Assembly: GCF_000423065.1 (NCBI RefSeq)
Contig: NZ_AUHG01000011.1
Span: forward strand, 372,001-436,000
DNA: 64,000 nucleotides
Direction of reading: 5' to 3'
Origin: Christiangramia echinicola DSM 19838
Lineage (GTDB): Bacteria; Bacteroidota; Bacteroidia; Flavobacteriales; Flavobacteriaceae
The position numbers and the translations under genes are program-made. This document shows positions 1 to 64,000 of this stretch, piece by piece. Position 1 is the stretch's first letter, and each line of letters begins with the position of its first letter. The notes under the pieces are model-generated. The model worked only from the letters and a program-made list of their open reading frames with translations. It was not told where the DNA came from and made no database searches.

Positions 1-182
1 CATCAGTAAGCCTGGGAGCGGTTTTAAGTTTTTCAGATATGATGATCCTCGCCATGTCATTTCCTAATATTATAGGTCTTTACATCATGTCTTCAGAAGT
101 AAGAGGAGATATGGAAATCTACTGGAATAAATTGAAAAATGGGGAACTATTTATAAATCCTAAGTTCAAGAAGGCAGCATAA
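1..182 (+). CDS. AGCS-family sodium:alanine symporter, C-terminal end only
   Basis: Only the last 59 codons are inside the window; the reading frame begins at base 3 and stops at 180-182. The peptide contains SLGAVLSFSDMMILAMSFPN, nearly the same as the last membrane segment of the complete symporter at 3741-5825, so this is the 3' end of a tandem paralogue. AGCS proteins are membrane carriers that move alanine or glycine with Na+ or H+. The tail after the membrane segment is short and basic. Family assignment rests on the paralogue match; the substrate cannot be read. Confidence 0.85.
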   Translation, partial: SVSLGAVLSFSDMMILAMSFPNIIGLYIMSSEVRGDMEIYWNKLKNGELFINPKFKKAA

Positions 183-210
183 AATTAGTTTGAAAATAGA
201 TATATTAAAA

Positions 211-237
211 CCTCGCTTTTTTCAGCGGGGTTTTTTT
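211..237 (+). terminator. Intrinsic terminator after the first symporter
   Basis: Stem CCTCGCT/AGCGGGG (one G-T pair) with a T-rich loop, followed by seven T. It lies 28 bases after the stop codon. Confidence 0.85.
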
Positions 238-317
238 ATGCTAAGAAAAGGCTAAACCGCTCTGGATTATTTTTAATTATTTTCAAATGCCCTATTTTCA
301 GGGCGTAAAAATTTATT

Positions 318-1013
318 ATGAAGAAGATCTACTTTTTATTTTTAAGCTTAATTCTGCTTTCCTGCAATTCTACTTTAGATGTTAAAAATAATCAGGAACC
401 AGAAAATCCAGATTATACTTATCTCGCTCTTGGTGATTCCTATACTATTGGAGAAAGTGTGGTAGAAACTGAAGGATGGCCCGTTCAACTTGCAGAACAA
501 CTTAGAGATCGTAATTATAAAATGGCACCACCTAAGATCATAGCTAAAACTGGGTGGACTACAGAAGATCTATTAAAAGGGATGGAGAATGAATTAGGTG
601 TTCAAAGAGATTTTGATCTGGTGTCTATTCTAATAGGAGTAAATAATCAATACCAGGGGAAATTGATCACCGAATATGAAGAAGATCTGCGAACAATTTT
701 CCGTAAAGCAATTAATCATTCTAAAACCAGGGAGCAGGGGGTGTTTGCCGTAAGTATTCCAGATTATGGATACACTCCATTTGGTTCTGCCAGGCAGGAA
801 GAGATAAGTGCTGAGATAGATAGGTTTAATGCTATCTTCAAAAGAGTTGCGGCTGAATTTAATGTGCCTTTTTATAATATTACTCCAATCTCCAGGGATG
901 CTGAAGAAAATCCTGAGCTAGTAGCCAGTGATGGATTACATCCTAGTGGTTTAATGTATGAGTATTGGGTAAATCAGTTTGTAAATATGGTAGCTGAAAA
1001 ACTTCCGGAATAA
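318..1013 (+). CDS. GDSL/SGNH-hydrolase family lipoprotein
   Basis: A 231-residue exported esterase/lipase-like protein. Residues 1-16 are a lipoprotein signal ending LLSC, so Cys16 is the likely lipidated residue. SGNH blocks are visible: block I ALGDSYT with nucleophile Ser41, a block III-like GVNNQYQG, and block V SDGLHPSG near the C-terminus carrying the Asp and His of the triad. In the family the enzyme hydrolyses ester bonds of lipids or acetylated sugars; the substrate here is unknown. A small hairpin (GCCCT/AGGGC, 289-304) lies just upstream. It appears monocistronic. Block III has Asn-Asn where Gly-x-Asn-Asp is more usual. Confidence 0.85.
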   Translation: MKKIYFLFLSLILLSCNSTLDVKNNQEPENPDYTYLALGDSYTIGESVVETEGWPVQLAEQLRDRNYKMAPPKIIAKTGWTTEDLLKGMENELGVQRDFDLVSILIGVNNQYQGKLITEYEEDLRTIFRKAINHSKTREQGVFAVSIPDYGYTPFGSARQEEISAEIDRFNAIFKRVAAEFNVPFYNITPISRDAEENPELVASDGLHPSGLMYEYWVNQFVNMVAEKLPE

Positions 1014-1061
1014 TTAATTATCACTCTCATTTTCAATTGTTTATTTTGATACATTTGAGAG

Positions 1062-2345
1062 GTGAGAGAAGATTTTTTATATCATATCTGGAAGTATCAG
1101 AAGTTTAATTCTGAAGGGCTTATTACGTCTGCAGGTGATACAATAAATATTGTTCATCCGGGCTTTCAGAATGAGTTGTCTGGTCCAGATTTCTTTAATG
1201 CTAAAATACAAATAGGGGAGCAGTTATGGGCCGGAAATGTAGAGATGCATTTAAGATCTTCAGACTGGTACTTTCATAGACATGAGGAGAATCCCAATTA
1301 TGATAATGTAATTCTGCATGTGGTTTGGGATCATGATGTAGAAATCTTCAGAAAAAATGATTCTATAATACCAACCCTGGAACTCAAGGACAGGATTGAG
1401 AAAGGCATTCTGGAAGCTTATGAAAAGCTACTTCTTAAGGATCATTTAAAAATAAACTGTGAAAATGATTTCAGGAACTTTTCAGATTTTCAAGTTGAAC
1501 ACTGGCTGGAGAGACTTTACTTTGAGCGGTTGGAAGAGAAATCGAAACTAATTCTTCAGTTACTTGCCGAAACAGGAAATAATTGGGAAGCAGTATTGTT
1601 CGCAATCCTGTTCAAAAGCTTTGGGTTAAATGTTAATTCTGAATCTTTTCTGAATATTGCACGAAGCATAGATTTTAAGATCATTCAGAAAATAAGTAAC
1701 AGTCAATTCTCAATGGAAGCGCTTTTATTAGGGCAGGCCGGGCTTATAAAGCACGAAGATAAATACTCGTTAGAACTAATGAAAGAATATGAATTTCTAA
1801 GGAATAAATATTCTTTAGATAATAAGTATTTAGAATCTCCGCAATTTTTCAGGTTAAGACCAGATAATTTTCCAACTATAAGGCTGGCTCAACTAGCTGC
1901 TTTGTATGGAAAAAAGAAAAGTATATTTTATGACCTGATAGAAGCGAATACTGTCAGGGATTTGAAAAACTTATTTGATCTGGAAATTTCTGAATACTGG
2001 AGAACCCATTACAACTTCGGGAAAACGCATACCAGAAGAAATAAAAAGCTCTCCTCTAATTTTATCGATCTACTATTAATAAACTGTATTATCCCTATTA
2101 ATCATTGTTATTCAGGTTTTATAGGGGAGGAAAATGAGCAATATATTCAGGAATTAATATCTGGTATTAAATTAGAAAAGAATTCCATAATTCAAATCTT
2201 CAACGAGCTAAGGCCAAAAACTGCAAATAATGCTATGGACTCTCAGGCCTTATTGCAATTAAAAAACGAATATTGTGATTTAAATAAATGTTTGCAGTGT
2301 GAATTGGGTGCTTCTTTGTTGAAAAAATCTCCCAAATACATTTAA
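1062..2345 (+). CDS. DUF2851 family protein
   Basis: A 427-residue cytosolic protein with no signal peptide or membrane segment. The start MREDFLYHIWKYQKF and the early GFQNELSGPDFFNAKI stretch are typical of DUF2851, a Bacteroidota family of unknown function. Start: GTG at 1062 is chosen because it gives the conserved family N-terminus. A TACATTTG promoter-like box (1050-1057) ends four bases before it, so the message may have almost no leader. The C-terminal part has a Cys cluster (NKCLQCELGAS). It is followed after 9 bases by a PspC-like gene and then the K+ channel, probably one operon. Confidence 0.8.
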   Translation: MREDFLYHIWKYQKFNSEGLITSAGDTINIVHPGFQNELSGPDFFNAKIQIGEQLWAGNVEMHLRSSDWYFHRHEENPNYDNVILHVVWDHDVEIFRKNDSIIPTLELKDRIEKGILEAYEKLLLKDHLKINCENDFRNFSDFQVEHWLERLYFERLEEKSKLILQLLAETGNNWEAVLFAILFKSFGLNVNSESFLNIARSIDFKIIQKISNSQFSMEALLLGQAGLIKHEDKYSLELMKEYEFLRNKYSLDNKYLESPQFFRLRPDNFPTIRLAQLAALYGKKKSIFYDLIEANTVRDLKNLFDLEISEYWRTHYNFGKTHTRRNKKLSSNFIDLLLINCIIPINHCYSGFIGEENEQYIQELISGIKLEKNSIIQIFNELRPKTANNAMDSQALLQLKNEYCDLNKCLQCELGASLLKKSPKYI

Positions 2346-2354
2346 ATTTGTGAC

Positions 2355-2585
2355 ATGACAACTTTTGTATCTAATATTAGATATTATCTGGAAAAACACG
2401 GATTCTATGTTTCCAGCCGAATGGCAGATAAATTGGGGATGCGCGCAAAGAATGTAAGGCTGTTCTTTATTTATGCTTCATTCTTCACAATGGGAGTTGG
2501 TTTTATAGTTTATCTCACTCTTGCCTTCTGGCTAAAGCTTAAAGATCTAATTTATACAAAACGAACCTCGGTATTCGATCTATGA
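2355..2585 (+). CDS. PspC-domain small membrane protein
   Basis: A 76-residue protein. The middle (SSRMADKLGMRAKNVRLFFI) followed by one hydrophobic segment (about residues 40-60) matches the PspC N-terminal domain, whose members are small inner-membrane proteins linked to envelope stress; in E. coli PspC is a regulator. No partner pspA/B is nearby, so the role here is unknown. Its stop overlaps the start of the channel gene by 4 bases (ATGA), implying translational coupling. Confidence 0.75.
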   Translation: MTTFVSNIRYYLEKHGFYVSSRMADKLGMRAKNVRLFFIYASFFTMGVGFIVYLTLAFWLKLKDLIYTKRTSVFDL

Positions 2586-3592
2586 GAAAACTGATAGATT
2601 CTAATTTAAAACTGGCCATAGTACTTATTATTATGGTTTTTATAACCGGAGTTGTAGGTTTTCATTTTCTATATGATTATACCTGGGTAGATGCACTTTA
2701 CATGACCATAATTACTGTGAGTACTGTGGGGTATGGAGAGGTTCAGCCCATGGGGGCTTATGGTAAGATCTTTACTTCAGTATTTATAATTTCAGGACTT
2801 TTTATCTTCGGATTTGGTCTATCTACTATCACAGAACATATTCTGAATAAGAACAATATTGGTAATCTTAAACGTAATAAAATGAAAAAGAAAATAGATT
2901 CTTTTAAGGATCATGTTATTGTTTGTGGTTATGGGCAGAATGGAAAAGAAGCCGTACAGAAACTTATAGATTATCGTAAGGATTTCGTAATAATAGATCG
3001 AAATGAAGAAATTTTGCATGGGATAGAAGATGATCAGTTAAATTATATAGTAGGTAATGCGACTGAAGATGAAGTCTTAATAACTGCAGGCATAGAGAGG
3101 GCTTCTACTTTGATATGTGCCTTACCTCGAGATGCCGATAATTTATTTATTGTTCTTTCGGCAAGGCAATTAAAAAATGATCTAAAGATCATTAGTCGGG
3201 CGACAGAGGAGAATAGCTATAAAAAATTGAAACTTGCTGGCGCAGATAATGTGATTATGCCAGATAGAATTGGTGGAAGCCATATGGCCTCATTAGTAGT
3301 GGTGCCAGATCTGGTAGAATTTCTTGATAATCTTTCAGTTTCAGGAAGGCATGACAGTATCAATGTAGAGCAAATTCCTTTCTCGAAGGTATGTTCAGAT
3401 GGACTTGAAAAGACCATAGCCGAGACCGATATTAGGAAAAAAACAGGTTGTTCTATTATTGGTTACAAATCTCCTTCGGGTTCCTATGTTGTTAATCCTG
3501 AACCCTCACTAAAGCTTGAAAAGGAGTCCAAACTTATAATGATTGGTAGACCAGATCAGATAGAAAGTCTGAAAAAATACTATTCGGTTTAG
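2582..3592 (+). CDS. Potassium channel with TrkA-N/RCK regulatory domain
   Basis: A 336-residue two-transmembrane K+ channel. Two membrane segments (about 10-31 and 63-83) flank a pore loop with the selectivity-filter motif TVGYGE at 48-53. A Rossmann-type RCK_N/TrkA-N domain follows with nucleotide-binding GYGQNG at 116-121, then a TrkA-C-like domain from about residue 255. Such channels sit in the inner membrane and are gated by nucleotides or ions bound to the RCK ring. It overlaps the PspC-like gene by 4 bases. Length and layout are normal for Kch/MthK-type proteins. Confidence 0.92.
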   Translation: MRKLIDSNLKLAIVLIIMVFITGVVGFHFLYDYTWVDALYMTIITVSTVGYGEVQPMGAYGKIFTSVFIISGLFIFGFGLSTITEHILNKNNIGNLKRNKMKKKIDSFKDHVIVCGYGQNGKEAVQKLIDYRKDFVIIDRNEEILHGIEDDQLNYIVGNATEDEVLITAGIERASTLICALPRDADNLFIVLSARQLKNDLKIISRATEENSYKKLKLAGADNVIMPDRIGGSHMASLVVVPDLVEFLDNLSVSGRHDSINVEQIPFSKVCSDGLEKTIAETDIRKKTGCSIIGYKSPSGSYVVNPEPSLKLEKESKLIMIGRPDQIESLKKYYSV

Positions 3593-3740
3593 GCCAGAAC
3601 GCCTCTCAATAGTGATTTAAGGAATAAATTTTTATTTAACAGTATTTTCACAATTTAACTCCCAAAAATTTGATTTAGCCTATTTTTTTAGCATATTCAC
3701 CGGCTGAAAATTTAACTTTATATAACAAACGAAAATCTAT

Positions 3741-5825
3741 ATGAGAAAGTACTTACTTTCAATGTTCTTTTTATTTTCAATTTTTGGATTGTCTGCACAA
3801 GAACTAGACGTAAAGGCCAAAGTTGGTAATCCCTCTAATGTTATTAATAATGGGTTTATCGAGTTGGAGGTAACAGGAGGAACCCCTCCTTATGAGTACA
3901 AATGGTCTAACCAGTCTACTAGTCTGGAATCTAACAGAGCTGAAGAATTGACTGAAGGGATTCCCTATGATGTTGTGGTGACAGATAGTAAAGGAAAATC
4001 GGTTGAAAAATCCTACACTGTAGATGCAGAAGCGATAACAGAACATTTTAACGGAACTTTCGCTCCTATAGTTGCAAGTATGGGAAGTGTGCTATTCTGG
4101 GATCCATTTTCTGCTATTGGAATATATGACCCTGTAGTTTACGCAGACCGCAAGAGAGTAGAGGCTCCGGAATGGGATGCTAATGAAGATGCGAAATTCA
4201 TTCTTGAGGAATGGAAAGTTGAAGAAGGAAAACATGTAGAAGAAGGGGATCTAGTTGCAGTAGTATCTAAAAATGGTCAGAACATTAATAGCTATGCGAA
4301 TGCAGATGGTGTCCTGCAGCATTTTCTGGAAGAAGGTGAAGTAATTTACGATTCAAATAATCAGGAAGATGTAATTGAGCAGGGAGCTCAATATTTCGCG
4401 TCTATATCATACGATGAGCCTATAGCTCTAGTTCATCCAAACGGAGATCCTCAACAAAAGAATATTCCTTTTATCGTGGTGTGGTTGGTTCTTGGAGCTT
4501 TATTCTTCACAATTCGTTTAGGGTTTATAAATATTAGAGGTTTTAAACATGCACTTCAACTTGCCAGAGGTAAGTTTGATGATCCCAATGCACCAGGACA
4601 GGTAACCCACTTCCAGGCATTAGCTACTGCCGTATCTGGTACCGTAGGTCTTGGTAATATTGCAGGTGTTGCTGTAGCAATATCCTTAGGTGGTGCAGGA
4701 GCAACTATGTGGATGATACTCGCGGGTTTACTTGGGATGTCTTCTAAATTTGTTGAATGTACTCTTGGGGTTAAATATAGATTTATCAATTCTGAAGGTC
4801 GTGTATTTGGTGGGCCAATGAACTACCTTAGATATGGTCTTGAGAAAAGAAATAAAAGAGGCTTAGGTAAGTTCCTTGCCGCTTTCTTTGCAATTCTGGC
4901 AATTGGAGCTTCCTTTGGTGGAGGTAACATGTTCCAGGCGAACCAATCCTTTTCTATTTTGGCGGGAGAATTCCCAGTGCTAGTAGGAAACGGATTCTGG
5001 TTTGGTATCGTAGTAGCTGTTCTTGTTGGAATTGTTATTATTGGAGGTATTAGTAGTATTGCCAAGGTTACCGGAAAGATCGTCCCGATCATGGCAGCTG
5101 TTTATGTTATAGGAGCCTTTGTAGTTATTGGGGTTAATTTTGAAAATATTGGGCCTGCTTTTGCGGCGATCTGGGATGGAGCATTCAGTCCAAGTGCGCT
5201 TAAAGGTGGAGTCATAGGGGTTCTGATCGTTGGTTTCCAACGAGCAGCCTTCTCGAATGAAGCCGGGGTAGGTTCCGCAGCGATTGCTCACTCTGCAGCT
5301 AAAACTAACCATCCGCCTTCTGAAGGATTTGTAGCTCTTTTAGAGCCATTTATTGATACGGTTGTGGTTTGTACTCTAACAGCACTTGTACTTATTTTTA
5401 CAGGAATGCACGAAGTTGAAGGTATTGGTGGAGTAGAACTTAATTCTACTGCATTTGGAAGTGTTATCTCATGGTTCCCATATGTACTGGCAACTGCGGT
5501 TTTCTTATTCGCATTTTCAACTATGATCTCATGGTCCTACTATGGGATGAGAGCCTGGACATACTTATTTGGTAAGAGTAAGAAGAACGAAATGGTATAT
5601 AAATTTCTTTTCCTTGTATTTGTGGTAATAGGAGCATCTGTAAGTTTAGGTGCGGTATTAGACTTTTCAGATATGATGATTCTTGCAATGTCGTTCCCTA
5701 ATATTATTGGTCTGTACTTTATGATCGGTGAGGTTAGTGATGACCTTAAAGAGTATACTCATAGACTAAAAGCTGGTGAATTATTTCACAAAACCGAAAA
5801 GAAAAAAGCAAAAGCGACCTCTTAG
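3741..5825 (+). CDS. AGCS sodium:alanine symporter with N-terminal SprB-like and biotinyl/lipoyl-like domains
   Basis: A 694-residue protein, about 240 residues longer than a plain AGCS carrier such as the one at 25223-26593. Order: signal peptide (1-20), a SprB/PKD-like repeat with GGTPPYEYKWSNQ (about 22-95), a linker with a hydrophobic stretch, a beta-rich segment resembling a biotinyl/lipoyl hammerhead (about 152-205, VEEGDLVAVV and ADGVLQHFLEEGEVI) that lacks the modifiable lysine, then the carrier core from about 243 with the AGCS signature FQALATAVSGTVGLGNIAGV. The carrier should import alanine or glycine with Na+; the extension is predicted to face the periplasm. It precedes the HhH gene by 11 bases. 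Confidence 0.88.
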   Translation: MRKYLLSMFFLFSIFGLSAQELDVKAKVGNPSNVINNGFIELEVTGGTPPYEYKWSNQSTSLESNRAEELTEGIPYDVVVTDSKGKSVEKSYTVDAEAITEHFNGTFAPIVASMGSVLFWDPFSAIGIYDPVVYADRKRVEAPEWDANEDAKFILEEWKVEEGKHVEEGDLVAVVSKNGQNINSYANADGVLQHFLEEGEVIYDSNNQEDVIEQGAQYFASISYDEPIALVHPNGDPQQKNIPFIVVWLVLGALFFTIRLGFINIRGFKHALQLARGKFDDPNAPGQVTHFQALATAVSGTVGLGNIAGVAVAISLGGAGATMWMILAGLLGMSSKFVECTLGVKYRFINSEGRVFGGPMNYLRYGLEKRNKRGLGKFLAAFFAILAIGASFGGGNMFQANQSFSILAGEFPVLVGNGFWFGIVVAVLVGIVIIGGISSIAKVTGKIVPIMAAVYVIGAFVVIGVNFENIGPAFAAIWDGAFSPSALKGGVIGVLIVGFQRAAFSNEAGVGSAAIAHSAAKTNHPPSEGFVALLEPFIDTVVVCTLTALVLIFTGMHEVEGIGGVELNSTAFGSVISWFPYVLATAVFLFAFSTMISWSYYGMRAWTYLFGKSKKNEMVYKFLFLVFVVIGASVSLGAVLDFSDMMILAMSFPNIIGLYFMIGEVSDDLKEYTHRLKAGELFHKTEKKKAKATS

Positions 5826-5836
5826 GTCTATATAAG

Positions 5837-6700
5837 ATGAAATTTCTAAAATCCCATTTTGCACTTTCTAGAAGTCAGCAAAATGGGATTTTTGTATTGG
5901 TAGTACTCATTATTATATTTCAGGTGATCTTATTTATTGACTTTTCAGATTCTGAAGATCACTCCGATATCCAAAAAACCGAAGTACAGGCTTTCCAGAA
6001 CCAACTTGATTCAATTAATCGAATATCTGTAAATAAAAAGGATACAGTATACCCTTTCAATCCAAATTACATTACCGACTTCAAAGGATATCAGCTTGGG
6101 ATGAGCTTGGAAGAAATAGATAAACTACTGGCTTACCGTGCTCAGAATAAATGGGTGAATTCTTCAAATGATTTTCAAAAGGTGACGGGAATTTCCGATA
6201 GCTTACTTAATAAGATCAGTCCTTCCTTCCGTTTTCCCGAATGGACTAAAACGCGAAATTCTACTATTACCGCAGTTGAATCTAAACCTTCAGAAATGAT
6301 CATTCTGGATCTTAACTCTGCTTCAGCTAACGATTTAATAAGTATCAATGGAGTAGGAGAGGTGCTGTCTGAAAGAATCGTGAAGTACAGGTTAAGTATA
6401 GGAGGTTTTTTAAACCCTATTCAGCTTAATGACGTTTATGGACTATCTCCTGAAGTGATAGATAGGATAAACCTTAAATTCAAGATTCTCACAAAACCTG
6501 ATGTAACTATCAGGAATATCAATTCCATAACTGCTTTAGAATTAGCTGAAATACCATATATTAATGAAGTTCTGGCCAGGGATATAATTAGCTATCGAAA
6601 TTTAAATGAAGGTATAAGCTCTTTTGAAGAATTAGCAAAAATCAACCGATTTCCTTCCGATAAAATCGATAGAATTAAATTATATTTGGCCATAGAGTGA
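5837..6700 (+). CDS. Membrane-anchored helix-hairpin-helix (ComEA-like) protein
   Basis: A 287-residue protein with one N-terminal membrane segment (about residues 18-36) and repeated helix-hairpin-helix motifs. The clearest is LDLNSASANDLISINGVGEV, the ComEA-type double HhH, with a related copy before it (YQLGMSLEEIDKLLAYR) and one after it (SITALELAEIPYINEVLARD). In ComEA this fold binds DNA without sequence preference at the cell surface during uptake. The gene follows the symporter by 11 bases. A role in DNA uptake is inference; such proteins are common in Flavobacteria without proven function. Confidence 0.82.
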   Translation: MKFLKSHFALSRSQQNGIFVLVVLIIIFQVILFIDFSDSEDHSDIQKTEVQAFQNQLDSINRISVNKKDTVYPFNPNYITDFKGYQLGMSLEEIDKLLAYRAQNKWVNSSNDFQKVTGISDSLLNKISPSFRFPEWTKTRNSTITAVESKPSEMIILDLNSASANDLISINGVGEVLSERIVKYRLSIGGFLNPIQLNDVYGLSPEVIDRINLKFKILTKPDVTIRNINSITALELAEIPYINEVLARDIISYRNLNEGISSFEELAKINRFPSDKIDRIKLYLAIE

Positions 6701-6788
6701 AATTCGAAATAAAACACCACTCAAATTAATAATTACATAATCAGGGAAATTGATCTTTTTCGAAAGATCCATAAAATATAATTGATAG

Positions 6789-7955
6789 ATGAGTAGATAT
6801 TTTAGCGAGGAACACGAACTATTCAGGAAAAGTTTTCAGGAATTTTTGCAGAAAGAAGTAGTGCCTCATATAGATAAGTGGGAAGAGACCGGAACCATTG
6901 AAAGATTTATATGGAAGAAGTTCGGAGAGATGGGATATTTTGGTTTAAATCAACCAGAGGAATATGGCGGAATGGGACTTGACCTTTTTTACACTGTTAT
7001 TTTTCTGGAAGAATTACAAAAAGTAAATTCAGGTGGTTTTGCTGCCGCAATGTGGGCACATGCTTATTTGGCAATGACTCACGTAAAAGTTGAGGCAAGC
7101 CACGAACTAAAGGTAAAATATCTTACTCCGGCTATTGATGGGGAGAAGATAGGCTGTCTTTGTGTTTCTGAGCCGTTTGGAGGGTCAGATGTTGCAGGGA
7201 TGAAAACTACAGCTGTAAAGAAAGGGGATAAATATGTAATTAACGGTTCAAAGACCTTTATTACTAATGGTGTTTATGCCGATTTTTATGTGGTTGCTGC
7301 GAAGACAGATCCGGACAAAGGAAATAAAGGAATGAGTATTTTCCTTGTAGATAAAGAGTTTAAAGGTATATCTGCTACAAAACTTAATAAGTTAGGGTGG
7401 AGGGCCTCAGATACTGCTGAACTTGCATTTGATAATGTGGAAGTGCCTTCTGAATACCTGATGGGAGAAGAAGGAAAAGGCTTTAGTTATATTATGCAGC
7501 ATTTCGCTATGGAACGTTTGATCATGGGTATAAATGCACATGCGCGGTCTGAATTTGCCCTGGAGTACACTATGGGGTATATGAAAGAGCGTGAAGCTTT
7601 CGGGAAGACTTTAGATAAGTTCCAGGCGCTAAGACATTCTATTGCTGAAATGGTTAGTGAAGTTGAAGTTATAAAAGAGTTCAATTACGCTACCGCTAAA
7701 AGACTGAATGATGGTGATTATGTAGTTAAAGAGGCAAGTATGTCTAAGTTGCTTGCGACAAAGATCGCGGATGAGGTGATGTATAAATGTTTGCAGTTCC
7801 TTGGAGGTTATGGATATATGGAAGACTATCCTTTAGCAAGAATGCTTAGAGATAGTAGATTAGGTCCTATTGGAGGTGGTACTTCGGAAATCTTAAAAGA
7901 GATCATTGCCAAAATGGTGATCGACCAGAAAGAATACAAGCCAGCTGCAAAGTAA
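6789..7955 (+). CDS. Acyl-CoA dehydrogenase family protein
   Basis: A 388-residue FAD enzyme that forms an alpha,beta double bond in an acyl-CoA, passing electrons to ETF. N-terminal helical domain, a beta domain with CLCVSEPFGGSDVAGM (about 123-138) and a C-terminal domain with FLGGYGYMEDYPLARMLRD. At the usual catalytic-Glu position near the C-terminus the sequence reads GPIGGGTSEI instead of YEGT, while Glu242 in FAMERLIMG matches the alternative base position known from isovaleryl-CoA and long-chain dehydrogenases. So a branched-chain or long-chain substrate is possible. It is a single gene ending at a shared terminator. Confidence 0.9.
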   Translation: MSRYFSEEHELFRKSFQEFLQKEVVPHIDKWEETGTIERFIWKKFGEMGYFGLNQPEEYGGMGLDLFYTVIFLEELQKVNSGGFAAAMWAHAYLAMTHVKVEASHELKVKYLTPAIDGEKIGCLCVSEPFGGSDVAGMKTTAVKKGDKYVINGSKTFITNGVYADFYVVAAKTDPDKGNKGMSIFLVDKEFKGISATKLNKLGWRASDTAELAFDNVEVPSEYLMGEEGKGFSYIMQHFAMERLIMGINAHARSEFALEYTMGYMKEREAFGKTLDKFQALRHSIAEMVSEVEVIKEFNYATAKRLNDGDYVVKEASMSKLLATKIADEVMYKCLQFLGGYGYMEDYPLARMLRDSRLGPIGGGTSEILKEIIAKMVIDQKEYKPAAK

Positions 7956-7980
7956 AGGCTGTTCTTAAATTATATTTCAA

Positions 7981-8013
7981 ATAACCCTGGGTTTTTACCC
8001 GGGGTTATTTTTT
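7981..8013. terminator. Bidirectional terminator between convergent genes
   Basis: Stem AACCCTGGGT/ACCCGGGGTT (7983-7992, 7997-8006) with T runs on the plus-strand side and A-rich sequence on the other. The stop codon of the minus-strand gene (8005-8007) overlaps the stem. Confidence 0.85.
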
Positions 8014-8874
8014 TAAACTATCATAGAACGTCTTTCTTATTTTCTGACCGTTAATGAAGAAATCTTTTGCCTTCTCGTCAGAATAGAATTCATTAGTAAT
8101 AGATTCATTTTCTACCACTTCAGTTTCAGTTCTTCCTTCTTTAATGGCGGCGTTAATTTTATCCCTGATAGTTTCAAGCATTTTTAAATAATCCTGGTAA
8201 TCTGATTTTGTGGCTATTTTACCATGTCCGGGAATTATTTTCGTGTTGTCATTAATTAATGAAAGCCCCTTCCTGGCGGCAGCTATATCGCCATCTACAC
8301 TTCCTCCGCTTTTAAGATCTATGTAAGGAAACATTCCGTTGAAGAAAGTGTCTCCAGTATGTAATACATTACTCTGCGGAAAATAGATCAAAACGTCGCC
8401 ATCTGTATGGGCATTATGTACATGAGTGGCCACAATATCATTACCATTTATATAAAGGTTTATTTTTTCATTGAAGGTTATAATTGGTAATCCATTGACT
8501 TTTGTTGAATCTGCTCTCAGTCTTTTTCTAACATTTTCATGAGCAAAGATTAGAGTTCCATCTTTCTTAAAATTTGAATTTCCGCCGGTATGGTCTCCGT
8601 GATGGTGAGTATTAACCAGGTATTTTATTGGTTGATCATCAATGGTTTTTAATTTTGCCTTAATTTTTGTGCTTAATGCCGCAAACTGGTCATCAATCAT
8701 AAATACACCATCTTCTCCGGTTAAAACTCCAATGTTTCCCCCGGCACCTTTAAGCATAAAAACATTTTCGTTCACAGGAATAATTTCAATTTCAACTTCA
8801 GACATGTCCTGAAATGCAAAAAGTGAGTGATTAATTAAAAGGAACGCTAACAGGGTTTTTATAGAATTTCTCAT
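8005..8874 (-). CDS. MBL-fold metallo-hydrolase, exported (class B beta-lactamase-like)
   Basis: A 289-residue protein when started at the ATG at 8874, which gives a clean signal peptide (MRNSIKTLLAFLLINHSLFA); a longer frame upstream overlaps the rpsU promoter and is unlikely. The zinc motif NTHHHGDHTGG (HxHxDH) and later GDTFF and PGHGK are the metallo-beta-lactamase fold signatures. The overall look is that of subclass B-like proteins in Bacteroidota, most of which are periplasmic hydrolases of unknown substrate rather than proven beta-lactamases. Transcribed convergently with the acyl-CoA dehydrogenase. Confidence 0.88.
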   Translation of the reverse strand: MRNSIKTLLAFLLINHSLFAFQDMSEVEIEIIPVNENVFMLKGAGGNIGVLTGEDGVFMIDDQFAALSTKIKAKLKTIDDQPIKYLVNTHHHGDHTGGNSNFKKDGTLIFAHENVRKRLRADSTKVNGLPIITFNEKINLYINGNDIVATHVHNAHTDGDVLIYFPQSNVLHTGDTFFNGMFPYIDLKSGGSVDGDIAAARKGLSLINDNTKIIPGHGKIATKSDYQDYLKMLETIRDKINAAIKEGRTETEVVENESITNEFYSDEKAKDFFINGQKIRKTFYDSLKK

Positions 8875-8966
8875 TGCAGTAGAATTATTTATTCTGTAAT
8901 TTACAGAATACCCGGAACTTAATTTTTGATAATTAATTGAGGGATAGCAAATAAATAATAAATCTA

Positions 8967-8996
8967 TTGGCGATTTATATAAATACATTATCTTTG
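8967..8996 (+). promoter_or_regulatory. Promoter of rpsU
   Basis: TTGG at 8967-8970 and TATCTTTG at 8989-8996, 19 bases apart: a textbook Bacteroidota sigma-A promoter (TTG-N17-23-TAnnTTTG). It reads into rpsU at 9031. Confidence 0.85.
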
Positions 8997-9014
8997 CAGC
9001 CGATTCCAAAAGAG

Positions 9015-9020
9015 AGGAGG
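9015..9020 (+). promoter_or_regulatory. Strong Shine-Dalgarno sequence of rpsU
   Basis: AGGAGG ends 10 bases before the rpsU ATG. Genes around it have no such site, as is usual in Bacteroidota. In Flavobacterium johnsoniae the anti-SD of 16S rRNA is covered by bS21 with bS6 and bS18, and rpsU keeps a strong SD, which fits autoregulation by bS21. A second ATG at 9023 is out of frame and only 2 bases from the SD. Confidence 0.85.
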
Positions 9021-9030
9021 TTATGACACT

Positions 9031-9225
9031 ATGTTAATTATACCAGTTAAAGACGGAGAAAATATAGATAGAGCTCTTAAGCGTTTTAAGCGAAAGTTCG
9101 ATAAGACAGGAACTATGCGTCAGCTAAGAGATCGTCAGCATTTTACAAAGCCATCTGTAGAGCGTAGAGCTCAGATTCAAAAAGCTGAATACATCCAGCA
9201 TTTGAGAGACGCAGAAGATATCTAG
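9031..9225 (+). CDS. rpsU: 30S ribosomal protein bS21
   Basis: A 64-residue basic protein; MLIIPVKDGENIDRALKRFKRKFDKTG... is bS21. It sits at the 3' end of 16S rRNA near the anti-SD. The canonical promoter and strong SD upstream mark it as independently controlled. The next gene, a Xer-type recombinase, has its own promoter. Confidence 0.97.
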   Translation: MLIIPVKDGENIDRALKRFKRKFDKTGTMRQLRDRQHFTKPSVERRAQIQKAEYIQHLRDAEDI

Positions 9226-9272
9226 TAAATAGATATTAGGCGATTGTAAAACAGTCGACAATATAAAGAACT

Positions 9273-9300
9273 GTTGGTACTCTAAAGTTTGTTAACTTTG
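9273..9300 (+). promoter_or_regulatory. Promoter of the Xer-type recombinase gene
   Basis: TTGG (9273-9276), 17 bases, TAACTTTG (9293-9300). Start codon at 9319 is 18 bases further on. This box pair supports the ATG at 9319 over the upstream TTG at 9289, which would start inside the promoter. Confidence 0.75.
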
Positions 9301-9318
9301 TGTATCAACAGTTTTTTT

Positions 9319-10209
9319 ATGCCCTTTTCTCACTTCCTCGATTATCTTCAGCTTGAAAAAAAATACTCTACACATACTATAACTGCATATGCTGCAGATC
9401 TGCGGGATTTTCAGGAATTCATATCACATACCTATGATCAGGATAGGGTAGATGAGGTCAATTATTCCCAGGTACGTAGCTGGATTGTTGAGCTTTCTGA
9501 ATCAGGAATTTCCAATAGAACAATTAACCGGAAATTATCCTCCTTAAAATCCTTTTATAGATTTCTTTTGAAGACAAATCAAATTGAGGCTTCCCCAATG
9601 GTGAAGCATAAAGCCTTAAAAACTCCCAGAAAGGTTCAGATCCCTTTTTCAGAAGATGAGATCGTGCAGGTGATTGAAAATATAGATAATTCTACTTATG
9701 AAGGAGTTCGGGATCGCTTTATAGTTGAATTGTTTTATTCCACAGGAATTAGAAGGATAGAGTTGATAAATATAAAGTTGCAGGACCTGGATCTGGATAC
9801 TGGTGTTTTAAAGGTTCTGGGAAAAAGAAATAAGGAGAGGTTTATCCCGTTGATTAAATCTGTGATTGCGACGGGACGTGTTTATCTCGAGTATAGAAAG
9901 GATACCGAAGGATTGTTAGAAAATGATCATCTTTTTTTGACTTCCAAAGGAGATAAAACCTATGAAAGTTTTGTTTATAGAATTATAAATAATTATTTTA
10001 GTAGAGTGTCTGGCAAATTAAAAAAGAGTCCGCATATCCTGCGGCATTCGTTCGCCACTCATTTATTGAACCAGGGAGCTAATCTAAATGCGGTAAAAGA
10101 ATTATTGGGTCACTCCAGTCTTGCAGCGACTCAAGTCTACACTCACAATAGTATTGCCGAATTGAGTAAAGTTCACCAAAAAGCTCATCCCCGGAACAAT
10201 AAAGAATAA
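9319..10209 (+). CDS. Tyrosine recombinase XerC/XerD family
   Basis: A 296-residue recombinase from the ATG at 9319. An N-terminal SAM-like core-binding domain (FLDYLQLEKKYSTHTITAY) is followed by the catalytic domain: Arg in TGIRRIE, HILRHSFATHL (HxxR), LGHSSLAATQVYTH with the nucleophilic Tyr. The length and motifs are those of chromosomal XerC/D, which resolve chromosome dimers at dif, so this is probably housekeeping and not linked to the element downstream. Followed after 34 bases by hpf. Confidence 0.9.
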   Translation: MPFSHFLDYLQLEKKYSTHTITAYAADLRDFQEFISHTYDQDRVDEVNYSQVRSWIVELSESGISNRTINRKLSSLKSFYRFLLKTNQIEASPMVKHKALKTPRKVQIPFSEDEIVQVIENIDNSTYEGVRDRFIVELFYSTGIRRIELINIKLQDLDLDTGVLKVLGKRNKERFIPLIKSVIATGRVYLEYRKDTEGLLENDHLFLTSKGDKTYESFVYRIINNYFSRVSGKLKKSPHILRHSFATHLLNQGANLNAVKELLGHSSLAATQVYTHNSIAELSKVHQKAHPRNNKE

Positions 10210-10243
10210 TTTAATCATTTTGTTTAATTAAATTCTACTGGAT

Positions 10244-10546
10244 ATGAAAATGAATCTGCAGTCCGTTAACTTCAATGCCGATCAAAAACTGATTGATTTC
10301 ACTCAAAAAAAACTTGATAAATTAGAAAACTACTTTGATAAGATTATTCATGCTGATGTATTTTTCAAAGTGCAGAACACTAGTGGTAAGGAAAATAAAA
10401 TAACTGAAATTTTAATAAGTATTCCAGGAGGGGATTTAATGGTGAAGAAGACTTGTAGTAAGTTTGAAGCCTGTGTAGATGAATGTGTTAGTTCATTGCA
10501 AAGACAGCTAATTAAAAAGAAGGAAAAAATGAGCGCGCATGTTTAA
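10244..10546 (+). CDS. hpf: Ribosome hibernation promoting factor HPF/RaiA family
   Basis: A 100-residue protein; short-type HPF/YfiA fold (VNFNADQKLIDFTQKKLDKL, then a basic C-terminus QRQLIKKKEK). It binds the 30S decoding region in stationary phase and blocks translation. Length fits the short HPF form without the C-terminal dimerisation domain. Placed between a Xer gene and a tRNA cluster, next to translation genes. Confidence 0.9.
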   Translation: MKMNLQSVNFNADQKLIDFTQKKLDKLENYFDKIIHADVFFKVQNTSGKENKITEILISIPGGDLMVKKTCSKFEACVDECVSSLQRQLIKKKEKMSAHV

Positions 10547-10569
10547 GTGATTTTTTTTCAAATTATTTT

Positions 10570-10598
10570 TTGATAAAGGAATAATTTATATACATTTG
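10570..10598 (+). promoter_or_regulatory. Promoter of tRNA-Thr(TGT)
   Basis: TTG (10570-10572), 18 bases, TACATTTG (10591-10598). Very good match to the Bacteroidota consensus. The transcript would begin at about the base of the hairpin at 10601. Confidence 0.8.
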
Positions 10599-10600
10599 CA

Positions 10601-10626
10601 GTCCGTTAGAAATAGCGGACTTTTTT
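10601..10626 (+). terminator. Terminator-like hairpin immediately after the tRNA promoter
   Basis: GTCCGTT/AGCGGAC stem, loop AGAAAT, then six T. It begins about where transcription should start, so it would form in the first 20 nt of RNA. It could be a 5' cap hairpin, an attenuator or a processing signal; true termination this early is doubtful. Confidence 0.5.
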
Positions 10627-10649
10627 ATGCTGAAAAAGCAAGCATAAAT

Positions 10650-10723
10650 GCCGATGTAGCTCAGCTGGCTAGAGCAGCTGATTTGTAATCAGCAGGTCGT
10701 GGGTTCGAGTCCCTCCATCGGCT
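10650..10723 (+). tRNA. tRNA-Thr (anticodon TGT)
   Basis: Full cloverleaf: acceptor GCCGATG/CATCGGC, D-arm AGCTCAGCTGGCTAGAGC, anticodon stem GCTGA/TCAGC with loop TTTGTAA (anticodon TGT), T-arm GGGTTCGAGTCCC. CCA is not encoded. Identical to the tRNA at 60550-60623. Confidence 0.98.
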
Positions 10724-10737
10724 CTTGAAATACTGAA

Positions 10738-10762
10738 AATACCGAAGTTTCGGAATTTTTTT
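10738..10762 (+). terminator. Terminator after tRNA-Thr
   Basis: AAT-A-CCGA/TCGG-A-ATT stem with one mismatch, loop AGTT, then a run of T. Confidence 0.6.
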
Positions 10763-10825
10763 TAAGAATAAATCATTCAGATTTAACCACTTAAAAAAGA
10801 ATATTCAGAAATTTTAAAAAATGCT

Positions 10826-10856
10826 TTGGATGGTGCTTCAAATTTGCTTTAATTTG
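10826..10856 (+). promoter_or_regulatory. Probable promoter of tRNA-Tyr
   Basis: TTG at 10826-10828 and TAATTTG at 10850-10856, about 21 bases apart, followed by GCAGCC as at several other start regions here. The second box is one base shorter than consensus. Confidence 0.5.
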
Positions 10857-10927
10857 CAGCCGTTTTAAAAACCATCAGAAGCTTAGCTGTTTCGGCTACG
10901 GTTCTATGAAATAGTGGTAATTAAATT

Positions 10928-11009
<82 letters not shown>

Positions 11010-11073
11010 CAAAGATTTTAAATGAAGCTGTTGTTAAAAGCTTGCTTTTCTAAAACAGAGAATTTAAAATATA

Positions 11074-11093
11074 TGTTCGGGGCCACCCGAACA
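11074..11093. other. Hairpin in the Tyr-Gly tRNA spacer
   Basis: Perfect 8-bp stem TGTTCGGG/CCCGAACA with loop GCCA, followed at 11094-11120 by a second, weaker inverted repeat (GGATCATC/GATAATCC). No T run. Possibly a tRNA-precursor processing structure. Confidence 0.5.
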
Positions 11094-11146
11094 GGATCAT
11101 CGAGCAAAGCGAGATAATCCTAAAGATGAAAGTCTGAAATGGTAAT

Positions 11147-11219
11147 GCGGGAGTAGCTCAGTTGGTAGAGCGTCAGCCTTCCAAGCTGAATGTCGCCGGT
11201 TCGAACCCGGTCTCCCGCT
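11147..11219 (+). tRNA. tRNA-Gly (anticodon TCC)
   Basis: Acceptor GCGGGAG/CTCCCGC, anticodon stem TCAGC/GCTGA with loop CTTCCAA (TCC), T-arm CCGGTTCGAACCCGG. Confidence 0.97.
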
Positions 11220-11360
11220 CTAAATAAATTGAATCAGGATATTCCCCGGTCGTGAATAGGTGAAATTTAAAGGTTTTCCTGCCTTTCGTGTTTCAAAGCT
11301 ATTCGTTAGATTATCCATTGAGTGGGTTATATCGGCCTTGTTACCTCAATCCTGATCTTT

Positions 11361-11387
11361 TCCATAAACCCTAATTAGGTTTATGGA
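11361..11387. other. Perfect 10-bp hairpin between tRNA-Gly and tRNA-Thr
   Basis: TCCATAAACC/GGTTTATGGA, loop CTAATTA. No T run, so a processing or structural element is more likely than a terminator. It lies in a 197-base spacer with no ORF. Confidence 0.55.
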
Positions 11388-11416
11388 TATCGCTGTTTAA
11401 AACAGTCAATTGTCTG

Positions 11417-11488
11417 GCCGACGTAGCTCAGGGGTAGAGCGTTTCCTTGGTAAGGAAGAGGTCACGGGTTCAATTCCCGTCGTTGGCT
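11417..11488 (+). tRNA. tRNA-Thr (anticodon GGT)
   Basis: Acceptor GCCGACG/CGTTGGC, anticodon loop TTGGTAA (GGT), T-arm CGGGTTCAATTCCCG. Lies 57 bases upstream of tuf and is probably co-transcribed with it, an arrangement common for tuf in bacteria. Confidence 0.97.
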
Positions 11489-11545
11489 CTAGTTTTGTAT
11501 AAAATTGAACACTAATATATAACTAAGATTAAATAAGTATTAATT

Positions 11546-12733
11546 ATGGCAAAGGAAACTTATGATCGTTCCAAACCGCACCTAAATATTGGTACAATTG
11601 GACACGTAGATCACGGAAAAACTACATTAACTGCAGCTATTACTAAAGTAATGGCTGATGCTGGATTTTCAGAAGCTAGTGCGTTTGATCAAATTGATAA
11701 CGCTCCGGAAGAAAAGGAAAGAGGTATTACAATTAACTCTTCTCACGTTGAGTATTCAACTGCAAACCGTCACTACGCTCACGTTGACTGTCCTGGTCAC
11801 GCCGATTACGTAAAGAACATGGTAACTGGTGCTGCTCAAATGGACGGTGCTATTCTTGTTGTGGCTGCGACTGATGGTCCAATGCCTCAAACTCGTGAGC
11901 ACATCCTTCTTGGACGCCAGGTAGGTATTCCAAGAATCGTTGTATTCTTAAATAAAGTTGACCTTGTTGATGATGAGGAGCTTCTTGAGCTAGTTGAGAT
12001 GGAAGTTAGAGATCTTCTTTCTTTCTACGAATATGATGGTGATAATGGTCCTGTAATTTCAGGTTCTGCACTTGGAGCTTTAGAAGGAGATGAGAAATGG
12101 TCTAAGACTGTTCTTGATCTTATGGAAGCTGTAGATAGCTGGATTGAACTTCCAGAACGTGATGTAGATAAGCCATTCTTGATGCCTATCGAAGATGTAT
12201 TCTCTATTACAGGTCGTGGTACTGTTGCAACTGGTCGTATCGAGACTGGTGTTGCTAACACTGGAGATCCTGTAGAGATCATTGGTATGGGTGCTGGAAA
12301 ACTTACTTCTACTATTACTGGAGTTGAGATGTTCCGTAAGATCCTTGATAGAGGTGAAGCTGGAGATAACGTAGGTATCCTATTAAGAGGTATCGAGAAA
12401 ACTCAGATCTCTAGAGGTATGGTAATTACTAAGCCTGGATCTGTAACTCCACACGCTAAATTTAAAGCTGAGGTTTATATCCTTAAGAAAGAAGAAGGTG
12501 GACGTCACACTCCATTCCATAACAACTACCGTCCACAGTTCTACGTACGTACAACTGATGTAACAGGAACAATTAACCTTCCTGATGGTGTAGAAATGGT
12601 AATGCCAGGTGATAACTTGACTATCCATGTTGACCTTATTCAGCCAATTGCAATGAACGTTGGTCTACGTTTCGCTATCCGTGAAGGTGGTAGAACTGTA
12701 GGTGCTGGACAGGTAACTGAAATTCTAGACTAA
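11546..12733 (+). CDS. tuf: Elongation factor Tu
   Basis: A 395-residue GTPase that delivers aminoacyl-tRNA to the ribosome. The G-domain motifs are all present: GHVDHGKTT (P-loop), RGITI (switch I), DCPGHADY (switch II), NKVDLVD, followed by beta-barrel domains 2 and 3 ([17 protein letters not shown]; the C-terminal [10 protein letters not shown]). Codon use is strongly biased (GGT, CGT, AAC), as for highly expressed genes. Followed by a strong hairpin and then tRNA-Trp/secE. Confidence 0.99.
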
Positions 12734-12751
12734 GAATTATTCTAATATAAA

Positions 12752-12780
12752 AAGGTATCCCGTGAAGAGCGGGATACCTT
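12752..12780 (+). terminator. Strong hairpin between tuf and tRNA-Trp
   Basis: Perfect 11-bp stem AAGGTATCCCG/CGGGATACCTT with loop TGAAGAG. There is no following T run, so it may protect the tuf 3' end or mark a processing point upstream of the tRNA rather than stop transcription fully. Confidence 0.6.
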
Positions 12781-12791
12781 CACTTATATTT

Positions 12792-12864
12792 ACGGGTTTA
12801 GCTCAGTTGGTAGAGCACTGGTCTCCAAAACCAGGTGTCGGGAGTTCGAGCCTCTCAACCCGTG
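12792..12864 (+). tRNA. tRNA-Trp (anticodon CCA)
   Basis: Acceptor ACGGGTT/AACCCGT, anticodon loop CTCCAAA (CCA), T-arm GGAGTTCGAGCCTCT. Located 19 bases before secE, the usual tuf-trpT-secE-nusG order. Confidence 0.97.
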
Positions 12865-12883
12865 CAAATATTTTTTTTGAAAA

Positions 12884-13081
12884 ATGGCAGGAATTGTTAA
12901 TTACATATCAGAATCATATAACGAGTTAAGAAACCACGTTACCTGGACAAGTTGGACTGAAGCGCAAAGGCTTACAGTGCTTGTAGCTGTGTTCTCGATT
13001 ATTTTTTCATTAGCTATTTGGGGTGTTGATACGCTTTTTAGTGGAGCGATTGAGCAGTACTTCGAATGGGTTAAATCATAA
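12884..13081 (+). CDS. secE: Preprotein translocase subunit SecE
   Basis: A 65-residue single-span SecE (Bacteroidota and most Gram-positives have this short form). Amphipathic start YISESYNELRNHVTWTSWTEAQ followed by one membrane helix (about 28-50). It stabilises SecY in the translocon. Followed by nusG after 11 bases, the near-universal pair. Confidence 0.95.
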   Translation: MAGIVNYISESYNELRNHVTWTSWTEAQRLTVLVAVFSIIFSLAIWGVDTLFSGAIEQYFEWVKS

Positions 13082-13092
13082 TTTAGATAGCG

Positions 13093-13644
13093 ATGGCAGA
13101 AGCAAAGGAAAAAAAATGGTATGTGGTTCGTGCCGTTAGCGGACAGGAGAATAAGGTTAAAGATTATATTGAAAAAGAGATCGAATACCTGGGGCTTCAG
13201 GATGCGATAGATCAGGTTCTGGTTCCTACCGAGAAGGTTATACAAATTCGTAACGGTAAGAAAGTAAATAAAGAACGTGTTTACTTTCCTGGTTATGTAA
13301 TGATTCAGGCTAATATCGCAGGTGAGATTCCTCACATTATCAAAGGTATAAATGGCGTTATTGGATTTTTAGGCGAAACAAAAGGAGGAGATCCTGTGCC
13401 GCTTAGGAAATCTGAAGTGAATAGAATGTTAGGTAAGGTTGATGAGCTTTCAGTAAAAGCTGATAATGTTGCCATACCATTTACTATAGGAGAGACTATT
13501 AAAGTAATTGACGGACCGTTCAATGGTTTTAATGGTACAGTAGAAAAGATTAATGAAGAGAAGCGTAAACTTGAGGTAATGGTTAAGATCTTCGGAAGAA
13601 AGACACCATTAGAGTTAAGTTATATGCAGGTTGAAAAAGTATAA
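13093..13644 (+). CDS. nusG: Transcription termination/antitermination factor NusG
   Basis: A 183-residue protein: NGN domain (KWYVVRAVSGQENKVKDYIE; later FPGYVMIQAN), then a KOW domain (GETIKVIDGPFNGFNGTVEKIN). It binds RNA polymerase to suppress pausing and couples it to the ribosome or Rho. Lies between secE and rplK as in most bacteria. Confidence 0.97.
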   Translation: MAEAKEKKWYVVRAVSGQENKVKDYIEKEIEYLGLQDAIDQVLVPTEKVIQIRNGKKVNKERVYFPGYVMIQANIAGEIPHIIKGINGVIGFLGETKGGDPVPLRKSEVNRMLGKVDELSVKADNVAIPFTIGETIKVIDGPFNGFNGTVEKINEEKRKLEVMVKIFGRKTPLELSYMQVEKV

Positions 13645-13718
13645 AATAACTGTTACATATATTTTTTGATTGTTTTTTAAGCTTCCACTCAATAAACGAT
13701 CATTTAAAAATTTGAAAA

Positions 13719-14156
13719 ATGGCAAAAGAAGTAAGTAAAGTTGTAAAACTACAAGTTCGCGGAGGTGCTGCTAACCCATCACCACCAGTTGGACCTGCTT
13801 TAGGTGCTGCCGGAGTAAACATCATGGAATTCTGTAAGCAATTCAATGGTCGTACTCAGGATAAGCAAGGAAAGGTACTTCCAGTTGCAATTACTGTTTA
13901 TAAGGATAAGTCTTTTGATTTTGTGATCAAAACTCCTCCGGCTGCAGTACAATTGATGGAAGCTGCTAAGACTAAAAAAGGTTCTGGTGAGCCGAACAGA
14001 AAAAAAGTAGCTAGTGTTTCTTGGGATCAGGTTAAAGCGATTGCAGAAGACAAGATGCAGGATCTTAATGCATTTACTGTAGAATCTGCAATGAAAATGG
14101 TTGCCGGAACAGCTCGTTCGATGGGAATAACTGTAAAAGGTGATGCACCGTTTTAA
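13719..14156 (+). CDS. rplK: 50S ribosomal protein uL11
   Basis: A 145-residue protein with the uL11 signature ([21 protein letters not shown]-terminal [13 protein letters not shown]). Part of the GTPase-associated centre. Followed by rplA after 19 bases. Confidence 0.98.
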
Positions 14157-14175
14157 TCCAAAAAGAAATTAGAAA

Positions 14176-14874
14176 ATGGCAAAATTAACTAAAAAGCAAA
14201 AAGAAGCTCAGTCTAAGATTGAGAACGGCAAGACTTATACAGTTGCCGAAGCTTCAGCTTTGATAAAAGAAGTTTCCAACGAGAACTTTGACGCTTCTGT
14301 AGATCTTGCAGTTCGTTTGAACGTAGATCCACGTAAAGCAAACCAGATGGTAAGAGGTGTTGTAACACTTCCTCATGGAACTGGTAAAGACGTTAAGGTT
14401 TTGGCTCTTGTAACTCCAGATAAGGAAGAAGAAGCTAAAGAAGCTGGTGCCGACTACGTTGGATTGGATGAATACCTTGATAAGATCAAAGGCGGTTGGA
14501 CAGATGTTGATGTTATCATCACTATGCCAAGCGTTATGGGTAAACTTGGACCACTAGGACGTGTTCTAGGACCAAGAGGTTTAATGCCTAACCCAAAGAC
14601 CGGTACTGTAACTATGGATATCGCTAAAGCGGTTTCAGATGTGAAAGCTGGTAAGATCGACTTCAAAGTTGACAAAACTGGTATCGTGCATGCAGCAGTT
14701 GGAAAAGCATCTTTTGATGCTGAGAAAATTGCAGGTAACGCGAAAGAATTATTAACTACGCTGGTAAAATTGAAACCTCAGGCAGCTAAGGGTGTTTATA
14801 TAAAGAGTATTTATATGACCACTACTATGAGCCCGAGTGTAGCAATAGATACTAAAAGGTTTACTGAGCAATAA
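14176..14874 (+). CDS. rplA: 50S ribosomal protein uL1
   Basis: A 232-residue protein; [20 protein letters not shown] is the uL1 signature. It forms the mobile L1 stalk at the E site, and in many bacteria also represses its own L11 operon mRNA. Followed by rplJ after 9 bases, so an L10 leader, if present, would lie within the end of rplA. Confidence 0.98.
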
Positions 14875-14883
14875 TTTAAGATT

Positions 14884-15405
14884 ATGACAAGAGAAGAAAA
14901 AGCACAAGTTATAGAAGCTTTAACTGCCCAGTTAGCCGAAAACCCAACTATCTATTTGGCTGACATTTCTGGCCTGGATGCTGGAAGTACTTCTAACTTA
15001 CGTAGAGCTTGTTTTAAAGCAGACGTAACGTTATCGGTAGTTAAGAACACATTGCTTGCAAAAGCTATGGAAGCAGCTGATAAAGATTTCGGTGACCTTC
15101 CAACAGTTTTAAAAGGCAATACCTCAATAATGCTTTCTGAAACCGGAAATGCTCCGGCGAAAGTTATTAAGGAATTTAGAAAGAAATCTGAGAAACCTTT
15201 ACTTAAAGGAGCTTTTGTAGAAGAAGCTATTTATGTAGGTGATGACTATCTTGACACACTTGTTAATATCAAGTCTAAAGAAGAAGTTATCGGGGATATC
15301 ATTGGATTGCTTCAATCTCCTGCTAAAAACGTTGTTTCTGCCCTTAAATCAGGTGGCGGAAAGATCGCAGGAATCCTTAAGACTCTTTCAGAAAAAGAGG
15401 ATTAA
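14884..15405 (+). CDS. rplJ: 50S ribosomal protein uL10
   Basis: A 173-residue protein (MTREEKAQVIEALTAQLAEN; VVKNTLLAKAME; PLLKGAFVE). It is the base of the L7/L12 stalk, binding 23S rRNA and several L12 dimers through its C-terminal helix. Directly upstream of rplL, as in other bacteria. Confidence 0.97.
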   Translation: MTREEKAQVIEALTAQLAENPTIYLADISGLDAGSTSNLRRACFKADVTLSVVKNTLLAKAMEAADKDFGDLPTVLKGNTSIMLSETGNAPAKVIKEFRKKSEKPLLKGAFVEEAIYVGDDYLDTLVNIKSKEEVIGDIIGLLQSPAKNVVSALKSGGGKIAGILKTLSEKED

Positions 15406-15462
15406 AATAGTACGCACTTTTTAACAATTATAAATTAAAGAACTTTTTAAAAACGATAGAAA

Positions 15463-15837
15463 ATGGCAGATTTAAAAGATTTCGCAGAACAACTAGTTAA
15501 CCTTACTGTAAAAGAAGTAAATGAGTTAGCAGATATTTTAAAAGAAGAATATGGTATCGAGCCTGCTGCTGCTGCAGTAGCTGTTGCTGGTGGCGGTGCT
15601 GCTGGTGGTGAAGAAGCTGAAGAGCAAACTGAATTCGACGTAATTCTTACTGCTCCAGGTGGATCTAAATTAGCTGTAGTTAAACTTGTAAAAGAACTTA
15701 CAGGATTAGGTCTTAAGGATGCTAAAGAATTAGTAGATGGTGCTCCAAAAGCAGTAAAAGAAGGAGTAGCTAAAGACGAAGCAGAAGCTCTTAAAGCACA
15801 ATTAGAAGAAGCAGGAGCTGAGGTTGAGCTTAAATAA
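15463..15837 (+). CDS. rplL: 50S ribosomal protein bL12 (L7/L12)
   Basis: A 124-residue acidic protein: N-terminal dimerisation domain, Ala/Gly-rich hinge ([20 protein letters not shown]), C-terminal factor-binding domain ([20 protein letters not shown]). It recruits elongation factors to the ribosome. A long hairpin follows before rpoB. Confidence 0.98.
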
Positions 15838-15861
15838 GCTTAACACAAGCAATATTATTTA

Positions 15862-15899
15862 GGTTTAGACCTCAGGATTCACTCCTGGAGGTCTAAACC
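15862..15899 (+). promoter_or_regulatory. rplL-rpoB intergenic stem (attenuator or RNase III-type site)
   Basis: About 16 paired bases, GGTTTAGACCTC-AGGA with TCCT-GGAGGTCTAAACC, one bulged base, loop TTCAC. No T run follows directly. In E. coli the same intergenic region holds a partial terminator and an RNase III site that lower rpoB relative to ribosomal protein output; a similar job is inferred here. Confidence 0.6.
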
Positions 15900-15970
15900 A
15901 TTTTGCGTATATAAAACTTAATGGTTTAAAAGCGCAGTTTTTTTTATATAAATTATAATCCCGTCCATTG

Positions 15971-18900
15971 ATGTTAGCAAAGCAAACTGAAAGATTGAGT
16001 TTCTCTTCTGTTAAGAACAAGCCTGCTTATCCGGACTTTCTGGATCTGCAGATTAAGTCTTTTCAGGACTTCTTTCAATTAGAGACAAAATCAGAAGAGC
16101 GGGGAAATGAAGGTCTTTACAACACCTTCCTAGAAAACTTCCCCATTACGGACACCCGTAATCAATTTGTACTAGAATTCTTAGATTATTTTGTGGACCC
16201 ACCAAGATACTCCATCCAGGAATGTATCGAACGTGGATTGACCTACAGTGTACCTCTTAAAGCTAGACTTAAGTTATACTGTACCGACCCTGAACACGAA
16301 GATTTTGAAACCATCGTACAGGACGTATACTTGGGTACTATCCCATATATGACACCTAGCGGAACTTTCTGCATCAACGGTGCCGAGCGAGTAGTAGTAT
16401 CTCAGCTACACCGTTCACCTGGGGTTTTCTTTGGACAGTCTTTCCATGCAAATGGAACTAAATTATATTCAGCCCGTGTAATTCCTTTTAAAGGATCATG
16501 GATTGAATTTGCTACCGATATCAACAGCGTTATGTACGCTTATATCGATCGTAAGAAAAAATTACCTGTTACTACTCTTTTCCGTGCTATCGGATTTGAG
16601 CGTGATAAGGATATCCTGGAGATATTTGACCTTGCAGAAGAGGTTAAAGTTTCTAAGACAGGACTTAAAAAATATCTTGGTCGTAAACTTGCGGCAAGGG
16701 TACTTAATACATGGTATGAAGATTTCGTAGATGAAGATACTGGTGAAGTTGTTTCTATCGAGCGTAACGAGATCGTTCTTGATCGTGATACAGAACTTGA
16801 AAAAGATCACATAGAAGAAATTCTTGAAACCGGAAGTAAGACTATTCTTCTTCATAAAGAGGATAACCAAACCGGTGACTATGCGATTATTCATAATACA
16901 CTACAAAAAGATCCTACCAACTCTGAAAAAGAAGCGGTAGAACATATCTATCGTCAGCTTCGTAATGCTGAACCGCCAGATGAGGAAACTGCTCGTGGAA
17001 TTATCGACAAGCTTTTCTTCTCAGATCAGCGTTACAGCCTTGGTGAAGTTGGTAGATATAGAATGAATAAAAAACTTGGTCTTGATGTTGAGATGGATAA
17101 GCAGGTGCTTACCAAGATCGATATCATTACCATCGTTAAATATTTAATTGAGCTTATCAACTCTAAAGCTGAGATTGATGATATTGATCACTTATCTAAC
17201 CGTCGTGTTAGAACTGTAGGTGAACAGTTATCTCAGCAGTTCGGTGTTGGTCTTGCACGTATGGCAAGAACGATCCGTGAGAGAATGAATGTTCGTGATA
17301 ACGAAGTGTTTACTCCAATCGACTTGATCAACGCGAAGACATTGTCTTCTGTGATCAACTCTTTCTTCGGAACAAACCAGTTATCTCAGTTCATGGACCA
17401 GACTAACCCTCTTGCAGAGATTACGCACAAGCGTAGACTTTCGGCATTAGGACCAGGTGGTCTGTCAAGAGAAAGAGCAGGGTTCGAGGTACGTGATGTT
17501 CACTATACTCACTACGGAAGACTTTGTCCTATTGAAACTCCTGAAGGTCCGAATATTGGTCTTATTTCTTCACTTTCTGTTTACGCTAAAGTAAACGGAA
17601 TGGGATTCATTGAAACTCCTTATCGTAGCGTTTCTGAAGGAAAAATTAATATTTCTGAAGAGCCTATTTATTTAAGTGCTGAAGAAGAGGAAGGTAAAAA
17701 GATCGCTCAGGCCAATATTCCATTAAAAGAGGATGGTACAATAGATACAGATCGTGTAATTGCAAGAATGGAAGGTGACTTCCCGGTTGTTGATCCTAAA
17801 GAGGTTCATTATACCGATGTTGCTCCCAACCAGATCTCATCTATTTCGGCTTCATTAATTCCATTTCTGGAACATGATGATGCCAACCGTGCACTAATGG
17901 GATCAAACATGATGCGTCAGGCAGTACCACTTTTAAGAACAGATTCTCCTATCGTTGGAACTGGTCTTGAAAGACAGGTAGCTACAGATTCCCGAGTATT
18001 GATTAATGCAGAAGGAGAGGGAGAAGTAGAATATGTAGACGCTAATAAGATTGTAATTAAGTACGATCGTACAGATGAGGAAAGAATGGTAAGTTTTGAT
18101 GATGATTCAAAATCTTACAACCTTATTAAATTCCGTAAGACTAACCAGGGAACCTGTATCAACCTGAAGCCAATCGTAAGTGTAGGTGACAGAGTTACTA
18201 AAGGACAGGTACTTTGCCAGGGTTATGCTACCGAAGCTGGGGAACTTGCTCTGGGTAGAAACATGAAGGTTGCCTTCATGCCTTGGAAAGGTTACAACTT
18301 TGAGGATGCGATTGTAATTTCAGAAAAAGTGGTTAGAGATGATATTTTCACCTCTATTCATATAGATGAGTACTCTCTTGAAGTTAGAGATACAAAACTA
18401 GGTAACGAAGAATTGACTAATGATATTCCAAACGTTTCAGAAGAGGCTACTAAAGACCTTGATGAGCACGGAATGATTAGAGTTGGTGCTGAAGTGAAGC
18501 CTGGTGATATCCTTATCGGTAAGATCACTCCTAAAGGAGAAAGCGATCCAACTCCGGAAGAAAAACTTCTACGTGCGATCTTTGGTGACAAAGCCGGTGA
18601 TGTTAAAGATGCTTCTTTAAAAGCTTCTCCATCATTAAGTGGTGTTGTTATCAATAAGAAGTTGTTCGCAAGAGCAATTAAAGACAAGCGTAAGAGAGCT
18701 CAGGATAAAGAAGATGTTGCAGCATTAGAGAAAAAGTACGATGCTAAATTCGCTAATCTAAAGGCTGAACTTGTTGAGAAATTATTCGCTATCATAGGTG
18801 GAAAAACTGCTCAGGGAGTGATGAATGACCTTGGTGAAGAAGTAATGCCAAAAGGTAAGAAGTACACTCTTAAGATGTTGAACGCTGTAGACGATTATAC

Positions 18901-19783
18901 TCACTTAACTAGTGGTACATGGACTACAGACGATCACCTTAATGAACTTGTTGCAGATCTTATACATAATTATAAAATCAAGGAAAACGATCTTCAGGGT
19001 AACCTAAGAAGAGAGAAATTCACCATTTCTGTTGGAGATGAACTTCCATCAGGAATTCTTAAACTGGCTAAAGTTTACATCGCTAAGAAACGTAAACTGA
19101 AGGTTGGAGATAAGATGGCAGGACGTCACGGTAACAAAGGTATTGTTGCAAGAATCGTTCGTCAGGAAGATATGCCATTCCTTGAAGACGGAACTCCGGT
19201 TGATATCGTGTTGAACCCACTTGGGGTACCATCACGTATGAACATCGGTCAGATCTACGAAACTGTGCTTGGTTGGGCTGGACAGAAAAACGGAACCAAA
19301 TATGCGACTCCAATTTTCGACGGTGCAACGATAGATGAGATCAATGATCTTACAGATAAAGCTGGTATTCCAAGATACGGTCATACTTACCTGTATGATG
19401 GTGGAACGGGAATGAGATTTGACCAACGTGCAACAGTTGGTGTGATCTACATGCTTAAGCTTGGTCACATGATTGACGATAAGATGCACGCTAGATCTAT
19501 TGGACCATACTCACTTATTACTCAGCAGCCGCTTGGTGGTAAGGCACAATTTGGTGGTCAGAGATTTGGAGAGATGGAGGTTTGGGCTCTTGAAGCTTAC
19601 GGTGCTTCTAGTACTCTTAGAGAAATTCTAACGGTGAAGTCAGATGACGTTATCGGTAGAGCTAAGACTTACGAAGCTATTGTAAAAGGAGAGCCAATGC
19701 CAGAACCAGGATTACCGGAATCTTTCAACGTACTTATGCACGAATTGAAAGGTCTTGGATTGGATATAAAACTTGAAGAATAA
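15971..19783 (+). CDS. rpoB: DNA-directed RNA polymerase subunit beta
   Basis: A 1270-residue subunit when started at the ATG at 15971 (a TTG directly before it is not needed). The rifampicin-region sequence [33 protein letters not shown] is present with its usual residues, then [29 protein letters not shown], and the C-terminal [18 protein letters not shown]. It forms the active-site cleft with beta'. No truncation or insertion evident. Codon bias is strong. Confidence 0.99.
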
Positions 19784-19796
19784 CATTCTGTTGATC

Positions 19797-19816
19797 GGGG
19801 CTGTATATTCGGCCCC
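19797..19816 (+). other. Hairpin in the rpoB-rpoC spacer
   Basis: GGGGCT/GGCCCC with an 8-base loop, no T run. The spacer is 72 bases; rpoC is expected to be co-transcribed. Confidence 0.4.
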
Positions 19817-19855
19817 AATTAAACGGAATATTCACAATAATTAGCAGCATTTATT

Positions 19856-22800
19856 ATGGCTAGAAATAATGATAAAAATACAGTACAGAGGTTCAACCAG
19901 ATCTCTATAGGTTTAGCTTCTCCAGAGTCTATCCTCGCGGAATCTCGTGGTGAAGTCCTTAAACCTGAAACGATCAATTACCGTACGCACAAACCAGAGC
20001 GTGACGGATTGTTCTGTGAGCGTATTTTTGGTCCTGTAAAGGATTATGAGTGTGCCTGCGGAAAATATAAGAGAATTCGTTACAAAGGGATCGTTTGTGA
20101 TCGTTGTGGTGTAGAAGTTACCGAGAAGAAGGTGCGTAGAGATCGTGTTGGTCACATTAACCTTGTTGTACCTGTAGCTCATATCTGGTATTTCCGTTCT
20201 TTGCCTAACAAAATTGGTTATTTGCTAGGACTTCCTTCAAAGAAACTTGACATGATCATCTACTACGAAAGATATGTAGTGATCCAGCCAGGTAACGCGA
20301 AGAATGAAGAAGGAGAACCATTAAAGAAAATGGATTTCTTAACTGAAGAAGAGTATCTGAATATTTTAGATGAACTTCCTCAGGAAAATCAATATTTAGA
20401 AGACAGCGACCCAAATAAGTTTATCGCTAAAATGGGGGCTGAATGTCTTATCGAAATTCTTAAGAGAATAGATCTTGATGAACTTTCTTATGAATTAAGA
20501 CACAAAGCAAACAACGAAACTTCTAAGCAACGTAAAACTGAGGCTCTTAAGAGACTTCAGGTTGTGGAAGCACTTCGTGATGCAAACAAGAATCGTGAAA
20601 ACAATCCAGAATGGATGATCATGAAGGTGGTACCGGTTATTCCACCGGAACTTAGACCTCTTGTTCCTCTAGATGGTGGTCGTTTCGCAACTTCAGATTT
20701 GAACGATCTTTACCGTCGTGTAATTATTCGTAACAACCGTCTGAAAAGATTAATGGAGATCAAAGCTCCTGAAGTGATCCTACGTAATGAAAAACGTATG
20801 CTTCAGGAATCTGTAGATTCATTATTCGATAATACAAGAAAATCATCAGCAGTAAAAACTGACTCAAACCGTCCGCTTAAATCACTTTCAGATTCATTGA
20901 AAGGTAAGCAGGGACGTTTCCGTCAGAACTTACTTGGTAAACGTGTGGATTATTCAGCACGTTCGGTAATCGTTGTAGGACCAGAATTGAAGATGTTCGA
21001 ATGTGGTCTTCCAAAGAATATGGCAGCTGAACTTTACAAGCCTTTCATCATCAGAAAACTGATCGAGAGAGGTATCGTAAAAACAGTGAAGTCTGCTAAG
21101 AAGATTATCGATAAAAAAGAACCTGTAGTTTGGGATATATTGGAGAACGTTCTTAAAGGGCATCCGGTATTATTAAACCGTGCTCCTACGCTTCACCGTC
21201 TGGGAATCCAGGCTTTCCAGCCTAAACTTATTGAAGGAAAAGCAATTCAGCTTCACCCACTTGCGTGTACTGCATTCAACGCCGATTTCGATGGTGACCA
21301 GATGGCAGTTCACTTACCACTTGGGCCTGAAGCTATTCTAGAAGCACAGTTATTAATGCTTGCTTCTCATAATATTCTGAACCCTGCAAACGGTTCTCCA
21401 ATTACAGTACCTTCTCAGGATATGGTACTTGGTCTTTACTATATGACCAAGCACAAGAAATCTACTGATGAAGAGAAAGTGATTGGTGAAGGACTTACTT
21501 TCTATTCTGCTGAAGAGCTTGTTATAGCTTATAACCAGAAGAGAGTAGATCTTAACGCGGGAATCAAGATCAGAACTAAAGATTACAACGAAGAAGGTGA
21601 ATTGGTTTATATGATCAAGGATACCACGGTAGGTAGAGTATTGTTTAATGAAGCTGTGCCAGAGAAGGCAGGTTATATTAACGAAGTACTTACTAAGAAA
21701 TCACTTCGTGAGATCATTGGTAAGATCCTTAAAATTACTAGTGTACCAGAAACTTCTGAATTCCTTGATCAGATTAAGGAACTTGGTTACGGATTCGCAT
21801 TCCGTGGTGGACTTTCCTTCAGTTTAGGTGATATTATCATCCCTGAAGAAAAGCAAGCCATGATCGATGAAGCTAACGAGCAGGTTGAAGGTATTATTGG
21901 TAACTATAACATGGGTCTTATTACCAATAACGAACGTTACAACCAGGTAATTGATATCTGGACTTCAACTAACGCAGGTCTTACTGAATTGGCTATGAAG
22001 CGAATTCGCGAAGACAAGCAAGGATTCAACTCTGTATATATGATGCTTGATTCTGGTGCGCGTGGTTCGAAAGAGCAGATTCGTCAGCTTACTGGTATGC
22101 GTGGTCTTATGGCTAAGCCGAAGAAATCTAACTCTGGTGGAGGTGAAATTATTGAAAACCCAATTCTTTCTAACTTTAAGGAAGGTCTTTCGATTCTTGA
22201 ATACTTTATCTCTACTCACGGTGCTCGTAAAGGTCTTGCCGATACAGCACTTAAAACGGCCGATGCTGGTTATTTAACCCGTCGTCTGGTAGATGTTTCT
22301 CAGGATGTTATTGTAAATGAAGATGACTGTGGAACATTAAGAGGTGTAGAAGTTAAGCCACTTAAGAAAAACGAAGAAATAGTAGAATCATTAGGAGAAA
22401 GAATACTTGGACGTATTGCTCTTAATAATGTTATAAATCCATCAACAGATGAATTAATTGTTGCTGGTAACGAAGAAATAACCGAAGAAATTGTTGCTAA
22501 GATCGAGGCTGCGCCAATAGAAAGTGTTGAAGTACGTTCACCACTTACCTGTGAGGCGAAGAAAGGGATCTGTATCAAGTGTTACGGTAGAAACCTTGCA
22601 ACTAACAAGATCGTTCAAACAGGTGAAGCTGTTGGTGTTGTTGCTGCACAGTCTATTGGAGAGCCTGGTACACAGCTTACACTACGTACGTTCCACGTGG
22701 GTGGTATTGCTGGTAACATTTCTGAGGATAACAAGCTTGAAGCAAGGTTTGACGGTATTGCTGAGATCGAAGATCTTAAAGTTGTTAAAGGTGAAGCCCC

Positions 22801-24157
22801 TGACGGTGGAACTGCAGACATCGTGATCTCTCGTACTGCTGAACTTAAGATAAAAGATAAGAAAACAGGGGTTGTTTTAAGTAACAACAACATTCCTTAC
22901 GGTGCTCAGATCAATATTAATGATGGAGCGAAAGTAAGCAAGGGAGACGTGATTTGTACCTGGGATCCATATAACGGTGTAATTATTTCTGAATTCGCCG
23001 GGAAGATCAAGTACGAGAACGTTGAACAGGGTGTTACTTATCAGGTTGAGATCGATGAGCAGACAGGATTCCAGGAAAAAGGTATTTCTGAATCTCGTAA
23101 CAAAAAGTTGATCCCGACACTTCATATTCTAGGTAAGAAAGACGAAGTAATTCGTTCTTATAACCTTCCGGTGGGAGCTCACCTTATGGTGGATAATTCA
23201 GAGAAGATCGGTGTTGGTAAGATTTTGGTTAAGATTCCTCGTAAATCTTCTAAAGCAGGGGATATTACAGGTGGTCTTCCAAGGGTAACAGAGCTTTTCG
23301 AAGCACGTAACCCGTCTAACCCGGCTGTTGTATCTGAGATTGATGGTGTTGTTTCTTTTGGTAAGATCAAAAGAGGTAACCGTGAGATCATCGTAGAGTC
23401 TAAACTTGGAGAGGTTAAGAAATACTTAGTTAAGTTATCTAACCAGATCCTTGTTCAGGAGAATGATTATGTGAGAGCTGGTATGCCACTTTCAGATGGT
23501 TCTATCACTCCAGAGGATATCCTGAATATCAAAGGACCAAACGCTGTACAGCAGTATCTTGTGAACGAAGTTCAGGAAGTATACCGTTTACAGGGTGTGA
23601 AGATTAACGATAAGCATTTCGAGGTTGTTGTAAGACAGATGATGCGTAAGGTAAGAATCGTTGATCCGGGTGATACTATTTTCTTAGAGAATCAACTAGT
23701 ACATAAAGATGATTTCATCGAAGAGAACAACAAGTTATTCGGAATGAAAGTGATCGAAGATGCAGGTGATTCTGAAAATCTGAAACCAGGACAAATTATC
23801 ACTCCTAGAGATCTTAGAGACGAGAACTCTATTCTTAGAAGAGAAGATAAGAATCTTGCTACAGCTAGAGACGTTATCACGGCAACTGCTAATCCAGTAC
23901 TTCAGGGTATTACGAGAGCATCGCTACAGACTAAGTCGTTCATCTCGGCTGCTTCCTTCCAGGAAACCACTAAGGTGTTGAACGAAGCTGCAGTAAGCGG
24001 TAAAATCGATCAGCTTGAAGGATTGAAGGAAAATGTAATTGTAGGACATAGAATTCCTGCAGGTACAGGTATGAGAAAATACGATAGCATTATTGTTGGT
24101 TCTAAAGAAGAATTCGACGAGATGCTTGAGAAAAAACAGGAAGTTAATTATAACTAG
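19856..24157 (+). CDS. rpoC: DNA-directed RNA polymerase subunit beta'
   Basis: A 1433-residue subunit. N-terminal zinc site ([20 protein letters not shown]), the catalytic Mg2+ loop NADFDGDQ at about 475-482, trigger-loop region [20 protein letters not shown], and the second zinc site [16 protein letters not shown]. Together with rpoB it makes the polymerase core. It ends the operon, with a strong terminator 22 bases after the stop. Confidence 0.99.
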
Positions 24158-24179
24158 ATCCTGATATTAATTAGAAAAA

Positions 24180-24208
24180 AGGCCCTGCTCAAGCGGGGCC
24201 TTTTTTTA
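24180..24208 (+). terminator. Terminator of the rpoBC operon
   Basis: AGGCCCTGCT/AGCGGGGCCT stem and seven or more T. Confidence 0.9.
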
Positions 24209-24228
24209 TTTATAACGATATTTGAAAT

Positions 24229-24684
24229 ATGAAGGATTACTTTAAGCAGTTAATGGAATATTCCCATTATTATAATCTTGAGATCATTAAGAAATTTCAA
24301 GATGGGGATTTAGAATTTATGATTCCAGAGAGAGCTATATTGCTTCTTTCTCATACTCTTAATGCACAGAAGATCTGGAATAATAGACTGGCAGGAGAAG
24401 AAGATAAAGTAGATGTCTGGGGAAATGTTGAAGTGGATGAAATGGAGCATGCTGAAAATGCAAATTTCGAAGAAACTATCGGGGTATTAGAAAAGGAAGA
24501 TCTTGATAGAATAGTGGAGTTCAGAAATTCCAGGGGTGAAAGCTATCAGAATTCTGTTCGGGATATTATCTTTCATGTGATCAACCACTCTACATATCAC
24601 CGCGGGCAGATAGCTACCGAATTCAGGAAACAGGGGATAGATCCAATAGTATCAGACTTTGTATATTACAAACTTGATAAATAG
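24229..24684 (+). CDS. DinB/YfiT-like four-helix-bundle protein
   Basis: A 151-residue cytosolic protein. Helical pattern with His near residue 41 (LLSHTLNAQKIW) and a C-terminal HVINHSTYHRGQIATEFR, matching the three-His metal site of the DinB superfamily. Members include thiol transferases and DNA-damage-induced proteins with a divalent metal; the specific reaction is unknown. It follows the rpoC terminator and so is probably separately transcribed. Confidence 0.8.
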   Translation: MKDYFKQLMEYSHYYNLEIIKKFQDGDLEFMIPERAILLLSHTLNAQKIWNNRLAGEEDKVDVWGNVEVDEMEHAENANFEETIGVLEKEDLDRIVEFRNSRGESYQNSVRDIIFHVINHSTYHRGQIATEFRKQGIDPIVSDFVYYKLDK

Positions 24685-24725
24685 CGAGTTTGAAAATAAA
24701 TATTAAATTGAAGAAAATTTAAATC

Positions 24726-25046
24726 ATGGACGAAGAGAAAAAAAATAAAAACCAGAAAGGGAAGATCAATATAGAGCTTGATGAAGCAGTTGCTGAAGGA
24801 ACCTATTCTAACCTTGCAATTATAAATCATTCTGTTTCAGAATTTGTGGTAGACTTCGTGAATATCATGCCGGGAAGACCGAAGAGTAAAGTAAAGTCAA
24901 GAATTATTCTTACGCCTCAACATGCAAAGAGGTTGTTGAAGGCGCTCGGTGATAACATCAATAAATTTGAACAGGCCCACGGAGAGATCAGAGACTATGA
25001 TAAAGCTCCATTACCATTAAATTTTGGCCCTACCGGACAGGCTTAA
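24726..25046 (+). CDS. DUF3467 domain-containing protein
   Basis: A 106-residue protein. INIELDEAVAEGTYSNLAII...FVVDFVNIMPG and ILTPQHAKRLLKALGDNI are the DUF3467 signature. The family is widespread and uncharacterised, commonly next to rpoC in Bacteroidota. The last residues PLNFGPTGQA are also family-typical. Cytosolic, no membrane segment. Confidence 0.85.
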   Translation: MDEEKKNKNQKGKINIELDEAVAEGTYSNLAIINHSVSEFVVDFVNIMPGRPKSKVKSRIILTPQHAKRLLKALGDNINKFEQAHGEIRDYDKAPLPLNFGPTGQA

Positions 25047-25087
25047 TTAATTTTGCCGTTAGTAGGCTATTGATACAGAATAATTAA

Positions 25088-25169
25088 AAAGAGATTTCTC
25101 GCTTAGCTCGAAATGACATTCTCAAGAATTTGTCATTTCGAAGGAGAGAAGCGACTGAGAAATCTCTTT
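25088..25169. repeat. Composite palindromic repeat between convergent genes
   Basis: Outer arms AAAGAGATTTCTC/GAGAAATCTCTTT (25088-25100, 25157-25169) and inner arms CGAAATGACA/TGTCATTTCG (25109-25118, 25131-25140). Forms a long cruciform that could terminate both flanking genes. It resembles dispersed intergenic palindromes seen in flavobacterial genomes; copy number cannot be judged from one window. Confidence 0.65.
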
Positions 25170-25195
25170 CTTATTTCAGCGTAATTTTTGAAATT

Positions 25196-25223
25196 CAATT
25201 CTCAATTCTCAATTCTCAATTCT
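25196..25223. repeat. Four tandem copies of CAATTCT
   Basis: Four exact 7-bp units; the array runs up to the stop codon of the minus-strand symporter (25223-25225). Confidence 0.9.
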
Positions 25224-26593
25224 CAGGTTGTGTACTTCTTAAAATAGATCTTAGCAGCTTTCATTACTCTTGGAGCCATAATAAGAGTTGATATCATAGT
25301 TGGAATTGCCATTAAAGCGAAGAAGCCATCGATAAGGTTGAGAATAAAGCTTAAGGATGTTGTTGCTCCAACAATAATACTTAAGATGTATACATAATTA
25401 TAATATTTCTTATTCTTTGCTCCTAAAAGGAATGATAAACATTTAGTTCCGTAGTAAGAGTAACTAAAGAGAGAAGAGATACTAAAAGCTAGGATACAAA
25501 GCAATAGAAGATAATTTCCAACATACGGAATCGCCTGTTCAAAAGCAGCAGCGGTAAGGCTAACTCCATTTACATCCTCAGTCTGCCATACATCGGTAAC
25601 TAGAATTGCCATTGCGGTTAAGGTACAAACTACCAGGGTATCTATTGCAGGACCAAGCATTGCAATTAAACCTTCACGAATTGGCTCAGAGGTTTTGCTG
25701 GCTCCATGGGCCATTGTTGCTGTTCCGATACCTGCTTCGTTAGAAAATGCACCACGACGTATCCCAAGGAGAATTAGACCGCCTAAAACTCCACCCAGAA
25801 GTGGATCGCCTTTATAGTTATTGGCAGCGAAAGCATCTGTGAAGATCATTCCGAAGTAATGAAAAACCACATCATAATTGACGAATAAAATAATTAAAAC
25901 AGAAACGAAGTATAAGGCCACCATTGCCGGTACAAGTTTCGAAACTGTTTTACTTATACGATCTAAACCTCCAATTATTACGACAGTAGTAATTAACGTT
26001 AGAATAATCCCTATAATTAGACTAGTGGTAAAACCAGTTTCAATATTATTAGGTTCAAGGAGTATATAATTAATGGCCTGGGTAAGCTGGTTTACATTGA
26101 ATACGGGTAGAGCCCCAACTAGGCCGGCTACAGCAAAAAACACAGCTAATGGTTTCCACTTTTTTCCAAGTCCTTCTACGATAAAATACATCACCCCACC
26201 CTGTATTTTACCTTCAGTGTCTTTTCCACGGTACATCACCGCGAGACTATTTGTAAAGAATTTCGTTGCCATTCCAACGACAGCACTAACCCATAACCAG
26301 AAAATTGCTCCGGGTCCCCCTAAGGCGATCGCAACAGCAACACCAGCAATATTTCCCATTCCAACTGTAGAAGATAATGCTGTTGAAAGTGCCTGGAAGT
26401 GATTAATGTCCCCTGGATCATTGGGATTATTGTATTTTCCACGTAGAACTTCAATAGAATGTCCTAAGTACCTAAATGGTAAAAATCGGGAATATATCAG
26501 GAGGAATATACCACCACCAATTAAAAGGATCACTAATGGAATTCCCCAAACGAATGAGGCAAAATCTGAGATAAACTGATCAATTTGGGTCAT
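25223..26593 (-). CDS. AGCS sodium:alanine symporter
   Basis: A 456-residue carrier of normal AGCS length, without the N-terminal fusion of its relative at 3741-5825. The signature FQALSTALSSTVGMGNIAGV is near residue 66, followed by about ten membrane helices and RRGAFSNEAGIGTATMAHG, a conserved AGCS loop. Imports alanine or glycine with Na+. The third AGCS gene in this window. Monocistronic, convergent with DUF3467. Confidence 0.93.
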   Translation of the reverse strand: MTQIDQFISDFASFVWGIPLVILLIGGGIFLLIYSRFLPFRYLGHSIEVLRGKYNNPNDPGDINHFQALSTALSSTVGMGNIAGVAVAIALGGPGAIFWLWVSAVVGMATKFFTNSLAVMYRGKDTEGKIQGGVMYFIVEGLGKKWKPLAVFFAVAGLVGALPVFNVNQLTQAINYILLEPNNIETGFTTSLIIGIILTLITTVVIIGGLDRISKTVSKLVPAMVALYFVSVLIILFVNYDVVFHYFGMIFTDAFAANNYKGDPLLGGVLGGLILLGIRRGAFSNEAGIGTATMAHGASKTSEPIREGLIAMLGPAIDTLVVCTLTAMAILVTDVWQTEDVNGVSLTAAAFEQAIPYVGNYLLLLCILAFSISSLFSYSYYGTKCLSFLLGAKNKKYYNYVYILSIIVGATTSLSFILNLIDGFFALMAIPTMISTLIMAPRVMKAAKIYFKKYTT

Positions 26594-26678
26594 AGATATA
26601 CTTTGACCCGAAAATAGTAAAATTTGTGGGTGTATCTATCTTTTTAAAATCCTCTTTTCAAACTTCAATAAATAATCT

Positions 26679-26738
26679 CGTCATGCTAAACTTGTTTCAG
26701 CATCTTATTAAAGAGCCTGAAACAAGTTCAGGGTGACG
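26679..26738. repeat. Imperfect inverted repeat of a dispersed type
   Basis: CGTCATGCTAAACTTGTTTCAG (26679-26700) faces CCTGAAACAAGTTCAGGGTGACG (26716-26738). The GTTTCAGG-type palindrome with CTGAACTTG is common in Bacteroidota intergenic regions; dispersed status is from general knowledge, not shown here. It lies between the symporter and prfC and could terminate prfC. Confidence 0.6.
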
Positions 26739-26743
26739 GCGTC

Positions 26744-28333
26744 TTAAAACTCAGAAGTATAATGGAATTTAATAGAAGGGTATTTTTGCTGGGTCATTTG
26801 TAATGAAAACTGGGAATCTGCCAGAAACACCATTTGTCCTGATTTATCTTTAGCCAGGTATTTAGATTTCACCCTTTTGAATTCTTTGAATTCATCGCTT
26901 TTTTCATTTTCAGGTTCGATCCAGGTAGCCTTGTGTACATTGAGATTCTCGTAAGTACATTTAGCACCGTATTCATGCTCCAATCTATATTGAATTACTT
27001 CAAACTGAAGTGCCCCTACCGTACCTATGATCTTTCTTCCGTTCATATCCAGGGTGAATAACTGGGCAACACCTTCATCCATTAACTGATCGATCCCTTT
27101 TTCCAGTTGCTTGGATTTCATAGGATCTGCATTATTGATGTATCTGAAGTGTTCTGGAGAGAAACTTGGAATCCCTTTATACATAAGGTTTTCACCTTCA
27201 GTAAGTGTATCTCCAATTTTGAAATTACCAGTATCGTGCAGACCAACAATATCTCCAGGGTAAGAAACATCCACGATCTCTTTCTTTTCAGCAAAAAAGG
27301 CATTTGGAGAAGAGAACTTCATATTCTTGTTATTTCTAACATGCAGGTAATTCTTGTTTCTTTCGAACTTACCAGAGACGATCTTAATAAAAGCAAGTCT
27401 GTCACGGTGTTTAGGATCCATATTCGCATGGATCTTGAAAACAAAACCTGTGAAATCTTTTTCATCTGGCTTTACAAGCCTGGTATCACTTTCTTTTGGC
27501 CTTGGAGGTGGAGCGATCTTGATAAAGCAATCTAACAATTCACGAACTCCAAAATTATTCAAAGCAGAACCAAAGAATACCGGTTGTAATCTTCCTTCGA
27601 GATAAGCCTCTCTGTCGAATTCCGGATAAACACCCTGAGCAAGTTCAAGTTCTTCTCTTAATGTATCTGCAGCGGTATCACCAATTAGTTCGTCAAGCTC
27701 TTCAGATTTTAGATCACTGATCTCTACGGTCTCCTCTATATCTTTTCGTGGATCACCGGTGAAAAGGTTTACATTCTTTTCCCAGATATTATAAATTCCT
27801 TTGAAATCATAGCCCATCCCGATCGGGAAGCTCAAAGGAGTAACAGTAAGATTTAATTTTTGTTCTATTTCATCCAGCAGCTCAAAAGCATCCTTACCTT
27901 CACGGTCAAGTTTGTTAATGAATACGATCATGGGAATGTTACGCATTCTACAAACTTCAACCAGCTTTTCGGTTTGTTCCTCTACACCCTTGGCGACATC
28001 TATCACCACAATAACACTATCTACAGCAGTAAGAGTTCTAAAAGTATCTTCAGCAAAATCCTTGTGCCCCGGAGTATCCAGAATATTGATCTTAATATCA
28101 CGATATTCAAAAGCAAGTACAGAGGTAGCAACAGAGATTCCTCTCTGGCGTTCTATCTCCATAAAGTCACTGGTCGCACCCTTTTTTATTTTATTAGATT
28201 TCACTGCACCGGCTTCTTGGATAGCTCCACCAAAAAGTAAAAGCTTCTCGGTTAACGTAGTTTTACCGGCATCGGGGTGAGATATGATCCCAAATGTCCT
28301 TCTTTTATTTATCTCTTTCTGATAGTGCTTCAT
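26744..28333 (-). CDS. prfC: Peptide chain release factor 3
   Basis: A 529-residue translational GTPase. GIISHPDAGKTTLTEKLL (P-loop), ERQRGISVATS (switch I), NILDTPGHKDF (switch II) and FINKLDRE give the G domain; the rest follows RF3 rather than EF-G, with the C-terminal MVFLADSQFSLQMTQQKYP. RF3 removes RF1/RF2 from the ribosome after peptide release. Single gene on the minus strand. Confidence 0.96.
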   Translation of the reverse strand: MKHYQKEINKRRTFGIISHPDAGKTTLTEKLLLFGGAIQEAGAVKSNKIKKGATSDFMEIERQRGISVATSVLAFEYRDIKINILDTPGHKDFAEDTFRTLTAVDSVIVVIDVAKGVEEQTEKLVEVCRMRNIPMIVFINKLDREGKDAFELLDEIEQKLNLTVTPLSFPIGMGYDFKGIYNIWEKNVNLFTGDPRKDIEETVEISDLKSEELDELIGDTAADTLREELELAQGVYPEFDREAYLEGRLQPVFFGSALNNFGVRELLDCFIKIAPPPRPKESDTRLVKPDEKDFTGFVFKIHANMDPKHRDRLAFIKIVSGKFERNKNYLHVRNNKNMKFSSPNAFFAEKKEIVDVSYPGDIVGLHDTGNFKIGDTLTEGENLMYKGIPSFSPEHFRYINNADPMKSKQLEKGIDQLMDEGVAQLFTLDMNGRKIIGTVGALQFEVIQYRLEHEYGAKCTYENLNVHKATWIEPENEKSDEFKEFKRVKSKYLAKDKSGQMVFLADSQFSLQMTQQKYPSIKFHYTSEF

Positions 28334-28440
28334 GATGCTGATATTGGAGCGGCAAAAATACTATTATTTTCACGAATCTCTATATTGCATTTCAGCCTTT
28401 GCACATTATTTATAAACCTGATTGGTTGGTAGATAAAAAA

Positions 28441-28466
28441 AGGTGAGATGCCCCATCATCTCACCT
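28441..28466 (-). terminator. Hairpin upstream of prfC, terminator-like on the minus strand
   Basis: Perfect 10-bp stem AGGTGAGATG/CATCTCACCT; seven A precede it on the plus strand, so the minus strand reads stem then T run. The gene it would serve (28470-28600) is not evident; only a 30- to 40-codon open frame without a good start is seen there. Confidence 0.6.
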
Positions 28467-28611
28467 GCTTTTTCATAGCAATAATCCCCGGATTATTACT
28501 TGAAGATACATACGTCGTTTTCACTAAGCCGGTTTTAAAATCATTAGATGGAATGATATCATTGACTTTTTCGTCTTTTTATACGACCTTTAACTAAACC
28601 TATCTGAGATT

Positions 28612-30219
28612 ATGGTTTTCACCCTACAGGGCCTAAGGTTGATATTAATCCTTTTTGCTGTAAACGCACTTTTCAGCTTCTCTGTCCATTCTCAAACCAG
28701 AACTGAAATTATAGCGAAAGACTCTTATGCTATTAATCTTGGAATTACTCCGCAAACCAATTCAAATGCTTTAAAGCCGTATGGTTTTATCTATAAGCTA
28801 CTAGCCGAATATCCCGTGGTAATTAAATGGGTGATAAATCCTGAAAAGGAAAAAGACGGAGTCGATTTCGGGCTTGAAGAGGAAGACTTCCGGTCTGGGT
28901 CTTTTGTGATCCCTGTTTCTTATATATCTGAAGATATTAGAAGTGAAATTAAAAGCTGGGAGGAAAAGGGAATGGTAGGTAATTACCTGGATAAGGAAAA
29001 AGCATTACCAGTTTTTACAGATCTTTCGGTCGCCCCTAAATGGACACTCGACAAACAAAATGGAAATATCGCTTTGACTTACTTTAGAGCTGCAGGAATT
29101 CCTGGTAGTGCTCATGGCGGTTACAATCCTGATAATTGGAAAACTCCTGAAGAATTAGGGGTTTGCGATGACATTTTTGTAATGCCTCATGCAGAACCAA
29201 AATTTGATACTCATAAGAATCTTTATTTCTGGAATAAAAATTTCAAGGGAGCCATCTGGGCCGGTTGTCATGCCGGGAGTCAGTTAGAAAATCTTTACGG
29301 AAATGTAATTCAAGAAAAGGATACTACCATGATCCAGCTGAATTTTCTGTCTGAAGGAGCTGCGGGAGCACGAACTACAGGATTAATTCCTTTTTATGAG
29401 CATAGATTTGCTACTCCCCCTTACCAACATCAATTACCCTCAGATCCTGTTTCTCAATATTTAGGTAGAAGTGATAAGGCATTGATCAATGGTTCTGAAA
29501 GAATTTTCTATCCTAAAAAAGCCAATGTGTGGCGCGCAAGTTCTAAGATGATAATTATTGATCCTACCGCTCCAGATGTTCCTTCATTATCCAACGGTCC
29601 TGGAAGTGTGATGCTATATGGGAATGGCTTCGGGAATGAAAAAAATGGTCTGGTAATGTATCAGGCTTCTCATGACTTTTCTGGTGATTCTCCAGAAAAT
29701 ATCGCGGCAATCAGAGCTTTTTTTAACTGGAGTTTCTATGCTACGGAAGTTAAGCGTGAAGAAAACATTATTCAATTTCAAAATTCTGGAGGTGATAAGA
29801 TCTTTGCGGCAAGAGTAGGGGATGATCTTGCTAAAATGCTGAAACTTGATCCTATTATATTTGATCTGGATAAAGCCGAAATTAAACCACAGGCAGCGAA
29901 ACAACTTGACGAAATTGCAGCTTATATGATAGAATATCCAGAGTTGCTTATAGATATTAGGTCTCATACAGATAGCAGGGCAGATGATACTTATAATGTC
30001 AAACTATCCCAAAACAGGGTACAGGTAACCAGGGAATATCTGGTAAATATGGGGGTAAGCGAAGATAGAATTTCAGGAAGGGGTTACGGGGAAACCGAAC
30101 TCGTTAATAATTGTAGAAATGGGATACCTTGTTCTGAAGCATCTCATGAAAAGAACCGGAGATCTGAATTTATTCTTTCCATTAACTGCGATATTTATAC
30201 AGGCAACCTAAAACTTTAG
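28612..30219 (+). CDS. Exported protein with C-terminal OmpA peptidoglycan-binding domain
   Basis: A 535-residue protein. Signal peptide about 1-29 (ends SVHSQ). Residues 30-405 form a large domain not firmly recognised; its AIWAGCHAGSQLENLYG stretch suggests a glutamine-amidotransferase-like fold and similar sequence occurs in large flavobacterial surface proteins. From about 410 an OmpA-like domain starts (PIIFDLDKAEIKPQAAKQLD; DIRSHTDSRADDTYNVKLSQNR), which contains the Asp and Arg that hold diaminopimelate. It should be a periplasmic or outer-membrane protein tied to the cell wall. Confidence 0.82.
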   Translation: MVFTLQGLRLILILFAVNALFSFSVHSQTRTEIIAKDSYAINLGITPQTNSNALKPYGFIYKLLAEYPVVIKWVINPEKEKDGVDFGLEEEDFRSGSFVIPVSYISEDIRSEIKSWEEKGMVGNYLDKEKALPVFTDLSVAPKWTLDKQNGNIALTYFRAAGIPGSAHGGYNPDNWKTPEELGVCDDIFVMPHAEPKFDTHKNLYFWNKNFKGAIWAGCHAGSQLENLYGNVIQEKDTTMIQLNFLSEGAAGARTTGLIPFYEHRFATPPYQHQLPSDPVSQYLGRSDKALINGSERIFYPKKANVWRASSKMIIIDPTAPDVPSLSNGPGSVMLYGNGFGNEKNGLVMYQASHDFSGDSPENIAAIRAFFNWSFYATEVKREENIIQFQNSGGDKIFAARVGDDLAKMLKLDPIIFDLDKAEIKPQAAKQLDEIAAYMIEYPELLIDIRSHTDSRADDTYNVKLSQNRVQVTREYLVNMGVSEDRISGRGYGETELVNNCRNGIPCSEASHEKNRRSEFILSINCDIYTGNLKL

Positions 30220-30287
30220 GAATTGCTTAATCAGCTTCCTTATGATAAAAATAGCCGTTTTTGTACATTTGGGCTTCAATAAAAAAA

Positions 30288-30806
30288 ATGGCAGAAGAAA
30301 AAGTAATTTTAGTGAACGAAAAGGATGAGCAGATTGGGCTGATGGAGAAAATTGAAGCCCATGAAAAAGCTTTGCTACACCGTGCATTTTCGGTATTCGT
30401 TTTCAATGATAAAAATGAGTTGATGATCCAGCAGAGAGCCCTTTCAAAATACCATTCTCCTGGACTCTGGACAAATACCTGCTGCAGTCATCAAAGAGAG
30501 GGAGAATCTAATATTGCTGCTGGTAAAAGAAGGTTGCAGGAAGAAATGGGTTTTACGACTAACCTTAAAGACACAATTTCTTTTATCTATAAGGCTCCTT
30601 TTGATAATGGCCTGACCGAACATGAATTTGATCATATTCTGGTAGGTGATTTTGAAGGTCAGCCAGATCTCAATCCAGATGAGGTAGCTGCATGGAAATG
30701 GGTTTCTTTAGATGATCTTAAGGTAGACATGAAGAAAAATCCGCATATTTATACCGAATGGTTTAAGATCATCTTCGATAAATATTACTCAAGTATAAAA
30801 CAATGA
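30288..30806 (+). CDS. idi: Isopentenyl-diphosphate delta-isomerase, type I
   Basis: A 172-residue enzyme from the ATG at 30288; the longer frame from 30261 would begin inside a TACATTTG promoter box (30264-30271). Nudix-like fold with HRAFSVFVFN, the catalytic-Cys segment WTNTCCSHQREGE and the Glu-bearing EHEFDHILVG. It converts IPP to DMAPP for quinones, carotenoids and polyprenols, with Mg2+/Mn2+. It overlaps the next gene by 4 bases. Confidence 0.95.
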   Translation: MAEEKVILVNEKDEQIGLMEKIEAHEKALLHRAFSVFVFNDKNELMIQQRALSKYHSPGLWTNTCCSHQREGESNIAAGKRRLQEEMGFTTNLKDTISFIYKAPFDNGLTEHEFDHILVGDFEGQPDLNPDEVAAWKWVSLDDLKVDMKKNPHIYTEWFKIIFDKYYSSIKQ

Positions 30807-31213
30807 GAATAACGGTACATAGAAAGGCTCATTTTAATGCTGCACACCGTCTTTATAGAAAAGACTGGGATGATGATCGCAACTTTGAAGTCTTCGGAAA
30901 ATGTAGTAATCCCCATTATCATGGCCACAACTATGAACTAATAGTGTCGGTTACCGGCGAGCCAAATCTTGAAACTGGTTTTGTAATGGACCTTAAAATT
31001 CTAAAGGAACTTATTTATGATGAAGTTGAAGAAGCCTTTGATCATAAGAACCTGAATGTTGAAGTACCTGAATTTAAAGAACTAATTCCTACTGCAGAAA
31101 ATATTGCGGTAGTTATCTGGAATAAGTTACGTACTAAAATTCAGGAAGATCATGACCTTGAAGTTACTTTATACGAGACTCCAAGAAATTTTGTGAGCTA
31201 CAAAGGAGAGTAA
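30803..31213 (+). CDS. 6-carboxy/6-pyruvoyl-tetrahydropterin synthase family protein
   Basis: A 136-residue enzyme of the PTPS/QueD family. Zinc His residues in FNAAHRL and PHYHGHNYEL, catalytic Cys in FGKCSNPH, and the terminal Glu in LYETPRNFVSY. Depending on subfamily it makes 6-carboxytetrahydropterin (queuosine route) or pyruvoyl-tetrahydropterin; the Cys four residues before HYHGH suits either. Coupled to idi (ATGA) and 1 base before bcp. Confidence 0.9.
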   Translation: MRITVHRKAHFNAAHRLYRKDWDDDRNFEVFGKCSNPHYHGHNYELIVSVTGEPNLETGFVMDLKILKELIYDEVEEAFDHKNLNVEVPEFKELIPTAENIAVVIWNKLRTKIQEDHDLEVTLYETPRNFVSYKGE

Positions 31214-31214
31214 T

Positions 31215-31667
31215 ATGAAAATTGGAGATACTGTTCCAAACCTGGAATTAAAGGATCAGAATGGTGAAGAATTCAGGTTTGAGGATTTAAAAGGACATAA
31301 ACCATTTATCGTTTACTTTTATCCTAAGGATTTCACCCCGGGTTGTACCAAAGAGGCATGTAGTTTTCGTGATAGCTATGAAGAATTTAAAGATCTGGGG
31401 GCTGAAGTGATTGGCATAAGTGCCGATTCACCAAAATCCCATGCTAAATTTGTAAAGAGATACAATCTGCCATATATCTTTCTCTCAGATATAAATAAAA
31501 AAGCACGAGAGGCATTCGGTGTAAAGCCTAATTTGCTAGGCCTTTTGCCAGGTAGAGAAACCTTTATTTTTGATAAGGAAGGCAAGCTACTTCATAAATT
31601 CAATAGCATGAATGCGAAGAGGCATATGCCCGAAGCTTTATCGGTTTTGAAAAAAAATCAGAATTAA
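31215..31667 (+). CDS. bcp: Thioredoxin-dependent peroxiredoxin, BCP/PrxQ type
   Basis: A 150-residue peroxiredoxin. FYPKDFTPGCTKEACSFRD contains the peroxidatic Cys (PGCT) and the resolving Cys five residues later, the PrxQ arrangement. It reduces hydroperoxides using thioredoxin. Last gene before the element; its 3' end is 39 bases from the left attachment repeat. Confidence 0.95.
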   Translation: MKIGDTVPNLELKDQNGEEFRFEDLKGHKPFIVYFYPKDFTPGCTKEACSFRDSYEEFKDLGAEVIGISADSPKSHAKFVKRYNLPYIFLSDINKKAREAFGVKPNLLGLLPGRETFIFDKEGKLLHKFNSMNAKRHMPEALSVLKKNQN

Positions 31668-31706
31668 TTTTATTGAAAATCATTTTCCTTTCGAAAAATA
31701 GTTTAA

Positions 31707-31724
31707 ATTCGCAGCCGAAATTTA
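31707..31724. repeat. Left attachment site (attL core)
   Basis: 18-bp exact copy of the right-end repeat. Together with the bases before it, it forms TAAATTCG (31704-31711), a -7-like promoter box, so the original chromosomal promoter of the gene at 60277 may be stranded at this end. Confidence 0.85.
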
Positions 31725-32344
31725 CAACCTGCTGTATAACCCTATGTTTATAGGGTTTTAAATCGAGTAACACACTAGTGTGTGGTAAATGTGTGGGTAA
31801 ATATGGGAATAATTAGTTATCCACAATTTTTCAACCCTTTTCCAAGAATCCTTATATAAAATATTGGGGTTATATCCATAGATAGTTGAGGATGTGTTAG
31901 ATGGTGATTGAGAAATTGCTTTTGTTTGGAGAATTCGTTGAGTGCTTAAGGGTAATAATGGGTCCCATAGCCCCGCCAGATATCTTCGTAAATATTAATG
32001 AGAGAGTTATTATTAGACAATTTACATTAGGTAATAATTTTTATTGGACAGGAATTTTTTTTAAAAATTACCTACTCGAAGGGATGATAAAAAATTGAAT
32101 TAATATCACCTAATTAATTAAAAAATGTTAAAAAAATACATAGTAATCATATCATTACCTTTATTAATGCAAATTTAATAATAATATAGCGCAAATAAAA
32201 TTTTTTATTTAAAACAGTTGCTCCTAAGTTTGTTCAATAAGAAATGGAGATGATTGCGGGCTGTTAATATTTAAGCTTCAGTGTTTAAAACACTTTTTTC
32301 AAATCTACTGGCTTAAAAACTTTACAATTTAGAAATACCATATA
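31725..32344. other. AT-rich left end with palindromes and presumed integrase arm sites
   Basis: No convincing gene in this stretch. Seen: hairpin AACCCTAT/ATAGGGTT (31738-31757); 14-bp perfect palindrome ACACACTAGTGTGT (31770-31783); two direct copies of TGTGTGG(G)TA at 31779-31787 and 31790-31799, a word that also occurs at the right end (60166-60174 and inverted at 60196-60204). These resemble arm-type sites for the integrase or an excision factor. A 65-codon open frame at 31901-32098 has no start or codon pattern to support it. Confidence 0.6.
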
Positions 32345-32364
32345 TATATGTTATACAACATATA
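32345..32364. promoter_or_regulatory. Inverted repeat before the 90-residue gene, likely operator
   Basis: TATATGTT-ATAC-AACATATA, perfect 8-bp arms, ending 4 bases before the ATG at 32369. Placed to block promoter or ribosome access. Confidence 0.5.
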
Positions 32365-32368
32365 ACAA

Positions 32369-32641
32369 ATGAAACAAATTTCTAAAATGACCTTGGAGAT
32401 TAAAGATGAAAGGAAATTTTCTAATCTCTTGGTTACACATAAGGAGCAATTACTTCTTTTAGTATCTCTTTGTGCAAAGACGGGGATAGTTGATAAACAT
32501 CAATTGGTTCAAGAGTATTTATCGCAAACTCTACCCATACTTTCCCGCCAAGATAAAAGCTACTATGGCCGTATAAATCATAGAGTCCAAAGAAAAAAAC
32601 ATCTAATAGGACTTTACGAGCAATATTTGGTAGTGAAATAA
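32369..32641 (+). CDS. Small protein of unknown function, first gene of the element
   Basis: A 90-residue basic cytosolic protein (MKQISKMTLEIKDERKFSNL...; C-terminal SYYGRINHRVQRKKHLIGLYEQYLVVK). I do not recognise a family. Features: helical, positively charged C-terminus, no Cys cluster or membrane segment. It follows a palindromic operator-like sequence and precedes the replication-like gene, the position where elements often place a regulator, excisionase or replication initiator partner; that role is only inferred from position. Confidence 0.6.
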   Translation: MKQISKMTLEIKDERKFSNLLVTHKEQLLLLVSLCAKTGIVDKHQLVQEYLSQTLPILSRQDKSYYGRINHRVQRKKHLIGLYEQYLVVK

Positions 32642-32648
32642 AAGCAAA

Positions 32649-32720
32649 GGGGGCGAGGACCCCCAATGCCTGGGATGTGTAATATCCCAATTAATAAGGA
32701 AAAGGCATACCAACGCCTTT
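32649..32720 (+). ncRNA. Three consecutive stem-loops in the leader of the replication-like gene
   Basis: GGGGG/CCCCC (32649-32664), TGGGAT/ATCCCA (32671-32689), AAAGGC/GCCTTT (32701-32720) within 72 bases, in an AT-rich surrounding. No known riboswitch recognised. May be a structured leader or small RNA controlling the gene starting at 32760, or part of an origin. Confidence 0.4.
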
Positions 32721-32759
32721 ATGTCTACGCATATAAATAGTGGTTAATCATTTTTTAAA

Positions 32760-35537
32760 GTGATTACTAATGATGAAACTAAACGAATTGAATTTGCTGA
32801 AAAACATGCAAGTCAAAACCAGGAAATAAGAGAGCTTTTATATTCCTTTGACAATAACAAAGAACTAATCAAAAAAGGCACAGGCTTAGGGTTTACTCAT
32901 GCTATGTGTAACTATGACCGAGGAAATCTAGTAATTCTTTCTCCGAATAACAGTATGATTTGGGATAAAGGGAAGGGTAAATATAATTGTGGGAAGTTTT
33001 TTTCGATAGGCGGGAGTGGACTACAGTATAAATTGGATGAACTTTTTGAATATCTAACTACAACTCCTAGACCCCTTCAAAATGCCGTTGTCAATTTAAA
33101 TGCTGAATGGTTGATACAAGCCAAAGAAAATCAGGAATTATGGGAACTTCTAAGGAAGTTCAATGTTTTTATTGACGAATCTCATCAATACGTAGGGGAT
33201 AGTAGCTATAGAAGTCCTCAAGGAGAGGCTTTAGAGCTAATATATAACGAATTCACGGGCCAAATAGTTAGAAGTACGGCAACACCAATCCCTTACGGAT
33301 TTGATATTCCTAAGGACCTTAAATTTCAGCTAGTAGAAATTAGCCGTTCTGATATCGCTTTAAAAAGATTGGGTTATAGCGAGAACCTACATGATTACCA
33401 AACATTTATAAATTCTGAATTAGAGAAGGGGCGGTCAGTTTGTGTTTTTTCCAACAATAAAGATATACATACTTATATCCCACCTAACCTACAAGAGGAT
33501 GAGATTGTAAATTTGGTGGGGGACAACCTTGCTATTAAATTATTACCCTACGATAGGGGTAATAAAGATGTTAAAAAACCGAGACTGCGAAATCTGAGTA
33601 GTGCTTTTTTTACAGGTTATGACATTGATGATAAATGCAGCGTTGTTGTTATCTCAGAGCAAAAAAGCCCCCACACTAAAATAAATATCAATGATTGTGT
33701 CCAGGCTTATGGAAGATGTCGACAGGGGGTATATGAGGCACTTTATATCAACGTGCCCGCTGATTATGATATTGAAGGAAAAAAAATTAATTGTTTCACA
33801 TCGGAAGATGAGGTGCTAAATGAAATCGATAGGTATTTTTATAAAATTGAGCACGTAAAGGATGAAATTAATAGGTTTGGAGTTTACGATGTAAAATACG
33901 CCACCACAGAAGGTTATGTAAATAGAGGAGAGATTGGAAGTAGTACCCTCCAAGCGGTGCATGATTATTATCAGTTTAATGAGGATAAGAGAATTGAGCT
34001 ATTCAAATCCTATAACTTCGAACTGTATGATTATGAGGGGAAGGAAAGAAATGACGAAAAGATTCCTAGACCAAAGATTGCCCAGCAACTCAAGAATCTT
34101 TACCAATCGAAAAATTATCTTTATTGGAAATATCTTACCATAAAGCAAAACCTTAGATATAAAAAGAAACCAGGTTTCACTCCTGCTCTGGGGCTTATGT
34201 ATTTAAGTATTCATTTGATTAAGGAATTTAAGATTGAACCTTGTATAGAAATCTTGAATAAATCAAAAATGGAGCCTCTTCGCCTATACAGTACATTGGA
34301 TAAGTGGCTCAGACTGAATTTCCCGATGGATTATCTCATTGAGCAACTTACCCCTAAACAAGTGGAGCAACTCAAGCCATATAGGGTAGTTCTGCCCCAC
34401 AACTTGGATGACCAAATTGTAATAGATTGGCATATGTTTTTCGCAATGTATAGAGTTAGTGTAGGTAATTATGACCCTGAAATAAAACGTTATCTTAAAA
34501 TAGCTGAAATGGCAGGGAATAAGAAGATTATCAAAAAATTTCACCACAACAAATCACATCGTATGACCTTAGCTCCAAGGGAGGTGGAAAAGGCTGTGAA
34601 AAATAAATACAAAAACGTTACCCAACAGGATAAAGACCTTATTAATAAGGTCCTTAAAAGGAGTTTCAAACGTATAGATGGCAAACAAGTGGAGCGGGAA
34701 GATATTGAAATCAAGGAGGAGCAAGTAGCCCAGGAAGGAAAATATACCAACATGGAGAAGGTTTCCATCCAACACAATAAGGTAATCAATTTACTTATTC
34801 AGCTACTGCATATGGGGGATGGCAAATATGCGAATGTACGTAAAGGTAACAGGGAATATGGAGCGATAACCGAAGTAGCGAAAAAATTAAGATGTCTGGT
34901 TCCATTAAAATTTATTGAATTCGATATGATTAGTGCAAATCCCCAGGCAATTGATTATTTATATGATACCACAATTGCTTTTCAGGTATATAAGAATATC
35001 ATGAAGAATATGAGAGTAAGCAGAGAAGAAGCAAAAACCCTTTTCTCTACCTATTTAAATAATCACCGCTTTAGTAAGAAAAAAGCCCGTACCTTTTACA
35101 AGGATATTTGCAAATACCCTGATAGTAAAGCCTTAATGCTAGCAAAAGTAACTGCAGATGTGAAAAGGGGTACTTTTTTTGAAAAAATGACAGAAGTTGA
35201 GGATAATCTAATGAGCATGTTGGCCCAGCATTTAGAAATAAATTCTCTGAGATTTCATGATGCCTTAATTCTGCCTGCATGGGAATGTAAAGGTCAGGCC
35301 TTACCCGCATTATTTAATGGGTTTAGATTTGATATATCGTATTTTAATTGTAAAGATAACTTTCATTGTAAAACAGTAGAACTGGAAGGAGAAGAGCAGA
35401 TGGAAATTGAGTTGAAATCACCAAAACCCATTGAAAGTGAACCTACTTTTAATGAATTAGTAATGAAGTTGGAAAGCAGGGATAAAAATCAATCATCTCT
35501 TGAGAGGATATTGAGTAATTACCAAAAAACTGGTTAG
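32760..35537 (+). CDS. Putative replication protein: degenerate SF2 helicase domain with a family A polymerase-like C-terminus
   Basis: A 925-residue protein starting at GTG (stop codon 15 bases upstream in frame, no other early start). N-terminal third looks like a superfamily 2 helicase: Walker A-like GTGLGFTH (40-47, lacking the GKT lysine), Walker B-like DESH (139-142), STATP (172-176), and QAYGRCRQG (315-323, motif VI). The C-terminal third has IEFDMISANPQAID with Asp722, then SREEAKTLFSTYLNN (755-769), then RFHDALILP with Asp834, in the order and style of motifs A, B and C of a family A DNA polymerase palm. I infer element replication; no exact family is recognised. A T-flanked hairpin follows. 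Confidence 0.55.
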   Translation: MITNDETKRIEFAEKHASQNQEIRELLYSFDNNKELIKKGTGLGFTHAMCNYDRGNLVILSPNNSMIWDKGKGKYNCGKFFSIGGSGLQYKLDELFEYLTTTPRPLQNAVVNLNAEWLIQAKENQELWELLRKFNVFIDESHQYVGDSSYRSPQGEALELIYNEFTGQIVRSTATPIPYGFDIPKDLKFQLVEISRSDIALKRLGYSENLHDYQTFINSELEKGRSVCVFSNNKDIHTYIPPNLQEDEIVNLVGDNLAIKLLPYDRGNKDVKKPRLRNLSSAFFTGYDIDDKCSVVVISEQKSPHTKININDCVQAYGRCRQGVYEALYINVPADYDIEGKKINCFTSEDEVLNEIDRYFYKIEHVKDEINRFGVYDVKYATTEGYVNRGEIGSSTLQAVHDYYQFNEDKRIELFKSYNFELYDYEGKERNDEKIPRPKIAQQLKNLYQSKNYLYWKYLTIKQNLRYKKKPGFTPALGLMYLSIHLIKEFKIEPCIEILNKSKMEPLRLYSTLDKWLRLNFPMDYLIEQLTPKQVEQLKPYRVVLPHNLDDQIVIDWHMFFAMYRVSVGNYDPEIKRYLKIAEMAGNKKIIKKFHHNKSHRMTLAPREVEKAVKNKYKNVTQQDKDLINKVLKRSFKRIDGKQVEREDIEIKEEQVAQEGKYTNMEKVSIQHNKVINLLIQLLHMGDGKYANVRKGNREYGAITEVAKKLRCLVPLKFIEFDMISANPQAIDYLYDTTIAFQVYKNIMKNMRVSREEAKTLFSTYLNNHRFSKKKARTFYKDICKYPDSKALMLAKVTADVKRGTFFEKMTEVEDNLMSMLAQHLEINSLRFHDALILPAWECKGQALPALFNGFRFDISYFNCKDNFHCKTVELEGEEQMEIELKSPKPIESEPTFNELVMKLESRDKNQSSLERILSNYQKTG

Positions 35538-35610
35538 TACAGGTATGGTTTCAGATAGGTGTTACTTTAATAGATTTAAACCAAACCCATACCTTATGGA
35601 ATTCACTATA

Positions 35611-35634
35611 AACCCCCATATTCATTGGGGTTTT
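35611..35634 (+). terminator. Terminator after the replication-like gene
   Basis: AACCCC/GGGGTT stem with an A/T-rich loop and TTTT. It lies within a 76-codon open frame (35545-35775) that I regard as non-coding. Confidence 0.55.
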
Positions 35635-36095
35635 GTGATTTATAGTTTTTTCAATTATGTGTGCACATTGCACACAATATTTGACTCCAGAATAACCAAA
35701 ATCCAGAGGCTAAAGTTGATTATGAATTATTTCAATATGGAGGATTCATGCCATGGGAGGAAACCCCGTAAATAAAATTTTAAGTTAAAACACTCCATGA
35801 TAATTAAATCTATGTTTTTTTTAAAAAATATTTTTCACCTAACCTGCATGTAATTTTTTGAAATACCCCCAGGGGGGTCCTCAGGACAAAGGATACCGCC
35901 AGGGAGCTGTAACCCCAGGGAGGGGGTAATAAGGGTCCACTTTTGAGTACCTGTATAACTGCCAGCGTCTTGTATCAATTCCTGTAGGACTTATATGTGA
36001 AGCTTAACCAAGAGAGGTGCAATTAACTATACGATGATGGATTAAACTTTACTTTTTTCGATTCTCCTCTATACTTATTTATAAATGATAAGTAT
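35635..36095. other. Non-coding region with palindrome and G-rich block
   Basis: No gene supported. Holds a perfect inverted repeat TGTGTGCA-CAT-TGCACACA (35658-35676) and, at 35866-35940, a GC-rich island in AT-rich DNA with ACCCCCAGGGGGGT, GTCCTCAGGAC and three copies of CCAGGG (35869, 35899, 35915). Such structure is compatible with a replication origin or transfer origin, but nothing here proves either. Confidence 0.45.
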
Positions 36096-36638
36096 ATGAA
36101 AAATGAAAAATGGAAACCAATACAAGGCTATGAAGGGTATTATCAAGTGAGTAATAGAGGAAGAGTTAGAAGCTTGGGAAGAAGAATCACATGTCGGAAC
36201 GGGAGAGTGAGGTCCGTGAAAGAAAGGATGTTGAAATTGTCCCCAAACAAAACCAACGGTTACATCAACGTTTGGTTGTGCAAAGATGGTGAAGTAAAAA
36301 GATTTACAGTCCATCGACTTGTAGCCATACATTTCATTGATAATCCCAAAAATCGGAATATCGTAAATCACATAAATGAAATTCGAACAGATAATGACGT
36401 TTTGAATCTGGAATGGGTAACCCATGCAGAGAATATGGCACATCGGGGAGCATTCCAAAGAGGGCGGCTTAAGGTAAGGAAGAAAATCTATCAATATACC
36501 CTTGATGGTATTCTGATAAATACCTACGGCTATGCTCAAGAGACTAAAGTTGATGGATTCAAACCAAATGGAGTTACCCAGGCCTGCCTAGGATATGCTA
36601 AAACCTACTATGGGTTTATTTGGAGCTATGGGCAATAG
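36096..36638 (+). CDS. HNH endonuclease with NUMOD4 and NUMOD1-like domains
   Basis: A 180-residue nuclease. NUMOD4 motif at about 5-30 (WKPIQGYEGYYQVSNRGRVR), HNH core at about 72-117 (TVHRLVAIHF; VNHINEIRTDN; LEWVTHAENMAH), and a NUMOD1-like DNA-binding tail (about 131-178). This is the layout of free-standing homing endonucleases found in phages and mobile elements. It sits alone between the replication-like gene and the restriction locus. No intron or inteint is seen around it. Confidence 0.88.
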   Translation: MKNEKWKPIQGYEGYYQVSNRGRVRSLGRRITCRNGRVRSVKERMLKLSPNKTNGYINVWLCKDGEVKRFTVHRLVAIHFIDNPKNRNIVNHINEIRTDNDVLNLEWVTHAENMAHRGAFQRGRLKVRKKIYQYTLDGILINTYGYAQETKVDGFKPNGVTQACLGYAKTYYGFIWSYGQ

Positions 36639-36798
36639 CTTCATCCACAGAGGAATTATGATGTATTGTAATAAGAATTCAGGGATACACCCTGGAGCAA
36701 TGACTAAATCAACAATTTGTGTAAATCCGAAAGTTAATACAAAAATATTTTGCCATGAATCTAAAAGATTTTATCTTTGAATCCGAAACGATATACAA

Positions 36799-37383
36799 AT
36801 GAAAAAATTTGAAGTCAAAAGAATTGGTGATATTGCCGATATACAATTTGGACCATATATAAAACCAGATATTGACGGTGATATTAGATATCTCCTGGCA
36901 AGTCATTTTGATGAGAATATAACTCCAATTGAGGTTAATGATAGTTTTGTAAAAGGTAATGAGAAGTTGAAAAAATTTATTCTTCAATCCAATGACGTAA
37001 TCCTAGCTGGAAAGGGACATAGAACGTTTGCGTGGGCTAATGATGAATCAATGGGTCCAGTAATACCTTCTTCTTTATTTTATATTCTACGGGCTTCTAC
37101 GGATGTAATAATTGGAAAATACCTGGCTGCTGTTCTAAACTCAGAAGTTTTACAACACCAGCTTGAAATCATCGGTGCTGGTGTAACAGTTACTTCTATA
37201 CCTAAAAAAGAACTTCAAGAACTTGAGATTGCTGTACCACTGATAGAAGAGCAGAAGAAATTTTTAGAGGTATATAATCTTCTCGATAAGGATATAGAGC
37301 TTACAGATAAATTACTTAAAGCAAAACGAAACCTCAAACGTGGGGTTGTAAATGAATTACTAACCAATAAAACCAAAACCTGA
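36799..37383 (+). CDS. Half-size type I restriction specificity subunit (single TRD)
   Basis: A 194-residue protein with one target-recognition domain (FEVKRIGDIADIQFGPYIKP...; IGAGVTVTSIPKKELQELEIAVP) and one coiled-coil spacer (EEQKKFLEVYNLLDKDIELTDKLLKAKRNLKRGVVNELLTN). Full HsdS has two of each, as in the gene at 39364. Known half-subunits can dimerise to recognise symmetric sites or act as donors for HsdS recombination. It lies upstream of hsdM and is separated by a terminator-like hairpin. It could be an intact half-S or a remnant. Confidence 0.75.
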   Translation: MKKFEVKRIGDIADIQFGPYIKPDIDGDIRYLLASHFDENITPIEVNDSFVKGNEKLKKFILQSNDVILAGKGHRTFAWANDESMGPVIPSSLFYILRASTDVIIGKYLAAVLNSEVLQHQLEIIGAGVTVTSIPKKELQELEIAVPLIEEQKKFLEVYNLLDKDIELTDKLLKAKRNLKRGVVNELLTNKTKT

Positions 37384-37397
37384 CCAAAAATAACAAA

Positions 37398-37424
37398 GCC
37401 TCAGGATTTAGTCAATCCAGAGGC
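37398..37424 (+). terminator. Hairpin after the half-size hsdS
   Basis: GCCTC-A-GGATT / AATCC-A-GAGGC with one A-A mismatch, loop TAGTC, followed by CTTATT. Separates this gene from the main restriction operon. Confidence 0.6.
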
Positions 37425-37590
37425 CTTATTGGTATCGGAGTCATCAGCGGCTTGTCACCTAACTGATACTCACCGTTTCGCAAAACAAAAGTATACCAAC
37501 TATAGTTACCAACCAAATCCTGGTAGCTTGACTCGGTAATAACATCCTACACCGTTATTAGATTGGATGCTTCATTAAAATTGATTAACT

Positions 37591-37815
37591 ATGTCTAATT
37601 CAAGACACGTAATACCGAATTCCGATGGTGGCTGGGATTCAAAAAAAGGTGGTTCTGAAAGAGCTTCCAAACACTTTGACACCAAGAAAGATGCTGAAAA
37701 GTATAGTCGTGACCTATCCCGCAAGGAAGGTTCTGAGTTATTCATCCATGGTAAGGATGGTAAGATTCAGCGAAAGGATTCCCATGGAAATGATAAATTC
37801 CCACCAAGGGGCTAA
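37591..37815 (+). CDS. DUF2188 domain protein
   Basis: A 74-residue hydrophilic protein (RHVIPNSDGGWDSKKGGSERASKHFDTKKDAEKYSRDLSRKEG...ELFIHGKDGKIQRKDSHG), a clear DUF2188. The fold is a small beta-alpha module found widely in bacteria without known function, often in mobile regions. It ends 60 bases before hsdM and may be co-transcribed with it. Confidence 0.85.
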   Translation: MSNSRHVIPNSDGGWDSKKGGSERASKHFDTKKDAEKYSRDLSRKEGSELFIHGKDGKIQRKDSHGNDKFPPRG

Positions 37816-37874
37816 AATTAGATTAACTAACATGAGGGGGTGTTAAGTCACCTCCTCTCAATCAAAATATTATT

Positions 37875-39362
37875 ATGAGTGATAAATTAACACAAGATAC
37901 TATTAACAAAAAGGTATGGAATGCCTGTGATACATTCCGAGGAACTATTGATGCTGGTCAGTATAAAGACTACATCCTAACCATGCTCTTTATAAAGTAT
38001 ATAACCGATGTGCACAAAGAGAAAAAGGAAGAGTATCTTAAGAAATACAATGGTGATGAGGTACGTGTGGAACGTGCGATGAAGCATGAACGATTCAAGG
38101 TGCCAGAGAATAGTTCTTTTGACTACCTCTATAAGCATAGGAATGAGTCGAATCTTGGTGAACTTATCAATATTGGATTAGAGGATTTAGAAGACGCTAA
38201 CCGTTCTAAACTTGAGAAGGTATTTCGTAACATAGATTACAACTCTGAAGCTAATTTGGGTCAAACTAAAGACCGTAACAGACGTTTAAAGCATCTTTTA
38301 ACTGATTTCTCTAGTCTGGACCTAAGACCTTCTAATTTGGCTGGAAATGACGTTATTGGGGATGCTTATGAATACCTTATTTCAAACTTTGCTTCTGATG
38401 CGGGTAAAAAGGCTGGTGAATTTTATACGGCATCGCAGGTGTCGGTTTTATTAGCCAAATTAGTCGAGCCAAAAGAAGGTGACCGTGTAGCAGACTGGAC
38501 GTGTGGCTCAAGCTCGTTACTTCTGAAAGTTGCTAATGAAATAGGCTCCAAAAATGTTTCATTATATGGACAAGAAGTGAATGGAAGCACCTGGGCTCTT
38601 GCCAGGATGAATATGTTCTTACACGAGATGGATAATGCGACTATAGAATGGGGAGACTCAATAAATAACCCAAAGCTGCGTGAGGGAGATAACCTGATGA
38701 AGTTTGATACTATCGTCATGAACCCACCATTTTCGTTGGATAAGTGGGGAGCTGAAGATGCATCGGCTGACCGCTATAATAGATTCCATCGTGGTATCCC
38801 ACCGAAAAGTAAAGGGGATTATGCTTTTATAACTCAAATGATTGAAACCCTAAATGAACATGGTCGTGGTGGTATTATTTTACCTCACGGTGTTTTATTC
38901 AGAGGAAGTTCTGAAGGTAAAATACGTAAACAACTTATAGAGGAGAACCTACTGAAAGCCGTAGTGGGTTTACCTGCCAACTTGTTCTTTGGAACAGGCA
39001 TTCCTGCAACCATTCTCATCTTTGATAAGAACAAGGGTAAGAATACTGATGTGCTTTTTATTGATGCCAGTAACGAGTTTGAAAATGGGAAGAACCAGAA
39101 CCGATTAAGAGATTCTGATATTGAAAACGTAGTTAAAACCTACCAGAACTGGGAAACTATTGACAAATACAGTTACGTTGCCAGCTTTGATGAGATTAAG
39201 GAGAATGATTTCAACCTGAATATCCCTCGCTATGTGGATACTTTTGAAGAGGAGGAGCCTGTGGATATAAAAAAAACCCAACAGGAAATATCTCGATTAA
39301 AGAATGAACTTTCAGAGGTAGAAAATACAATGTCTAATTACTTAATCGAATTAGGATATTAG
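37875..39362 (+). CDS. hsdM: Type I restriction-modification system, DNA methyltransferase subunit
   Basis: A 495-residue N6-adenine methyltransferase. HsdM_N helical domain (KKVWNACDTFRGTIDAGQYKDYILTMLF) then the catalytic domain with AdoMet motif I VADWTCGSSSLL (about 205-216; DxTCGSG is usual, here W and S variants) and motif IV NPPF (283-286). It modifies the site and is the core of both MTase (M2S) and restriction (R2M2S) complexes. Adjacent to hsdS with one base between. Confidence 0.93.
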   Translation: MSDKLTQDTINKKVWNACDTFRGTIDAGQYKDYILTMLFIKYITDVHKEKKEEYLKKYNGDEVRVERAMKHERFKVPENSSFDYLYKHRNESNLGELINIGLEDLEDANRSKLEKVFRNIDYNSEANLGQTKDRNRRLKHLLTDFSSLDLRPSNLAGNDVIGDAYEYLISNFASDAGKKAGEFYTASQVSVLLAKLVEPKEGDRVADWTCGSSSLLLKVANEIGSKNVSLYGQEVNGSTWALARMNMFLHEMDNATIEWGDSINNPKLREGDNLMKFDTIVMNPPFSLDKWGAEDASADRYNRFHRGIPPKSKGDYAFITQMIETLNEHGRGGIILPHGVLFRGSSEGKIRKQLIEENLLKAVVGLPANLFFGTGIPATILIFDKNKGKNTDVLFIDASNEFENGKNQNRLRDSDIENVVKTYQNWETIDKYSYVASFDEIKENDFNLNIPRYVDTFEEEEPVDIKKTQQEISRLKNELSEVENTMSNYLIELGY

Positions 39363-39363
39363 T

Positions 39364-40587
39364 ATGGAGATGCGTAAGACAAAACTTTCGAATCTATTGT
39401 CGAAAGGAAGGAAAATTACCTACGGAATAGTTCAACCTGGTCCTTATGACCCTAATGGAGTTGTAATGATAAGAAGTCAGGATTATTCAAAAGGGTGGAA
39501 TGGTATAGAGACTCTTTACAAGGTAAGTATGACGGTAGACAAACCTTACCAACGTTCAAGAGTGCGACATAAGGATGTTTTATTGACTGTAGTAGGGGCT
39601 AATATTGGAAAAATTGAGGTATTACCTAAGAAACTGGACGGTGCAAATATTTCCCGTTCGGTTGCAAGAATCAGCTTAGATAAGGAGAAGTGTGAACCAT
39701 TATACCTAAGTTACTATTTGAAAAATCAGATAGATAAACTAATACATATTAACCAAGTTGGTGGAGCGCAACCAGTTCTTAATTTAAAAGATTTAGGTAG
39801 GTTTCAAATTCTATTACCTTCAAAGTCAGAACAAGAAAAAATCGCAGAAATTCTCTTAACCTGGGACACGGCTATTGAAAAAACCCAAAAGCTTATTGAC
39901 CAACTCCAATTTCGTAAAAAAGGTTTGATGCAGCAGTTGCTTTCTGCTAAAATTAGGTTGCCTGGGTTTAATGGAAAATGGGAAGAATATTCTTATAAAT
40001 CAATATTAAAGGAAGTGAAAAGACCAATTACCTGGGATGACGAAGAACTGTACCAATTAATCAGTGTTAGAAGAAGGTCTGGTGGGCTATTTAAAAGAGA
40101 AAGTTTATTTGGGAAGGAGATTAAAACCAAAAATCTTAGGATTGCCAAGGAGGGAGATTTTTTAATTTCTAAAATGCAAATTGTTCATGGTGCCTCGGGT
40201 TTAGTCACTTCCAAATTTGACAATATGAAAATTTCAGGTTCATATTTAGCCTTAAGGGCGAAAAATGAAAACCAATTAGATATGAAATTTTTTAGTTGGC
40301 TTAGTAAATTGCCCAAATTCTACCATCAGACATACATTTCGAGTTATGGTGTTCACATTGAAAAAATGACTTTCAATTATAAATCCTTTCTGAAATTAAA
40401 AGTTGAATTGCCAAAACTGCAAGAGCAAGAAGCAATTGTTTCGGTTTTGGATGAAGCCGAAGAGGAAATAAGGCTTCAGAGTAATTATTTGAAATCTTTG
40501 AAGTCACAGAAAAAAGGATTAATGCAGGAGTTGTTAACTGGAAAAAAACGAGTAAAAATAGATGAGTATAGAAAGAAAACATATTAA
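39364..40587 (+). CDS. hsdS: Type I restriction-modification system, specificity subunit
   Basis: A 407-residue HsdS with two TRDs (about 1-145 and 205-345) and two spacer helices with the repeated sequence KKGLMQQLL/KKGLMQELL ahead of each end. The TRDs are not alike, so a bipartite asymmetric site is expected; the sequence recognised cannot be read. Its 3' end overlaps the next small gene by 26 bases. Confidence 0.93.
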   Translation: MEMRKTKLSNLLSKGRKITYGIVQPGPYDPNGVVMIRSQDYSKGWNGIETLYKVSMTVDKPYQRSRVRHKDVLLTVVGANIGKIEVLPKKLDGANISRSVARISLDKEKCEPLYLSYYLKNQIDKLIHINQVGGAQPVLNLKDLGRFQILLPSKSEQEKIAEILLTWDTAIEKTQKLIDQLQFRKKGLMQQLLSAKIRLPGFNGKWEEYSYKSILKEVKRPITWDDEELYQLISVRRRSGGLFKRESLFGKEIKTKNLRIAKEGDFLISKMQIVHGASGLVTSKFDNMKISGSYLALRAKNENQLDMKFFSWLSKLPKFYHQTYISSYGVHIEKMTFNYKSFLKLKVELPKLQEQEAIVSVLDEAEEEIRLQSNYLKSLKSQKKGLMQELLTGKKRVKIDEYRKKTY

Positions 40588-40888
40588 TGATATTGAAATT
40601 AAAGATATTATTGGGAGATGGGATGCTGAGCCCAATGACTTTATTGATAGAATTTTTATCCGTGAAACAGGTAATCTTGAAGTAATTCAAAAGTCGAGCG
40701 GATTGGTAGCTGAAGTCAGTTTGAACCAGCAAACCGATGTTGATTTACCCATACTGGAAATTTTGACTCTTAAAGGTGATAATACACACTTTGATGAAGA
40801 TTCCTGGACCATATGGAGATATTCAGGTGACGAAATGGATATTGACTTTTCTGATGACCTGAGAATTACTTTCAACCTTATAAACTAA
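40562..40888 (+). CDS. Unknown protein encoded between hsdS and hsdR (first)
   Basis: A 108-residue acidic cytosolic protein (IKDIIGRWDAEPNDFIDRIFIRETGNLEVIQ...). No family recognised. It overlaps hsdS by 26 bases and precedes another unknown gene by 5 bases, so it is translated as part of the restriction operon. The beta-rich look (alternating hydrophobic residues, IGRW opening) resembles small lipocalin-like ligand-binding proteins, but that is only impression. Regulator or immunity-type role is inferred from position. Confidence 0.6.
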   Translation: MSIERKHINDIEIKDIIGRWDAEPNDFIDRIFIRETGNLEVIQKSSGLVAEVSLNQQTDVDLPILEILTLKGDNTHFDEDSWTIWRYSGDEMDIDFSDDLRITFNLIN

Positions 40889-40893
40889 AACTA

Positions 40894-41184
40894 ATGCAAC
40901 AAGAATTTGACATATTAGATAATCTTACTAAAAACCAAAGAATTGAATTCGGAAGGGATATTCAGGAGGTTTATACTCTTTGTAAAAGCCAGTCAGGATT
41001 CCCAACGGGGTCTCGAAACAAAGCAACGGTAAACATGAATCTTTTGGGTGAAGTTTTCCTTAAAGTGACATTCGACTTCGAAAACGCACATACCGATAAA
41101 GTAAAGGGAAGGATTCTGGAGCTTTACAAATACAAAAATGAGAAGGAATATAGGATAGCTGTAGAGGAAGAAGTGAACAGCTAA
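40894..41184 (+). CDS. Unknown protein encoded between hsdS and hsdR (second)
   Basis: A 96-residue protein (MQQEFDILDNLTKNQRIEFGRDIQ...; GEVFLKVTFDFENAHTDKVKGRILELYKYKNEKEYR). No family recognised; soluble, alpha/beta. It is 5 bases after the preceding unknown and 54 bases before hsdR. Nested in the operon like a dedicated accessory. Confidence 0.55.
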   Translation: MQQEFDILDNLTKNQRIEFGRDIQEVYTLCKSQSGFPTGSRNKATVNMNLLGEVFLKVTFDFENAHTDKVKGRILELYKYKNEKEYRIAVEEEVNS

Positions 41185-41238
41185 AGTAAGTCTAGTCGGG
41201 TGCTGAATGCAGTACCCGATTCTAATAATCATTCCATT

Positions 41239-44200
41239 ATGAAAACACCATCATTTTTAGAAGACCATATCTCCCAGATTCCAGCATTACAAATGTTGAT
41301 TAATTTGGGCTATGATTATATATCACCAAAAAAAGCTTTATCCTGGCGTGGTGATAAAACTTCCCATGTACTTTTCGAAGATATTCTTCGGCAGCAATTG
41401 AAAAAGATTAATACCATACAGCGTAAGGGCAAGGAATATGAGTTTTCTGATTCCAATATTAGCTCAGCGATTCTGGCGATTAAAGATTTGCCTATTCAGG
41501 ATGGATTTATTAATGCTAATGCCGCATTCTACGACTTGATTACACTGGGTAAAGCGTTTGAACAAAGTATTGATGGTGATAAGAAGAGTCATACTTTACA
41601 TTTCGTGGATTGGAACAAACCTTCTAATAATGTGTACCACGTGACTGAGGAGTATGCTGTGGCCCGTGAAGGTAGAACCGACCATTACCGTCCTGATATT
41701 GTTCTGTTCGTTAACGGAATTCCAATGGGAATCATTGAATGTAAAAGTCCTTCTTTAAACAGTACTAAGTCTCCAACTGAGTTAGGAATAGAACAACACA
41801 TTAGAAACTTCGGTAAAAAAGGTATTCGGTCATTATATGTGTACTCCAACCTACTTATGAGTCTCGCTGTTAATGATGGTAGTTATGCCACAACAGGAAC
41901 CAGTAAAGAGTTCTGGGCAAAGTGGAAGGAACAATTTCCAAACAGTGAGTCCGAAAGTAATTATAAGTCAGAGTTAGGCAAGTTGAAGAATCAACCCTTA
42001 ACCACTCAGCAAAAGGATGATTTATTTTCTGAAAAGTTCAAATATGTAAGAACCTACTTCGATAACCTGGAATCTGAAAAACGAAGCACTACTAAACAGG
42101 ATGAATTGCTTTACTGTATTTGTAGGCCAGAGCGTTTCTTAGACCTTATCAGGAACTTCACCTTATACGATGATGGGATTAAAAAGATAGCACGTTATCA
42201 GCAATATTTTGCAGTTAATCATACTTTGAAAAGGGTTACTGGATTTGATAATAGTGGTAATAGACGTGGTGGCGTTATATGGCATACACAGGGCTCAGGA
42301 AAATCTTTAACCATGGTCATGTTGGCTCAGTTAATTGCTTCCAATGATAGAATATCGAATCCAAAGATACTACTGGTTACTGATAGGGTTGACCTTGATG
42401 ACCAGATTTCGGATACATTTAAAAAATGTCAGAAGGAAGTTAAACAGGCCAGAACGGGTTCTCATTTAACTGAACTTATACATGATAATAGCGATGCTAT
42501 AATCACTACCATAATAAACAAATTTGAGGCTGCGGTAAAGCAGACGAAGAAACCATTTGAATCACCTAATATTTTCATTCTTATTGATGAAGGTCATAGA
42601 ACCCAATATGGTACTTTCAATGTTAGTATGGAACGAGTGTTTCCCAATGCTTGTTTTCTGGCATTTACGGGAACTCCATTGATGAAAAAGGAAAAGAGTA
42701 CTGCTAACAAATTTGGTGGCTATATCGGCACTCCATATACGGTTAAAGATGCAGTTGAAGACGGTGCCGTAGTTCCTTTGCTCTATGAAGGTCGGCATAA
42801 CTTAATTAAGTTAAATGAGGACCCTATAAACAGATATTTTGATAAGGTTTCAGAACCTCTGAGCGATTATGGTAAAGCTTCTTTAAAAAGGAAGTTCAAT
42901 ACTATCGACCAGTTAAATAAGGCTGAGCAGGTAATATATGCAAGGGCCTGGGATATCAGTGAACATTATACAGAGTTTTTCCAGACCAATGGAGACAAAT
43001 ACAAACCTAAAGCTCAACTTGTAGCCCCATCAGTCAAAGCAGCTTTACTGTATAAGGAATACCTGGATGACATCGATATGGTTTCCAGTGAGGTTATTGT
43101 AACACGTAGTGACCAGCGTGAAGGGGCTGATGACGGCTTCCACAACGTAAACCCAGATAAGGAACGTGAAGATAAGTACTTTGATGCAATGATGGATAAG
43201 TATGGTGACCTTGACACTTTCGAAAAAAGTGTTATTAGTCAGTTTAAGAAGCGTGAACATCCTGAAATTTTAATTGTGGTGATGAAACTCTTGACTGGTT
43301 TTGACGCTCCTAACAATACGGTACTTTATCTATGTAGGTCATTAAAGGAACATACTTTGCTCCAGGCGGTAGCGAGAGTAAATCGTGTTTTTCCAGGTAA
43401 AGATTATGGTTATATCATAGATTATTATGGTAACCTTGAGAACCTCGATAATGCTCTAAGCACGTATTCTGGTTTATCAGATTTCAATGAAGAAGAAATC
43501 GAAGGAACTCTGACTCAAATCAGTGAGGAGATTAAGAAGTTGCCTCAGGCTCATTCAGAACTTTGGGATATATTCAGAAGCCTGAAGGATAAAAATGTTG
43601 AACCAACTGTATACGAAGAGTTATTACAGCCAGACGATATCAGGAACAAGTTTTATGAAAAACTGAGTTACTTCTCCCGTGTTCTGAAGATGGCTTTATC
43701 TTCAATAGATTTTGTTCGCAACACTGATGAATCAAAGATTAATAAATATAAGGCTGATGCTAATTTCTTTTTAAAGTTACGGGTAGATGTAAAGCGAAGG
43801 TTTAATGATGAACTTTCTTATCGTGAGTTTGAACCCCAGATTCAGAAATTAATTAATAAACATATCTCTACTGAAGGAGATATTATGAAGGTAACTGAAC
43901 TGGTTAACGTATTTGATAAAGAAGAACGCCAGGCTGAAATAGAAAAGATTACAGGTAAGGCAGCGCAAGCTGACCATATTGCAAGTAGGACTATTAAAGC
44001 TATCAACGTTAAGATGCAGGAAGACCCTGTTTACTATAAAAAGCTGGCAGACTTAATAAAGGAAACCATTGCTGAATACCATCAAAAACGTATCACTGAG
44101 GCTGAATTTCTGAAACGTACCAAAGAATATGAAGATAAGTTCTTTAATGGTCGTTCAGAAGATGCTCCAGAAGCTATAGCTGATAATGATGCTGCCATGG

Positions 44201-44484
44201 CATTTTATAACTTCAGTAAGTCAATTTATGATAATGGAACCCCTGAAGCCTTTCATATCGAATCCAGTGTTGCCACCGATAAGACCGTGAAAGACCACAT
44301 CTATATTAACGACAAGAAAATGGTTGAGTGGCATAAGGATGATGATGTTGTCGGTAAAATCAATATCGCTTTGGGTGATGCATTATATGAGATTCTTCAG
44401 AAGTATGACATGGATACCAATTGGGATAAGATTGATAACCTAATTGAAGAGAACATCAAAGTTGCAATATTAAAGTATAAATAA
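41239..44484 (+). CDS. hsdR: Type I restriction-modification system, endonuclease/helicase subunit
   Basis: A 1081-residue HsdR from the ATG at 41239 (SFLEDHISQIPALQMLINLGY is the usual start; an in-frame GTG at 41200 adds 13 unlikely residues). PD-(D/E)xK nuclease site: Asp153, then IIECKSPS with Glu167 and Lys169. Helicase motor: GSGKS (352-356), DEGH (450-453), TGTPL, and LLQAVARVNR. It translocates DNA and cuts remotely from unmethylated sites. The gene overlaps the next by one base. Confidence 0.95.
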   Translation: MKTPSFLEDHISQIPALQMLINLGYDYISPKKALSWRGDKTSHVLFEDILRQQLKKINTIQRKGKEYEFSDSNISSAILAIKDLPIQDGFINANAAFYDLITLGKAFEQSIDGDKKSHTLHFVDWNKPSNNVYHVTEEYAVAREGRTDHYRPDIVLFVNGIPMGIIECKSPSLNSTKSPTELGIEQHIRNFGKKGIRSLYVYSNLLMSLAVNDGSYATTGTSKEFWAKWKEQFPNSESESNYKSELGKLKNQPLTTQQKDDLFSEKFKYVRTYFDNLESEKRSTTKQDELLYCICRPERFLDLIRNFTLYDDGIKKIARYQQYFAVNHTLKRVTGFDNSGNRRGGVIWHTQGSGKSLTMVMLAQLIASNDRISNPKILLVTDRVDLDDQISDTFKKCQKEVKQARTGSHLTELIHDNSDAIITTIINKFEAAVKQTKKPFESPNIFILIDEGHRTQYGTFNVSMERVFPNACFLAFTGTPLMKKEKSTANKFGGYIGTPYTVKDAVEDGAVVPLLYEGRHNLIKLNEDPINRYFDKVSEPLSDYGKASLKRKFNTIDQLNKAEQVIYARAWDISEHYTEFFQTNGDKYKPKAQLVAPSVKAALLYKEYLDDIDMVSSEVIVTRSDQREGADDGFHNVNPDKEREDKYFDAMMDKYGDLDTFEKSVISQFKKREHPEILIVVMKLLTGFDAPNNTVLYLCRSLKEHTLLQAVARVNRVFPGKDYGYIIDYYGNLENLDNALSTYSGLSDFNEEEIEGTLTQISEEIKKLPQAHSELWDIFRSLKDKNVEPTVYEELLQPDDIRNKFYEKLSYFSRVLKMALSSIDFVRNTDESKINKYKADANFFLKLRVDVKRRFNDELSYREFEPQIQKLINKHISTEGDIMKVTELVNVFDKEERQAEIEKITGKAAQADHIASRTIKAINVKMQEDPVYYKKLADLIKETIAEYHQKRITEAEFLKRTKEYEDKFFNGRSEDAPEAIADNDAAMAFYNFSKSIYDNGTPEAFHIESSVATDKTVKDHIYINDKKMVEWHKDDDVVGKINIALGDALYEILQKYDMDTNWDKIDNLIEENIKVAILKYK

Positions 44485-45191
44485 TGGTCAAAGAGAAAAT
44501 TCAATACGGGAGTTCTACCATTGAGTATGACCTGGATTTTAGTGAACGAAAGACACTGGGAATAAAAGTTCATCCAGATAAAAGCGTTCAGGTTACCGCT
44601 CCTATAAATTCGGATGGGCAAGATGTAAAAGAAAAAGTGCTTTCAAAAGCGGCCTGGATACTAAAGCAACAGGATTTCTTCTTATTATTTCACCCTTTAA
44701 CTCCACCACGTAAATACGTAAGTGGAGAAACACATTTGTATTTGGGTAAGCAATATCGATTAAAGTTAGTTGATTCCGATAAGGAGTCCGTAAAACTAAG
44801 TGCTGGATGGATTACAGTCTCTCTAAAGGATAAGTCGAAAAAAAGTCGTGTGAAACGTTTACTAAGGTCGTGGTACAAATCAAAAGCTGAGATTCACTTC
44901 AACCAACTATTTAAGGAGAAACTTCATGTCACTAATAGCTTGACTAACGAATCACCAACACTTAAATACCGTTGGATGGAAAAGCGTTGGGGAAGTTGTG
45001 ACCGTAACGGTACCATACACCTCAACCTGGAACTTATTAAAGCCCCTAAGGTCTGTATTGAATATGTGATTATACATGAAATGTGTCACCTTGCTCACCT
45101 GAATCATAGCTCGGCATTTTATGGGTTGTTAGATAAGTTGTTTCCTGATTGGAGGGAAACTAAGGATAGGTTAGAAAATTTGATGGTATAA
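44484..45191 (+). CDS. YgjP-like metallopeptidase domain protein (DUF45/SprT-related)
   Basis: A 235-residue protein with zinc motif VIIHEMCHLAHLNHSSAF (HExxH and third His) and the WGSCDRNGTIHLNLELI block typical of DUF45/YgjP. Members are gluzincin-like peptidases of unknown target and often lie directly after hsdR. Start ATG shares its first base with the last base of the hsdR stop, so coupled translation is certain to be possible. A role in turnover or repair of restriction complexes has been suggested by context only. Confidence 0.9.
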   Translation: MVKEKIQYGSSTIEYDLDFSERKTLGIKVHPDKSVQVTAPINSDGQDVKEKVLSKAAWILKQQDFFLLFHPLTPPRKYVSGETHLYLGKQYRLKLVDSDKESVKLSAGWITVSLKDKSKKSRVKRLLRSWYKSKAEIHFNQLFKEKLHVTNSLTNESPTLKYRWMEKRWGSCDRNGTIHLNLELIKAPKVCIEYVIIHEMCHLAHLNHSSAFYGLLDKLFPDWRETKDRLENLMV

Positions 45192-45201
45192 TATTTAGGA
45201 T

Positions 45202-45879
45202 ATGATATTACTTAATAAAATCTACTCGATAATTCTTCCAAATCATATTGATTATCGCTTTGAGGATTATATAGATAGGTCTGAAATCTATATCCAGGGG
45301 GAAAAGGAAGTAGATATAGAAGATTCTGATGTTGTTCTAGATTTAGATGGAGACGGAAAGAAGATTGTAGAATATAACTTCTGGAATGATATAAAAAACA
45401 CCTACAGAGCCAAGATAGAAGTCCATTTCGAAGATGATAAAAATTTGGAAATTCCAAGTGTTATATTATTTGAGGCAATGCCAGATTGGGAATTAATTAG
45501 AGCTATGGCAATTCTTGACCATCTAGAGCCAGAAGTTGAATACGAATATTTCAAAGTTGGTGAAAAATATGGTTACAGTGAAAAAACAAAAACCAGGGCT
45601 GAAAACAAATTTATAAAGTCTTTTCTGGTTAAAGATGCAACAGATAAAAAATGCTCCCCAATCGATTTGGTTTATTCATTTTTAGATGATAAAACTGAAG
45701 ATGAAGTGAATGATATAGTAAAAGATTACCTAGAATATTTGCTAGAGTTAAAGGAAGAAGAGTATTTTGAAGGTTTAGAATTCGAAGAAGAAAAATCAAG
45801 TGGCTATCATTCAAATGCACATTATAACGACAATTTAGATTTGGACCAACAAAACCCAGAATTTTGGGATAGCTTGTAA
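45202..45879 (+). CDS. Strongly acidic protein of unknown function
   Basis: A 225-residue soluble protein, very rich in Asp and Glu throughout (for example VDIEDSDVVLDLDGDG, LELKEEEYFEGLEFEEEKSS). No family recognised and no signal peptide. It follows the YgjP-like gene by 10 bases, so it belongs to the restriction operon. Heavy acidity is also a feature of DNA-mimic anti-restriction proteins, but many unrelated proteins share it. Followed by a 198-base gap and a recombinase. Confidence 0.6.
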   Translation: MILLNKIYSIILPNHIDYRFEDYIDRSEIYIQGEKEVDIEDSDVVLDLDGDGKKIVEYNFWNDIKNTYRAKIEVHFEDDKNLEIPSVILFEAMPDWELIRAMAILDHLEPEVEYEYFKVGEKYGYSEKTKTRAENKFIKSFLVKDATDKKCSPIDLVYSFLDDKTEDEVNDIVKDYLEYLLELKEEEYFEGLEFEEEKSSGYHSNAHYNDNLDLDQQNPEFWDSL

Positions 45880-46040
45880 TTCTATCTTTTTAAAAAATAA
45901 AGTCCCCAAAGAAAAGGTGACTTATGTTGGGTTTTCAATATTAGACTAGAGCTTATTTGGACTACAGAATGCAAATTCCAGATAAACGGTTTCATTACTG
46001 TTAAACTGTTCCAAAACCACCATCCTAAGCTGGCACTGGA

Positions 46041-46071
46041 ATGATGTTATTTCTATCTTGAAATAAATCAT
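46041..46071. promoter_or_regulatory. Inverted repeat before the serine recombinase
   Basis: ATGAT-G-TTATTTC / GAAATAAATCAT, 12-bp arms with one extra G, loop TATCTT; ends 6 bases before the start codon. Candidate operator or part of a res site for the recombinase. Confidence 0.45.
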
Positions 46072-46077
46072 ATTATT

Positions 46078-46683
46078 ATGAAGAAAAGAGCCAGGTACAA
46101 CAGGATTTCCAGTCCTAACCAAAAACTAGAAAGACAGCTTCAACGGAATCACCCCGATGAAATTATATATAATGACGTGGTTAGTGGTGCAATCGCTTTT
46201 GAGCATCGGGACAAGGGGAAGGAATTAATAAAAGCCATTGAGGATGGTAAAGTAATTTTCGTTTCTGTTGCTGCAGTAGACCGCCTGGGAAGGAATCTAT
46301 CTGATTTGATAAATACCCTGGAGTATTTTACAAGTAAGGGAGTGGTTCTTCGTGTTGACAATTTGGGTATAGAGTCAATGATAGGAGGTAAGCCAAACCC
46401 CGTATTCAAATTGATATTATCCGTATTAGGAAATGTGGCAGAAATGGAGCGGGCAAACTTGCGGGAAAGACAATTAGAAGGAATAGCTATCGCCAAAGCA
46501 AAGGGAGTTTACAAAGGGCGGGTTCGAGGTTCATCAATGTCCAAAAAAGATTTTCTTTTGAAGTATTCCCATGTTGTCAAAGAGATAAGAGCTCATGAGA
46601 ATTTACCCGTAAGAAAAATAGCGAAAATTACAGAGGTTGGGGTTGGTACTGTACAGCGAGTAAAGGCGGCTCTGGAGAAATGA
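46078..46683 (+). CDS. Serine recombinase (resolvase/invertase family)
   Basis: A 201-residue small serine recombinase. N-terminal catalytic domain with YNRISSPNQ (nucleophile probably Ser11), VDRLGRNLSDLINTLEYF and EMERANLRERQLEGIAIAKAKGVYKGR, then a helix-turn-helix tail (VRKIAKITEVGVGTVQRVKAAL). It cuts and rejoins DNA at crossover sites as a dimer or tetramer. No transposase is nearby, so dimer resolution or inversion within the element is likelier than a Tn3-type role. Confidence 0.9.
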   Translation: MKKRARYNRISSPNQKLERQLQRNHPDEIIYNDVVSGAIAFEHRDKGKELIKAIEDGKVIFVSVAAVDRLGRNLSDLINTLEYFTSKGVVLRVDNLGIESMIGGKPNPVFKLILSVLGNVAEMERANLRERQLEGIAIAKAKGVYKGRVRGSSMSKKDFLLKYSHVVKEIRAHENLPVRKIAKITEVGVGTVQRVKAALEK

Positions 46684-46832
46684 AGTTTTTTTATTTGTCC
46701 CTTTATGCCTAGCTATGCAAAATGGGTATTTGAGTATCAAAATATAGTTTCTAAAGATTCATCATAGGACCTTTAGATAATCTTTGTTGAATGAGAAGAA
46801 TAGGATTATCAAAGAGTTAAAGAAAGTTGATA

Positions 46833-48176
46833 TCACAATCTCAGTTCATATTTTTCTTGACCTTGTAAGGGCTGAACTATTAATTTTCCATCATAATCAA
46901 ACTGATATTTGAATTTCTGTAATTCTTTTACCCCATAAGCATCTAAAATTAATAGATTCTGTTTAGTATCTAAGTCCCAGGTTCCTCCATTGCCATCAAT
47001 TTTATCAGTGTATGCTCGATAACCTTCTTCGTCAAAAAATTCCAAAAAAACTTTTTCATCTGAAAACCATTTTTCAATAAAGAATTCTTTATTTATATCA
47101 TTTGAAAAATACACGATGTTCCGATGAGTTGTTTCTTTTAGTATACCTTCTTCGCTATATCTTAACCTCTTAATCCAGTTATTATTACTATCATATTCAT
47201 ATTCGAAGGAATACTTATGAGAACTGTTGGGAGATTCTAAATTTTCGAACAGCTCTTTTCTTATATCTCCTTTTTCATTTCTTTCTAGTGTCTTTATCCA
47301 TCGGATTTCCCCTTGATTATCCTTATCCGTTTGTTTAGTCACTAACCCTCCTGAATTTTCCACTTCCACGATTCCTTGAACTTCTCCATTAGGATTAAAA
47401 TGCCTATATTCAGAAATGTCAGCTCCCAAATATTTATACTGAATAATTTCTATTACTCTTTTTTCTTCTACATCAAAAAATTTAGATTCAACTACCCTCT
47501 TGTTACTTATCTTATTAATAAGCTTATATAGAAGTTTATTATCACTAAATAATCTTGATTCAGTAACGTTATTATCATCATTGTAGTAAAACCTTGTAGT
47601 AGGATAGCCGATAAAATTTTTATGCAAAATCTGATAACCAAGACTGTTATATATCCGAGTATTAAGTTTTTCCCCGTTCCTGCCAAATTCATCAATTTTC
47701 CAAACTTGACCATTTAAATTATGCTGTGCTAAGTCGTTTTTTATCTCCTCGGAAAATACGTATTTATAAAAAATAATTCCTGACTGTTTTAAGGGAGCAT
47801 TTGAATCGGTATTAAATTTTGTGCCTAAAGCAGCTTGTTCCGAAGGTCCTAATAAACATTTCGCCTTAGTTGTAGAGCCTTTATATCCTGGAATTGCCTT
47901 GAGAACATTTCCAGAAGTATCAACTTCGATATACACTGCTACAAGACCAGATTCACCGCATTGGGGGGTAATCTTTTCTTTATTTAATGCTCTTCTTCCA
48001 GCTAGTCTGTAATTTCCATCCCCATCTAAACCTATTCCCCCTACGGATTTAACATTTTCACTTTTAGGCAAACTTTGTCCAATAACATTACTTGTTATAA
48101 AAAAAGCTAATAAAATAAGATTTTTCCATTTTTTATTATTCAATATGTTACTATTCGACACTACCCTGTTTCTCAT
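46833..48176 (-). CDS. Exported protein: TonB C-terminal-like domain followed by YD/MORN-like repeats
   Basis: A 447-residue protein. A single N-terminal hydrophobic segment (about 17-34) then a TonB-CTD-like domain (about 55-142: YRLAGRRALNKEKITPQCGESG, VYIEVDTSGNVLKAIPGYKG, SGIIFYKY), which in Flavobacteria is a recurrent domain of TonB-like energy transducers. It continues with about 290 residues of repeated W/Y-rich strands (RLRYSEEGILKETTH) like the YwqK/MORN or YD family. TonB domains are normally at the C-terminus, so this layout is odd. Function unknown. Confidence 0.65.
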   Translation of the reverse strand: MRNRVVSNSNILNNKKWKNLILLAFFITSNVIGQSLPKSENVKSVGGIGLDGDGNYRLAGRRALNKEKITPQCGESGLVAVYIEVDTSGNVLKAIPGYKGSTTKAKCLLGPSEQAALGTKFNTDSNAPLKQSGIIFYKYVFSEEIKNDLAQHNLNGQVWKIDEFGRNGEKLNTRIYNSLGYQILHKNFIGYPTTRFYYNDDNNVTESRLFSDNKLLYKLINKISNKRVVESKFFDVEEKRVIEIIQYKYLGADISEYRHFNPNGEVQGIVEVENSGGLVTKQTDKDNQGEIRWIKTLERNEKGDIRKELFENLESPNSSHKYSFEYEYDSNNNWIKRLRYSEEGILKETTHRNIVYFSNDINKEFFIEKWFSDEKVFLEFFDEEGYRAYTDKIDGNGGTWDLDTKQNLLILDAYGVKELQKFKYQFDYDGKLIVQPLQGQEKYELRL

Positions 48177-48262
48177 CTGCAGATTTAATTTGAAATTTTT
48201 AAACTTTCATTATTTTTAATTCACTATATTCTGAAATTTCAGCAAACTCATCTTATCAAAAA

Positions 48263-49549
48263 CTACATTATAGATAAACAATCAAGGGTACATTCATGTC
48301 CTGGAACTCCATGAGCAGGGTTGACCTCTGCTCCATCAGAATCGGATTTATAATGTTGAGATTCCCTAAGGGGAGATTTTACCTTTTGAACTGGACTTAC
48401 TGGAATATAATCACCAGGTTCAAAGAAATCAATTCGGTGTATAACATCGGGTCCCCAGGTATGGGTAACCCGAATATGACCAATTTCCCCAAATTTTTCT
48501 ACCTTAAAATAATAGAGGTACGTGAGCACACTATTCCTCTGCCATTTCTCATTTGGTTCTCCTAAAATTTCCTCCATGTTATAGTATCCGCTGTTTAATA
48601 GAGTACCTCTAACTTCTCCGTAGTTCAAATAATCTGATTGCAAGTTTTGTTGAGTACCCAATTTCACTGTCTCCTCCTCACTATGGAATTCCTTCTGAGA
48701 ATCATTTACAACATTGACATGGTCGTGTGGGTGAGAGTCATAAGGAGTTATAACAGCATTAGTTTGAGATAAATAATATTTCTTTCCTGTCCGAGGGTCT
48801 ACCCCTTGTTCAGCGACTTCTATTCTTGGCCTTGAATCATAATTGCCATCTAAAATTGACTCATCAACAACAAGTGATATCGGCTCTTCCCTGGAATCCT
48901 TGTAATAGGGATTATAACTATGACGAAATTTAAAAATTTGGTAAGAGGAGCGGTTATAATCTTCTTCAGAAAAACCATACTTTTCTATAACTTCAACGTT
49001 TTTATTGTCAATTTTAAGGCTGCCTTTAGCCGCAAGTTCTACATATTCCATCCTAGGCCGCTCTGGATATTCGAACTGGTAAGTTTCACTCCAAAGGGTT
49101 CCATTTTTTTCTAAAAAATTATGGATGTCATTCCTTGCAAATTTTAATTCAGGACTTTCAGAATTGATAATAGATATTTCAACATCAATGAAATCACCAA
49201 TAGGTCTCCCTTCATATATTATCCACGTTTTTATCGGTACTTCTGAATCATCAGAAAAATCTGTTACAATAAAAGTAATTTCTCCGTATTTGCTCCAGCT
49301 TTTTGTCACTTCGTCTTCTATCAAGACTTCTGATTCTTGGGTCCATCTTACAATAGAATCACTCATTAAAGCATATGCAGGTGTTTTTGTTTGTTTGTTG
49401 ATTTCCCGCATTACGTAGGGTAGAAAATTTTCTAACTTTATTACCTTTATGCTATTCGACCCATCTTGAAATTTGTAGACAGGAGAATTTTCTCCAAATT
49501 GACAGCTTATTAAGATGAGTAGGTAAACAAACGATAGTGGCTTTTTCAT
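48263..49549 (-). CDS. Lipoprotein of unknown function
   Basis: A 428-residue protein with a lipoprotein signal ending LILISC (Cys16). The rest is soluble, rich in Asp/Glu and aromatic residues, with no family recognised; a GEPNEKWQRNSVLTYLYY segment recalls a BamE-like or SmpA-like small domain but I would not assert it. The C-terminus contains HGVPGHECTLDCLSIM, a short Cys/His-bearing tail. Minus strand, one of three exported proteins in a row. Confidence 0.55.
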   Translation of the reverse strand: MKKPLSFVYLLILISCQFGENSPVYKFQDGSNSIKVIKLENFLPYVMREINKQTKTPAYALMSDSIVRWTQESEVLIEDEVTKSWSKYGEITFIVTDFSDDSEVPIKTWIIYEGRPIGDFIDVEISIINSESPELKFARNDIHNFLEKNGTLWSETYQFEYPERPRMEYVELAAKGSLKIDNKNVEVIEKYGFSEEDYNRSSYQIFKFRHSYNPYYKDSREEPISLVVDESILDGNYDSRPRIEVAEQGVDPRTGKKYYLSQTNAVITPYDSHPHDHVNVVNDSQKEFHSEEETVKLGTQQNLQSDYLNYGEVRGTLLNSGYYNMEEILGEPNEKWQRNSVLTYLYYFKVEKFGEIGHIRVTHTWGPDVIHRIDFFEPGDYIPVSPVQKVKSPLRESQHYKSDSDGAEVNPAHGVPGHECTLDCLSIM

Positions 49550-49585
49550 GGAATTTTTGTTTATTTCATTACATTAAACTAAAAT

Positions 49586-49954
49586 CTAATCCTCTATTTT
49601 TTCTAGTATATATTTCTTTTTTTCGTTAATCCATCCCGCCTGACTTTTATAATCTACAAAGTAGATTTTCAAATCTGCCTCACTTAGATATTTTACAAAG
49701 AGAATTTTCTTGTTAGCCTCACTTCTTATTTTAGTGAAGTACCAAAAACCTCTATTTCCTTTTGCTTGACTAACAATCTTTTCACGGTAAACCTTCAAAT
49801 CAGCTTGTGAAGGTTGTTCTACAATGATGACCTTGAAGTCAGCATCACTGGCAAAATCCGCAATAAATAGTTTTTGGGATAAGACATCAATAACCGATAC
49901 TAAACTGAACAGTAGAAAGAAGAAACCTCTCATCTTTTTTGACAATAAAACCAT
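49586..49954 (-). CDS. DUF6150 family exported protein
   Basis: About 122 residues from the ATG at 49954, which gives a signal peptide (MVLLSKKMRGFFFLLFSLVSVIDVLSQ); upstream ATG at 50002 and downstream at 49933 are alternatives. Internal repeats of the form SEADLKIYFVDYKSQAG (SDADFKVIIV, SQADLKVYRE, SEANKKILFV) are diagnostic of DUF6150. Such proteins are usually small and secreted; function unknown. Confidence 0.75.
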   Translation of the reverse strand: MVLLSKKMRGFFFLLFSLVSVIDVLSQKLFIADFASDADFKVIIVEQPSQADLKVYREKIVSQAKGNRGFWYFTKIRSEANKKILFVKYLSEADLKIYFVDYKSQAGWINEKKKYILEKIED

Positions 49955-50544
49955 CTTAATCTGTTTGTCTGGACTCAAGTCGTTTTTTGTATATGTACTC
50001 AAATAGTTGAGTGAATAAAGAATCCAATTGATTGGTAAAGGATTAAAATGACTAAAGACTTTATAGTAGGGATAAGAAATTTAAAAAAAAACATCACTAA
50101 ACTCTTATCTCTGAATAGAAAATCGATGTATTGTCCTGTAAATCAGTCAAAAGGTTTTTTCTAAAAAGATGGACAATTTTTCATTTAATTCGTTAGGCAA
50201 GTAATTAATACTGGCCTTTCAGAAGAAACCAGCTTTCCTCACCCCATTACCCACCGCCTCTAAGCATGCTAACTCCCATTTTTACTGGGTTTGCAACAAA
50301 TATTAATTTTTTTCACCTTAGCCATCTTTCCCAGCGTTCCCCTGTCAAATGCCTTCCTTTTAGATGTAAAAAAGAACAATAAAGTTGCTTTATTCCGCTT
50401 TAGGAGAAGGAATAGTTGAAAAAAGATGTGACAACTGTTTATAACTTCGACCAGCTTTAAGAAACAATTATACTTAAATACTGGTGTAAAACTCTGTTAT
50501 TTAATTAATTGTGAATATCGGAAAGCAATTAAAACCAATATGTT
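49955..50544. other. Non-coding stretch, no gene seen
   Basis: About 590 bases. I see no open frame with a start and codon pattern, no tRNA and no strong hairpin. The end (ACTGGTGTAAAA about 50480 onward) resembles the region before the paralogue at 55258, and may hold a shared promoter. Confidence 0.5.
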
Positions 50545-51021
50545 ATGCCAATGTCAAATTCAAATTTTCAGTGGAGACCTAACGATAACGGTGCCCTTAC
50601 AAATTTGCGTTATAATCTCGAAGCTAGTAAGTGGGTTCAAGCAGTGAGAAGTGCTGAATTGAGACACAAGCCTATGACTTTTAAATCATTTATAGGTGAC
50701 GTGAATTTCGTTGGTAATCTTATTCAGTTGCCATTGCTGTTGATATTCATGATATTTTTGATACCGATTAGACTTATCAGGAAAATTTTTGGTTATAACA
50801 TTAGAATTTTTCCAGGGGACGAACCCACGGGTAAAGTCCGAAGAGGTACATATGAGAGTGTTGATGAATTCAAAGCTCGTCTTGATGCTATTCACAAGGA
50901 ATGTGAGGGTATGGGTAGAAAGCGCAAGAAGAAATGGAAAGACCCAACAGATGAAGAACAGACAATTGTTATGCTGGTTCGCCAAGAAATATCAAAAGCG
51001 AGAGCGGAAGCTAAAAAATGA
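50545..51021 (+). CDS. Unknown protein with hydrophobic segment, paralogue of 55258-55731
   Basis: A 158-residue protein. FQWRPNDNGALTNLRYNLEASKWV (about 8-31) and IFGYNIRIFPGDEPTG (about 84-99) are shared almost word for word with the gene at 55258. One strong hydrophobic segment (about 58-78) suggests a membrane anchor; the C-terminus is highly basic. No known family. Convergent with the gene at 51042, with a possible shared terminator in the 20-base gap. Confidence 0.7.
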   Translation: MPMSNSNFQWRPNDNGALTNLRYNLEASKWVQAVRSAELRHKPMTFKSFIGDVNFVGNLIQLPLLLIFMIFLIPIRLIRKIFGYNIRIFPGDEPTGKVRRGTYESVDEFKARLDAIHKECEGMGRKRKKKWKDPTDEEQTIVMLVRQEISKARAEAKK

Positions 51022-51041
51022 GCCAACAAAATTTATTGGTT

Positions 51042-51545
51042 TTAATAGGGCTCTTTAATAACCACGGCAGACCCACCGCTGAACTCAATTAAGCGAATTA
51101 AAGCTTCTTCCATCTGGGGAGCCATGCCATCCTCCCAGAATTGAGAATTTAAAATAACGTAACAGCCTGGAGTATCAGAGATATTATATTCACTCAGAGA
51201 TTCTGTCTCATCGAATTCTTTAATTTTGGATTTATATGGGTCAAAATAAAAGTAAATATTTGTCCAGGCTATTTTCTCCTCCGAATCATAAAACTCCTTT
51301 GTGATTTCGATTTCTTTTACATCTTTCAGATGAAATTGATGCCAAAATCCGTTATTGTCCCACAAAGTCATTTTGTAAAATAAAATTCCTTCCTCAATAA
51401 GTAGATTATTATCAATATTGATGGTCCTCTCATATTGGTTATACTGTTTTATAATCCAATCTGTGGTTTCTTCAAGTGATTGGCCATTGGAGCAAATACC
51501 AGCCAGTAAAAGAGTAATAATAAATAATTTCTTTTTTATCTTCAT
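51042..51545 (-). CDS. Exported protein of unknown function
   Basis: A 167-residue protein with a signal peptide (MKIKKKLFIITLLLAGICSNGQ). Beta-rich mature part (YKMTLWDNNGFWHQFHLKDVKEIEI; CYVILNSQFWEDG) with no family recognised. Periplasmic or cell-surface by prediction. It stands alone on the minus strand. Confidence 0.6.
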   Translation of the reverse strand: MKIKKKLFIITLLLAGICSNGQSLEETTDWIIKQYNQYERTINIDNNLLIEEGILFYKMTLWDNNGFWHQFHLKDVKEIEITKEFYDSEEKIAWTNIYFYFDPYKSKIKEFDETESLSEYNISDTPGCYVILNSQFWEDGMAPQMEEALIRLIEFSGGSAVVIKEPY

Positions 51546-51927
51546 TTCAACTACATCAAAATATCAAATTGTGGTTCCTTCCAGCTAACCCTAAAAACTT
51601 TTATTAAATTATGACATTCAATTTAAATGATTTATTTCATTATTAATTTGGATAAAGATATAATCTTAAGGTCTCGCAGAATTAAGATTATGAATACAGT
51701 TAATTAAAAGCTCACAAGTGAAATCGGTTAATAAAAAATTAAGTAGACATCGGAATCTTACCTTTGAACTGTATCAAAAAAATTCTAAGGAAAAACGTAC
51801 TACGAAAAATATCAGGAGTGGAACCACATTCCAAGGTTAAAGTACCACACTTAATAAGTAACACAGAAAACACTAAGAATTTGCTCTGGAACCCTCAACT
51901 GGGGGTAACCATACTTTTTCCAATTAT
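51546..51927. other. Region upstream of the mercury-type operon
   Basis: A TACCTTTG promoter-like box at 51759-51766 without a clear -33 partner. The 61-codon frame 51764-51949 would begin inside that box and lacks a normal start, so I do not call it a gene. Confidence 0.4.
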
Positions 51928-51947
51928 ATTTAAGCAATTGCTTAAAT
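51928..51947. promoter_or_regulatory. Perfect 20-bp palindrome, operator of the ArsR-type regulator
   Basis: ATTTAAGCAATTGCTTAAAT, just upstream of TACTTTTG (51955-51962), a -7 box. ArsR/SmtB regulators bind such palindromes and release on metal binding. The -7 box ends 4 bases before the ATG at 51967, so the mRNA probably has almost no leader. Confidence 0.8.
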
Positions 51948-51966
51948 GATTTATTACTTTTGTTTT

Positions 51967-52338
51967 ATGGAAGAAGAAAATAGCTGCATACGCAAAGAAG
52001 CAGATTTGAATCAAATCAAACGGTGTCGACAACAAATATTCGAAGCCGAAGAGGCTGTGGGCACCTTAACCGATAAGCTCTCATTAGTAAGTAACACCAC
52101 CAGACTAAAGATTCTTTATGTCCTTCAGGCAGAAGAAAGATTGTGTGTCTGTGATTTAAGTGATATCCTGAATATGACCATTCCAGCAGTTTCGCAGCAC
52201 TTGCGAAAGTTGAAGGATAGGGATTTTGTGAAATCAGAAAAGGAAGGTCAGACCATCTTTTATTCACTGCGAGATGACCATAGAGAACTTCTTACTCCTT
52301 TTTTTAATTTATTGAACCATCAACCTGAAGCTATATGA
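51967..52338 (+). CDS. ArsR/SmtB-family metalloregulator
   Basis: A 123-residue winged-helix repressor from the ATG at 51967; an upstream ATT-type extension would run through the promoter. Recognition helix DILNMTIPAVSQHLRKLKD; ELCVC-like metal site RLCVCDLSDIL with Cys60 and Cys62, and an extra Cys7 near the N-terminus, as in ArsR/CadC-type sensors of thiophilic metals. It should bind the palindrome upstream and be released by Hg(II), Cd(II) or As(III). Coupled to the next gene by a 4-base overlap. Confidence 0.9.
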   Translation: MEEENSCIRKEADLNQIKRCRQQIFEAEEAVGTLTDKLSLVSNTTRLKILYVLQAEERLCVCDLSDILNMTIPAVSQHLRKLKDRDFVKSEKEGQTIFYSLRDDHRELLTPFFNLLNHQPEAI

Positions 52339-52934
52339 AAGCAGAAAATAATCTACTTGGGGTGGGGATTTTAACTGGTATCGCCAGTTCCCTTTGTTGC
52401 ATAACTCCATTACTTGCTATAGTAGCTGGAACGGGAGGCATTGCAGGTGCATTTAATTGGTTGGAGCCTTTCAGGTGGCCTCTTGTAATAGTTTCATTGG
52501 TAGCTTTAGGATTCGCTTGGTATTTGAACCTAAAGGCTACACAAGATGATGATTGTGGTTGTGACACGAAATCCAAACCTTCTTTCTTCCAATCCAGAAC
52601 ATTTTTGGGTGGAGTAACTGTTTTTGTTGCTCTGAGTCTGGCATTCCCTTACTATGCAGAAACTTTTTATCCTTCCAATGAGAAGGAGGTTGTGTTCGTG
52701 CAGGAGAAAAACATTCAAACCATGGAATTTTTAGTAAGCGGGATGACCTGCGCTGGATGTGAGGGTCATATAAAATCCGAAGTTAACAAGCTAAATGGTA
52801 TTGTCTCCTGCAAAGTATCTTACGAAGATGGTAATACAGTAGTCGAATTTGATAGTACCCACACAAACGTTGAAGAAGTAAAGACGGCAATTGAAAGGAC
52901 AGGATATAAAGTCACAAAATTAGAAAGACCATGA
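52335..52934 (+). CDS. MerT-MerP fusion, mercuric ion transporter
   Basis: A 199-residue inner-membrane protein. First membrane segment with the Cys pair SSLCCITPLLA (Cys21, Cys22), a Cys-x-Cys at 74-76, a third helix, then a periplasmic/cytosolic HMA domain with GMTCAGC (136-142), the MerP-type metal-binding motif. MerT moves Hg(II) inward to the reductase, and here the carrier and its HMA domain are one chain. Overlaps both neighbours by 4 bases. MerTP proteins are known; the ion preference here is inferred. Confidence 0.88.
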   Translation: MKAENNLLGVGILTGIASSLCCITPLLAIVAGTGGIAGAFNWLEPFRWPLVIVSLVALGFAWYLNLKATQDDDCGCDTKSKPSFFQSRTFLGGVTVFVALSLAFPYYAETFYPSNEKEVVFVQEKNIQTMEFLVSGMTCAGCEGHIKSEVNKLNGIVSCKVSYEDGNTVVEFDSTHTNVEEVKTAIERTGYKVTKLERP

Positions 52935-54277
52935 AGAAATATGATGTTATAATAATAGGTTCAGGTATGTCGGGTATGACTGTTGCAAACAAGTGTGCTT
53001 CCAAAGGATTAAAAGTAGCTGTGACAGATGAGTTGCCTTATGGTGGAACTTGTGCTCTACGTGGTTGTGACCCGAAAAAGATAATTATTGGTGCTACCGA
53101 AGTGAGAGACTTTGCTCAACGTCTGGCAGGAAAGGGTATTAATACAGTTCCTGAAGTTGACTGGAAGGACATTATGGCGTTTAAACAGGAATTTGTAGAT
53201 GCAATGCCTGAAAAAATTGAAAAAGGATACAAACACAATGGTATTGACACCTATCACGGTGCTGCTCGCTTCATCGGTAATGATTCAGTCGAAATTGCAT
53301 CGGAAATTTTAAAGGGAGGCAAAATTGTCATTACCACTGGAGCAAGGCCCCGCCAGTTCAAATTTGATGGTGGTCACCTTGCATTGACAAGTACAGATTT
53401 TTTAAATTTGAAGGAGCTGCCGAAATCTTTAATCTTCATTGGTGGTGGATACATTGCCTTTGAGTTTGCACACATAGCTAAACGATGTGGAGCTGAAGTA
53501 ACAATCATACATCGGGGACCTCGACCTTTGGAGAATTTTGATAAGGATATAGTTCACCATTTGTCGGAGGCTACCAGGAAACTTGGAGTAAGATTGGTGC
53601 TGGACACCAACGTCACGGGAACCAAACAAGACACAAAAGGTTATACGGTAGTTGGAGAAACAAATGGTTCCAAAACAGAGTTTACAGCTGAAGCTGTTTT
53701 CAACAGTGCGGGAAGAGTACCTCATATTGATGACTTGAACTTAAAGGCGGCATCTGTTAATTATAATAAGAAAGGAGTTGAGGTCAATAACTTCTTACAA
53801 AGTATCTCAAATCCATCCATTTATGCTGCTGGTGACGCTGCTGATACCGATGGGCTTCCATTAACCCCAGTAGCTGTTTATGAAGGTCATGTCATTGCTT
53901 CTAATATATTAAAGGGTAATAATAAGAAACCAGAATATCCACCGATGCCGTCAGTTGTCTTTACCCTGCCATCTGTGGCTGCGGTAGGTTTAACAGAAGT
54001 GGAAGCGGAGAAAGCTGGATTAAATATTAAAGTGAACAGTAAAGCGGTTCCAGAATGGTTCAATGCTAAACGTCTTAACGTTCAGGAATATGCTTATAAA
54101 ACCATAATAGACACTGATAAAGGTACTTTGGTGGGAGCTCATCTCATTGGTCCAGGGGTAGAAGAAACGATTAACTTTTTCTCACTTGCGATATACAAAG
54201 CCATACCAGTACGAGACTTAAAGAAAATGATTTATGCTTATCCCACAATGGGTTCGGATATCACATCAATGTTATAA
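52931..54277 (+). CDS. FAD/NAD(P) disulfide oxidoreductase, MerA-like
   Basis: A 448-residue flavoprotein: FAD-binding GSGMSGM (10-16), redox-active pair GGTCALRGCDPKK with Cys41 and Cys46 (canonical MerA has GGTCVNVGC), NAD(P)-binding FIGGGYIAFEF, and a C-terminal dimer domain. Context and operon order point to mercuric reductase, but the C-terminal Cys-Cys pair of MerA is absent (the chain ends DITSML), and there is no NmerA domain. It may reduce Hg(II) by another route, or a different substrate. Called MerA-like, not merA. Confidence 0.75.
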   Translation: MKKYDVIIIGSGMSGMTVANKCASKGLKVAVTDELPYGGTCALRGCDPKKIIIGATEVRDFAQRLAGKGINTVPEVDWKDIMAFKQEFVDAMPEKIEKGYKHNGIDTYHGAARFIGNDSVEIASEILKGGKIVITTGARPRQFKFDGGHLALTSTDFLNLKELPKSLIFIGGGYIAFEFAHIAKRCGAEVTIIHRGPRPLENFDKDIVHHLSEATRKLGVRLVLDTNVTGTKQDTKGYTVVGETNGSKTEFTAEAVFNSAGRVPHIDDLNLKAASVNYNKKGVEVNNFLQSISNPSIYAAGDAADTDGLPLTPVAVYEGHVIASNILKGNNKKPEYPPMPSVVFTLPSVAAVGLTEVEAEKAGLNIKVNSKAVPEWFNAKRLNVQEYAYKTIIDTDKGTLVGAHLIGPGVEETINFFSLAIYKAIPVRDLKKMIYAYPTMGSDITSML

Positions 54278-54285
54278 TTATACCT

Positions 54286-54507
54286 ATGGAAACTATTTTA
54301 AAATCTATTTTGACATGCCCTCGTTGCAAGGATGCCAGGGAAGAAATTATGCCCACAGATGCTTGTCAATTCTTTCATGAATGCTCCAGTTGTGGAACCA
54401 TCATTAAACCGTTGGAGGGTGACTGCTGCGTGTTTTGTAGTTACGGTTCTGTACTGTGTCCACCGATTCAGGAAGCACGGTCATGTTGCAATTCCAACGG
54501 AGGATAG
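54286..54507 (+). CDS. GDCCVxC domain protein
   Basis: A 73-residue Cys-rich protein: CPRC (11-14), SSCG, GDCCVFC (45-51) and CNSNGG at the end. GDCCVxC proteins (Cys or selenocysteine forms) occur with mer-type genes in several phyla and are thought to handle thiophilic metals. It ends the operon, 8 bases after the MerA-like gene, no terminator hairpin seen. Confidence 0.85.
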   Translation: METILKSILTCPRCKDAREEIMPTDACQFFHECSSCGTIIKPLEGDCCVFCSYGSVLCPPIQEARSCCNSNGG

Positions 54508-54637
54508 CCTCTTAGGATTCAGCTTGTAAATTATTTGAAACTTGCTTTTTAAGAGCATTTAAAGACACGGATGACCTGGCAAGAGCTTGGTCTTTCTTTT
54601 TTCACCTATTCAGCTATTTTACTGTTTCACCTATCAG

Positions 54638-54751
54638 TTACTGAACCTGGTCCAGACACAATCTTGCCAAAGCCATTGCATCATCGATAATTAATTCAGC
54701 TTCATTATCAGAGACATCCTTATATCTATCAAATTTTCTACTTGGAATCAC
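54638..54751 (-). pseudogene. Possible gene remnant (37 codons)
   Basis: Minus-strand frame from a GTG, ending in a stop at 54638-54640: SRKFDRYKDVSDNEAELIID and AMALARLCLDQVQ. Amphipathic and codon-like; upstream the frame closes with a stop. Could also be a very small gene. Confidence 0.3.
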
Positions 54752-54910
54752 ATCATAACCTATTTATCAGTAGCATCCTATTAATCCAAATTGAAATATT
54801 ATTCCCCTTGATAGTAGGCTGAGTTAGATAGATGTAATAAAAATAATATCGATTGGCCCCTATGGGTGGGCGGTAGGTAGAAGGAAGATTTCATTACTCA
54901 CTAGTGCTCT

Positions 54911-55078
54911 TTAAGGTCTTTTACATCGATGCGACATTATTTGATATCCTTTTCGAATGGTAAGCTGCATTTTAGTGCTTTCCCCTATCACTCCATTTGT
55001 TCCAACACTGCGATATGACTGAGATTCCACATAATTATCCTTGATAATAGGTTTAGCTCCTTTCTCAGTGGGGCCCTG
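54911..55078 (-). pseudogene. Possible gene remnant (55 codons, no start)
   Basis: Minus-strand open frame KDNYVESQSYRSVGTNGVIG...MQLTIRKGYQIMSHRCKRP between two stops. No start codon at its beginning. Unknown family; likely a decayed 3' end. Confidence 0.3.
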
Positions 55079-55257
55079 TCAATACTAGGCACCTTTAGTA
55101 CGAAAAAGGATAGTTAAATAGATTGTAATAACACGTTTTTGACTTTATTATTAGAACATATATATCTGACAGATAATTAAGAAAATTTTATCTCCAAAAA
55201 CTGGTATAAAATATTGATTAATAGTTAATTGATGGTAGTTTCTTTAAACCGATGATT

Positions 55258-55731
55258 ATGCCATTATCAAATAACAAATTTACCTGGAGACCTAACGATA
55301 ATAGTTCGTTGACGAACCTTAGATACAATTTGGAAGCGACCAAATGGGTAAGTGCAGTAAAAAGTGCTGAAACCAAACTCAAAAAGCCTACTGCGAAGAG
55401 TATAAAGTGGGATTTGGGTGCTGTGGGCATGTTTATTTCTATCCCCCTGTTGTTGCTATTATTCATTTTTTTGATTCCTCTTCAACTAATTAAGGTTGTG
55501 TTTAGATACAACATTAAAATATTTCCAGGTGACCCACCAACGGGCAGAATTCTTACTGATAGAGAGAAATTTGATAAGAGGCTTGCTGAAATAAAAAATA
55601 GACATTCTTCAAAAGTATTTCAGATAAAACCTACACATGAAATGACACAAGAAGAAATTGCTGACTTGGTTGCTTATGTTAAGGAGGAAACAGCGAAATC
55701 CAAAGCGATAACTTATAAGACGTGTAAATAA
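55258..55731 (+). CDS. Unknown protein with hydrophobic segment, paralogue of 50545-51021
   Basis: A 157-residue protein from the ATG at 55258, chosen because MPLSNNKFTWRPNDNSSLTNL then lines up with MPMSNSNFQWRPNDNGALTNL of the paralogue; an ATG 6 bases earlier is possible. One membrane-like segment (about 60-80) and FRYNIKIFPGDPPTG follow in the same order. The tails differ. Together the two genes bracket the mercury-type cassette. Confidence 0.7.
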   Translation: MPLSNNKFTWRPNDNSSLTNLRYNLEATKWVSAVKSAETKLKKPTAKSIKWDLGAVGMFISIPLLLLLFIFLIPLQLIKVVFRYNIKIFPGDPPTGRILTDREKFDKRLAEIKNRHSSKVFQIKPTHEMTQEEIADLVAYVKEETAKSKAITYKTCK

Positions 55732-55762
55732 TCATTATTAGCCACATCAGCTTATCCACATT

Positions 55763-56176
55763 TTATTCTATATGATACCTGGTAATTAGTGGTTCCTCCC
55801 CACGGTCATTGGTTATAGTTCTGGCAATTACCTCAACCTTTCTATCTTCATTAGTAATTATATCCCACTGCGCATTTACCCTCACACCATCGAATATCAA
55901 ATATGTCATATAAGAAGTTATCATATTCTTTCCAACTAACTGCATATCCATCACACCCCCAACTAAATCCCATATTTCCATATCTGTATCACCTTCATTT
56001 CTAAATGTTTTTAATACAATTACATCAGCTTTCAACACTATTTCCCTATGTATATTTTTAAAGAATTCGCCATCAGCAGGTGTGGTAACATATTCAGTAA
56101 GTGGGGAAGTGAATATAGCATCCTGGGCATTAACCATGCTGCCAACCATCATTAGAAAAACAATATGGTATTTCAT
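55763..56176 (-). CDS. Exported protein of unknown function
   Basis: A 137-residue protein with a signal peptide (MKYHIVFLMMVGSMVNAQ). Compact mature part (NEGDTDMEIWDLVGG...) with no family recognised. Alone on the minus strand between the paralogue and a small unknown gene. Confidence 0.6.
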   Translation of the reverse strand: MKYHIVFLMMVGSMVNAQDAIFTSPLTEYVTTPADGEFFKNIHREIVLKADVIVLKTFRNEGDTDMEIWDLVGGVMDMQLVGKNMITSYMTYLIFDGVRVNAQWDIITNEDRKVEVIARTITNDRGEEPLITRYHIE

Positions 56177-56300
56177 ATGATAAATATAATTCTAATTGTA
56201 TATCGCTGATATATAAATCATTAAAATTTAACTTGGATAAAATCCATTAATATGGAAATATTCCATATATTAGCATAATTGAAATTTTAGATAGTTTATT

Positions 56301-56708
56301 ATGAAGCGATTGGATATTACTTTAGATTTTGAATCACCCTTACAAATTGAAAATCAAACTACAAGTTCATTTGATTGGGCTGACTTATATCAACCCAAAT
56401 CAAATATCACGTTTGGTGGTGAGGTATTTATTATCCCGCAGGATTCTGATTGTGACATTATGCCCGCTCATTACAGTGATGAACTGCCTTACGGGGAACT
56501 TATGAAAGCAGTTATTCTTTGCAACAGATATACCCTCAATGGTGTGGAATACAGGTTTAATAAACTAATTGGGATTGAAGGGTATTGCGTGGATTACGGG
56601 GGATGCAACAATTACTATGTAGCACCGAGATTTAGGGATAAGGAGCCTGCTGTCATTCCACCAATGATGGTTCATGACTTTATAGATAAATACAAAAATG
56701 CTTCGTAA
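56301..56708 (+). CDS. Unknown protein upstream of the SRAP gene
   Basis: A 135-residue soluble protein (MKRLDITLDFESPLQIENQTTSSF...; YVAPRFRDKEPAVIPPMM). No known family. It lies 26 bases before the SRAP protein and is probably in its operon. Cys-containing stretch GYCVDYGGCNNYY is notable. Partner or modifier of the SRAP protein is only an inference. Confidence 0.55.
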   Translation: MKRLDITLDFESPLQIENQTTSSFDWADLYQPKSNITFGGEVFIIPQDSDCDIMPAHYSDELPYGELMKAVILCNRYTLNGVEYRFNKLIGIEGYCVDYGGCNNYYVAPRFRDKEPAVIPPMMVHDFIDKYKNAS

Positions 56709-56734
56709 ATTGTTAAGTCATAATAGAGAATAGT

Positions 56735-57487
56735 ATGTGTTATAAAGGAAGTATTAGCAAAGAAGAAGCAAAAATTGATTATCTGCAAAAACAACAGGAT
56801 AAATCTAAAAAAATTAGGATACCACATAAGTCTTACCATTTCAATGCTTTTTCAAATCCTATTATAAATATTGTTGCCCAGGATGAACCGAATATAATTA
56901 GTGAAGCTACATGGGGATTAATACCTTTTTGGGGCATGAGTGACCCCAAAAAATTCTTATCAGGAAAGCAATATACCAACAATGCAAGAGGAGAAGATTT
57001 ATATGAAACCAAATCCTATAAGAATTACGTTCCCAAACATAGATGTGTGATTTTGTTTGATGGTTTCTTTGAGCCCCACCATTATGATAAAAAGCAAAAT
57101 CAGCCCTATTTCTGCTATATTCCCGAAACATCTGACGGTGATTATAAGAATAGAGAGTTGCTATCAATTGGTGGTATTTATAGCATTGTGGATGACCACT
57201 ATTATGTAAGTTTGGTTACCACTGAAGCCAATGATTTTTTTGCTGAAGTTCACAATAACAAGAAAAGGATGCCACTAGTCTTGGATAATAATTTGGTAAA
57301 GGAATGGATTTCACCCGACCAGTCTAAAAGTGTAATTGATGATTTAGTAAGAACGGGGTTTACATCTAAAGAATTCAAGGCCCATCCCGTAAGCAGCGAT
57401 ATTTATAAAACAGATTTTCATAGGGATGGACAAGAGGTGATTGAGCCAGTTAAACCGATTCAAGATATATTTAATACTCTATTTTAA
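56735..57487 (+). CDS. SRAP-domain protein (HMCES/YedK family)
   Basis: A 250-residue protein. Cys2 directly after the start Met, NNARGE (82-87), the Glu in DGFFEPHH (about 113), and His173 near KKRMPLVL form the SRAP active site. SRAP proteins crosslink covalently to abasic sites in single-stranded DNA through Cys2 and so protect replication forks. Presence on a mobile element fits protection of ssDNA during transfer or replication. Its 3' end overlaps the minus-strand gene by 9 bases. Confidence 0.93.
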   Translation: MCYKGSISKEEAKIDYLQKQQDKSKKIRIPHKSYHFNAFSNPIINIVAQDEPNIISEATWGLIPFWGMSDPKKFLSGKQYTNNARGEDLYETKSYKNYVPKHRCVILFDGFFEPHHYDKKQNQPYFCYIPETSDGDYKNRELLSIGGIYSIVDDHYYVSLVTTEANDFFAEVHNNKKRMPLVLDNNLVKEWISPDQSKSVIDDLVRTGFTSKEFKAHPVSSDIYKTDFHRDGQEVIEPVKPIQDIFNTLF

Positions 57488-58516
57488 AGCTAAGGTGCCA
57501 GTTATGAAGTAATTTGGTTTACTTCCTTGTCCGTTTTGATAATTCCAATCAACGCTGACACTTAAAAATGATGGTACATTAAATTTTCTAAACTTACCTT
57601 CTCTTACCTTTCCTTCTCCATCGTAATCTTCAATCTTATCAGCCAAAAGAGGTTGACCAAGAAAACCTATGGCAATACCACCATTTAATATCGGCTTTTG
57701 ATTTGAATCAACTAAATAACTTGCATAGGGTATGGGGGCTAATGTTGGAAACCATTCGAAATCATAATCAGGTACGAATGGTAAAGAAAATGCAAGTTGA
57801 ACATTTCTTACAGTTTCATCTATCATACCAAACTTTCCATCAAATGATTTGTTACTAGTAATGACATAATTATTAATTGTTGAAAAATTATCACTTTGTA
57901 TGTAATTCTGTAATTCTGATTTGTTATAATCAATGATATTTCCTGTCAAGGTTATAGTAGGTACTAGACCTCCTTTTAATGCATAATTGTTTTTGTAAAA
58001 CCAAAAATACCAACTATGCCCAATATTAGCTGTTAAGATAGATGGAGTTGCTTTGGAAATGTTTGAAGTTGAATTTTCGATACTATTAAATTTGTCATAT
58101 TTATATGTAATTGAAATTGTATTTGCTTGCAATTTCAGTGGATTTTTTTCATTGTCATCATTTAAAAACACTCTGTCAAAACCGTGCTGAAATCCTAACC
58201 CAAACAGTAAACCGTTGTTGTTCTCAAAATCGAAGTTATTTAGAGAAAAGAAATCTTTTGTATTTGTAAGACCGAACTTAAAAAAGATAGCATTGTTTTT
58301 AATAGCAGACCTTGTATCAGATTTTGAATAAATCCATCCACGTTCCCAGTCAAAGAGTTTAATGTCCAAGGAGACTTTTCCACCGTCTAGATTAACACGT
58401 TTCTTTTTTGCATCATAGAATTCAGCAATCACCTTTTCATTACTGTTCTTCACTTGTGCGGTCAAATCAATTGTTGGAAAAATAAATATTGCTATGATTA
58501 AAATAAAATTTTTCAT
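57479..58516 (-). CDS. Exported protein, possible outer-membrane beta-barrel
   Basis: A 345-residue protein with a signal peptide (MKNFILIIAIFIFPTIDLTAQ). Long stretches of alternating hydrophobic residues (FKFGLTNTK, LLFGLGFQHGF, ISITYKYD) with aromatic-terminated strands, and a C-terminus YFITGTLALK, suggest a porin-like beta-barrel; no family identified. Overlaps the SRAP gene convergently by 9 bases. Confidence 0.55.
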   Translation of the reverse strand: MKNFILIIAIFIFPTIDLTAQVKNSNEKVIAEFYDAKKKRVNLDGGKVSLDIKLFDWERGWIYSKSDTRSAIKNNAIFFKFGLTNTKDFFSLNNFDFENNNGLLFGLGFQHGFDRVFLNDDNEKNPLKLQANTISITYKYDKFNSIENSTSNISKATPSILTANIGHSWYFWFYKNNYALKGGLVPTITLTGNIIDYNKSELQNYIQSDNFSTINNYVITSNKSFDGKFGMIDETVRNVQLAFSLPFVPDYDFEWFPTLAPIPYASYLVDSNQKPILNGGIAIGFLGQPLLADKIEDYDGEGKVREGKFRKFNVPSFLSVSVDWNYQNGQGSKPNYFITGTLALK

Positions 58517-58609
58517 AATGGTTAGTTTTATGATTTACAATATCTTATAAAAGTAAATTTTAAGCAATACCCATGACAGGGTATAATACCCCTTTTGAAA
58601 ACCATTTTC

Positions 58610-60142
58610 TTAAAATAACATATTTCCCAAAAAGTCACTTATTTGTGAATCAAAATGCCCTGAACGTCTTCTATACTTTTCCGTTGTGCCCAGGGAAGCA
58701 TGGGTAAGGTATTCTGATGTTGCATGGGTGGTGGCACCATTCTCAAATAGCATTTGTGATGCTGTATGTCTTGCTACGTGTGATGTGATATTGGTATCTA
58801 TCTTAGCAAGCTTCTGTATTTTTTTAAGGGTGGCAGCATTATTTGATGATATACTATTATACCTTTTAGTTTCTGCTTCATCCCAACGTTTATTATCAGG
58901 TCCTAATTTAGCATTGTTACCAAAATCCCATACATATACATCGGGATACTTCTTGATAGCCACTTGTATTTGATAACTAAGATATCCCATGCGTTGTTGT
59001 ATCAGGGAATCCCTTTTTTCAATGAGCCTTAGCTTTTTATTGTTATCCTTTTGAATATCCTTGATGGTTCTACCTGAATCTAAAATTTCTATAAGTACAC
59101 CATTGGGGATATCTTCAATTTTGTTATGGGTATCAGGTGTTCTATCTATTTGGATTTGATAATGTTTTATATCCTTATCCAATTGCTTTACCTTAAGTGG
59201 TATGAATTCATTGTTATTAGGCAGTTGTTTGATAAGTAGTTCCATTAGTGACATGGGGAACATCCTAAGGAGTCTTGTTTCTGATTTGCTAGTATAAACA
59301 TCCATTCCAACGCCTTTATCATTGTATATCAAATCCCCCCATTTTAGCATGACCACATCCATGAACCTGAATGCACCCCAGAATTGAAATAGCCATGCCC
59401 GTTGCGTGTGATTGTATCTATCATGGGTATCTTTGCGGGCACCCTTTATTTTCATATTATAAACATTGAGTATTTTGAATCTATGAAATTCATCTTGGGA
59501 TAGGTAGGTATTTTTGAATTTCTCTTTAAGACGTTTGATATATTTGAAGGGATGTGTTTGTGGTTCTTTGAAGGAACAATCAGGATTTTGCAGTGCATCA
59601 TTATAGACGGCTTTGATTCTGTTTATATAGGTATTGGTGGTGGATTCTTCCAATGATTTTCTTAGCCATGTTTGGTAATCCTTTACTAATGTGTGGGTGA
59701 TATCCTTGAATGTGATGGAATGCATTTCTTTGGATTCAAGGAACTCTTGAAATTTATTCAAACCTGCAACATCATTATTTTTGGTGATATTATTAAATCT
59801 TTGGTCTTTTCTTTTATATCCATATTTAAAGAAATTAAGGTGACCGCCTGTGATTTTGGATTCTTTTTTTAGGGTTAACTCATTGGGGGTGAGTCCTAAT
59901 AGTTCAGCTTCTAATTGAACCTTGAGCTTGTGTATTTGTTCATTGATTTTTTTGTAGTTGGGTTCTGTAGTTTTCACCCAATTTTTTTTGTTATCAGAGT
60001 GATTGGGATTCCAATTTTTCTTTTTAATTTTGGCCCGCTTTACTGTGGTTCTTGATAGGGGATATTTCCCACCATCATGAACATTGATGTAAATGTAAAA
60101 ATGTTCTTTGTCAGCACTTCTTGTTTTTACGGTTATTTCCAT
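58610..60142 (-). CDS. Tyrosine recombinase/integrase of the element
   Basis: A 510-residue integrase. Arm-type N-terminal domain, SAM-like core-binding domain (about 115-200), and a catalytic domain with Arg259 (AFRFMDVVMLKW), Lys286, HVARHTA (His455, Arg458), His481 and Tyr490. Between Lys286 and His455 there are about 170 residues, with a coiled-coil-rich insertion (about 310-440) longer than in usual integrases. It should recombine the 18-bp att cores. Transcribed leftward from the right end, typical for an integrating element. Confidence 0.9.
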   Translation of the reverse strand: MEITVKTRSADKEHFYIYINVHDGGKYPLSRTTVKRAKIKKKNWNPNHSDNKKNWVKTTEPNYKKINEQIHKLKVQLEAELLGLTPNELTLKKESKITGGHLNFFKYGYKRKDQRFNNITKNNDVAGLNKFQEFLESKEMHSITFKDITHTLVKDYQTWLRKSLEESTTNTYINRIKAVYNDALQNPDCSFKEPQTHPFKYIKRLKEKFKNTYLSQDEFHRFKILNVYNMKIKGARKDTHDRYNHTQRAWLFQFWGAFRFMDVVMLKWGDLIYNDKGVGMDVYTSKSETRLLRMFPMSLMELLIKQLPNNNEFIPLKVKQLDKDIKHYQIQIDRTPDTHNKIEDIPNGVLIEILDSGRTIKDIQKDNNKKLRLIEKRDSLIQQRMGYLSYQIQVAIKKYPDVYVWDFGNNAKLGPDNKRWDEAETKRYNSISSNNAATLKKIQKLAKIDTNITSHVARHTASQMLFENGATTHATSEYLTHASLGTTEKYRRRSGHFDSQISDFLGNMLF

Positions 60143-60164
60143 TGGATATCTAAATTACCTGATT

Positions 60165-60205
60165 TTGTGTGGTATAAAGATATATATTTGGAACTTACCA
60201 CACAA
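60165..60205. repeat. Inverted arm-like repeat at the right end
   Basis: TTGTGTGGTA (60165-60174) and TACCACACAA (60196-60205), 10-bp arms 21 bases apart, between the integrase start and attR. The word TGTGTGGTA recurs at the left end (31779), so it is a candidate integrase arm site. Confidence 0.6.
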
Positions 60206-60252
60206 AGGAAGTCTGTAAAGCACTATAAAACAACAGGTTATGAATAAATAAT

Positions 60253-60270
60253 ATTCGCAGCCGAAATTTA
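60253..60270. repeat. Right attachment site (attR core)
   Basis: Exact 18-bp copy of the left repeat, ending 6 bases before the ATG of the chromosomal gene at 60277. The bases before it give AATATTCG, a poorer -7 box than TAAATTCG at the left end. Confidence 0.85.
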
Positions 60271-60276
60271 TTGATA

Positions 60277-60543
60277 ATGGCGAGTAAAAGATTGCTTAAA
60301 AAAGATGTGAATTATGTAATGGGGGACATCATTGATGCTGCCTATATTCACCAAATGGCTAATCCAAAAGAAGACCCGGCGAAATCTGAGGCGATCGTAG
60401 ATGAGGCTATCAAAGAATATGATGAATTGATCACTAAGATCAACCGTCGTGATGTTGAAAATAAACAGAAACATTTTAAGGAAGTTCAGGCAGATCTTGA
60501 GACTAAAGCAAAAGCTTTGATCGAGAAACTGAACGCGCTTTAA
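60277..60543 (+). CDS. Small conserved protein, chromosomal gene at the insertion site
   Basis: An 88-residue helical, charged protein (MASKRLLKKDVNYVMGDIID...; KHFKEVQADLETKAKALIEKLNAL). No family known to me, but it is typical of small conserved Flavobacteriia proteins. The start at 60277 follows the repeat; a TTG at 60271 is less likely. It is 6 bases before tRNA-Thr, so co-transcription is likely, and its upstream region has been exchanged by the element. Confidence 0.7.
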   Translation: MASKRLLKKDVNYVMGDIIDAAYIHQMANPKEDPAKSEAIVDEAIKEYDELITKINRRDVENKQKHFKEVQADLETKAKALIEKLNAL

Positions 60544-60549
60544 TAAGTT

Positions 60550-60623
60550 GCCGATGTAGCTCAGCTGGCTAGAGCAGCTGATTTGTAATCAGCAGGTCGT
60601 GGGTTCGAGTCCCTCCATCGGCT
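60550..60623 (+). tRNA. tRNA-Thr (anticodon TGT), second copy
   Basis: Sequence identical to 10650-10723, acceptor GCCGATG/CATCGGC, anticodon loop TTTGTAA. Outside the element, 280 bases from attR. Confidence 0.98.
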
Positions 60624-60632
60624 CTTAATAAA

Positions 60633-60661
60633 AAGCCTCTCCGTAAGGAGGGGCTTTTTTT
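60633..60661 (+). terminator. Terminator after tRNA-Thr
   Basis: AAGCCTCTCC/GGAGGGGCTT 10-bp stem, loop GTAA, T run. Confidence 0.9.
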
Positions 60662-60693
60662 ATTGATATAAGTTCTATTGAAATTTATAAATA

Positions 60694-62190
60694 TCAATGC
60701 AGAGCTTCGAGATTCAGGATTTTTGAAGTTCTTTCCTGAACTCGCTTAAAACGTTTTTCATCTGTACGAACATCACTGTTCCAGAAGGGGATCATTATTT
60801 CCAGTTTTTCCTGTAGCAATTTTGATTCTAACTTTTCCGGAAATGCAATTTTTAGAACTTCCAACATAATATTAACCGCAGTTGAAGCTCCAGGGGAAGC
60901 GCCCAATAAAGCAGTGATCTTCCCATCTCTACTATGTACTACATCTGTCCCGAACTCAAGAACGCCTCCCTGTTCCTCGTCTTTTTTAATGATCTGGACT
61001 CTTTGCCCCGCTACTTTTAATTCCCAATCTTCAGGTTTTGTATTTTTTATAAAAACCTTCAAATCATTGATCCTGTCTTTATGATCCATTTTCACCTGCT
61101 CTATCAAGTAGGAAGTTAGCGGCAGGTTATGCCAGAAAACGCCCCACATAGACGGTATATTACCAAGGTTAATTGATTTGGGAAGGTCAAGAATAGAACC
61201 TTCTTTTAAAAATTTTGTACTGAAACCTGCAAAGGGGCCAAATAACAATTCTTTCTTTCCATTTATATACCTGGCATCCAGGTGAGGTACAGACATGGGC
61301 GGAGCATCTACGCCTGCTTTACTATATACTTTGGCGTGGTGCTTTTCAATAATTTCCCGGTTATTACAAAACAGCCATTGGCCACTCACTGGAAAACCTC
61401 CGTAGCCATCTTTTTCCGGAATTTCTACTTTTTGCAGAAGTGATAATGCACCTCCGCCGGCACCAATAAAAATATGTTCGGCATCATAATAATTTATTTC
61501 CTTGGTTTGAAGATTTTCAACTTTGGCTGACCAATCTTCAGGACCATCAGGATCTATGTCCAGAACTTCATGTTCTCTTAAAACAGGTACCTCAAATTTC
61601 TTCTCTAGAATTCTGAAATAATGTTCGGTAAGAGAACCAAAATTAACACCGGTACCCAGATCCATTCTTGTTGCAGCCATGATCTCATCTTCAGTCCGGT
61701 TCTCCATGACAAGTGGAAACCATTCTTTTAGTTTTGAATGTTGATCTGAAAACTTCATCTCTTCAAACATAAAATGAGAAGTCATTGCTTCATACCTTTG
61801 CTTTAGAAATTCCACGTCTTTTTTTCCACGTACCCAGGCGTGATGAGGTATAGAGTGAATAAAGCTTTGTGGATCTTTAATTAAATCTTGTGAAACCAGG
61901 TAAGACCAAAATTGTTTGGATTTTTCAAATTGCTGAAATACATCTAAAGCTTTAGATATATCAACCTTACCATTTTCATCCTGAGGTGTATAGTTTAGTT
62001 CACAAAATGCAGAATGGCCAGTACCAGCATTGTTCCAGGCTTTAGTGCTTTCCTCGGCAACAGAAGGGAGTCTCTCAAAAATTAATATTTTAAGTTTTGG
62101 ATCGCAGAGCTTAAGAATGAGGGCAAGAGTGGCACTCATGATTCCGCCACCTACGCAAATAAGATCATAATCTTTATTCGTCTTATTCAT
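60694..62190 (-). CDS. mqo: Malate:quinone oxidoreductase
   Basis: A 498-residue membrane-associated FAD enzyme from the ATG at 62190 (the ORF extends upstream without a better start). FAD motif DLICVGGGIMSATLALIL near the N-terminus, TKAWNNAGTGHSAFCELNYTP, and LLGASPGASTAVNIMLEVL near the end are Mqo signatures. It oxidises malate to oxaloacetate and reduces quinone in the TCA cycle. Monocistronic on the minus strand. Confidence 0.95.
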   Translation of the reverse strand: MNKTNKDYDLICVGGGIMSATLALILKLCDPKLKILIFERLPSVAEESTKAWNNAGTGHSAFCELNYTPQDENGKVDISKALDVFQQFEKSKQFWSYLVSQDLIKDPQSFIHSIPHHAWVRGKKDVEFLKQRYEAMTSHFMFEEMKFSDQHSKLKEWFPLVMENRTEDEIMAATRMDLGTGVNFGSLTEHYFRILEKKFEVPVLREHEVLDIDPDGPEDWSAKVENLQTKEINYYDAEHIFIGAGGGALSLLQKVEIPEKDGYGGFPVSGQWLFCNNREIIEKHHAKVYSKAGVDAPPMSVPHLDARYINGKKELLFGPFAGFSTKFLKEGSILDLPKSINLGNIPSMWGVFWHNLPLTSYLIEQVKMDHKDRINDLKVFIKNTKPEDWELKVAGQRVQIIKKDEEQGGVLEFGTDVVHSRDGKITALLGASPGASTAVNIMLEVLKIAFPEKLESKLLQEKLEIMIPFWNSDVRTDEKRFKRVQERTSKILNLEALH

Positions 62191-62270
62191 ATTTTTGGGT
62201 TTTCCCTCAATATAGATAAAGCAAAAGCTAAATTGACCTAACAAAATATTAAGAAGCTGTTATAAATGAA

Positions 62271-62295
62271 AAAAGGAGCTAAATGAGCTCCTTTT
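62271..62295 (-). terminator. Terminator of the DUF4369 lipoprotein gene
   Basis: Perfect 10-bp stem AAAAGGAGCT/AGCTCCTTTT, loop AAATG; the minus-strand reading ends in T residues. Confidence 0.8.
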
Positions 62296-62317
62296 AATTA
62301 TAAGTGTAAAACCTGGT

Positions 62318-63067
62318 TTAGGAATTTTCCTCCCCAGATTGGTCTTCAACTTTTTCTTCAAGCTTCTCCTGTTTTCTACGTTCCTTTAAGAAATCTTTAA
62401 GTTCCTCACCATATTTAGATTTTTTAACCTTGGGAGCAAGGGAAGTGTAGATAGTATCAAGATATTTAATATTTGCATCGAAAACTTCTGAAAGAGCGAG
62501 GTAAGGTGCTATTTCATGATCTTTATTATTGATTGCAAAATTAACGGTATAGAGATACTTTCTTTTAAGAAGTCTATCATACTTTTTATCGATCTCCATC
62601 AGTTTTTCTTCATCCTCAGCCTTTTCAGCTTCAAAACTATCTTTGATAAGGTCGAGATTCTGATCATTAAATCTACTGATCATTTTACGGTACTCCATCA
62701 GTTTCTCCTGGTTAACCGAACCAACGATTTCTGCACTGGTTTCAAATTTATCAAGTTTCGTCTTGATGCTTACCTCTCCTTTATCTGCGAAAAAATCTAT
62801 ACGATCATCGTATCTGTTATTGTCAACCTTTTCAAGATACAAATACATGATCTGCGGGCTTTCAATATAGGTTTCCATACGAAAGCCAGGGTCACCATTT
62901 ATAATTACAGAATCTACATTTACCAATAAGGTATCCCTTATCTTTTGAAGATATAAAGTGCCCTTTTTCAGGCCTTTAATCTCTCCGCTTACGATAAGGT
63001 TGCTTTCTTTCTCAGAACAAGCTGTGATGCTTATTAAGATCACTAAAAGAAGAGCTAGTTTTTTCAT
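62318..63067 (-). CDS. DUF4369 domain lipoprotein
   Basis: A 249-residue protein with lipoprotein signal MKKLALLLVILISITAC (Cys17). LIVSGEIKGLKKGTLYLQKIRD is the DUF4369 start; the C-terminal half is helical and charged (RRKQEKLEEKVEDQSGEE). DUF4369 is often the N-terminal domain of periplasmic thioredoxin-like lipoproteins in Bacteroidota; here no thioredoxin CxxC follows. Envelope-facing. Confidence 0.85.
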   Translation of the reverse strand: MKKLALLLVILISITACSEKESNLIVSGEIKGLKKGTLYLQKIRDTLLVNVDSVIINGDPGFRMETYIESPQIMYLYLEKVDNNRYDDRIDFFADKGEVSIKTKLDKFETSAEIVGSVNQEKLMEYRKMISRFNDQNLDLIKDSFEAEKAEDEEKLMEIDKKYDRLLKRKYLYTVNFAINNKDHEIAPYLALSEVFDANIKYLDTIYTSLAPKVKKSKYGEELKDFLKERRKQEKLEEKVEDQSGEENS

Positions 63068-63122
63068 TTTTGAATTCAGATTTTAAAGGGAGCGCAAATA
63101 TCTTATATTTTTCTGTTTATTA

Positions 63123-64000
63123 CTAACTGCCGGCGGCTATTTGCATTAAAATTGTACACAGGATCGCGCCATAGGTTCCCACAACATATCCAAACACAGC
63201 GAGGAGCACTCCAACAGTAGCAAGTGACGGATGGAAAGCGGCAGCCACAACCGGTGCAGATGCAGCACCTCCTACGTTTGCCTGACTTCCTACAGCCAGG
63301 AAGAAATAAGGCGCTTTTATTAGTTTTGCGGTAGAGATAAGAACAATTACGTGGATCAAGATCCAGATAAGGCCAATCCCTAATAACCCCGGATTTTCAA
63401 ATATCTTACCCAGATCCATTTTCATACCTATAGTTGCTACTAGTATGTAAATGAAAATACTTCCAATCTTACTGGCCCCTGCACCTTCATATTTTTTCAT
63501 TCTAGTAAATGAAAGTATGATACCAATAGCCGTGGCAATGGTGATCATCCAGAAGAATTGAGAAGAGAAGGAGGAGAGCGCGCTTTTAGAATCACTGAAG
63601 ATTTCAAAATTCGCCAGCAGATATTCAGACATACCATCTGCACCCCAGTGAGCAAAACCTACTGCTCCAAAAGCCAGGGCTAACATGATCATAAAGTCTG
63701 GTAAAGTAGGGTTTCTAACTACGCTTTCAGCATAAGAACTAACTTTTACTTTTAATTCTTCAATAGCAGAATTATCTGCCTTAAGCCATCTATCTATTGA
63801 ATCATTTTTTCCTATCCCCATTAATATTATTGCCATCCATAAATTCGCTACTACGATATCTACAAGTACCATCCCGCCATATAATTCTGGGTTGTATTCA
63901 TAAATTTCCAGCATAGCTGCCTGGTTAGCGCCACCACCAATCCAACTTCCTGCAATGGTAGATAAACCTCTCCATATCGCATCTGGACCAATCCCTCCTA
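63123..64000 (-). CDS. DUF819 family membrane protein, 5' end outside the window
   Basis: At least 292 codons; the frame runs on through the window edge. TIAGSWIGGGANQAAM and many hydrophobic segments (for example VGFAHWGADG and PVVAAAFHPSLATVGVLLAVFGYVVGTYG) fit DUF819, inner-membrane proteins of unknown substrate related to transporters. The apparent start at 63914 is inside the gene. Ends 3' of nothing unusual. Confidence 0.85.
   Translation of the reverse strand, partial: GGIGPDAIWRGLSTIAGSWIGGGANQAAMLEIYEYNPELYGGMVLVDIVVANLWMAIILMGIGKNDSIDRWLKADNSAIEELKVKVSSYAESVVRNPTLPDFMIMLALAFGAVGFAHWGADGMSEYLLANFEIFSDSKSALSSFSSQFFWMITIATAIGIILSFTRMKKYEGAGASKIGSIFIYILVATIGMKMDLGKIFENPGLLGIGLIWILIHVIVLISTAKLIKAPYFFLAVGSQANVGGAASAPVVAAAFHPSLATVGVLLAVFGYVVGTYGAILCTILMQIAAGS

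Follow-up and report, generated by a model that had tools for sequence, protein, structure and literature searches.

In eukaryotic DNA polymerase theta (Pol theta, Mus308) an N-terminal helicase domain is joined to a family A polymerase domain (PMC6393585), and AEP primases of mobile elements occur joined to helicases (PMC5862659). Surveys also exist of the PolA enzymes of viruses and of the helicases that neighbour them (PMC9069017; PMC6302109). The gene described here lies in a stretch of 64,000 nucleotides from the marine flavobacterium Christiangramia echinicola DSM 19838, called the window throughout, and the predicted folds of its product resemble the Pol theta layout of an N-terminal SF2 part and a C-terminal family A fold in one chain. 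The protein differs from Pol theta in that the motif I lysine of the P-loop and a family A profile match, or any other detectable sequence similarity to PolA, are absent, in its compact fingers, and in its occurrence in bacterial mobile elements. Pol theta has over 2,500 aa, the fusion protein about 925 aa. To our knowledge, helicase-polymerase fusions of the Pol theta type are known only from eukaryotes. A preliminary description of the locus had presented the fusion as unfamiliar; Pol theta is a known architectural parallel, though no description of such a fusion from bacteria or mobile elements, or of a family of SF2 proteins lacking the P-loop lysine, was found in searches of the open-licence literature (PMC).

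The two halves also resemble separate enzymes. The C-terminal part is like PolA (PF00476) and T7 gp5 in its predicted thumb, fingers and palm, and like PolA it has a motif A aspartate, an R-x3-K helix and a motif C HD in the same order; unlike PolA, it has no profile similarity to that family. The N-terminal part has the two RecA-like lobes and the motifs II, III and VI of HSV-1 UL9 and other SF2 helicases, from which it differs in the replacement of the Walker A lysine by phenylalanine (glycine or alanine in relatives) and in the attached polymerase module. As a long single protein of mobile elements that combines a nucleotide polymerase with a helicase, the fusion also recalls the AEP primase-helicase fusions (PMC5862659).

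The fusion gene and its relatives

The fusion gene occupies positions 32760..35537 of the window (+ strand) and encodes, from a GTG start, 925 aa in an uninterrupted frame. Pfam, PHROGs and NCBIfam yielded no hit to the protein at a cut-off of E ≤ 1, nor did the PDB sequences at E ≤ 10; searches with it gave one chance match in phage records (E 9), a weak match to a helicase-only relative from Bacteroides finegoldii in plasmid records (E 6e-3), and no match in single-sequence scans of viral and genome contigs. The motifs listed in the preliminary description, DESH, STATP and QAYGRCRQG in helicase order and FDMISANPQ (D722), SREEAKTLF and HDALILP (D834) in the polymerase order A-B-C, were all found in this frame, and the distance between the two aspartates, put there at about 110 residues, was counted as 112. 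In an alignment of the window protein with six homologues, each 29–34% identical to it, the conserved islands are the helicase and the polymerase motifs, and because these are invariant across the seven proteins at such identities they are not due to chance. The predicted folds agree with the proposed division into an SF2-helicase-like N-terminus (about residues 13–435) and a family A polymerase-like palm (545–878, modelled alone), with a helical middle part (345–545) between them.

Besides the window copy there are nine full-length relatives, making ten in all. They come from Gaetbulibacter saemankumensis (L004), C. bathymodioli (L005), another congener of the window genome (L026), Salinimicrobium sediminilitoris (L015), Arenibacter catalasegens (L018), an uncultured Aquimarina (L021), two genomes of one other genus of Flavobacteriaceae (L099 and L100) and an IMG/VR phage contig with a terminase (L037). 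The fusion gene is rare: including the genome of the window itself, 3 of 299 genomes of the family and 3 of 24 genomes of the genus have it. Weak Pfam helicase matches were obtained with two relatives, those of Gaetbulibacter and Arenibacter. Among viral contigs, alignment profile A4 matched one phage contig and profile A8 the same one, and profiles A1 and A2 gave no match. A pattern search returned ten loci, five of which are relatives (L015, L018, L021, and L019 and L023 from the genomes of L004 and L005, respectively) and five are not (L016, L017, L020, L022, L024); a second pattern search gave one relative in ten loci (L039, on the contig of L037). Three of 16 phage matches were used (H9, H10, H24), the other 13 having E 8. 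Phage match H8 (E 0.7), which by eye is surrounded by genes for ATPases, is no relative, and loci were dropped for an E-value of 0.21 (L002), for being RecG when read by eye (L010), for a 33-residue match containing stops (L014) and, in two further weak cases, at E about 0.008.

An integrative element around the gene

The left end of a 28.5-kb island (window 31707–60270) holds the fusion gene; the island is bounded by identical 18-bp att repeats, the left one, ATTCGCAGCCGAAATTTA, at 31707..31724 (+) and the right one at 60253..60270 (+). A tyrosine integrase (58610..60142, − strand; Phage_int_SAM_5 7.4e-13, Phage_integrase 3e-10) is found at the right end, and the site is empty in 23 of 23 congeners, where the sequence that ends at about 31724 runs straight on into that from about 60253. 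With repeats at both ends, an integrase and an empty site in relatives, the island is an integrative mobile element. Two of the congeners with an empty site, G266 and G1014, have a relative of the gene elsewhere, on a different contig. A gene at 46833–48176 (447 aa) had at first been regarded as a flanking core gene; a search with it returned partial matches only, and the comparison with the congeners set the right border at 60253.

The neighbourhoods of homologues, whose comparison had been proposed as a check, comprise this integrated island, an element of about 10.5 kb in Gaetbulibacter and the terminase-bearing phage contig that encodes a family member (L037). The Gaetbulibacter element interrupts what we take to be a comM-like gene, and the fusion gene in it adjoins genes for a resolvase and a large serine recombinase; Pfam searches with six further small ORFs of the element gave no match. 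At the Arenibacter locus a comM-like C-terminal fragment lies nearby and a second border was not found by eye.

The cargo of the window island includes a type I restriction system, an ArsR-type regulator, a MerT/HMA protein, an SRAP protein and a pyridine-nucleotide-disulphide oxidoreductase that may, by its neighbours, be a mercuric reductase. A small ORF of 90 aa (32369..32641, +) lies directly upstream of the fusion gene; small upstream ORFs of relatives have 92 aa (L027) and 86 aa (L029) and share 20% and 32% identity, respectively, with the 90-aa ORF, 12 of 93 columns being invariant. Immediately downstream follows a NUMOD4/HNH homing-endonuclease-like gene (36096–36638), and by eye the relative in L028 has a similar gene downstream. 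A half-length HsdS-like specificity gene (36799–37383) precedes the type I system and, by eye, such a gene is also found beside the relatives in L028 and L030, and a small DUF2188 gene (PADLOC PDC-S16; 37591–37815), located before hsdM, is also seen by eye at the L005 and L030 relatives.

From this context we infer, as the simplest account, that the fusion is the replication protein of an integrative mobile element, made up of an SF2 motor and a compact family-A-like polymerase, a reading to which we give a probability of about 0.6. On this reading, following excision of the element, a motor with a non-canonical ATP-binding loop, linked by the helical middle to the polymerase, would open the element DNA or translocate along it, acting at an origin or a fork, and the polymerase, with D722 and D834 as putative metal ligands, would initiate or elongate new DNA strands and might perhaps be capable of priming. 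In this way the element could copy itself without relying fully on host replication.

The same two-part layout would be expected of a functional analogue of Pol theta, i.e., an enzyme of DNA repair that would anneal broken or gapped ends and extend them instead of replicating the element, and that would either protect the element or mend its excision or restriction site. Among the VIA-align matches listed, the best one to the polymerase module is the Pol theta polymerase domain, the Pol theta helicase occurs among the Foldseek matches of the helicase part, and restriction genes adjoin the fusion gene in the window and, as judged by eye from ORF starts, in L028 and L030. Taken as a whole, we consider this reading unlikely. 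The adjacent type I restriction genes, in the window and, by eye, in L028 and L030, which weigh most in favour of repair or defence, could also make the protein a component of a defence island, acting with the neighbouring restriction system against phage or plasmid DNA, and by eye there is in addition a methyltransferase-like gene near the L032 copy and there are restriction-like genes near the L035 palm gene. However, by eye no restriction genes lie beside the relatives in L027, L029, L031 and L037, a PADLOC search with the window protein gives only a single weak Cas10 match (E 0.016), and one member is encoded by a phage contig that bears a terminase, all of which makes a role in defence very unlikely.

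The P-loop of the helicase part

The SF2-like helicase core (32796..34064, +; about residues 13–435) consists, in the predicted fold, of two tandem RecA-like domains, and a Foldseek search with this part gave HSV-1 UL9 as first match. Motif II reads VFIDESH in the window protein (D139-E140-S-H142; 33174..33185, +), with D139, E140 and H142 invariant in the seven-protein alignment; motif III is STATP (residues 172–176), with S172, T173, A174 and P176 invariant; and motif VI is VQAYGRCRQG (residues 314–323; Q315-AYGRC-R321 at 33702..33722, +), with Q315, Y317, G318, R319, C320 and R321 invariant. A motif I of the form GxGK[ST] with its catalytic lysine is absent, just as the preliminary description had it. 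The P-loop region of the window protein is IKKGTGLGFTH (residues 37–47), which places a phenylalanine at residue 45, the usual position of the lysine, and the other 19 proteins compared have glycine or alanine there. A lysine is found in all 20 of them eight residues ahead of the motif I threonine; in the window protein it is K38 of the deviant motif I KKGTGLGFT (K38–T46; 32871..32897, +), in which K38, T41, G42, G44 and T46 are invariant among the window protein and its six homologues. The 20 proteins are the ten that bear a palm and ten helicase-only proteins from Bacteroidia and phages. The DE of motif II (DExH) is present in 20 of 20, the [ST]AT of motif III (SAT) in 18, the exceptions being STASP in the Arenibacter protein (L018) and a fragment (L053) that ends before the motif, and motif VI (QxxGRxR) in all 19 that are long enough to reach it.

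Since the lysine is fixed at its new place in every protein compared and motifs II, III and VI are kept, the pattern argues for an altered working site and not for decay. The earlier description of the ATPase as crippled is thus not supported: the P-loop lacking its usual lysine recurs as a conserved signature in which the lysine has been relocated. ATP would, judging from the conserved residues, be hydrolysed by way of that lysine. Because motif I does not have the form GxGK[ST], the window protein is not placed as a canonical SF2 helicase; it has a predicted SF2 fold and may work like one. An SF2 part reduced to a pseudo-helicase, which binds DNA without hydrolysing ATP and only delivers the polymerase, would fit the absence of the canonical lysine from 20 of 20 proteins and the poor definition of the structure model near the loop (segments 42–45 and 47–53 have pLDDT below 50), but the lysine at one new position is the pattern expected of a working, altered site, and together with the retention of motifs II, III and VI it renders a pseudo-helicase quite improbable.

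The relocated lysine also characterises a wider helicase-only family of about 600–700 aa from Bacteroidia and phages (including a Psychrobacter and an Edwardsiella phage), compared here as L049, L050, L051, L052, L053 (the fragment), L054, L055, L056, L058 and L003:5908-7701; the P-loop of L052, for example, reads DKGRCAIGAT. Psychrobacter phage D'Alembert (protein annotated as a DEAD-like helicase) and Edwardsiella phage ET-ABTNL-9 (hypothetical protein) have the lysine eight residues before the threonine like the window protein, but their proteins, of about 600–640 aa, correspond to the helicase half and have no recognised palm. The Bacteroides finegoldii gene (L003, NZ_OY725919.1) belongs to a "plasmid" record in which rsmI and thymidine kinase lie beside an integrase and the helicase-only gene; despite its label the record looks like a chromosomal piece.

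The palm and its partners

The polymerase-like module (residues 545–878; 34392..35393, +) was modelled alone with AF2 (pLDDT 81.6, pTM 0.76). The model has a thumb-like helical part, compact fingers and a family-A-like palm, with motif A on a strand and motif C in a hairpin; the preliminary description had allowed for a fold lacking a palm. Motif A (D722-M-I-S-A-N-P-Q, within EFDMISANPQ; 34923..34946, +) is located at the end of strand 718–723, the motif B candidate (R755-x3-K759...N767-N768, beginning in SREEAKTLF; 35022..35063, +) is a single helix, corresponding to helix 211–222 of the palm model, and motif C (R831-F-H-D834-A, within RFHDALILP with H833-D834; 35250..35264, +) forms the turn of a beta hairpin. 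Invariant in the seven proteins are D722, A726, N727, R755, K759, N767, N768 and R831-F-H-D-A835. When 437 Foldseek-ranked chains were aligned to the module with VIA-align, family A DNA polymerases accounted for 50 of the 50 matches listed, and no single-subunit RNA polymerase was among these 50. Retron reverse transcriptases are also found among the fold matches of the module (rows 18, 35, 37, 44 and 45), which shows that palm folds of any kind can score. Comparison with PolA has two sides: predicted fold and motif order agree, whereas hhalign, with 28 palm rows (24 distinct proteins) set against 31 PolA sequences, reported a probability of 1.9% (E 0.025, 22 columns), and a Pfam search of the window protein gave no DNA_pol_A match. 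Because the profile match failed, the palm is not counted as a member of family A; it is family-A-like in its predicted fold and motif order.

The spacing of the two aspartates is 111–114 residues in 11 sequences, compared to about 177 in Klenow. In nearly all palms motif A follows the pattern D-x-x-[S/A/R]-A-[N/F/Y] (DYSQIELR in PolA). The R-x3-K of motif B is present in 10 of 10 proteins with SF2 part and palm and is followed by K-x2-[F/Y] and N767, the PolA helix being R-x3-K-x3-F-x3-YG. The compact fingers, this altered motif B with a spacing unlike that of PolA after the retained R-x3-K, and the missing sequence link to PolA could be taken to mean that the C-terminal part has a polymerase fold without being a polymerase, i.e., that it is inactive or another nucleotidyl transferase, but as the motif A aspartate and the motif C HD persist in every one of the 24 distinct palms (28 rows) despite low overall identity, this is hardly credible.

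A search of 199 genomes of one genus with a palm profile hit 13 of them; one of these hits (L097, E 3e-4) failed rescoring and was dropped. By partner, the 24 distinct palms divide into ten with a Lys-less SF2 part, six with a segment bearing SF3 motifs, one with an SF2-like segment with GKT and seven proteins of about 790–870 aa with no recognised helicase. The palm tree clusters by architecture, with full support for the SF3 group and weak support (80/61) for the Lys-less SF2 group. In the SF3 group the palm is N-terminal to an apparent SF3 helicase (L033:7413-9827, L092–L095, L098), the motif B arginine is missing from all six proteins, and the stretch from motif A to motif C is shorter, with 104–107 residues between the aspartates in L092, L093, L094 and L098; L033, L092 and L098 have no Pfam match. 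The SF3-like segment of L033 has tblastn matches in phage proteins, and in phages such a segment follows a BT4734-like/PriCT primase (L059) or lies within an annotated DNA primase/TOPRIM protein (L060); thus, the palm stands in the place of a primase. The order is reversed in a protein of 1184 aa (L101:6316-9870), where the palm comes first and the SF2-like segment after it has a normal GKT and a weak Pfam DEAD match (0.0028); a tyrosine integrase gene is found near this gene. In L034, L035, L036 and L105 (about 800–870 aa) the palm occupies the N-terminal half and a long C-terminal part follows, which in L008, the same gene as L035, has a very weak similarity (i-E 3) to the helical middle of the window family. 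The comparison with primase-helicases that had been proposed sets the family apart from the AEP and TOPRIM fusions: neither the window protein nor L004, L005, L007, L008, L018, L033, L037, L092, L098 or L101 has an AEP or TOPRIM match in Pfam, and the catalytic part is a family-A-like palm instead.

As the palm takes the place of AEP or TOPRIM domains, and Asn, Phe or Tyr occupies the sugar-gate position (motif A Asp +5) in place of the Glu of PolA, it is tempting to go one step further and suggest that a palm of family A fold starts chains de novo, i.e., does the job of a primase, driven by a motor with a moved P-loop lysine. This is a tentative suggestion that we regard as possible, no more. 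If true, it would add a further, structurally unrelated primase or primase-polymerase solution to those of mobile elements and would present the Walker A motif in a new working form.

With the fusion read as a replication protein of its element, the Pol theta-type layout has a bacterial, mobile-element counterpart, the polymerase of which is so compact and diverged that no profile library used detects it. The relocated Walker A lysine, found in 20 proteins from Bacteroidota and phages, allows a direct test of whether an SF2 motor works in the absence of its usual P-loop lysine. Finally, because the palm pairs with at least three kinds of helicase segment, our analysis suggests that the palm family is an unrecognised replicase module in flavobacterial mobile elements.
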